Part shown: positions 1 through 33,504 of the stretch, piece after piece
Position numbering within the stretch: position 1 is the first letter of the stretch
Layout: each line of letters opens with the position of its first letter
Assembly: GCA_002338715.1 (NCBI GenBank)
Contig: DDIR01000123.1
Span: forward strand, 1-33,504
DNA: 33,504 nucleotides
Source: Phycisphaerales bacterium UBA1845
Lineage (GTDB): Bacteria; Planctomycetota; Phycisphaerae; UBA1845
Direction: 5' to 3'
Notes under the pieces: generated by a model
What the model was told of the DNA's origin: nothing
Database searches by the model: none
The model's input: the letters and a program-made list of their open reading frames with translations, nothing else
Made by a program: the position numbers and the translations under genes

Positions 1-113
1 TGGGCACGGCCCACCCTACGAAGGCGAAGTTGTCAACTAGAAGGTAATTTGCGGGCAGAAGGTAACTGGCGGGAATTCTCAAACGCCCTAGACCATCGAA
101 TCGGAAACTTGAA
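1..113. other. Leader region upstream of the BMC operon
   Basis: No gene is supported here. Bases 2-12 contain a short GC-rich palindrome (GGGC-ACG-GCCC) followed by CCACCCTACG, which looks like the end of a dispersed repeat. The frame of the first shell gene is closed by a TAA at 63-65. I see no convincing -35/-10 pair and only a weak Shine-Dalgarno (GGAAAC) before the first gene. The operon may therefore start outside the window. Confidence 0.35.
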
Positions 114-737
114 ATGGCCAATGTCGATCTACGAACGTACTGTTTTCTGGACAGCATCCAACCGCAATACGCCGCGTTTCTTGGAACGGTTGCGCAGGGC
201 TTCCTTCCCGTCGCGGGGATGGCCAGTCTGTACATCGAAATCTCACCCGGTATTGAAATCAACCGCGTGACCGACATCGCCCTCAAAAGCACCAACGTCA
301 AACCGGGCATGCAGATCGTCGAACGCTTGTACGGCATGCTTGAAATTCACTCCGAATCACAAGCCGACGTCCGCCAAGCCGGTGCGTCCATTCTCGAATC
401 GCTGGAACTCACCGAAGAGGATCGCATCAAACCGCGCATCGCGTCGAGTCAGGTCATTCGCCGCGTCGACGATCACCAGACCCAGTTGGTCAACCGCATG
501 CGTCATGGCAACATGATCATCGCCGGGCAAACGCTCTACGTGATGGAAGTCGAACCCGCGGGTTATGCGGCGCTGGCGGCGAACGAAGCCGAGAAAGCGG
601 CCAACATCAACGTCCTCGAAGTGCGCGTGTTCGGAAGTTTCGGGCGGTTGTACCTTGGCGGTGAGGAGCGGGACATCGAAGTAGGCTATCAGGCGGCGCT
701 CGCCGCCATCGAAGGCGTAACCGGTAAAGACAAATAA
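114..737 (+). CDS. BMC shell protein with two tandem BMC domains (BMC-T)
   Basis: The 207-residue product is a trimer-type shell protein that would form a pseudohexameric tile in a bacterial microcompartment. Residues ~36-100 form one BMC domain ([20 protein letters not shown]..., with [20 protein letters not shown]). Residues ~135-203 form a second ([20 protein letters not shown]..., [20 protein letters not shown]). The ~35-residue N-terminal leader ([20 protein letters not shown]) precedes the first domain and may reflect a circularly permuted fold, as in EutL/PduB-like proteins; this is inference. It is the first visible gene of a same-strand BMC operon, 75 bp before the hexamer gene. The ATG at 114 has a weak ribosome site. 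The shell role is well supported; the BMC-T subclass and pore type are not resolved. Confidence 0.85.
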
Positions 738-812
738 ACAGTTTGCGAATAAACGATTCGGCGGCAATTCCGTCGTCGAATTCGACAAGAGCTTCAAAGG
801 AGGTTCATCATT

Positions 813-1109
813 ATGGCAGATGCCTTGGGTATGATTGAATGTCGCAGTTTCCCGACGGTGGTCGAAGCCGCCGACGCAATGGTGAAAGCGGCAAAAGTCG
901 AACTTGTCACTTACGAAAAGACCGGCGGTGGGTATGTCAGTGCGGTGGTGCGCGGTGATGTGGCAGCCGTCAAAGCCGCTTGCGATGCTGGTCAGGCAGC
1001 CGCTTCGCGCGTCGGTGAAGTGGTGGCGGTGCATGTGATCGCCCGTCCGCACGCCAACGTGGATTCCGTCATCCCGCTCGGTCGCGCCGACAAGGGCAAG
1101 AAGGGCTAA
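813..1109 (+). CDS. BMC hexameric shell protein (BMC-H, EutM/PduA-like)
   Basis: The 98-residue single-domain protein has the canonical BMC fold signature. It starts [20 protein letters not shown], continues with [15 protein letters not shown], and ends the domain with [15 protein letters not shown]. Such proteins form the hexagonal tiles that make up most of the shell, with a central pore for metabolites; the TGGGYV segment sits where the pore loop is expected. The ribosome site AAAGGAGG at 797-804 is the strongest in the operon, as expected for the most abundant shell subunit. A short Lys/Gly-rich tail (RADKGKKG) follows the domain. It is the only BMC-H gene in the window, whereas there are three pentamer genes and two tandem-domain genes. 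Confidence 0.96.
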
Positions 1110-1196
1110 CACTGGCGTTGATGTGTCCTGTGGGTACGCGCGGTCGTTGGTTGCGCAGTGCCACGTCATGGCATTTTTTGCATTGGAGCCCTCAAC

Positions 1197-1505
1197 ATGG
1201 TCCTTGCCAAAGTCGTTGGCACGGTTGTCGCCACGCAAAAAGAAGCGTCGCTCGAAGGTCTGCGCATGATGGTGTGCAAACCGGTTGACATCGACGGCCA
1301 GGAGAAGTCCGGTTTGGTCGTTGCGGTCGATGCCGTGGGGGCTGGCGTGGGCGAACTCGTGATGTATGCCACGGGAAGTTCGGCGCGTCAGACGACGGTG
1401 ACGCGCGATCGGCCTTGCGATGCGGTGATCATGGCCATCGTCGACCAATGGGAAGTCAACGGCGCGTACAAGTACAAAAAAGACGAGGATCCGCCCTACA
1501 ACTAA
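1197..1505 (+). CDS. BMC pentameric vertex protein (BMC-P, EutN/CcmL family), copy 1
   Basis: The 102-residue protein belongs to the EutN/CcmL family, whose pentamers cap the vertices of microcompartments. It opens with the family signature MVLAKVVGTVVATQKEASLE and has the internal VVAVDAVGAGVGELVMYATG strand-turn-strand typical of the family. It ends with DAVIMAIVDQWEV and a charged tail (YKYKKDEDPPYN). An in-frame ATG at 1158 would add 13 residues. The ATG at 1197 is preferred because GGAG lies 8 bases upstream and family members start at this point. It is the first of three divergent BMC-P paralogues here, as in other PVM-type loci. Confidence 0.94.
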   Translation: MVLAKVVGTVVATQKEASLEGLRMMVCKPVDIDGQEKSGLVVAVDAVGAGVGELVMYATGSSARQTTVTRDRPCDAVIMAIVDQWEVNGAYKYKKDEDPPYN

Positions 1506-1525
1506 CCCGCATTCAGGATAAGACG

Positions 1526-1549
1526 TGCCACTGCTCTGTGAGCAGTGAA
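1526..1549 (+). repeat. 22-bp hairpin repeat, copy 1 (BMC operon)
   Basis: TGCCACTGCTC-TGT-GAGCAGTG is a perfect 8-bp inverted repeat (CACTGCTC/GAGCAGTG) with a 3-base loop. The same 22 bases recur at 4219-4240 and, inverted, at 4270-4291. This copy lies between the first pentamer gene and the aldehyde dehydrogenase, where the transcript could form a stem. There is no T-tract, so it is not a standard terminator. Confidence 0.85.
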
Positions 1550-1581
1550 TGGTCTTCAATGCCAACGGGAAGAAGGCGAAC

Positions 1582-3033
1582 GTGAGTCAACTGTCCCAAC
1601 AACAAATCGATCGCATCGCCCAGGCGGTGCTCGCCCGATTGGGGGCTGGCGCGGTATCGGGCGGGTCGCCATCGTCGATGCCGGCGGCTGACCAGTTTGG
1701 TCGCGAAGTCATCGGCGTGTTTGCCGAGTTGGACTCAGCCGTCAATGCGGCCAACGCAGCGTTTCGGGCGTTCGATACGCTGAAATTGTCGCACCGAGAC
1801 AAGATCATCACCAACATTCGCAGACACATGCTCGACGCTGCGGAAATGTTGGCGGACGAAGCCCACCGCGAGACGGGCTTGGGCCGCTATGAAGACAAGG
1901 TGATTAAGAATCGGTTGGTGACGAACAAGACGCCGGGCACGGAAGTGCTTCGTGCCGAAGCGCAATCGGGTGACAGGGGGTTGTCGCTTTTTGAACGCGC
2001 CCCATTCGGTGTCATCGGTTCGATCACGCCAACGACCAATCCAACGTCCACGATCATCTGCAACACCATCGGCATGTTAGCGGCTGGCAATGCGGTGGTG
2101 TTCAACGTGCACCCCAACGCCAAGAATTGTTCGATCAAATGCATCGACCTCTTGAACCGGGCGATCATCGAAGCTGGTGGACCGCCGAACCTTGCGGTGA
2201 CACTCGCGCATCCGACCGTCGAAACGGCGCAGGCGTTGATGCTGCATCCGGGCATTCGATTGCTCGTGGTGACCGGTGGCGCGGGTGTGGTCAACGTGGC
2301 GATGAAAAGCGGCAAGCGGGCGATCTGTGCCGGTCCGGGCAATCCACCGATCGTCGTGGACGAGACGGCTGACATCGATCAAGCCGGCAGGGACGTTGTA
2401 CTCGGCGCATCGTTCGACAACAACATCATCTGCACCGACGAGAAGGAAACGTTCGTCGTCTCGCAGGTGGCGGACAAGTTGCTCAAGTCGATGTCCGCAA
2501 ACGGCGCGGTTGTGTTGACGCAATCGCAGACGAAACAGTTGGAAAACCTGATCTTCACCAAGACCAATGGCCCGCGAAAAGCGGCGACCGTCAACCGCGA
2601 GCTCATTGGCAAAAATGCCGGCGTGATCTTGCAGAAGATCGGAATGAATGTGCCAGCCGACCTGCGACTTGGCGTCATCGATGTGGGCGTGAACCATCCG
2701 CTCATCTGGACGGAGCAGATGATGCCGATCATGCCGGTCGCGCGGGTGTCGAGTGCGAACGAGGCGATCGATCTCGCCGTCGAGGCGGAAGGCGGCCGAC
2801 GTCACACAGCCGTCATGCACTCTAAGAACATCGACAACCTCTCGCGCATGGCGCGGCTGATCAACTGCAGCATCTTCGTGAAGAACGGTCCATGCTACAA
2901 CGGTCTCGGCGAAGGGGGTGAAGGATACACCTCGTTCTCGATCGCCAGCCCGACGGGTGAGGGGATGACCGATCCGCGAACGTTCTCGCGCTTGCGACGC
3001 TGCGTGCTAGTGGATCACTTCAGAATCGTATGA
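1582..3033 (+). CDS. CoA-acylating aldehyde dehydrogenase of the microcompartment (PduP/EutE-like)
   Basis: The enzyme should oxidise an aldehyde, probably L-lactaldehyde in a PVM-type compartment, to its acyl-CoA with NAD+ and CoA inside the shell. From the GTG at 1582 it is 483 residues. Residues 2-20 (SQLSQQQIDRIAQAVLARL) form an amphipathic helix typical of N-terminal encapsulation peptides, followed by a Gly/Ala/Ser/Pro linker. The cofactor segment is FGVIGSITPTTNPTSTIICN. The likely catalytic Cys is residue 284 in FDNNIICTDEKE, matching the PduP/EutE family. An ATG at 1549 would add 11 residues but abuts the hairpin repeat and lacks a ribosome site. AAGAAGG lies just before the GTG, so I chose the GTG. 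The stop overlaps the next start (ATGA), implying coupled translation. Confidence 0.92.
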   Translation: MSQLSQQQIDRIAQAVLARLGAGAVSGGSPSSMPAADQFGREVIGVFAELDSAVNAANAAFRAFDTLKLSHRDKIITNIRRHMLDAAEMLADEAHRETGLGRYEDKVIKNRLVTNKTPGTEVLRAEAQSGDRGLSLFERAPFGVIGSITPTTNPTSTIICNTIGMLAAGNAVVFNVHPNAKNCSIKCIDLLNRAIIEAGGPPNLAVTLAHPTVETAQALMLHPGIRLLVVTGGAGVVNVAMKSGKRAICAGPGNPPIVVDETADIDQAGRDVVLGASFDNNIICTDEKETFVVSQVADKLLKSMSANGAVVLTQSQTKQLENLIFTKTNGPRKAATVNRELIGKNAGVILQKIGMNVPADLRLGVIDVGVNHPLIWTEQMMPIMPVARVSSANEAIDLAVEAEGGRRHTAVMHSKNIDNLSRMARLINCSIFVKNGPCYNGLGEGGEGYTSFSIASPTGEGMTDPRTFSRLRRCVLVDHFRIV

Positions 3034-3614
3034 GTGAATTACCGGCCATCGCTTTAATTGAGTTTTCGAGTATCGCGGCTGGCACGTTTGCAGCCGACGC
3101 GATGGTCAAAGAGGCGTCGGTGCAGCTTTTGCGTGTGGGGACGATTCAGCCGGGGCGGTTTCTCGTGCTGATCGGCGGAATGGTCGCCGAAGTCGAACTC
3201 TCTTACAAAGCCGGCATCCGTGCGGGTACGCCGCAGGTTTTGGACGATATTTTTCTGCCCGACGCCCATCGCGACGTGGTCAAAGGCATCGGCGGGGGAC
3301 GGTTGGCCAAGGCGTCCGACGCGATGCTCACGCTGGAGACGTCAACGTCGAGCGCGATTGTCCGCGCGGCAGACGCGGTTGCGAAGGGGGCGCTGGTGTC
3401 GCTGATGGAATTGCGGCTTGGCGATGGTCTTGGCGGAAAGGGATTTGCGCGGTTTGTCGGTTTGCGTTCGGACGTCGAAGCCGCTTCGCAGATTGCCAAC
3501 GATGCGCTCGTTGGCAGGGACGTGCAGTTTTGTGAGTCGATCGTGTCGCGTATCGACGAAGCGCTGGCCGACCGATTGGCGGAGTCGTCGCGCTTTGATG
3601 GTTCGAGCAAGTAA
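3030..3614 (+). CDS. BMC tandem-domain shell protein, PduT-like
   Basis: The 194-residue protein has two BMC domains. The first starts ALIEFSSIAAGTFAADAMVK and the second AMLTLETSTSSAIVRAADAV. The layout and the segment VGTIQPGRFLVLIGG align with PduT and Haliangium BMC-T1. In PduT the pore carries a [4Fe-4S] cluster held by the Cys of an ICPGKF motif; here that position is Gln40 (IQPGRF), so this trimer probably does not bind a pore Fe-S cluster. The start overlaps the dehydrogenase stop by 4 bases, coupling the shell and enzyme genes. The second domain retains the GIGGK-like turn as GLGGKGFARFVG. A single Cys lies near the C-terminus (VQFCES). Confidence 0.88.
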   Translation: MSELPAIALIEFSSIAAGTFAADAMVKEASVQLLRVGTIQPGRFLVLIGGMVAEVELSYKAGIRAGTPQVLDDIFLPDAHRDVVKGIGGGRLAKASDAMLTLETSTSSAIVRAADAVAKGALVSLMELRLGDGLGGKGFARFVGLRSDVEAASQIANDALVGRDVQFCESIVSRIDEALADRLAESSRFDGSSK

Positions 3615-3639
3615 TCCGTAACCAGGGAATGCAAGTCGA

Positions 3640-3918
3640 ATGTTGTTGGGACGCATCATCGGAACGGTCGTGGCCACCGAAGTCTGCGAAGGGCTTAAGG
3701 GGGTACCATACCTGCTCGTACAACCGCTGTCGCCGCAAGGTGATGAGCGGGGCGAACCGATTGTCTGCGCCGATTCGACGAACATGGCCGGTCCGGGTGA
3801 ACTGGTTTATTACGAAGGCGGTCGCGAAGCTGCGATGACGCTTCGCGAGACATTTGTGCCCGTTGATCACGCGATCGTCGGGATTGTGGACGATGTTCAC
3901 CAGGAGCCTTCGAAGTGA
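3640..3918 (+). CDS. BMC pentameric vertex protein (BMC-P, EutN/CcmL family), copy 2
   Basis: The 92-residue vertex protein starts MLLGRIIGTVVATEVCEGLK and ends DHAVIGIVDDVHQEPSK, both typical of EutN/CcmL proteins. The central part has the family's ...MAGPGELVYYEGGREAAM turn. It differs clearly from copies 1 and 3, so the three pentamers are old paralogues, not recent duplicates. The start codon is preceded by AGGGA about 11 bases upstream, a modest ribosome site. Its stop (TGA) overlaps the GTG of copy 3, so the two are translationally coupled. Confidence 0.93.
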   Translation: MLLGRIIGTVVATEVCEGLKGVPYLLVQPLSPQGDERGEPIVCADSTNMAGPGELVYYEGGREAAMTLRETFVPVDHAIVGIVDDVHQEPSK

Positions 3919-4184
3919 TTACCGGCGTGGTGACAGGTGAAATCGTCTCGACGATCAACCATCCGTTCTACAACGGAAAGCGGATGCTGATTGTTGAAAA
4001 GACCGACGAACATGGCAAACGCAGCGATGACTACATTATCGCGGTGGCGGCTGTTGAAGCTGGCGTCGGAGATTCGGTGCTTATCGTTGACGAAGGCAAT
4101 GGGGCACGGCAGATCCTTCGCGACAGCAGCGGTCCGGTTCGTTCGGTCGTCGTCGGCATCATCGATGAAGTGCACGTCGGCTAG
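3915..4184 (+). CDS. BMC pentameric vertex protein (BMC-P, EutN/CcmL family), copy 3
   Basis: The 89-residue protein begins MITGVVTGEIVSTINHPFYN and ends SVVVGIIDEVHVG, matching the EutN/CcmL fold. The middle holds DDYIIAVAAVEAGVGDSVLI, the family core. It starts with GTG, overlaps the stop of copy 2, and has GGAG (3902-3905) 9 bases upstream. With copies 1 and 2 it gives three distinct pentamers in one operon, a known trait of PVM-type compartments; they may form different vertices or homo-pentamers. It is the last shell gene. A 172-bp gap with two hairpin repeats separates it from the aldolase. Confidence 0.93.
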   Translation: MITGVVTGEIVSTINHPFYNGKRMLIVEKTDEHGKRSDDYIIAVAAVEAGVGDSVLIVDEGNGARQILRDSSGPVRSVVVGIIDEVHVG

Positions 4185-4218
4185 TCGCTGTCGGTTGAAG
4201 TAGCAAAGTCAATCGAAA

Positions 4219-4240
4219 TGCCACTGCTCTGTGAGCAGTG
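4219..4240 (+). repeat. 22-bp hairpin repeat, copy 2
   Basis: An exact copy of the 1526-1547 repeat with the same orientation. Together with the inverted copy at 4270-4291 it can fold either as two small stems or as one long 22-bp stem closing a 29-base loop. It lies between the last pentamer gene and the aldolase. Confidence 0.88.
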
Positions 4241-4269
4241 AAGATCCGAAATCATCTTCGGTCGCCCAA

Positions 4270-4291
4270 CACTGCTCACAGAGCAGTGGCA
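4270..4291 (-). repeat. 22-bp hairpin repeat, copy 3 (inverted)
   Basis: The reverse complement of copy 2 with no mismatch (CACTGCTCACAGAGCAGTGG then CA). The 29 bases between copies 2 and 3 contain no gene. The 65 bases after it, up to the aldolase start, are more AT-rich (e.g. GTTATTACAGTACATT) and could hold a promoter, but no clear -35/-10 pair stands out. Confidence 0.88.
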
Positions 4292-4356
4292 CGGTTGGTC
4301 GAGTTATTACAGTACATTTGCGATCACAACGTTGCTTTTGAAAGTCGCGCAATTCA

Positions 4357-5052
4357 ATGGAATGGCAACTACGACGTGAGATGGTCTCCATTGCGAAGCG
4401 CATCGATGAGCGGCGGCTTGTCGCGGCGAGCGATGGAAACATCAGCGTACGAATCGGCGGTGGGCATCAGCGTACCGGGCGCATCCTGATCACGCCGAGC
4501 GGTGTCGCACTCGGCAGTCTTCGCCCGCAAGATATCGTGATGATCGACCACGACGGACGCGTTCTTTCCGGCGATCTCAAAAAGTCGTCTGAGTTTCGAT
4601 TGCACCTGATGGTGTACGAAGTGCGCAAGGATGTGCGAGCAGTCATTCACGCCCACCCGCCGATCGCCAACGCGTTTACCTTCGCGGGCGTTCCGCTTGA
4701 TTCGTGCATTGTTCCGGAAGTCGTCGCGACGCTCGGATGCATTCCCACGACCGAATATGGCACGCCAGCCACCGATGAAGGCGCGATTGTCGCGCGGGAC
4801 GTCATCGCCGATCACGATGCGATCATGCTCCAGCGGCATGGCAGCGTGACCGTTGGCGATTCGCTCACGTCGGCGTATCACAAGTTGGAAAAGTTGGAGC
4901 ATACGGCTGAGGTGCTGCTAGCCGCCTATCAACTGGGCGGTCCGCGGAAGCTTTCGCAGGACGAAATCCTGAAACTCGCGAAGCTGCGCGAGGATTTGGG
5001 GATCGGTTCGGGGGACGATGTGCTGAGAGCGTGCAGAACAGATCGGAAGTAG
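4357..5052 (+). CDS. Class II (zinc) aldolase, L-fuculose/L-rhamnulose-1-phosphate aldolase-like
   Basis: The 231-residue enzyme should cleave a deoxyketose-1-phosphate to dihydroxyacetone phosphate and L-lactaldehyde, feeding the compartment's aldehyde dehydrogenase. The metal ligands are His98 and His100 (VIHAHPP) and His161 (LQRHGS), with the catalytic Glu at residue 79 (SSEFRLH). The spacing 79-98-100-161 equals the E. coli FucA spacing 73-92-94-155. The phosphate-binding region SDGNISVR and TPSGVALGSL is present. The C-terminus extends ~20 residues past the fold (DLGIGSGDDVLRACRTDRK) and could include a targeting tail, which is inference. The ribosome site is weak. The next gene, purD, is convergent, with a 4-base gap and no terminator between them. 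The exact sugar phosphate cannot be read from sequence. Confidence 0.9.
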   Translation: MEWQLRREMVSIAKRIDERRLVAASDGNISVRIGGGHQRTGRILITPSGVALGSLRPQDIVMIDHDGRVLSGDLKKSSEFRLHLMVYEVRKDVRAVIHAHPPIANAFTFAGVPLDSCIVPEVVATLGCIPTTEYGTPATDEGAIVARDVIADHDAIMLQRHGSVTVGDSLTSAYHKLEKLEHTAEVLLAAYQLGGPRKLSQDEILKLAKLREDLGIGSGDDVLRACRTDRK

Positions 5053-5056
5053 CCGC

Positions 5057-6331
5057 CTACATGTTGGCCGCGATATCTGTGCGATAGGTTGCGCCGTCGA
5101 AGCGAATCTTACCGACGGATTGATAGGCTTTTTCCCGAGCAGCAGCCGCACTTTCACCCAGCGCCGTCACACCCAGCACCCGCCCGCCGGCTGTCCTGGT
5201 GCCTGCAACATGCGACTTCGTTCCCGCGTGGAAAACGAAGACATCATCGCGTACGTCGGTATTCAATCCTTCGATTGATTTGCCAGTCGAGTAATTGCCG
5301 GGGTATCCGCCCGAGGCCATCACGACGCAAACGGCTGTTCGATCGTCCCAATCGATCGACGCATCCTCGAGTTTTCCATTCGCACACGCATAGAGCAATT
5401 CGAGCAGGTCGCTCTTGAGTCGCGGGATGACGACCTGCGTTTCAGGGTCGCCGAATCGACAGTTGAATTCGAGCACTTTCGGACCGCCAGCCGTCAGCAT
5501 CAATCCGACGTAGAGTACGCCGCGATAGACGCATCCTTCCCGGCGCAGTCCGTCGAGTGTCGGGATGATGATCTCGTGTTGCACCTGGTCGAGCAGGCTG
5601 TCGGTGGCGTGCGGTGATGGCGAAATCGCTCCCATGCCGCCAGTGTTCGGGCCTTCGTCGTTGTCACCGAGACGTTTGTAGTCTTGTGCGGTTTCGAGGA
5701 CGTAGATGGTCCGGTCGTCGATCAACGCGAGGACGGAAATCTCCGGGCCTTTGAGGCGTTCTTCGACGACGACGGTTTGGCCGGCATCACCGAACTGCCC
5801 TTTGCCCATGATGTCTTCGACCGCCAGCAACGCCTGATACGGTTCGTCGCAAACGATGACGCCTTTGCCAGCTGCCAATCCTGCGGCTTTGACGACCTGG
5901 GGCGTGTCTCGCGTGGCGATGTACTCTTTCGCCCGTTCGAGTTTGTCGAATATCCGCGCTTCTGCCGTCGGTACGAGGGCCTGGGTCATGATTTTCTTGG
6001 CGAAGGCCTTGTCGCCTTCGAGCCGGGCGGCTGCCTTGGTTGGCCCGAAGATGCAAAGTCCTTCGTCGTTAAATCGGTCAACGATTCCAGCGCACAGGGG
6101 CGCTTCGGGACCGACGATGGTGAAATCGATCTGGTTGGCTTTTGCGGCTGCGATGACGGCATTTTGATCGCTCGGATCAACATCAAGGTTCTTTGCGATG
6201 GATGCGGTGCCCGCGTTCCCGGGCATGCAGAAGAGCTGGCCCAGTCGGGGGCTCATCGCCACTTTGGAGGCCAATGCGTGCTCGCGCCCACCGCTTCCGA
6301 TGATCAGGACGTTGAGTTTTTCCGGGGCCAT
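5057..6331 (-). CDS. purD: Phosphoribosylamine-glycine ligase (GAR synthetase)
   Basis: The 424-residue cytoplasmic enzyme of purine synthesis joins phosphoribosylamine and glycine using ATP. It begins LNVLIIGSGGREHALASKVA, the PurD signature. It contains the ATP-grasp elements VVKAAGLAAGKGVIVCDE and VVVEERLKGPEISVLALID. The family motif DNDEGPNTGGMGAISPSP precedes the metal-binding LEFNCRFGDPETQVV. Length is normal for the family. An upstream in-frame ATG at 6406 exists, but the ATG at 6331 has GGAG 8 bases before it and matches the family start. It converges on the aldolase gene and shows no link to the compartment. Confidence 0.97.
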   Translation of the reverse strand: MAPEKLNVLIIGSGGREHALASKVAMSPRLGQLFCMPGNAGTASIAKNLDVDPSDQNAVIAAAKANQIDFTIVGPEAPLCAGIVDRFNDEGLCIFGPTKAAARLEGDKAFAKKIMTQALVPTAEARIFDKLERAKEYIATRDTPQVVKAAGLAAGKGVIVCDEPYQALLAVEDIMGKGQFGDAGQTVVVEERLKGPEISVLALIDDRTIYVLETAQDYKRLGDNDEGPNTGGMGAISPSPHATDSLLDQVQHEIIIPTLDGLRREGCVYRGVLYVGLMLTAGGPKVLEFNCRFGDPETQVVIPRLKSDLLELLYACANGKLEDASIDWDDRTAVCVVMASGGYPGNYSTGKSIEGLNTDVRDDVFVFHAGTKSHVAGTRTAGGRVLGVTALGESAAAAREKAYQSVGKIRFDGATYRTDIAANM

Positions 6332-6435
6332 CAATGAATCTCCAATGCCTTCGATGCGCGAATGGTACGCATGATTGGCGAATCCAACAACCGCATGACG
6401 CGGCAAATCGGGCCCAGCATGGGAAATCTGCGCGC

Positions 6436-6468
6436 AAAAAAAGCGCCGCGACTCGAAAGCCGCGGCGC
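6436..6468 (-). terminator. Rho-independent terminator of the giant protease gene
   Basis: Read on the minus strand, GCGCCGCG pairs perfectly with CGCGGCGC around a 10-base loop (6443-6468) and is followed by seven T residues (6436-6442). It starts 26 bases after the stop of the 6495-12695 gene, in the right orientation. The remaining gap to purD (6332-6435) would carry the purD promoter. Confidence 0.9.
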
Positions 6469-6494
6469 CTGGAGGTTGGAATTGACGATCAGGC

Positions 6495-9400
6495 CTACCG
6501 CTGGCGGCGACGTCGCAACTGCTGGGTCTTCATGCGGCTGAAACCGAGCAGCATCAGCAGCATCGTCGCGGTGCCCGTAGCACCACATGGTGCGTCGGCT
6601 CCACAGCTGGCCGCATCTTCACTGCCGCTGTCGACGCATTCGCCGTCGACGCAAGTCTGACCGCTTGCACAGTCCGAGTTCACCGTGCAGGCGGCATCTG
6701 CGGCGGTGCATTCACCGTCGACACATGACTCACCCTGTGGGCAATCCTGGCTCGTCTGGCAGCCATTCGTCGAAACTTCGCACACGTTGTCGACGCAAGT
6801 CTCGCCCTCGAGGCAGTCCGCGGTTGTTTCGCAGTCAGCCCCCGGCAGGTTCGGATCCGGCTGCTCGACGATACAACCGTCCGCATCAACGGCTGACCCG
6901 GGTGGGGTTCCCTGGCACAGGTCGTTGCAGTTCGGAACACCGTCAACGTCCGAGTCGGTGTCGGCAACGCCACATCCGCAAACACCGGGTTCGCCCTTGT
7001 TCGAATCGTTCGGGCAGCCGTCGCAGACATCGCCAATGCCATCGTTGTCGGCGTCGGCTTGATTGGCGTTTGAATTGTTCGGACAGTTGTCCACGCAATC
7101 AAGATCGCCGTCATTGTCGCTGTCGATGTCCGGCGATCCGCAACCGCAGACGCCAACCGATGTCTTGTTCGCATCATTCGGGCAAGCGTCGCAAGCGTTA
7201 CCGCGGCCGTCACCATCACTGTCGGTCTGGTTGGCGTTCGCGTTCAGCGGACAGTTGTCGTTGCAATCGGGAACACCGTCAAAGTCAGGGTCGACTTCCT
7301 CGACGCCGCAACCGCATGCACCGGCTTCTGTTTCATTCTTATCGTTCGGACATTCGTCAACGCAATCGGGCGTGCCGTCGTCGTCGGTGTCAATGCGATC
7401 GTCCAGATCGTCGCCGGTACCGTTGGTGCAGACGTCGATGCAATTGGGCACCGTGTCGCCATCGGTGTCGGTCTCAGCAATACCGCAACCGCAACTGCCC
7501 TGTGACGTCTTGTTCGGATCGGTTGGGCAACCGTCGTTGCAGTTCGGTGTGCCGTCAGCATCCGTGTCGGTTTCGGGCGTGCCGCAACCGCAGGCACCCG
7601 GTGCAACCTTCAGGAAGTCATTCGGGCATCCGTCGCATGGATTGAACGTTCCATCGTTGTCGGAGTCGCCCTGGCAACCATCCGGAATGTGATCGTTGTT
7701 GCAGTCACCGCAGGCAGCCGCATTGGCGAATCCGGTCGGGCAATTCGCGATGTCGACCGTGTCCAGGATGCCGTTGTTGTTGCAATCTTCGCATTCGTCC
7801 GGAACACCGGTCAGGTCAACGTCAGGACTAAACCCTGAATCAATGTCGCATTCGTCAAGAATGTCATTGAGGTTACAGTCGTTGCCGTCGAGCTCGCAGA
7901 TGTCCTGAACCTGGTTGTTGTTGCAATCGTCCTGCGATTCGCATTCGTCGAGGACGCTGTTGTTGTTGCAGTCGTTGCCTGCAATTTCGCAGATGTCCTG
8001 GACCTGGTTGTTGTTGCAGTCGTCCTGCGATTCGCACTCGTCGGGGACAGTATTGGCGTTGCAGTCCACACTGCCATTGGCGATTGCACAGAAGTCCAAT
8101 TCGCCATTGTTGTCACAGTCGGCCTGCGACTGGCATTCGTCAGGAACGTTGTTCCCGTCGCAATCTTCAGACCCGCTCAAGATGTCGAGCGTGTCGGCGA
8201 TACCGTTGGTGTTGCAGTCCGGAATACATGTGCAATTCTCGGTACAGAACGGATCGACCGGAACTTCACCGCACGGACAAACATCCGGTGCGAGCTTGGC
8301 CGAATCGAACGGGCAACCGTCACAGGCGTCGCCAGCCGAGTCATTGTCACTGTTGGTCTGATCGGAGTTCGGAAAATCTGGACAGTTGTCGATGTCATTG
8401 CCCACACCGTCCAGATCGTCGTCACGCGGGCCGACATCGATCGTCAGTTCAATCGTCGACGTGACACCGGTCGCCGAGTTCTGGACCGTCATCAGGATGT
8501 TGGCACCCAATGGCTGCGACTGGGCGTACACGTGTTCAACGATCGGTCCGGTGCCAATCAGTTCATTGCCGTCGCCAAAGTCCCACGTGTAAAGAAGATC
8601 AGGGTTGTCCAATTCATAGAATTCGTCCCGTGTTTGCGACGCATCGAATGCGACCACGAGGGGGTTCCCGGCATTCGGATACGTGATTTCGAGTTGCGGG
8701 AAGAGCCGCGGAAGCACGTTTCCATTCAGGAATGAAATGGGGGCGCTGTAGGCGGTCTTACCCGTGGTGAAGAAGGTAAAACCGTCCGCGCGATTGTCTT
8801 CATCGCCGGCTGAGAAACTACCGAGCCGGTAAGTGACGTTGCCCGCGGAACTACTGTTTCCGGGATTCTGTGCCAATATCAGTTCCGTCTTGGAGGGCAC
8901 GGAAAGAATGTTGTAGAACCCGGGCACGACATTGGTTCCACCCGTAATTCGGACTACGTCATTCGAATCGAAACTCGTCGCGTCGAAAGAGGCATCCGGG
9001 TCAGTCAGCTTGAACTGTCCGACGTTGGTGACGTTGGCGCCATCACCCAATACGCCCGTCCAGTCAATCGTGAACGTGATCTCGCCGTTGTCGCTGGTGT
9101 ACTCGACGCCGGTCGTGGCATTGGCCTGCTCGCCGGAAAGCTCACCGATGACTTGCCAGATTTCCTGCCCTGGCGTTGTGTCGTCAACGCAGATGACGTC
9201 CCACAATTCAACCTTCGATGTTGCAAGGTCGACAATGACGGGACTGTCGTCCGTGAGCCCGGTTGTTCCGATCATCACCGACGTGCCGCGGATCTTACCC
9301 GAACCACGATTGGTGCCTGTCGGGCGGGCCGGCGAGGCGCTCGGGTCGGTTCGACCATCCTGACCTGGACCGGGGACCATTCTCGCGTAGAAGAAATAGG

Positions 9401-12400
9401 TTCCGTCACCCGGCAGTGCAATCAAGGGAACACCGTAATTTCCGGTGACGTACCCTGGCGCTTTGGTCTGGGGAGGGCTAAGCAGCGTGCCGTCATAGCC
9501 TTCGTTGTCGGAGTCGAAATAGAACTCGATCTTGGTTCCGCCATCGAAGTCGAATGCGTTGTAGGCAATGCGATACTGACCACCGACCACCAAACCGCCC
9601 GGCGGATCGATGAAGTTGAGAAGCGGCACCAATCGCGGCGTCCACAGGAACGTCACAAACGAGCTTTCAAATTCCTGAACGATATCAAGGATTTCGATGC
9701 CGCTGCGAATCTGGCCATACCACCGCGAATTCGGATCGGTGGCATCTTCACGCCATTCGGTCACACCATTGAGTCCGGGGAACGGATCGCCCGCATCACC
9801 CGCGTCCTCACCGCCGTCGGCTTGGACGATTGCGTAGATGAAGTTGGACCCAACGCGCTGCTGCAACGGCTGAGCTTCCGGTGCGTCCAGGAGCGGGCGT
9901 GGAATGTTGGTATGCATCAACATCATTCCGTTGCCGATCGGGGCGCCGGGAGCGTAGAGCGAGAAGTTGATCTTATTACCACCGGCACCGGGTTCGTCCG
10001 GCGGGTCAACACCGGTCAATCGGTAGAAGTAAAAGCGCTCTTCCAGGTCCGGATCAGCGTCCTTGTTGCGGTTCTCGTGGTAATACACCGAATGCGACGG
10101 ATCGAATGCAAAGTCGGTCAATTCGATCTCGGTCGGTTCGCCGGGACGAAGGATGTCAGCGAGGTCCGTCACGTCGATCCATGACGGGTGTGCCGTGCCA
10201 AGGAAGGAGTTGCCCGTGAACTTTTCTTTCAAGACCGGCGACGGATGGACGAACCCACCGGCCATGATATCCCAAGCTCCCACCGGGGTGTCGATAATTG
10301 CTCCGGGCAGGTATTCGTCATAGTCGTAGAGGTCTGGGTAGAGTTCCCAGACGTGCAACCATTCATGCGCCATTAGCTGCTTTCCTGCACCACCGACCAC
10401 GCCACCCACATCGCCACCAACTTCGCCGACGTCACCGAGCGTCGTCCCAAAGTCAGAGAACCAAATTGGCGAGAGCGATCCGGGCGTGTCTTCCCGTACC
10501 TGAATCGGAAGATCCATCGCAGGTGCGGGCAACTGGAAGAGCCCTCTGCCACCTGGTGCCAAGCCGGTCGCAACAATGCCGGCAGGGAGGATGAACGTGG
10601 AGTGTACGAAATTGAAATGCAGGTCAAAACAGACTTCTTCTTCTCCCCCCAAAGGAAGCGGGATTGTGAGACAGATTGTGTTGTCCACCGGCATGACCAG
10701 AAGGTCCCAGTCGGCTGAATCATCATGGACTTCGACGGCATCTTCGGTCAGTCGCCGTCGGTTAAACGGATAGGTCGTGCTTGGGCCGCCATCATTGGTT
10801 GTCCCCAAGTCGAGGTCGACTGAGTAGTTCTCGGTTCCACGATCACGCACCTCACCTTGGTCGAGAAGTCCGTCAAGGTTGAAGTCGCGTTTCATCGCCA
10901 AACCTGATGTTGCGTCATCGTCTTTACGCCACGTCAGAAACTCCAGGCTCGTCAAGTTTCCACCGTCAAAGCCGGCAGTGCCGTGGATGTTGAATGCAAA
11001 GGGTCCAGCCGGTGGGATAATACTATCGGGGCCGCTTGGGTTGTTGGGGTTATTTGTGCCTCGATCATGTCCCCAGTCGTTGGTACTAAACGGTGAAGTG
11101 ACTTCACCGAATCGACCGTCACCACCGTACCACTCACCGTCGAATCCGAGGACCATCGGATCGAGGCTGTTGGTGTTGATGAAACCGAAGTGCGAGTAGC
11201 CCGAGTAAACCGGTTCACCGGCAGTAAAGCTGCGCGTGTGATACATCGAGGAGGGCAAGTCGCGGAACTCGGCTGGACCGTCGTAGTAACCCGTCGTGTC
11301 CGGGTAGATGCTGCCGCCACCGCCATTTGGATTCTCTGCGTCAAATCCGTCACCGACGAACATCGGCTCCAGGGTTGGGGAGTCGCATTCGTTTTCCTGT
11401 ACTTCTGCATCGGGAGTGCACTCGACGCCTGTTCTGGCGTTCGTTCCACCGACGTTTGGGTTGAAGTCGCGCGGGCCGCCAACGCCGGGTGACTGCGGGT
11501 CAAAGTCCCGCATGACCGGAATGTCTTCGACCCATTCAGGTGCATCGGGCGCTTCTGTTGGAATCAAGCCGCTATCGATGTGCTCGTCACGCCAGTATTG
11601 ACGCCACCATTCCTGGTACGACACCATCGCCGGATAAAACGCCCCGGGTTCCGGTGTGATGGGGACATAAAAGCCGCCCGGCGCCGGTGCCTGTTGGAGT
11701 TTCGTATTGCCGACTTCGGTCCAAGCGTCAGGTCCGTCATACACACCGTTACCGCAACGCGCGATCAATGCATCCGCGTCGCCAGGGTAGTTTCGGCGGA
11801 TGTAAGCCTCTGCCCACGCGCGGCTGCCTTTTGTTTCAACATCGCCCTCAAACGTGTTGTTTGGACTTGGATCAAGCTTGATCCATCGGCCTTCCACCGT
11901 GGTGCTTTCGCGATCGTAGATGACCAGGAAGTCTTCAAAAGGTTCGGCATAGTCCCAAGCGCCATCGTCGTCAAAATCACAGTATTCGTCGTTTCCGATT
12001 TCTCCATCGGGCGTGCAGTCCGGGACCGTATCGCCCAGATCGTTTTGCATGGACCCTTTGTAACCATCCGCCGTGTCTTCGGTCAGCGCGTCGTAGTACC
12101 CGTTGCCATTGAGGTCGACGAATCGTTCGCCGGGCGTCCAGACCGGATTGCCGTGAATGTCCATGTCGTCCAAGCCGAGCGGATAAACTTTGACGTTGGC
12201 AGTGGGATCGTCAGGTGTTCCGGTGCTGTCGTTGTCGTAGAGGTCACCGTTGTAGTCAATGCGATACATCTGACGTGATTGGTCAAAGTTCTCGCCTTCG
12301 AATTCTGAGTAAGAGCCGCCATTAAGATTCGTGAAGGGAAGCGTGCTGGGAGAGCCTTCGGGCAGGAGCGGCCAGGGAACTTCACCCCAGTCAAACACGT

Positions 12401-12695
12401 TTCCGGTTACGGTAACCTGCCCATATGAGATTTCCTTCCAGTACTCTGCAAACGAGTCAATGTTTGGATTGAAGTCGTCGAAGTACTGATCGAAGATGTC
12501 GCCGCGATCCACGCCAGTCACGCTGGCTGGCGGGTAGCCACCGCTCACCGACTTTGGCGGGACGACCATCATCACGGTGAACTTTCGCTCATCGGCGACG
12601 GCTTGCGTGGCAACAAAAAGCGAGAACATAATCGCCAGGCTCAAGCCCGCGCAAATCCAGTTGCAGAATCCTCGTGTACGATTGTTGGTTTTCAC
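6495..12695 (-). CDS. Giant secreted M6-like metalloprotease with PKD-like and TSP3 repeats
   Basis: The 2066-residue exported protein starts at GTG 12695, with GGGGAG 6 bases upstream; longer ATG forms lack this site. A signal peptide follows a basic start (ICAGLSLAIMFSLFVATQA). The N-terminal half resembles immune inhibitor A/M6 peptidases: HEWLH at residues 777-781 gives the zinc motif, followed by ELYPDLYDYD and GAWDIMAGG as in that family. Around residues 1330-1415 is a PKD-like domain (YTWDFGDGNELIGTG). From ~1425 to ~1930 come many calcium-type TSP3 repeats (DNDSAGDACDGCP) mixed with the planctomycete DCNNN...DECES repeat. Three Cys repeats (DCPQGESCVDGEC type) follow. The C-terminus is a hydrophobic stretch and RRRRQR, resembling a CTERM-type surface sorting tail. 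Substrate is unknown. The mature N-terminal part also carries EF-like DxDxDG patches. Confidence 0.85.
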   Translation of the reverse strand: MKTNNRTRGFCNWICAGLSLAIMFSLFVATQAVADERKFTVMMVVPPKSVSGGYPPASVTGVDRGDIFDQYFDDFNPNIDSFAEYWKEISYGQVTVTGNVFDWGEVPWPLLPEGSPSTLPFTNLNGGSYSEFEGENFDQSRQMYRIDYNGDLYDNDSTGTPDDPTANVKVYPLGLDDMDIHGNPVWTPGERFVDLNGNGYYDALTEDTADGYKGSMQNDLGDTVPDCTPDGEIGNDEYCDFDDDGAWDYAEPFEDFLVIYDRESTTVEGRWIKLDPSPNNTFEGDVETKGSRAWAEAYIRRNYPGDADALIARCGNGVYDGPDAWTEVGNTKLQQAPAPGGFYVPITPEPGAFYPAMVSYQEWWRQYWRDEHIDSGLIPTEAPDAPEWVEDIPVMRDFDPQSPGVGGPRDFNPNVGGTNARTGVECTPDAEVQENECDSPTLEPMFVGDGFDAENPNGGGGSIYPDTTGYYDGPAEFRDLPSSMYHTRSFTAGEPVYSGYSHFGFINTNSLDPMVLGFDGEWYGGDGRFGEVTSPFSTNDWGHDRGTNNPNNPSGPDSIIPPAGPFAFNIHGTAGFDGGNLTSLEFLTWRKDDDATSGLAMKRDFNLDGLLDQGEVRDRGTENYSVDLDLGTTNDGGPSTTYPFNRRRLTEDAVEVHDDSADWDLLVMPVDNTICLTIPLPLGGEEEVCFDLHFNFVHSTFILPAGIVATGLAPGGRGLFQLPAPAMDLPIQVREDTPGSLSPIWFSDFGTTLGDVGEVGGDVGGVVGGAGKQLMAHEWLHVWELYPDLYDYDEYLPGAIIDTPVGAWDIMAGGFVHPSPVLKEKFTGNSFLGTAHPSWIDVTDLADILRPGEPTEIELTDFAFDPSHSVYYHENRNKDADPDLEERFYFYRLTGVDPPDEPGAGGNKINFSLYAPGAPIGNGMMLMHTNIPRPLLDAPEAQPLQQRVGSNFIYAIVQADGGEDAGDAGDPFPGLNGVTEWREDATDPNSRWYGQIRSGIEILDIVQEFESSFVTFLWTPRLVPLLNFIDPPGGLVVGGQYRIAYNAFDFDGGTKIEFYFDSDNEGYDGTLLSPPQTKAPGYVTGNYGVPLIALPGDGTYFFYARMVPGPGQDGRTDPSASPARPTGTNRGSGKIRGTSVMIGTTGLTDDSPVIVDLATSKVELWDVICVDDTTPGQEIWQVIGELSGEQANATTGVEYTSDNGEITFTIDWTGVLGDGANVTNVGQFKLTDPDASFDATSFDSNDVVRITGGTNVVPGFYNILSVPSKTELILAQNPGNSSSAGNVTYRLGSFSAGDEDNRADGFTFFTTGKTAYSAPISFLNGNVLPRLFPQLEITYPNAGNPLVVAFDASQTRDEFYELDNPDLLYTWDFGDGNELIGTGPIVEHVYAQSQPLGANILMTVQNSATGVTSTIELTIDVGPRDDDLDGVGNDIDNCPDFPNSDQTNSDNDSAGDACDGCPFDSAKLAPDVCPCGEVPVDPFCTENCTCIPDCNTNGIADTLDILSGSEDCDGNNVPDECQSQADCDNNGELDFCAIANGSVDCNANTVPDECESQDDCNNNQVQDICEIAGNDCNNNSVLDECESQDDCNNNQVQDICELDGNDCNLNDILDECDIDSGFSPDVDLTGVPDECEDCNNNGILDTVDIANCPTGFANAAACGDCNNDHIPDGCQGDSDNDGTFNPCDGCPNDFLKVAPGACGCGTPETDTDADGTPNCNDGCPTDPNKTSQGSCGCGIAETDTDGDTVPNCIDVCTNGTGDDLDDRIDTDDDGTPDCVDECPNDKNETEAGACGCGVEEVDPDFDGVPDCNDNCPLNANANQTDSDGDGRGNACDACPNDANKTSVGVCGCGSPDIDSDNDGDLDCVDNCPNNSNANQADADNDGIGDVCDGCPNDSNKGEPGVCGCGVADTDSDVDGVPNCNDLCQGTPPGSAVDADGCIVEQPDPNLPGADCETTADCLEGETCVDNVCEVSTNGCQTSQDCPQGESCVDGECTAADAACTVNSDCASGQTCVDGECVDSGSEDAASCGADAPCGATGTATMLLMLLGFSRMKTQQLRRRRQR

Positions 12696-12784
12696 GGCAG
12701 CTCCCCAATGGCTCGTTTGGTTGTCTAGATCCAGCAAGCAGTGCGAATCTTCAAGCAAATCTGTTTTGGTCTGGCATCAACTTT

Positions 12785-12812
12785 GAAGTTGTCAAAATCG
12801 AAGTTGTCAAAA
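12785..12812. promoter_or_regulatory. Tandem 13-bp direct repeat upstream of the giant protease gene
   Basis: GAAGTTGTCAAAA occurs twice, 15 bases apart (12785-12797 and 12800-12812). On the minus strand each copy contains TTGACA, the consensus -35 hexamer, about 90-115 bases before the protease start. No good -10 box is seen at 16-18 bases, so this may be a pair of alternative -35 sites, an operator, or chance. Confidence 0.35.
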
Positions 12813-13161
12813 ACACCGAGACGACAGGCGCCGCACGAGGCGAACATGGGCGCGAATGCGATCCGCCATCAAGGCCATTGCCCGGCGCGGGGCATCGATG
12901 CCGCGGCACGTGGGTGAGCAATCTGATGGACGAGCGCTCGAACGTCGGCACACCGGGTATCGCCTGTAAGAATCGCGTTTTGATTCATACTAGGCAGCAC
13001 CTCGGACGACATTCAACGCCGATTGTCGTCGATGCACCAGTGTCCAGTCAAGTCTAGTTGAACGCGGAACTTATGAATCGTCACCGATATCAGGACCTTC
13101 GCGCGCAGCCTGACTTGTCAGATTCTGTGTAACGTCGACTTGGACACTGCGAATCGCGGGC
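12813..13161. other. Non-coding stretch between protease and selenoprotein genes
   Basis: About 350 bases lie between the 3' end of the selenoprotein gene and the upstream region of the protease gene. Open frames here (for example 12674-13057 plus) have no recognisable domain, poor starts and no family-like composition. I see no terminator with a T-tract after the selenoprotein stop, and no tRNA-like structure. Confidence 0.5.
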
Positions 13162-14097
13162 TTATCGGTCTTCGTTGTTGAGTGCCTTGATGCGCTCCAG
13201 CACCGGTTCCCACGATGCCCGGTGATGGATCATCATTGGAAAGATCTCCCTGACGTGGCCGGTTTTATCGATGAAGTACGTCGTGGTCTGATGATATCGG
13301 TCCTTCGTGATCCCTTCGATGTCCGCAACCAATTTGAATCTTGGCTCAGAGTTGAAGTGTTTCAGGAATTTGGCATGTGATACCAAATCTTTGTCTTCCT
13401 GCGCTACTGCAATCACCACGGTGTCGAGCTTCGTGAATTCGTCGTAGCTTTCCTGCAACTGGACCAGTTGCTTCGCACAGTACGGTCACCAAAACGCCCG
13501 ATACGTGGTGAGCACGATATTCGATTTTCCGATCATCTCGCCAAGATCGACCTGCGTGCCATCCGCCTGCGGCAATGAGACACCCTTCACCTTCTCGCCT
13601 ATTTTGACAAGACTGTTGTCGCCCCAGGATGCATCGCCGATCGCGACTTCTTTCCCCCCACCCTCCGCAATCACCGGAACCGCAATCCGCTTTCTGATGA
13701 AGCGAACCGAGCCATCTTCCAGCGTTGCATAGGCAATGAAATTGATTGCGATCTGATCAGAATCTTTCGGCGCGGCGATGAGTTTGAAATCAATATTGGA
13801 AGATTTGGATTCGAGCGCACGTTCAAACGGGGCGCGGAGAAATTCATTCTTTGCCAATTCCTTGTGCTCATTCAGGACCTTCCCGACCAGTTCGACCGAT
13901 TTGGGAACATCGATCTGAATCAGCGGGACGGGAATCCCGGCTTGGTCCACGGACGAGTTGGAAGCAATATCCCAGTTCAATGTGAGCGTGTAGGACTGGC
14001 CCACGTGCAAATCCGTGGCATCGATCCTTGCAGATATCTCGACGGCATTGGGCTGCACAATTCCCAGTGCCATGATGCAGAGCATTGGCATCGACAT
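13162..14097 (-). CDS. Probable selenoprotein: thioredoxin-fold protein with U-x-x-C site (in-frame TGA = Sec204)
   Basis: Two open frames in the same phase (13486-14097 and 13162-13458) are separated by a single TGA at 13486-13488. Read through as selenocysteine they give a 311-residue protein. Residues ~1-18 form a short hydrophobic export signal. Residues ~20-150 look like a beta-sandwich such as the DsbD N-terminal type (VGQSYTLTLNWDI, AINFIAYATLEDGSVRFIRK). Residues ~170-311 are a thioredoxin/AhpC-TSA fold (KGVSLPQADGTQVDLGEMIG, then NIVLTTYRAFW-U-PYCAKQL). The UGA falls exactly on the first redox Cys of the W-C-x-x-C motif, with Cys207 as resolving residue. The downstream half keeps family features (TTTYFIDKTGHVREIF). 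A hairpin fitting a bacterial SECIS follows. GGAG lies 10 bases before the ATG. A nonsense mutation or sequencing error is the alternative. Confidence 0.8.
13455..13488 (-). promoter_or_regulatory. UGA-Sec codon and putative bacterial SECIS hairpin
   Basis: Downstream of the UGA the mRNA reads GCAACUG-GUC-CAGUUGC (13455-13471), a perfect 7-bp stem with a 3-base loop. The loop begins 21 bases after the UGA and starts with G. The apex CUGGUCCAG shares the GGUC of the E. coli fdhF SECIS apex, at nearly the same distance from the UGA. This fits the general bacterial SECIS rules of UGA-to-loop distance and a G early in the loop. No bulged U is evident. Confidence 0.72.
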
Positions 14098-14363
14098 GTG
14101 TTTTGTTCTCCAGAGTATTTGTCAGGCCCGGGTGGATGATCGCAATCGACCTTTAACAAAACCCACTTGGTCGAAGCAAGTCAAACGGATCATAGAAGCT
14201 GTTCAAGAGATTGCAAAACGGTAATTCCTGGGGACTTAGGCAGACTTCACAGGGACGTGCGAAGCGTGATGACGGCTTAATTTTGCATTCACGGCAAAAG
14301 CTTTTAGGGTGTATGGGTCTAAATCTGCCTGAATTATGACTTCAAACAAGCCAAGGAGGCCAA
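14098..14363. other. Divergent intergenic region (selenoprotein and sucrose operon promoters)
   Basis: These 266 bases separate two divergent transcription units and must hold both promoters. TTGCAT at 14283-14288 with a TA-rich stretch 16 bases on (TAGGGT) is a weak candidate for the sucrose operon. A strong ribosome site AAGGAGG at 14352-14358 precedes the plus-strand start. No riboswitch or terminator was recognised. Confidence 0.4.
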
Positions 14364-16529
14364 ATGTCGGATGGATCGGGTCGTTACATCATGCTTGTCA
14401 GCGTTCATGGACGCGTCCGCGGTTCTGACATGGAACTTGGGGTGGATCCCGATACCGGTGGGCAGATCACCTATGTGGTCGAATTGGCCAAGGCGTTGAT
14501 CGAGCACTCCGAAGTCGACCGCGTGGATCTGGTAACGCGGCGTCTTGTCGATCCCAAACTCGATTCGGTATATGGCGAGAAGTTTGAAGAGCTAGCCCCA
14601 GGTGCAAACATCGTCCGCATCGAATGTGGTCCCCGACGCTACCTCGCGAAAGAATCGCTCTGGCCACATTTGGACAGTTTCTCGGACAATCTGCTTCGAT
14701 TTTTGCGAAATCAGGGGCGTGTTCCCGACCTGATTCACGGGCACTATGCCGACGCTGGATATGTGGCGGCGCGGTTGTCGTCGCTCTTGGGGATACCGAT
14801 GGCCTTCACCGGTCATTCGCTCGGACGGGTCAAAAAGCAGCGGCTACTTGAACAGGGAACGACCGAAGAAGCCATCGAGAAACGATACCGCATCACACGG
14901 CGCATCGAGGCCGAAGAGTATGCGCTCGACAACGCAAACTTCGTTGTAACCAGCACCCATCAGGAAGTTGAAGAGCAATATGCGCTCTACGACAACTATC
15001 AGCCCGGTCGCATGACCGTGATTCCGCCGGCTGTCGATCTGAGTCGCTTCACGCCGCCACCGCGCAGTTGGCGCAACCTGCCAAAGATCCAGAAGGCGAT
15101 CGCGCCGTTTCTTGAGGATTGGGCCAAACCGATGATCCTGGCGGTGTCGCGTCCCGATCCGCGCAAGAATATTTCCGCGCTCATCAAGGCATTTGGCGAG
15201 AATCAGGAATTGCGCGATCGTGCGAATCTCGTGGTGGTCGCCGGCAATCGCACGGACATCAATCAACTTGATCGCAGTGCCCGTGAAGTTGTCAATGAGA
15301 TTCTCTATTACGCTGATCTCTATAATCTGTACGGCAAGATCGCCTACCCGAAAAATCATCAGTCCACTGACGTTCCGCACCTATATCAGTTGGCGGCCAA
15401 GACCAAGGGCGTGTTCGTCAATCCCGCGTTGACCGAACCATTCGGATTGACGTTGTTGGAATCAGCCGCCAGTGGACTGCCGATTGTGGCCACGTCGGAC
15501 GGTGGTCCGCGAGACATTGTGGCGCTCTGTAAGAACGGTGTACTCATTGATCCGCTGGATACAGATGCGATTGGAAAGGCGCTGCTGGATGCCATTTCAG
15601 ATCGAGGGCAATGGAACCGCTGGTCTCGGTCGGGTTTGCGCGGAGCGCACCGGCATTACTCGTGGTCAGCGCACGTCAGCAAGTTCGTCAACACTGCAAG
15701 CGCTGCGATCCGAAATTCCCACAAACGCCAGCGCCCGCTTTCAAACGCGGCCAGGCTCATCACCGCTGACCGAATCGTGGTCTGCGACATCGACAACACG
15801 TTGGTGGGCGACAAAGGCGGACTTCGCGAGTTGATTCGAATGCTAAAGGATGTTGGTTCACGCGTGGCGTTTGGGATCGCAACTGGACGAAGCCTCGAAT
15901 TGACGCTGTCTGTTTTGCAGGAGTGGAAGATTCCAACGCCACAACTCTTAATCACGTCTGTCGGTAGCGCCATACATTATGGGGCTCCGCTGATTGAGGA
16001 CCGTGGATTCGAGCAGCACATTCGCTATCGGTGGCGTCCTGACGCGATTCGCGAGGCGATGGCCGACGTTCCCGGATTGAAGCCACAGGGGCCGGAAGGA
16101 CAAACAGAATACAAAATCAGTTTCGACATGATCGAAGGCGAAGCACCTTCGGTAACGGACGTAATTCGCCATTTGAGGCGATCGCGCATACAAGCCAAAG
16201 TAATCGCATCGCATGGGGCATACCTCGATATCTTGCCGATAAGAGCATCTAAGGGCATGGCGCTGCGTTATTTCGCCATGGACTGGGGTGTTGGGCCCGA
16301 TCGTTGCCTTGTGGCTGGCGATTCGGGCAACGATGAGGAAATGCTGACAGGCAACACGCTGGGTGTGGTTGTAGGCAACCACGATCCAGAACTGGAGAAA
16401 CTCCGTGGCGAACCGCACATCTACTTTGCAGAAAAACACTACGCGTGGGGAATCATCGAAGGAATCGAGCACTACGACTTCTTCGGTCAGATCCGCACAC
16501 ACGAACCGGAGTTCATCTCGAATGTCTGA
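14364..16529 (+). CDS. Bifunctional sucrose-phosphate synthase / sucrose-phosphate phosphatase
   Basis: The 721-residue cytoplasmic enzyme makes sucrose-6-phosphate from a sugar nucleotide and fructose-6-phosphate and should also dephosphorylate it. Residues ~5-450 are a GT-B glycosyltransferase of the GT4 sucrose-phosphate synthase type ([52 protein letters not shown]). The donor-site EX7E motif lies in [16 protein letters not shown]. Residues ~465-715 are a HAD phosphatase. Its nucleophile is Asp475 with Asp477 in [20 protein letters not shown] and [12 protein letters not shown] are the other HAD motifs. A fused, apparently complete phosphatase differs from plant enzymes, whose C-terminal domain is inactive. 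AAGGAGG precedes the ATG by 5 bases. The stop overlaps the sucrose synthase start by 8 bases. Confidence 0.93.
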
Positions 16530-18912
16530 TGCCATTTCAACGTATATGCGTGAACACCGCGACGAAGCCTATTTGTTGTTGCGCAAGTTCACGTCGCAAG
16601 ATAAAAAGTTCGTCATGCGCTCGGAGCTTCGCGAATCGATGGAGTTGGTGTCCGCCGAGCGCGAAGACTCGTCGCTGTCGACATCGCCTTTGGGTGAATT
16701 GTTGAATGCGAGCGAAGAGGCCGCGATAGACGGACCATGGATTGCGATTTCTGTTCGTTGGCGCCCGGGCCAGTGGCAGTTTTATCGTTTCCACGCCGAA
16801 GCGGTTGACGTCGAAGAGATCGATGTATCCGAGTTTCTGGCGTTCAAGGAGCGGCTGGTCGACGGTCAAAGTGCACGCGATCAATGGCAGATGGAAGTGG
16901 ACCTGACGCCGTTCAACCGTGGGTTCCCGAAGCTGAAGGAACCGCGGTCGATTGGTCAGGGGATGAGTTTCCTGAACCGCCGTCTTTCGAGCGAACTCTT
17001 TCAGGAACTTGATCGTGGTGATCAGCGCCTGCTGCAATTCCTTCGCCTGCACCAGTACTCGGGTCGCCAGTTGATGCTGAGTCAGCGGATCCACGACGTA
17101 ACCGAATTGCGCCGCGCCCTTCGCCAAGCCGACGAATATCTGGAGAAATGTTCGCCCGACGCAACCTGGGACGATGTTTCGCTCGATCTTGAGGCCATGG
17201 GCTTTGAGATGGGTTGGGGCAAGACGGTCGAGCGCATGCGCGAAACGTTGCGGATGCTTTCCGACATTTTGGAAGCGCCCGATCCCGGCGTGCTGGAAAA
17301 CTTCCTCGCACGCATCCCGATGATTTTCAACATTGTGATCCTCTCGCCACACGGCTACTTCGGTCAGTCCCACGTGTTGGGACTTCCCGATACCGGTGGG
17401 CAGGTCGTCTACATTCTCGACCAGGCTCGTGCGCTCGAATGGGAAATGAAGAAGCGTCTGGACGAGCAGGGGATCACGCTCGAACCGCAAATCCTCGTCG
17501 TCACGCGATTGATTCAAAACGCGCATGGCACAACCTGCGACCAGCGGTCGGAAAAAATCATCGGTACGTCGAATGCACGAATCCTCCGCGTGCCATTTCG
17601 CGATGCGCATGGGGAGATTGTCCCCAACTGGATTTCGCGTTTTGAAATTTGGCCCTACCTGGAGCGGTTCGCAGAAGAGGCTGAAAAGGAAGTGATCGCC
17701 GAACTCGGCGGCAACCCGGGGCTGATCGTCGGCAATTACTCAGATGGCAATCTCGTGGCGACGTTGATGTCGCGTCGGTTGCACGTGACGCAGTGCAACA
17801 TCGCCCACGCGCTGGAGAAGACCAAGTACCTCTTGAGCGATCTCTATTGGAAAGACAACGACTCGCAATACCATTTCGCGTGTCAGTTCACGGCTGACCT
17901 GATCGCGATGAACAATGCCGACTTCATCATCACCAGTACGTATCAGGAAATCGCCGGTACGGAAGACAGTGTCGGGCAGTACGAAAGCTATTCGCATTTC
18001 ACGATGCCGGGTCTTTATCGCGTTGTGAACGGCATCAACGTCCACGATCCGAAATTCAACATCGTTTCACCGGGGGCTGATCCGGATATCTATTTCAGCC
18101 ACGCAGACAAGAAGCGCCGTTTGACCGCGCTCGAACCCGAACTGCGCGAAATGGTCTTCGGCGACGGTGGCGGTTCGCCTTATCGCGGCCATTTCAAAGA
18201 CGAATCAAAACCGATCGTCTTTACGATGGCGCGGCTCGATCGCATCAAAAACCTCAACGGTCTCGTCGATTGGTTTGGCCGATCCGAGCGCCTGCGCAAA
18301 CACGCCAACCTGTTCGTCGTCGGCGGGCATCTCGATCCGGCGCGGTCCAGCGATCACGAGGAACGTCAGCAGATTGAACGCATGCATCAGTTGTACGACG
18401 AGCACAATCTGGAAGGGCACTTCCGTTGGCTCGGGTTCCAGTCGGAACGCACGCTGGTGGGTGAGTTGTATCGATTCATCGCCGACCATCGCGGTGTGTT
18501 CGTTCAGCCGGCGCTGTTTGAGGCGTACGGATTGACGGTAGTCGAAGCGATGTCGTCTGGTTTGCCGACTTTTGCGACATGCTATGGCGGACCGTCGGAA
18601 ATCATCGAAGACGGTGTGTCGGGATTCCACATCGATCCCAACCACGGCGACCAAGCCGCAGAACTCATCGCAGAGTTCCTCGAAAAGTGTGCCGCAACGC
18701 CGAAGTGCTGGGATCAGACCTCGCAGAATGCCATCGCCCGCATCGAACGTGGGTACACGTGGCGGTTGTACGCCGAGAAGATGATGACGCTCGCACGGGT
18801 CTACGGTTTCTGGAAATACATGACCAGCATCGATCGCGAAGAGACCAGCCGCTACCTCGAACTGCTATACGGATTGCAGTACCGCTCGCTTGCGGACTTT
18901 AGAACGCCATAA
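16522..18912 (+). CDS. Sucrose synthase
   Basis: The 796-residue GT4 enzyme reversibly converts sucrose and a nucleoside diphosphate into NDP-glucose and fructose. The GT-B core shows [20 protein letters not shown] then [20 protein letters not shown]. Later comes [19 protein letters not shown] and the donor EX7E motif in [20 protein letters not shown]. Length equals the ~800 residues of the family, including the N-terminal regulatory region. At the plant 'QN' nucleotide-specificity motif, Gln640 is kept but the Asn is Val646 ([13 protein letters not shown]), so UDP preference cannot be assumed and ADP use is possible. The ATG at 16522 overlaps the end of the preceding gene; a frame-open ATG at 16405 would bury the start in that gene and is not needed. 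Making and splitting sucrose in one operon suggests a carbon-storage or compatible-solute cycle. Confidence 0.95.
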
Positions 18913-18926
18913 GTTCAACGCTGCCG

Positions 18927-19163
18927 CCGTCATGCCCGCGCGGGCGGGCATCCAGGAGGATGCATCATCAATCTCAGTGCATCCGAAGCCAGTACTGCGT
19001 TGGCGTAACGAACAAGATGCTACGTTTGGACAGAGATTGCCACCATTGCGGTCTAAAACCAAGCGTAGCTTTTTGCTTGTCCACTTTTCAGAGCAAGGGC
19101 GCGGATACTCGCCTGGATCGACTTTGGTTTTCCCCTGGATTCCCGCCTGCGCGGGAATGACGG
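18927..19163. repeat. Repeat-bounded non-coding element (inverted REP-like termini)
   Basis: Two ~31-base GC-rich sequences face each other. 18927-18957 starts CCGTCATGCCCGCGCGGGCG. 19133-19163, read on the minus strand, starts CCGTCATTCCCGCGCAGGCG. They match at about 26 of 31 positions, and each is itself palindromic. They bracket ~175 bases with no supported gene. Such pairs are typical of REPIN or MITE-like dispersed elements. They often produce spurious ORFs with MPARAGIQ or WIPACAGMT, both visible here. The rest of the 541-base gap (19164-19453) is AT-richer and probably carries the promoter for the lipoprotein pair. Confidence 0.7.
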
Positions 19164-19453
19164 TGTGCTGTCTCGCGGCTACGAGTGGATTTGGAATACT
19201 TTAGAGCTAAGCCCACCGACGTTCGTCCACATTCAACCAACCCCAACGACCAAGCTTCTCATCGGTGCTTTCGCACGCCCTTCTTGTCGTCCACCTATTC
19301 GCAACTAATTGACGATCCTGCAACGGTTTATGGCCGTTTCTCGGATTCTTCAGATTTTTTGGCGGTTTGTTGAAAGGTGCAATGATCGTTCGGGCCAATA
19401 CCATCTGAGGCATTGGCGAAACCTCGGGTCGGTCAGGCAATCGGAGAATCTGC

Positions 19454-20983
19454 ATGCGTCGCGTTTTCATATTTGCGTTGTTGATTTCATTTTCGGTTTT
19501 TGCGGTTGGTTGCCAGACGCCGGCTGACCAACCCGGTGACCAGAATCAGGATGCGGCTGATGATGGCGGGACATCCAACGATGGTATGGATGACTTGAAT
19601 ACCAATGGTGCGGACAGCAGCGACGATAACGATGATCAAGATGATGGCGATGATCAAGGTGCGACAGACATAGACTCTGCAGACGATGTCGACGGCGATG
19701 GCGTGATCAATGCCGCGGACAACTGTCCAAACACGAGCAATCCGAATCAGGAGGATGGCGACTCCGACGATATCGGCGACGCCTGCGATAACTGCCCAGC
19801 CGTCGCCAACGCAACGCAGTCGGATTCGGACGACGACATGGTTGGAGATGCGTGCGATTCGTGCCCAGATTTGGCGAATGATTCGGGCGTTGATTCTGAT
19901 GGCGATGGTGTGGGTGACGACTGCGACAACTGTCCGAGTGATTCGAACGTGGGCCAAGACGACAGTGACGGCGATGCGATGGGTGACGTGTGCGACAATT
20001 GCGTCGACGACGACAATCCGGGGCAAAGTGACACCGATGGTGACGGTGTTGGCGATGCATGCGACAACTGCCCCAATAGCGCCAACGAGAATCAAGCCGA
20101 CTCGGATGATGATGGTATTGGGGACACGTGCGATCAGGAGATCGTCTTTACGTCTACGCGCGACGGCAACCGCGAAATCTACATCATGAATGTTGACGGC
20201 AGCGATCAGACGCGACTCACCACGCATCCGGAGCGCGACCATCAACCATCGATCAATCCGCAGGGAACCCGCATCGCATTTTGTTCAGCCCGCGATGGAT
20301 TTGACAACATCTATGTGATGAACGTTGACGGGACAGCTCCGCAGAATTTGACGAACAACCAGTATGCCAACAACAATCCGGCTTGGAGTCCGGACGGGCG
20401 GAAGATCATTTTCAGTTCCAGCCGCAGCGGTATTCAGCGTATTTATGTGATGAACTCGGACGGGACGCAGGAGAAGGCTTTGACGTCTTCAAATGATTTT
20501 TCCTCGGTTGCAACACCGGTCTATCATCCCGACGGTTCAAGAATTGCATTCTCCGGTTACGGCACGGGTACGAGCCGCTGGGATGTCTGGGAGATGGATG
20601 CCGATGGTTCAAACCTCGTGAATGTGTCCAGCGGTTCATCGTCGGACGATACACCTGCATACGACTACAACAACGATGCAATCGCATTTATTTCGTATCG
20701 CACCGGTGAAACGCAGGTTTTTCGCATGGATGGCGATGGCGGAAATCAGGTCGATTTAACCAATGACGTGACGTTTGAAGTGTATTATCCTTCGTATCAT
20801 CCGCTCGATAGCCGTATCGTGTTTTCCGGCTATGAGCAATCAGCCAATGCGTCACAGATTTACCTGATGAATGCGGATGGAAGTGATGTGATCGCACTGA
20901 CTTCGGCGGGGAACAATGAAGATCCGTCGTTTTCACCGAAGTACAAAAACCTGATTGTCATTGGGCCGGCAATCACTCCGTAG
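19454..20983 (+). CDS. Lipoprotein with TSP3 repeats and TolB-like beta-propeller, paralogue 1
   Basis: The 509-residue envelope lipoprotein has a signal peptide with lipobox AVGC (Cys20). Residues ~30-75 are a low-complexity, Asp/Asn-rich linker. Residues ~75-225 hold about six thrombospondin type-3 repeats of the D-x-D-x-DG...DNCP kind (e.g. DSDGDGVGDDCDNCPSD), expected to bind calcium. Residues ~225-505 form a PD40/WD40-like beta-propeller. Its repeats read like TSTRDGNREIYIMNVDGSDQ and WSPDGRKIIFSSSRSG, as in TolB. GGAG lies 8 bases before the ATG. The next gene is a paralogue with the same layout 74 bases on. It has no catalytic motif; binding of a surface ligand or a cell-wall role is a guess. 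Confidence 0.85.
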   Translation: MRRVFIFALLISFSVFAVGCQTPADQPGDQNQDAADDGGTSNDGMDDLNTNGADSSDDNDDQDDGDDQGATDIDSADDVDGDGVINAADNCPNTSNPNQEDGDSDDIGDACDNCPAVANATQSDSDDDMVGDACDSCPDLANDSGVDSDGDGVGDDCDNCPSDSNVGQDDSDGDAMGDVCDNCVDDDNPGQSDTDGDGVGDACDNCPNSANENQADSDDDGIGDTCDQEIVFTSTRDGNREIYIMNVDGSDQTRLTTHPERDHQPSINPQGTRIAFCSARDGFDNIYVMNVDGTAPQNLTNNQYANNNPAWSPDGRKIIFSSSRSGIQRIYVMNSDGTQEKALTSSNDFSSVATPVYHPDGSRIAFSGYGTGTSRWDVWEMDADGSNLVNVSSGSSSDDTPAYDYNNDAIAFISYRTGETQVFRMDGDGGNQVDLTNDVTFEVYYPSYHPLDSRIVFSGYEQSANASQIYLMNADGSDVIALTSAGNNEDPSFSPKYKNLIVIGPAITP

Positions 20984-21057
20984 CGCATCGGTAGCATTCA
21001 CGCGCTGACGGATTCGAGGTTCCAAAAACCAGATAGTTCCACTTTGGAGGTCTGACC

Positions 21058-22629
21058 ATGAAGAGAGCGTTTACCTTGACGGTGTTGTTCGTGGGGGTCT
21101 TTCTGACCTTTGGATGTCAGACGCCCGGGGACCAATCCGGTGGGCAGGACAACAACAATGGTGATTCGGGAGACGCGACCAGCAACGGTGTTTCAGACGA
21201 CTCCAACACCGATGACGGCAACAACAACGGAATGCAAACTGCCGATGACGATAGCGCTGACGATAACAGCAACAATAATTCATCGGACCCGGACGTTCCC
21301 GGAGACGATGACCTGGACGGTGTTCGCGACGATCAGGACAATTGTCCGAACGCGACCAACCCAAATCAGGACGACACCGATTCGGATACCGTCGGCGATA
21401 TTTGCGACAACTGCCCCACGGAATTCAACCCGGATCAAACCGATACCGACGGCGATTTCGTCGGTGACGCGTGCGATCCGTGCCCGGCTATTGCGAATGA
21501 GTCTGACGAAGACGCCGACAACGACGGAATCAGCGACGAGTGCGACAACTGCCTGAACGTCGCCAACCCGGATCAGGAGAACAACGACGGTGATGCCTTG
21601 GGCGATGCGTGCGACATTTGTCCAGAGGCGACCGACCCCGATCAGATTGACACCGACAGCGATGGCGTGGGCGACGAATGCGACAACTGTCCTGACACGT
21701 CGAACGCGAACCAAGCCGACAACGATGGCGACGGTTTGGGCGACGCCTGCGACTACGAATTGGTCTTCACATCCGAGCGCGATGGCAATGAAGAAATCTA
21801 CATCATGAATGCCGACGGCAGCGCCCAGACGCGGTTGACGAACCATCCGGATGATGATCGCGAACCTGCAATCAATCCCCAAGGCACACGTGTTGTGTTC
21901 ACTTCATACCGACAGGGGGACAATGCCGAAATTTTCGTGATGAACGCGGACGGTTCTGCCCCTCAAAACTTGACCAATCATCCAGACCGTGACGATCAAC
22001 CAACCTGGAGTCCGGATGGACAGAAGATTGCTTTCATGTCGACGCGAGCGGGTAGCCAAGACATATACATCATGGATGCAGATGGGACAGACGTTGAGCA
22101 ACTGACAAACAGCTCTGACTTAGAACGATTTGCGGCATTTAGCGCTGACGGAAAGAAAATCATCTATGGCAGACTCGTTGGAGGGAGCGCTTGGAGCATC
22201 TGGTCGATGGATACTGATGGGGCCAATCAAACCATGCTGGCGAGTTCTGCCTCTGGCGTAAACATCAACCCGGTCTTTGATCCGGAGGGCGATCGGATTG
22301 CATTTGAGACCAGCCGCGATGGTTCGTCTCAAGTGTACTTGATGAACCCCGATGGCAGCAATCAAATCAATCTCACAAACGATGCGTCATTCCAAACGGC
22401 CCATCCCACTTATCACCCAAGGAACGGTCGAATCTATTTTTATTCAATCGTAGATTCAGTGACGCAGATATTCTCGATGGATGAAACCGGCGGAGACATC
22501 ACGCAACTCACCTTTGAGGGCCAGAATTATAATCCGTCGTTTGCTCCTCGATTCAAGAGTTCGATTACGATTGGACCGGCAGTCCAAGTTGGCGGCGGTA
22601 TTGGGGGAATTCAGCCGATCGATCCGTAA
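21058..22629 (+). CDS. Lipoprotein with TSP3 repeats and TolB-like beta-propeller, paralogue 2
   Basis: The 523-residue lipoprotein parallels the preceding gene domain for domain. It has a lipobox TFGC (Cys20), an Asn/Asp/Ser-rich linker, about six TSP3 repeats (residues ~80-235), and a PD40 propeller (~235-505; TSERDGNEEIYIMNADGSAQ, WSPDGQKIAFMSTRAG). It ends with a Gly/Ile-rich tail (VGGGIGGIQPIDP) absent from paralogue 1. Paralogue 1's SITIGPA-like end is retained (ITIGPAVQ versus IVIGPAIT). GGAGG sits 8 bases before the ATG. A strong terminator follows at 22675. Tandem duplication with divergence is the simplest origin. Confidence 0.86.
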   Translation: MKRAFTLTVLFVGVFLTFGCQTPGDQSGGQDNNNGDSGDATSNGVSDDSNTDDGNNNGMQTADDDSADDNSNNNSSDPDVPGDDDLDGVRDDQDNCPNATNPNQDDTDSDTVGDICDNCPTEFNPDQTDTDGDFVGDACDPCPAIANESDEDADNDGISDECDNCLNVANPDQENNDGDALGDACDICPEATDPDQIDTDSDGVGDECDNCPDTSNANQADNDGDGLGDACDYELVFTSERDGNEEIYIMNADGSAQTRLTNHPDDDREPAINPQGTRVVFTSYRQGDNAEIFVMNADGSAPQNLTNHPDRDDQPTWSPDGQKIAFMSTRAGSQDIYIMDADGTDVEQLTNSSDLERFAAFSADGKKIIYGRLVGGSAWSIWSMDTDGANQTMLASSASGVNINPVFDPEGDRIAFETSRDGSSQVYLMNPDGSNQINLTNDASFQTAHPTYHPRNGRIYFYSIVDSVTQIFSMDETGGDITQLTFEGQNYNPSFAPRFKSSITIGPAVQVGGGIGGIQPIDP

Positions 22630-22674
22630 CGCCAAGACACACGTTGCGTTTACGCGCAGGATTGATGATAACAT

Positions 22675-22710
22675 GCGGGCTGGCGAATGGTTTCGTCAGC
22701 CCGCTTTTTT
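22675..22710 (+). terminator. Rho-independent terminator after the lipoprotein pair
   Basis: GCGGGCTG (22675-22682) pairs perfectly with CAGCCCGC (22697-22704) around a 14-base loop and is followed by TTTTTT. It lies 45 bases after the paralogue 2 stop and just before the dehydrogenase gene, so that gene needs its own promoter. Confidence 0.92.
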
Positions 22711-22742
22711 GTGTCACGACATTTGAGCATGCAACAAAATCG

Positions 22743-23996
22743 ATGAAGGCACTTGTTTACAACATCAGCCCCGCACGTTGGATCGCCTGCAAAGCGATCG
22801 GGCGGGTTTGGCCGAGCGTGTTCTGGTCGCCACTGAGCAGCCTCAAATACACCGATATTCCCAAGCCAGAGCTTCCATCCGACGATTGGGTCTTGCTTCG
22901 GACGAAACTTGGAGGGATCTGCGGCACCGACATGGCCATGCTGACTCAGCGAACGCATCCAGCCAACATCGTGCGGACCCTGACGAGTTTTCCGATCGCT
23001 TTGGGGCATGAGAACGTCGCAATGGTTGAAGCGGTCGGGGGGGATGTTTCCGAATGGAAGCAGGGTGATCGCGTGGTGTGCGAGCCGTCGCTTTCGTGCG
23101 TGCCTCGTGGAATCAAGCCGCCGTGCGCGCAGTGTGCCGCGGGTCATTTTTCACTGTGCGAGTCGTTTGTCGGCCGGGGGCATTTGGACAAGGGGACGAT
23201 GATCGGATTGAACGCGTTCACATCCGGGAGTTGGTCGCCATACTTCATTGCCCACAAGTCGCAGTTGTATCGCGTACCCGAGGAATTGAGCGACGAGCAA
23301 GCCGTGTTGGTTGATCCCTTGGCTTGCAGTTTGCATGCGGTATTGCGACGCGTGCCGACTAACGGGGAGGGTGTGCTGGTGGTGGGGGCGGGCATCATCG
23401 GACAAGGCGTGTTGATGGGCATTCGCGCACTGGGATCGCGAGCGAATGTGTCGATTATTGCTCGAAGCGACAATCAGGTGGATGCGCTCGTGGCGTCTGG
23501 GGCGGATGATGTCATCGTCGCGCCGCGGGACTTGTCGCGGGGCGGGCTATTTGAACGCGTCGCAGGTCAGCTTCGAACACAACGCGTGAAAGGGCAATTC
23601 GGAAATCAATGGATGATCGGCGGGGCGGATGTTGTGTTCGACTGCGTGGGCACGGGCGAGAGTCTCGCCAATGCAATGAAGTTCTGCAGGGGGCGCGGAA
23701 CGGTTGTCGCGGCAGGCACATCGCATATCGCCCTGGTGGATACAACGGCGCTTTGGTTCAGTGAGTTGAGCGTCCTCGGCGCGTATGGCCGCCAGTTTGA
23801 AGACTTCGATGGCAAGCGACGTCATACCTATGAGATCGTGTTTGACATGATCAAGAAGGGGCAACTGGATATCAGCGGGCTACGGGTTGAAACATTTTCG
23901 CCTTCGCAGTATCGCAAGGCGTTTTCGGCTGTGGGAAGGCGAAGTGCAAACGGGGTATGCAAAATCGCGTTTCGTCACGACACAAGTGGCACGTGA
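22743..23996 (+). CDS. Zinc-dependent medium-chain alcohol dehydrogenase (threonine dehydrogenase-like)
   Basis: The 417-residue cytoplasmic oxidoreductase belongs to the MDR superfamily. The catalytic zinc region is GGICGTDMAM and ALGHENVAMVEAVGGDVSEW. A structural zinc Cys cluster is CVPRGIKPPCAQCAAGHFSL plus the following Cys, spaced differently from the usual compact C-x2-C-x2-C-x7-C. The nucleotide fold is VLVVGAGIIGQGVLMGIRAL. Length exceeds the family's usual ~350, mostly through an N-terminal region (WIACKAIGRVWPSVFWSPLS) and an insert around residues 260-300. The ATG at 22743 starts the family-like MKALVYN and is preferred over upstream in-frame starts inside the terminator. The ribosome site is weak. 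Its substrate is not inferable. The methyltransferase lipoprotein follows 37 bases on. Confidence 0.85.
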   Translation: MKALVYNISPARWIACKAIGRVWPSVFWSPLSSLKYTDIPKPELPSDDWVLLRTKLGGICGTDMAMLTQRTHPANIVRTLTSFPIALGHENVAMVEAVGGDVSEWKQGDRVVCEPSLSCVPRGIKPPCAQCAAGHFSLCESFVGRGHLDKGTMIGLNAFTSGSWSPYFIAHKSQLYRVPEELSDEQAVLVDPLACSLHAVLRRVPTNGEGVLVVGAGIIGQGVLMGIRALGSRANVSIIARSDNQVDALVASGADDVIVAPRDLSRGGLFERVAGQLRTQRVKGQFGNQWMIGGADVVFDCVGTGESLANAMKFCRGRGTVVAAGTSHIALVDTTALWFSELSVLGAYGRQFEDFDGKRRHTYEIVFDMIKKGQLDISGLRVETFSPSQYRKAFSAVGRRSANGVCKIAFRHDTSGT

Positions 23997-24033
23997 TTCA
24001 ACAACCGGTGAACACAAAATGGAGAATCATCCC

Positions 24034-24825
24034 ATGCAAAAGTCGATCTGGGCAGTCAGCGTCCTAATGATCGCAAGCCAACTGGGCGGTTGTGCGGAGA
24101 ACGCAGGATCGCATGAGCAACATTCAAAACAAATGGATAGAACTGTGGATGCGGACACTTCAGGACACCATCACCACCATTCAGACGATCAGACACCAAT
24201 CGATTGTCCAATGCACAACCAATCCCAACATCACCAGCACGGCCACAACCATAAGCCTTTCGCGAGCACCGATGAATACATCGCACATCTGGACCGCAGC
24301 GACCGAGACCAATGGCAAAAGCCGGATGAAGTCGTATCGGCGCTGGGTTTGAAGGGAACCGAAACGCTGGCGGACATTGGCGCGGGGTCGGGGTACTTCT
24401 CGTTTCGATTCGCGAAAGTTCTGACGGACGGTGACGTGATCGCGCTGGATATTGAACCCGAGATGATCACGCATATTCAGAAGCGTGCCATCGACGAGGG
24501 AGTCCAGAACGTCACAGCCAGATTGGCAAAGGCTGACGACCCGTCGGTTCCGAACTCGGCTGACTGGGTTTTTATCTGCAACGTGCTGCATCACATTGAG
24601 AATACAGAGGCATGGCTAACCCGCCTCCACAATCAGTTGAGCCCGGGCGCCAAGGTTGCGATCATCGAATTCAAGCCAGGCGAGCTACCTGTCGGACCGC
24701 CGGAGTGGATGAAGATCGCGCCGGAGAAAGTAATCGAGATTTTGGGGGCAGCAGGGTTCTCGCTCAGCCGTCAGGAGAGTGACTTGCTCCCTTATCAAGA
24801 CCTATTTGTGTTCATACGGAAATAA
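24034..24825 (+). CDS. His-rich lipoprotein with a class I SAM-methyltransferase domain
   Basis: The 263-residue protein has a lipoprotein signal (MQKSIWAVSVLMIASQLGGC, Cys20). A His-rich segment (residues ~50-72: GHHHHH, HNQSQHHQHGHNHK) could bind metal. The C-terminal ~170 residues are a class I methyltransferase fold: motif I is LADIGAGSGYFSFRFAKVL, the acidic loop is VIALDIEPEM, and DWVFICNVLHHIENTEAWL is motif IV. GGAG is 9 bases before the ATG at 24034; an ATG at 24019 would add five residues before the signal. A SAM-dependent fold behind a lipobox is unexpected, since SAM is cytoplasmic. The domain may be non-enzymatic, or the protein may have a different location. A terminator follows. 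Confidence 0.82.
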   Translation: MQKSIWAVSVLMIASQLGGCAENAGSHEQHSKQMDRTVDADTSGHHHHHSDDQTPIDCPMHNQSQHHQHGHNHKPFASTDEYIAHLDRSDRDQWQKPDEVVSALGLKGTETLADIGAGSGYFSFRFAKVLTDGDVIALDIEPEMITHIQKRAIDEGVQNVTARLAKADDPSVPNSADWVFICNVLHHIENTEAWLTRLHNQLSPGAKVAIIEFKPGELPVGPPEWMKIAPEKVIEILGAAGFSLSRQESDLLPYQDLFVFIRK

Positions 24826-24852
24826 CGCGAATGGTCAAACAGTCGGCGCGCA

Positions 24853-24896
24853 GAAAGAAGGCGACCCACATCCCGTGGATCGCCTTCTTTCGTTTT
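24853..24896 (+). terminator. Rho-independent terminator after the methyltransferase lipoprotein
   Basis: GAAAGAAGGCGA (24853-24864) pairs with TCGCCTTCTTTC (24880-24891) without mismatch, giving a 12-bp stem and a 15-base loop, followed by GTTTTT. It is 28 bases after the stop codon. Confidence 0.93.
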
Positions 24897-24915
24897 TGCT
24901 GTGTCACACAATACC

Positions 24916-24940
24916 GAAAAGGTTCGCCGTTTGCGAACCT
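24916..24940 (-). terminator. Rho-independent terminator of the small basic protein gene
   Basis: On the minus strand AGGTTCGC pairs with GCGAACCT (24920-24940) around a 5-base loop and is followed by a short T-run (TTTTCGG). It lies 20 bases after the stop of the minus-strand gene. Two back-to-back terminators thus separate the convergent genes. Confidence 0.72.
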
Positions 24941-24960
24941 ATGCAGTCATGCGATTGAAA

Positions 24961-25350
24961 CTAGCGGGTTGGGAAACGGAAGTTCTTTCCGTTGCGGGTC
25001 GGGCTGGTGGCGACAATGAAACCACCCGACTTGTTGTAAGCGACGGCCTTGATGCTGCTCTTGCCGAACTGCTTGGCCAGGGTCGTCTTGGCTGAAGCGA
25101 CACTCCAGTTCTTCTTCTGGGTATTGCTCTTCGATGCCGAGCCGGCCCAACGATTGAGCTGGTTCTGCGAAACGTTCTGAATGACGGCGCCCTTTTCGAC
25201 CCACTTTGAGAACGAGTTGAGCTGTGAAGGCGAAGGACGGTGGCTTGAAGCCGGACCGGTCGTCTGATTGGCCAAGGTCTTGAAGAAATTGGCTTTTTTC
25301 TGGAGGTTTGCACGGACACTTGCGTAAGTGGTTTTCTTTGAAGCTGCCAT
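24961..25350 (-). CDS. Small basic protein of unknown function
   Basis: The 129-residue protein is rich in Lys, Ser, Asn, Gln and Ala (MAASKKTTYASVRANLQKKA; WAGSASKSNTQKKNWSVAS). It has no signal peptide, membrane segment or Cys. The N-terminal ~80 residues look helical. The C-terminal part (KAVAYNKSGGFIVATSPTRN) has an alternating hydrophobic pattern typical of beta strands. I do not recognise the family; a nucleic-acid or structural scaffold role would fit the charge but is speculation. The ATG at 25350 has GGAG 8 bases upstream and is better than in-frame upstream starts up to 25602, whose added sequence is low-quality. It is monocistronic, with its own terminator. Confidence 0.72.
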   Translation of the reverse strand: MAASKKTTYASVRANLQKKANFFKTLANQTTGPASSHRPSPSQLNSFSKWVEKGAVIQNVSQNQLNRWAGSASKSNTQKKNWSVASAKTTLAKQFGKSSIKAVAYNKSGGFIVATSPTRNGKNFRFPTR

Positions 25351-25778
25351 ATTGGATTCTCCGTTTTTCTCTTTAAATACAGATCTAAGTGACACAACAG
25401 GCCATTCAAAGTCTGAATGAACCATTTTGTTCAGGTGCCGATTTATCGGTGGCTCAGCTGAACGTCTTGAATTATTCATGCTGAAAACGGAGGCGCATGC
25501 TTTGAACGCCCGATAACACAACCAATAACGCGGATTTGAGCCAGCGAGGGCTTGGGATTTTTTGTTGGCTGCGGTTTGGCGATAGCAGAACAAGCGAGGC
25601 AAGCCGCCATAAGAATTGGTCGTTGCACAGTAAATAGTTCGTCAAAGACAACGGGCCGAAGAGTCGATTTTATTATTGACGGACGCCAATCGAATGAGGC
25701 GGCGTTTCGGAACCGGTATCGCTGCACTTCGATCTGTTACTGCTTTGGGCTCCAAGAACGTTAGAGAGATTATATCCG
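25351..25778. other. Divergent intergenic region before the HDOD-GGDEF gene
   Basis: These 428 bases hold no supported gene. The strands diverge here, so promoters for the small basic protein and the HDOD-GGDEF gene should both lie within. The stretch is AT-richer than neighbours (e.g. GGGATTTTTTGTTGGC near 25560). I looked for a c-di-GMP riboswitch upstream of the diguanylate cyclase and did not recognise one. Confidence 0.45.
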
Positions 25779-27254
25779 GTGAATACTGCGCTTTTGTCTT
25801 CTATTGTGAACTCTGATGCGCTGCCTTCAATTCCCGCGGTTGCGCTGAAGGTAATCGAACTTTGCAGAGAAGATGACATTGACATCCAGGATGTCGCCGA
25901 CGCCATTTCGACGGATCCGGCGCTGACGCTTCGGATGCTCAAGTCTGCAAACTCATCGATCTTCGGAATGTCAAAGACGGTCAGTTCGCTTCCACAGGCC
26001 ATGGTTGTCCTGGGAATTCGAACCGTCAAAGTGATGGCATTGGGATTTGCACTGGCAGATACGGTCAAGGGCGGCAAGAAAGGGCGCTTTGACTATCCGC
26101 GATACTGGCGACGTTCCTTGACGACTGCGGTAGCCGCACGGCTCATCGCACAGGAGTTTGGTGGTGTTCGCAAGGACGAAGCGTTTGTCGGCGGACTGCT
26201 GAGCGACATCGGCATGATCGCCGCCGAGCGTCACAATCAGGCACAATACGACAAGGTCATCGAGCAACACCTGGCCGGTCACGGTCGGATTCACGAAATT
26301 GAACAGGAAGTGCTGGGGATCACGCACGCCGATGTCAGCGCCATGATGCTTGCAAACTGGAGCATGCCCGAGGCGATGAGCCATGCCATTCGGGCGCACC
26401 ACGGAAACGGCCTGGAAGATCTGGACCCTCGCGCCAAATCGCTCGGTACGATTCTCAATGCGGCATCCGAGATTGCCAGCTTGTTTTCGGGTGACGTTGA
26501 TCCGTCCTGTTCGGAAGAAATCTTCAGCTCCGTCGCAAAGATGTGCGGGGTTTCGCGTGAGTTCCTCGACAGCGTCATGGAGGTGCTTAATGATAACGTG
26601 AGCGAGGCGGCTGAGATGTTCAGCGTCGATCTCGGCGACGAAATCTCATTTGACCAACTTCGACACTCCGCGATGATGCAGTTGACCCACCTTTCGATGA
26701 GTGCCGAGCAGGAGCGCGTGTCAGCGCAGAGTCAAATCGAGTCGTGGCGACATCGCGCGCAAACCGACAAGCTTACGGGGGTCGCCAACCGCCAGGCGTT
26801 TGACGACCACTTGGCCAACACCGTTCAAGATGCCATCGAATTGCGCGGTGAATTGGGCTTGATCATGATGGACATCGATCACTTCAAGAAACTCAACGAT
26901 ACCCATGGCCATCAAGCCGGCGACGAAGCGTTGCGTCGGGTTGGATCGTGCGTTGAGAAATTTGCCGAAGAATCGCGTTTTGTCGCTCGGTATGGCGGCG
27001 AAGAATTCGCGATTGTGGTAGCCGAGGCATCTGCCCGAAAACTTCGTGAATTGGCTGAAGAGGTGCGCGACAGCATTTCAAAGATTCGATTTCAGCACAA
27101 CGGCACGCCGCTTCAATTCACCGCGAGCCTGGGGGCTGCACACGTCAGCTTTTCTGAAGAGACCGTCAACGCGGAAGAATTGATCCGTCGCGCCGACGAA
27201 TGTCTCTACGGCGCGAAGCAGGATGGACGCAACCGGGTCGAGATAACCTTCTAG
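25779..27254 (+). CDS. HDOD-domain diguanylate cyclase (HDOD-GGDEF)
   Basis: The 491-residue cytoplasmic signalling protein starts at GTG. Residues ~10-205 are an HDOD domain (LPSIPAVALKVIELCREDDI, STDPALTLRMLKSANSSIFG, FVGGLLSDIGMIAAERHNQA). Residues ~205-320 are a linking helical region. Residues ~325-490 form a GGDEF domain (LTGVANRQAFDDHL, LGLIMMDIDHFKKLNDTHGH), with the catalytic GGEEF at 406-410, so cyclic-di-GMP synthesis is likely. The usual RxxD inhibitory site five residues before it is absent; the residues are EESR. Product feedback at that site is therefore not expected. No transmembrane segment is seen. The ribosome site is weak (GAGAG). HDOD presumably senses or relays a signal to the cyclase. 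Confidence 0.92.
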   Translation: MNTALLSSIVNSDALPSIPAVALKVIELCREDDIDIQDVADAISTDPALTLRMLKSANSSIFGMSKTVSSLPQAMVVLGIRTVKVMALGFALADTVKGGKKGRFDYPRYWRRSLTTAVAARLIAQEFGGVRKDEAFVGGLLSDIGMIAAERHNQAQYDKVIEQHLAGHGRIHEIEQEVLGITHADVSAMMLANWSMPEAMSHAIRAHHGNGLEDLDPRAKSLGTILNAASEIASLFSGDVDPSCSEEIFSSVAKMCGVSREFLDSVMEVLNDNVSEAAEMFSVDLGDEISFDQLRHSAMMQLTHLSMSAEQERVSAQSQIESWRHRAQTDKLTGVANRQAFDDHLANTVQDAIELRGELGLIMMDIDHFKKLNDTHGHQAGDEALRRVGSCVEKFAEESRFVARYGGEEFAIVVAEASARKLRELAEEVRDSISKIRFQHNGTPLQFTASLGAAHVSFSEETVNAEELIRRADECLYGAKQDGRNRVEITF

Positions 27255-27289
27255 CGATCGCCCGAGTTTCGCTCGACAGTGTGCTGCGC

Positions 27290-28165
27290 TCAGTACGAGT
27301 ATGGGTCTTCCGTGCTCGCCGTCATCAACAGCATCACCACGGCAATCGCCACCGGGATGATGGACAAAACCTGCACAACGGCGAATCTCTTCCACCCCTT
27401 GAGCTTGCCCATCGGACAAAGTGTTGCAATTGCAACCATCAACGGCGTGATCGAAGTCAATACATACGCCGTCGGGAAGGATTTGCCATCCGAGTCAGGG
27501 TTAAAGAAGTAGGCAAGGAACGCCAGGACCGGGATCAGAATTGATGGAAACGCCATCGATCCGCGAATCGGTTCACGCTTGTCCAGCAGAAGACATACGA
27601 GGAATAGGAAGCCAAGCACCGCCGCAATCGATCCGCAGATCTGGGCGAACTTGGCCTGGTTGGCCAATACGACAACGATGGACGTCAGAATCGTGCCGAT
27701 CGTCACCATGAATAGCGGCGACAACCCGTGTCGCTTTCGACTCAGGTGTGACGTGGATTCGAGGTTGGCGAAGATTGCAATGGCAATTCCGCCGACCCAC
27801 CAGTTGCGCTTGTCGGCGAATATTTCCCAGGTTGGAAAGACCAGCCACGCGAGCGCCAAGGAAGTCGCGATCCACATGACCATGCGCAGGATAGTGATGC
27901 GCGATATCAGCGGCATGATGAGGGCAGCCGCCGTCGCGCTCCAGATCACCACAAGTATCCACTGCCAATGTTCCTTCGGCGGAACAGCAGTCTTGGGAAA
28001 CATGGCGAAAAATGCCACCGTCAAGGCGATGCCGCAAGCGATCGCCGGCAAAGGATCGGCCTGGCGCTCATCTTTCAAGCGCCAGAACCGATTGCCGATC
28101 AGTATCAAGACAACAAGCGTCGCAACGGGAGCGGCTACGCCCTCTAAAAAAAACGCAAATTCCAT
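27290..28165 (-). CDS. Polytopic membrane protein of unknown function
   Basis: The 291-residue protein has about eight hydrophobic helices. Examples are VAAPVATLVVLILIGNRFW, ACGIALTVAFFAMFP, WILVVIWSATAAALIMPLIS, MVTIGTILTSIVVVLANQA and VQVLSIIPVAIAVVMLLM. There are few charged loops (RLKDERQADPL, LLDKREPIRG). I do not recognise the family; no catalytic or transporter motif stands out. It lies 26 bases after the YceI-family gene on the same strand, suggesting one transcript. Its ribosome site is weak (CAGG). It converges on the HDOD-GGDEF gene with only 35 bases between stops and no terminator seen. Confidence 0.8.
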   Translation of the reverse strand: MEFAFFLEGVAAPVATLVVLILIGNRFWRLKDERQADPLPAIACGIALTVAFFAMFPKTAVPPKEHWQWILVVIWSATAAALIMPLISRITILRMVMWIATSLALAWLVFPTWEIFADKRNWWVGGIAIAIFANLESTSHLSRKRHGLSPLFMVTIGTILTSIVVVLANQAKFAQICGSIAAVLGFLFLVCLLLDKREPIRGSMAFPSILIPVLAFLAYFFNPDSDGKSFPTAYVLTSITPLMVAIATLCPMGKLKGWKRFAVVQVLSIIPVAIAVVMLLMTASTEDPYSY

Positions 28166-28191
28166 GGTGCCTGGTTTTCAGCAGAGTGTGC

Positions 28192-28776
28192 TTAGCCGCG
28201 CTTTCCGCCTTCGAGGGCGACAATCACGCGAACATCGTCACCGAGGGCTTCCAGTCCATACTCCATGCCGAATTCGCTTCGCTTGATCGTGAAGATGGCT
28301 TCGATGCCTTTGCTTTCGCCTTGTGGGCCGCTTGCAGCGCCGGTTTGGACGACGTCGATGGTGATCGACTTGGTGACGCCGTGACAGGTGAGATCGCCGG
28401 TAACTTTCAGCGTGTCTTTTTCGCCTTTTTCAACTTTGGTGCTTTTGAAACTTATGGTCGGGAATTCGCGGGCGTTGAAGAAGTCGGGGCTCTTGAGATG
28501 ACCGTCGCGCTTCTTGTTGTTGGTGTCGACGCTTTCGGTTTTGATGACGACGTCGAATGAGGAGTCAGCCGGATTGTCCGCCAACGTGAACGTTCCGCTG
28601 ACTTCGTTGAAGCGCCCGTAGAACGGCGCGGTGTTCTTGTGCATCACGCGGAACAATACGCTCGAATGCCCGCCGTCAATCGTGAGTTCATCGGCAAATG
28701 CACTCGACGCGTGGCCCGCACAAATACCTATAAGCAAGACGGCACACACCTGCGTTTTTAATGACATGTTCTTCAT
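28192..28776 (-). CDS. YceI family secreted protein
   Basis: The 194-residue exported protein has a signal peptide (LKTQVCAVLLIGICAGHASS, with an AFA cleavage site before DELTIDGGHSSVLFRVMHKN). The mature part is the YceI beta-barrel lipocalin-like fold. Its hallmark is the opening strand D-x-x-HSxVxFxVxH, followed by GRFNEVSGTFTLADNPADSS and RDGHLKSPDFFNAREFPTIS. Family members bind isoprenoid-type lipids in a periplasmic pocket. The ATG at 28776 has GGGAG 6 bases upstream and starts the signal peptide; the longer frame to 28977 is not needed. The downstream membrane protein gene is 26 bases away. YceI next to a polytopic membrane protein is a plausible functional pair, not proven. Confidence 0.93.
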   Translation of the reverse strand: MKNMSLKTQVCAVLLIGICAGHASSAFADELTIDGGHSSVLFRVMHKNTAPFYGRFNEVSGTFTLADNPADSSFDVVIKTESVDTNNKKRDGHLKSPDFFNAREFPTISFKSTKVEKGEKDTLKVTGDLTCHGVTKSITIDVVQTGAASGPQGESKGIEAIFTIKRSEFGMEYGLEALGDDVRVIVALEGGKRG

Positions 28777-28939
28777 GGCGTACTCCCGTGATAGATTGAT
28801 TTCAATTCCATTGCCTTCGGATCCAATTCCGATTTTGGGCCCGCAGACTGTATCTGCTCGCGAACCCGACGCCAATGGCTTGTTACACAGCAGGGACATC
28901 GATCGGTATGTCTCGTGTTCTGGGGCGACAATGTCAATG

Positions 28940-28982
28940 AAAAAAGGCGGCAGCGAACCTGAAATTTGGTCCGCCACCGCCT
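28940..28982 (-). terminator. Rho-independent terminator of the secreted-protein operon
   Basis: Read on the minus strand, a ~15-bp stem (AGGCGGTGGCGGACC with GGTTCGCTGCCGCCT, including G-U pairs) has an 8-base loop and is followed by TTTTTT (28940-28945). It lies 47 bases after the stop at 29030 and ends the operon that starts at 31189. Confidence 0.9.
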
Positions 28983-29029
28983 GTTATTTACTGCGTCCTC
29001 AGCCGCTCTTGGCGGACAATGGGATCGAG

Positions 29030-29758
29030 TTACTCGCCTTCGAACGCCGGTTCGATTGCCTGATAGTCTACGGCATCGACGTCATCGTCACCGTCAAAAT
29101 CGAAGCAGCCGCAATGCGAGGCCATCGTTGACTCACCCGAGCCGGTGAAGCAGGTTTGGAATTCCGCAAAGTCCAGCAAGTCGACATCTCCGTCTTGATC
29201 GAAATCGCCCAGGTTTTCAACCGGGACGAACTGCCAATAGAGCGTCACGAAATCCGAAACATATTCCGGAATTCGATTGCCCACGGCATCACCGACGTAG
29301 ACTTCGTAGATGGCTTCGTATTTGCCGCAGGTGTCTGCTGCGTACCAGTTGTGGGTCATGAAACCATTCCACTGCCAGACGACATCTGACCCTTGCGTCC
29401 CGAAGATGGGGGCAAACGTGCCTTGTTCAAACGCGAGCAACCCCTCGGATTGACTTTGCAATTCGACGAACACGCCCGCACCGGATGGGATGTCCACGAT
29501 GCCGCCGATCAGCCAACCGTATTGGCCGTTGTACGACTGACCATCAAGGACGCTAGCCGCACCGGCATAAGTCTCGCCGTAATCCTGCAGCCACAAACGT
29601 TCATTGGGGTCGCCATCCACCGACACGGTGACGATCTGGTTGATGACCGTGACCTGCAAGTGTTTCATCGGCCCGCCCAGTTGCGGAGACGCGCCCATCG
29701 CTTGGGCTGCGCACGGCAAAAAGGAAAGAAACGCGATCGCTCTTGCAAGGCTACTCAT
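29030..29758 (-). CDS. Secreted protein with dockerin-like C-terminus (paralogue of the next gene upstream)
   Basis: The 242-residue exported protein has a signal peptide (MSSLARAIAFLSFLPCAAQA). Residues ~25-180 share a domain with the upstream gene: ETYAGAASVLDGQSYNGQYG versus ESYTAPADVLDGKAYNDQYG, and FMTHNWYAADTCGKYEAIY versus MMTHNWYAAALPGDYSATY. The C-terminal ~60 residues are two EF-hand/dockerin-like loops (DFDQDGDVDLLDFAEFQTCF and DFDGDDDVDAVDYQAIEPAF) with four Cys, the planctomycete form. The start overlaps the previous stop by 4 bases (ATGA), so the two are coupled. The shared domain is unfamiliar to me. A calcium-dependent surface attachment is likely but inferred. Confidence 0.83.
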   Translation of the reverse strand: MSSLARAIAFLSFLPCAAQAMGASPQLGGPMKHLQVTVINQIVTVSVDGDPNERLWLQDYGETYAGAASVLDGQSYNGQYGWLIGGIVDIPSGAGVFVELQSQSEGLLAFEQGTFAPIFGTQGSDVVWQWNGFMTHNWYAADTCGKYEAIYEVYVGDAVGNRIPEYVSDFVTLYWQFVPVENLGDFDQDGDVDLLDFAEFQTCFTGSGESTMASHCGCFDFDGDDDVDAVDYQAIEPAFEGE

Positions 29759-30411
29759 CGCGCAGTCCTCGCCGTACCGCGACGCCTTCGAAGAACCACA
29801 ATCGCGCCTCCAGCAAGTAAGAACGCGCTCGTCGGTTCGGGAACGTTGGTCCAGGTCAAGGTGACGTTGGCTGACGTGTAAGCCAAGTTCTCCACACCGG
29901 TGGTTTCGTCGCCGACGTAGACTCTGTATGTCGCGGAGTAATCCCCCGGAAGGGCAGCCGCATACCAGTTGTGCGTCATCATTCGGTCGAAGCGCCAGAT
30001 GTCCGACGATCCATCGGTACCAAAGAGCGGCGCGTAGGTGTGCGATGCCTTCATCATGCGCATCCCACCTTCATACGTTTCCAGACCTGCCGTCTGCGAT
30101 TCGAGTTCGATCCAGATCGCATCACCGGTTCCGGGTACGTCAAAGCCTTCGTAAATCCAGCCGTATTGATCGTTGTAGGCTTTGCCATCGAGCACGTCAG
30201 CGGGCGCGGTGTAAGACTCGCCGAAGTTCACGAGATCGAGCGGACTGGAAGCAAGGTCTGCATGCACCACTACATTCGATCCGTCGAGGCTGACACCCAC
30301 ATGCTTCATGTTCATGGCGCCGTTGACGTTCTGCGGCCAAAGGTCTGCGAACGCAGCGGTCGAAGTCATTGCGAGAGTCGCAGCAATCACCGCGACATTT
30401 TTGATGTTCAT
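29755..30411 (-). CDS. Secreted protein with PEP-CTERM sorting tail
   Basis: The 218-residue exported protein has a signal peptide (MNIKNVAVIAATLAMTSTAA, then FADLW). Its central ~165 residues share the domain described for the downstream paralogue (YTAPADVLDGKAYNDQYGWI, RMMTHNWYAAALPGDYSAT). The C-terminus is a PEP-CTERM signal: VPEP, a hydrophobic helix (TSAFLLAGGAIVVL) and RRRRG, recognised by exosortase in bacteria with extracellular polysaccharide. The exosortase gene is not in the window. The ATG at 30411 matches a signal peptide, and AAGGAT lies 11 bases upstream; the frame continues open to 30552 but adds no signal-like sequence. It is flanked by the prepilin-like gene (37 bases upstream) and its paralogue. 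Confidence 0.86.
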   Translation of the reverse strand: MNIKNVAVIAATLAMTSTAAFADLWPQNVNGAMNMKHVGVSLDGSNVVVHADLASSPLDLVNFGESYTAPADVLDGKAYNDQYGWIYEGFDVPGTGDAIWIELESQTAGLETYEGGMRMMKASHTYAPLFGTDGSSDIWRFDRMMTHNWYAAALPGDYSATYRVYVGDETTGVENLAYTSANVTLTWTNVPEPTSAFLLAGGAIVVLRRRRGTARTAR

Positions 30412-30448
30412 ATCTTGTTTATCCTTATTGATTGGGCACACGCCAAAG

Positions 30449-31189
30449 CTATTGGGCGGTGCCGGGGTTCCAGTTGTCATGTGACGATTGCTCGTCATCT
30501 GTTTTTTCAAATGTCTTTTCAAACTTGAGGTTTTCGACATGCCCGTCGACAAATGTGTAACCTGCGTTCGGGCGATGGCGATCCTTGTGCACCTCGGCGG
30601 GGGCGTCGTACTTTGACCAGAAGTGGGCCATCAGATGATCGGACGACATCGACGACATCAGCGAGTCATCTCCCACTTCGGCGAAGAGGACGGTTCCGCC
30701 AGGCCGCGGTATCTGATCCAACAGACGCCATGTTCGATCTCCCGATTCTGCAACCGAAAGTTCGAAGTAGACGTTGAGGCCATAACTCCAGTACGGCGGA
30801 CCATCCGGTTGTGCACGACGCCTGTCGAAACCACAGCGATAGTTCGTGTTCAGGAGTTTCACCCAGCTTGAATCATTCATCTTGCTGGACCAGGGTTCCG
30901 TGCCCGTGTACTTCACAAATGCGTAACCCCACGGCAGACCGTTTTGAAAACCGAAACCCGCCGAGTGATGACTGCGCGGAAAACGGTTGTCGTATTCGTC
31001 CGCGTAGAACTGGTTGAAACGTCCCAGCTCACGTAGGTTGGACAGGCACGCCACGCGTTTGGCCTGGTTGCGGGCGCTTTGCAGATTGGGCAGCAGCACC
31101 GCGACCAACAGCGCGATGATCGACACCACAACGAGCAACTCGATCAGCGTAAACGCAGACCGGTGGCGCGTTGGTTGAACCAATTTCAC
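30449..31189 (-). CDS. Type II secretion/pilin-like prepilin with H-X9-DG C-terminus (DUF1559-like)
   Basis: The 246-residue protein starts at GTG 31189 with GGAG 7 bases upstream. The prepilin signal is AFTLIELLVVVSIIALL, with the T4P/T2SS-type cleavage expected between the Ala and Phe, giving an N-methylated Phe and Glu at +5. The rest is a globular head with NLRELGRFNQFYADEYDNRF. The H-X9-DG motif, HRPNAGYTFVDG, is the C-terminal signature of the planctomycete-expanded pseudopilin family. Planctomycetes encode many such proteins of unknown function. It is first in the operon with the PEP-CTERM and dockerin-like secreted proteins. This suggests a link between a pseudopilin export route and these surface proteins, which is inference. 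Confidence 0.9.
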   Translation of the reverse strand: MKLVQPTRHRSAFTLIELLVVVSIIALLVAVLLPNLQSARNQAKRVACLSNLRELGRFNQFYADEYDNRFPRSHHSAGFGFQNGLPWGYAFVKYTGTEPWSSKMNDSSWVKLLNTNYRCGFDRRRAQPDGPPYWSYGLNVYFELSVAESGDRTWRLLDQIPRPGGTVLFAEVGDDSLMSSMSSDHLMAHFWSKYDAPAEVHKDRHRPNAGYTFVDGHVENLKFEKTFEKTDDEQSSHDNWNPGTAQ

Positions 31190-31279
31190 ATTGATTCTCC
31201 TCTGTTGTTGGAGATCCGGAGGCGCACAGCGCCACCAGGTCCGATTGACGAATCGGAATTTAATTCCGGTCGGTTTTCG

Positions 31280-31753
31280 CTAGGAGAGGAGCGATCGTGG
31301 AGGGGGCGGTTCGAGTGTCAGCGGTGTGATTGGGCCCAGCCGGTCATCAGCCGGGATTTGGCAGACAACGTGCCTCGTGAGTATCAAGTCGCAGCTTTCG
31401 ACCGTGGGCGGAGCAATGATGCCCATTGCGGTCCAGATGACCGCAATACCCTGGCACGATTGCGATTGAATCACCCAACCAGACTTGGGTGTCGCGGTTT
31501 TTTTGGGTGACTTTGTCGAGCAGCAGCCGCCGGTCGGTGCTTGCGTCTTGAGGCTGAGTTTCGGGGCTGGAGGGGCGCAGCAACACGCCGTTTTGCACAT
31601 TAGGGCGTTTGTGCAGCCGCAGCCGTGGTCCTTGCATGGAAAATCTTCGTCGCTATCTGGAACCTGCGGCGGCAATGGAAATCCAATGATGGCCAGCAGC
31701 AAGGCGAGGATGGTCATCGTGGAGGTTAGTTGTCGAATGCGTACGTGAAACAT
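31280..31753 (-). CDS. Cys-rich small exported or membrane protein
   Basis: The 157-residue protein has an N-terminal hydrophobic segment (TMTILALLLAIIGFPLPPQV) that is a signal peptide or anchor. A Cys cluster follows (FPCKDHGCGCTNALMCKTAC then two more Cys, and GGCCSTK), with 12 Cys overall. This spacing suggests metal or Fe-S binding and recalls short Cys-rich planctomycete proteins with FPCK/CGC/CCC segments. The C-terminus is Pro-rich (EPPPPRSLLS). No family is assigned. The ATG at 31753 has no clear ribosome site and an internal Met (MTILAL) is an alternative start. The gap to the prepilin gene is 90 bases. Confidence 0.6.
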   Translation of the reverse strand: MFHVRIRQLTSTMTILALLLAIIGFPLPPQVPDSDEDFPCKDHGCGCTNALMCKTACCCAPPAPKLSLKTQAPTGGCCSTKSPKKTATPKSGWVIQSQSCQGIAVIWTAMGIIAPPTVESCDLILTRHVVCQIPADDRLGPITPLTLEPPPPRSLLS

Positions 31754-31788
31754 TGGTACTCGAAACGTTGGGCGAAACCCAAGACCGC

Positions 31789-32384
31789 TTATTGGGACGG
31801 GGGAGTTGTAGCATCCGACGTGGGTTTTGGCCAGAAGATGGCAAACGCAGCGATGAAAAGCGCAATCGAGAGCGCCAGGATCAACTCACGTGCCGGACTT
31901 TGGACAAAAATCCGATCGTAATCAATCGCAGGCAACCTTGAAGAAATGCGGGCCAATGGAGCAGGCAATTGCGCTGCGACGGGTCGCTCTCGATCCGATT
32001 TGTGTACGACCAAACCTTCAGGATCATCGAGCGTTGCCACTGCGGGATCAATCTCGCCGACGTGCAGAATCTGTTCTTCGGGGTTTTGAAAACCAAGTTC
32101 GCGTCGGGCAAGGCGGGCGATCACCACGGGGTCGTTGTGGATCGCGTCGAGGCGCTTGCGCATGATCTCAAGTTCGCGCTGGGCATCTTCCATCTGAAGC
32201 GCGCGAACCTGCTCGGTGACCGTGGCGTCCTGATACTCGCGCCAGGCGGGAAGCACCATGCAAGGGAGCATCCCAGCCAGCGACAGACCGATCAGGCACC
32301 AGAACACAATCCCCGCACTGTCTCCAGGCGGAATTGGGTCCTCGTTAAGCTCGAGTGATTTAGTTTGTTGGCGATCCGTGCCCA

Positions 32385-32385
<1 letters not shown>
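31789..32385 (-). CDS. FtsB/DivIC-like septum formation initiator protein
   Basis: The 198-residue bitopic membrane protein starts at the GTG of TAGTG, overlapping the enolase stop by one base. Residues ~25-45 are a transmembrane helix (IVFWCLIGLSLAGMLPCMVL). Residues ~50-90 are a coiled coil (DATVTEQVRALQMEDAQREL, EIMRKRLDAIHNDPVVIARL). The family signature RLARRELGFQNPEEQILHV matches the FtsB/DivIC end, where 'A-R-x-L-G-x-x-x-P-x-E' is typical. A second hydrophobic helix near the C-terminus (ELILALSIALFIAAFAIFW) is unusual for a canonical FtsB. The eno-ftsB order is widespread in bacteria and supports the call. A longer ATG form starting at 32484 would lie inside enolase and is not needed. 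Confidence 0.85.

Positions 32386-33504
<1,119 letters not shown>

Follow-up and report, generated by a model that had tools for sequence, protein, structure and literature searches.

The window, a stretch of 33,504 nucleotides from Phycisphaerales bacterium UBA1845 (contig DDIR01000123.1), contains a minus-strand gene interrupted by one in-frame TGA that almost certainly encodes selenocysteine (Sec). The explanation as a whole, in which hairpin-driven Sec recoding yields an exported two-domain selenoprotein with a Prx/ResA-type redoxin domain and an N-terminal docking module, is considered very probable. The selenoprotein interpretation of the first-pass annotation is supported by the Sec genes found in the same genome, by TGA at this position in 36 of 36 loci, and by DNA that continues in frame past the TGA. 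The features of the gene are summarized in Table 1.

Table 1 Positions and properties of the features of the putative selenoprotein gene in the window.
Feature	Position	Strand	Basis
Predicted complete selenoprotein gene, 311 codons, TGA as Sec, TAA stop	13162..14097	-	Frame and homologue conservation
Putative Sec codon TGA (residue 204) of W-U-P-Y-C	13486..13488	-	Single column in 26/26 extracted loci; 36/36 aligned DNA windows
SECIS hairpin core GCAACUG-GUC-CAGUUGC	13455..13471	-	Codon constraint, double changes, bSECIS model fit
Hydrophobic N-terminal segment, residues 1-16, possible export signal	14050..14097	-	By-eye reading; pLDDT <50
Beta-sandwich domain, residues 17-163, no cysteine in window protein, no Pfam match	13609..14049	-	
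AhpC-TSA/redoxin domain, residues 162-311, UxxC site (Sec204, Cys207)	13165..13614	-	

The TGA is the sole interruption of the frame. An ORF of 203 residues (14097-13486) is joined by it to a continuation in the same frame, which runs to the terminal TAA (13164-13162). The TGA lies in the motif T-T-Y-R-A-F-W-U-P-Y-C, with Trp203 directly before it and Cys207 three residues further on, and GGAG was read in the sequence ten bases upstream of the ATG. The downstream ORF of 98 residues that had been listed separately starts at an internal TTG (codon 214, 13458), and the frame itself is open from the TGA onward. The layout proposed in the first-pass annotation, two in-frame ORFs joined by one TGA at the position of a redox cysteine, was confirmed by the homologues. 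Among 51 genomes of the same family, 25 (counting that of the window) have a full-length homologue, every one with exactly one TGA, so the single TGA is not a chance event.

The C-terminal part of the protein matched PF00578 (2.9e-17) and PF08534 (7.2e-11), both above the gathering score, and the PF00578 match runs unbroken across the TGA. The TGA aligns with the first cysteine of the CxxC motif in 3hdc and in ResA. Profile positions 170-289 align to ResA, and the position of the WCPxC motif is common to both. The NCBIfam ResA model matched all 25 family members with E ≤ 0.001. The window protein did not reach the cut-offs of ResA (NF002854; 46 bits versus 170) and of the SelL-related redox protein (NF040769; 30.9 bits versus 120), and every NCBIfam score listed for it was below the cut-off; the 25 members matched mostly generic redoxin, peroxiredoxin and thiol-oxidoreductase models. 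A thioredoxin fold had been assigned from the window alone. Sec does occupy the position of the thioredoxin nucleophile, but "Prx/ResA-type redoxin" describes the domain better than "thioredoxin". It resembles the ResA/TlpA-type thiol-disulfide oxidoreductases in the WCPxC position and differs from them by having Sec in place of Cys and an extra N-terminal domain.

A real selenoprotein that acts mainly as a peroxidase rather than as a disulfide reductase is compatible with the main explanation, and we regard this variant as unlikely, though by no means negligible. The PxxxTxxC signature is missing and WUPYC matches the WCPYC and WCPHC motifs of thiol-disulfide oxidoreductases. Assignment as a true peroxiredoxin, for which the motif is stated as PxxxTxxU in the available text of a recent review (PMC13188914), was rejected: the PxxxTxxC/U motif is absent, and when the protein is aligned to Bcp1 (3drn), Sec204 occupies the position of the Thr in T-P-G-S.

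The database view of the family is that of a truncated protein, as had been expected from automated annotation. A protein search (22 matches) and a profile search (40 matches) together retrieved 43 different proteins, of which 41 belong to this two-domain family and two are generic redoxins. All 41 family proteins stop immediately before the TGA position, with the ending Y-R-A-[FHY]-W, and a TGA presumably follows each of them. At 190-232 residues they are fragments that lack the active site, and a precomputed Pfam domain is missing from 40 of the 41; the two-domain family is therefore practically invisible to annotation. An intact two-domain protein with cysteine was absent from the matches of both searches (7996 candidates sharing the most words were scored in the profile search). 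A scan of a genome collection with one protein returned one near relative and one distant redoxin. Homologues that end at the TGA had been named as evidence against a selenoprotein; the database proteins do end there, yet the DNA that was read continues in frame.

The gene might instead encode a functional protein of 203 residues ending at the TGA, with the downstream part as a separate or accidental frame. In agreement with this, 41 of the 43 retrieved proteins are predicted to end at that point, and a possible TTG start is present at codon 214 in all 25 family members and in 28 of the 36 loci. However, termination at the TGA would sever the redoxin fold right after the strand of residues 193-199 in the predicted structure, and both the continuous PF00578 match and the better conservation of the downstream part argue against it. 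A start at codon 214 would omit Sec204 and Cys207; the codon is CTG in 8 of the 36 loci, and its TTG form belongs to the hairpin described below. A separate protein of 203 residues is thus very improbable, while a truncated product under selenium shortage is possible.

The conservation of the TGA was examined within and beyond the family. The same-family search gave matches in 43 of 51 genomes, of which 18 had short redoxin-domain matches alone and were left out of the gene count. The 24 full-length homologues from the other genomes are 37-76% identical to the window protein. In all 26 extracted loci, which represent the 25 genomes and L019, a public duplicate of L024, the TGA falls in a single alignment column; the upstream extensions of L029, L035, L036, L039, L040, L042 and L044 were trimmed before this alignment (A1). 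The aligned protein of L019 (JANQQE010000011.1) is the same as that in G048, a member of the genus of the window genome. The observation that the sequence looks conserved and continuous across the TGA was borne out: the mean majority identity in the 26-locus alignment is 0.70 after the TGA versus 0.57 before it, the downstream part being better conserved. In 8 of 8 chosen genome pairs, dN was smaller than dS on both sides of the TGA; dS was near or above 1 in most of these pairs, and the dN/dS values are rough since dS exceeds 1 in most of them. Judged from these alignments, the protein is under purifying selection on both sides of the TGA.

In the class sample, matches were found in 37 of 397 genomes and a long match in 33, with one or two TGA codons in each. 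The second TGA, where there is one, is the terminal stop overrun by the match, as seen in L121 and presumably also in G151, and two further rows of this sample include a terminal TAA. The partial stop-free matches of four genomes (G268, G306, G308 and G311) were not counted, and the match of G310, which is among the 33, is limited to profile positions 5-244. In the phylum sample, 25 of 392 genomes matched, 17 of them by redoxin-domain matches alone; the long matches of the remaining 8 genomes lie at nine places, all with a TGA.

Codon-by-codon reading of the aligned DNA windows, which addressed the earlier proposal to look for Cys or Sec aligned at residue 204, gave TGA in 36 of 36 two-domain loci, from 36 genomes of several families, and TGT or TGC in none of them. 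The 11 of these loci that lie outside the window's own family (L077-L087) were excised with a pattern requiring TGG-TGA, and a wider pattern allowing U, C or S at the site gave U in the same 11. Two loci were left out of the DNA alignment (L088, with YRRATUGRC, and L106, in which the motif was not found); L106 and the long matches of G151, G310 and G392 are known as TGA-containing and lie outside the codon-by-codon reading. L106 (G592:C41) is a divergent homologue with one TGA, and its genome has another copy of the gene besides. Shorter redoxins with a different architecture (L089, L093 and L102) do have cysteine at the equivalent position. Two of these, L089 and L093, have no stop in the frame and carry FSRAHWCPFC; they are relatives of the catalytic domain in a cysteine form.

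The TGA might also be a nonsense mutation in a pseudogene or a miscall of TGT, TGC or TGG. It is one base away from each of these codons, and TGA is an ordinary stop elsewhere in the window, where it ends 5 of the 21 picked ORFs. The identical TGA in all 36 loci, taken from 36 assemblies across genera and families, argues against both a mutation and an error, as do the low dN relative to dS downstream of the TGA and the covariation of the hairpin, and this explanation is hardly credible.

A hairpin of 7 base pairs starts 14 nt after the TGA, and its apical loop of 3 nt begins at 21 nt (Table 1). Among 119 conserved protein columns, the strongest codon constraint was found at residues 214, 211, 210 and 212, which are encoded by the hairpin. 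Residue 214 is TTG in 25 of 25 members, versus 19% of the Leu codons elsewhere in these genes. Residues 211 and 210 are CTG and CAA, respectively, each in 24 of 25 members, and residue 212 is GTT in 16 of the 21 members with Val. Across the 36 sequences, 98.0% of the cells are paired, compared with 4-37% for slid controls, and none of 500 shuffles reached this percentage. Double changes occurred in four of the seven pairs (15 cells), and as many occurred in 4 of 500 shuffles. The covariation score, which counts sequences and not events, was 0.210 versus a shuffle mean of 0.091, and none of the 500 shuffles attained it; 32 of the 500 attained the observed number of pair types. In 5 of the 36 sequences the innermost pair does not form. 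Some of the double changes are synonymous, namely CAA..TTG to CAG..CTG (L078, L081 and L082) and CTG..CAG to TTG..CAA (L035). The eight changes of one pair from A-U to G-C perhaps represent few events since all of them lie in loci outside the own family.

The folding energy of the region in single sequences was no better than that of shuffles (z of -0.71 to 0.48) and did not separate the hairpin from them; codon constraint and covariation were therefore used. A scan of the window against Rfam at gathering scores gave no matches. The bSECIS model, as described in the available text of the review, has a loop of 3-9 nt, a stem of 4-16 bp, a G in the first two loop positions, a distance of 16-37 nt from the TGA, and an MFE of -7.5 or lower (PMC13188914). 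The present hairpin has the loop GUC, a 7-bp stem, a spacing of 21 nt and an MFE of -10.4 for 43 nt, all within the ranges of that model.

The genes for Sec insertion, which had been suggested as a check, were all four found in the window's assembly (91% complete): selB, selA directly after selB, the tRNA-Sec gene (selC) and selD. The selB gene is in two pieces around a run of N (L017, near 10.6-10.7 kb), which splits its frame. The tRNA-Sec was detected with Rfam (67.7 bits) and also with ARAGORN, and there are no tRNA genes within the window. The selD match is above the cut-off and contains one TGA. In another genome, a selA match contains one TGA (G028:C353:463-1812). Recoding of the TGA as an amino acid other than Sec, by genome-wide reassignment or simple read-through, is exceedingly improbable given that other ORFs in the window end in TGA, that the Sec machinery is present, that the TGA stands at the first Cys of CxxC in 3hdc and ResA, and that it is followed by a SECIS-type hairpin.

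Most genomes of the own family decode Sec, which makes co-occurrence there uninformative, and the class and phylum samples were therefore used. Within the own family, 2 of the 25 gene-bearing genomes lack a selA match (G016, 63% complete, and G027, 83%) and 4 lack a tRNA-Sec match (G016, G017, G027 and G037), three of these being 63-83% complete and G037 97%. In the class sample, selA (E ≤ 1e-30) was found in 32 of the 33 gene-bearing genomes versus 147 of 397 overall (Fisher 3e-14, kinship ignored); the exception is again G027, and selA is present in 9 of 9 gene-bearing genomes outside the own family. In the phylum sample, selA was found in 8 of 8 gene-bearing genomes versus 246 of 392 overall (239 over the cut-off), with a p value of 0.03.

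In family f8, selA is listed for just two genomes (G141 and G347); they alone carry the full gene, and in both it is no more than about 4 kb away from selA. The order on one strand is selB, selA, a TGA-containing deiodinase/redoxin-like gene and the present gene, with selB of G347 identified by sequence likeness only. Between the last two genes lie about 100 bases in G141, if the ATG at 9085 of L121 is used, and 1.4 kb in G347. The deiodinase/redoxin-like genes (L121:9193-10431 and L125:6451-7935, both on the minus strand) contain the motif FGCLTUPPF, and F-A-C-x5-W-C in their C-terminal part is reminiscent of the nDsbD cysteine pair. In G040, selA lies about 8 kb from the gene on the same contig. 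Other TGA-containing redoxins in the phylum sample (L090, L091, L092, L107, L100 and L103), with the sites WWUL[YF]C, HWUPPC or HWUPFC and different extensions, are possibly further selenoproteins, as read from their sequences.

Residues 1-16 are hydrophobic with a pLDDT below 50, and their by-eye reading as an export signal is possible. A Foldseek search with the model of the N-terminal domain placed nDsbD at ranks 1-7 (E of 3.2e-3 to 1.2e-2, probability 0.97-0.99). The nDsbD domain has a catalytic cysteine pair. The window protein has no cysteine in residues 17-163, and no cysteine is among the invariant or nearly invariant columns of this domain in the 25 members, in which isolated cysteines occur in single members; an nDsbD domain with a catalytic cysteine pair was therefore rejected. 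Pfam gave no family for this domain in the window protein and four single weak matches among the 25 members. Of the exported DsbD-N-like sandwich proposed in the first-pass annotation, the beta-sandwich stands, whereas the nDsbD-like label has weak structural likeness in the predicted model and lacks the conserved cysteine pair.

Codon constraint and covariation establish the hairpin itself. Located just 3' of the TGA, it would recruit SelB with Sec-tRNA(Sec), and ribosomes would then read the TGA as Sec. The alignment places Sec204 at the N-terminal nucleophilic cysteine of CxxC; by analogy with ResA/TlpA-type enzymes, Sec204 would act in its place and Cys207 would resolve the reaction. The protein would be an exported thiol-disulfide reductase or a reductive peroxidase, whose substrates outside the cytoplasm would be disulfides (most likely) or peroxides. 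The beta-sandwich at the N-terminus would most likely serve as a docking or substrate-presenting module, which is the weakest step of the proposal.

No recurrent neighbour gene hinting at a substrate was found at 17 loci (the window and 16 stretches, some of them shortened where a contig ends). Leaving aside the gene's own halves, the most frequent cluster, an ORF antisense to the gene, was seen in 4 loci, three clusters were seen in 3 and the rest in 2 or 1; there is no common partner gene, since clusters recur in at most 4 of the 17 loci. Elsewhere in the window, an ORF of 2087 residues (6495-12758, minus strand) has a weak PKD match and many aspartate-rich repeats, and its product is perhaps secreted. 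A sucrose-phosphate synthase/phosphatase-type gene and a sucrose synthase gene adjoin each other (together 14364-18912, plus strand), an order common to G048.

The 2026 review puts the number of prokaryotic selenoprotein families or subfamilies at 119, and its Table 1, in the available text, includes Prx-like thiol:disulfide oxidoreductases (PF00578, UxxC/UxxU) and a Redoxin family selenoprotein (PF08534, UxxC) (PMC13188914). The catalytic domain is thus of a known type. The present protein shares the UxxC redoxin domain with these entries and, compared by table names only, is set apart from them by the conserved beta-sandwich of about 147 residues that precedes it and by having no cysteine form among the matches. 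Fusions of Prx-like selenoprotein domains to unknown domains, Prx-like 3/Unknown_3 and Unknown_2/Prx-like 2, are described in the accessible part of the GOS study (PMC2398784) and resemble the present architecture, the comparison being by description only. Unknown_3 is described there as having three conserved cysteines with CxxC, whereas none is conserved in the present N-terminal domain; for Prx-like 2 a weak similarity to PF04592 is given, and Unknown_2 may be the present N-terminal domain (PMC2398784). No description of the two-domain family was found in the literature searched, including the available review table (PMC13188914). The undescribed architecture claimed earlier therefore holds for the fusion within that literature, while its UxxC redoxin domain is an already known selenoprotein type.

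The finding adds a selenoprotein family, so far in Sec form only, with a very clear SECIS. Its host phylum has selA in 246 of 392 sampled genomes, and one paper on its selenoproteins was found in the literature searched, as far as its available text goes (PMC4807772). We tentatively propose, at somewhat short of an even chance, an undescribed Sec-only family of exported selenoenzymes. In these, an nDsbD-derived sandwich that has lost its cysteines would serve as a docking module for an upstream reductase or substrate and be fused to a redoxin with Sec at the peroxiredoxin Thr position, and the gene would form a Sec cassette with selA and selB in at least one family (f8). If true, this would be one of the few selenoprotein families without a cysteine orthologue. 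The family offers a clean case for asking why Cys does not replace Sec.
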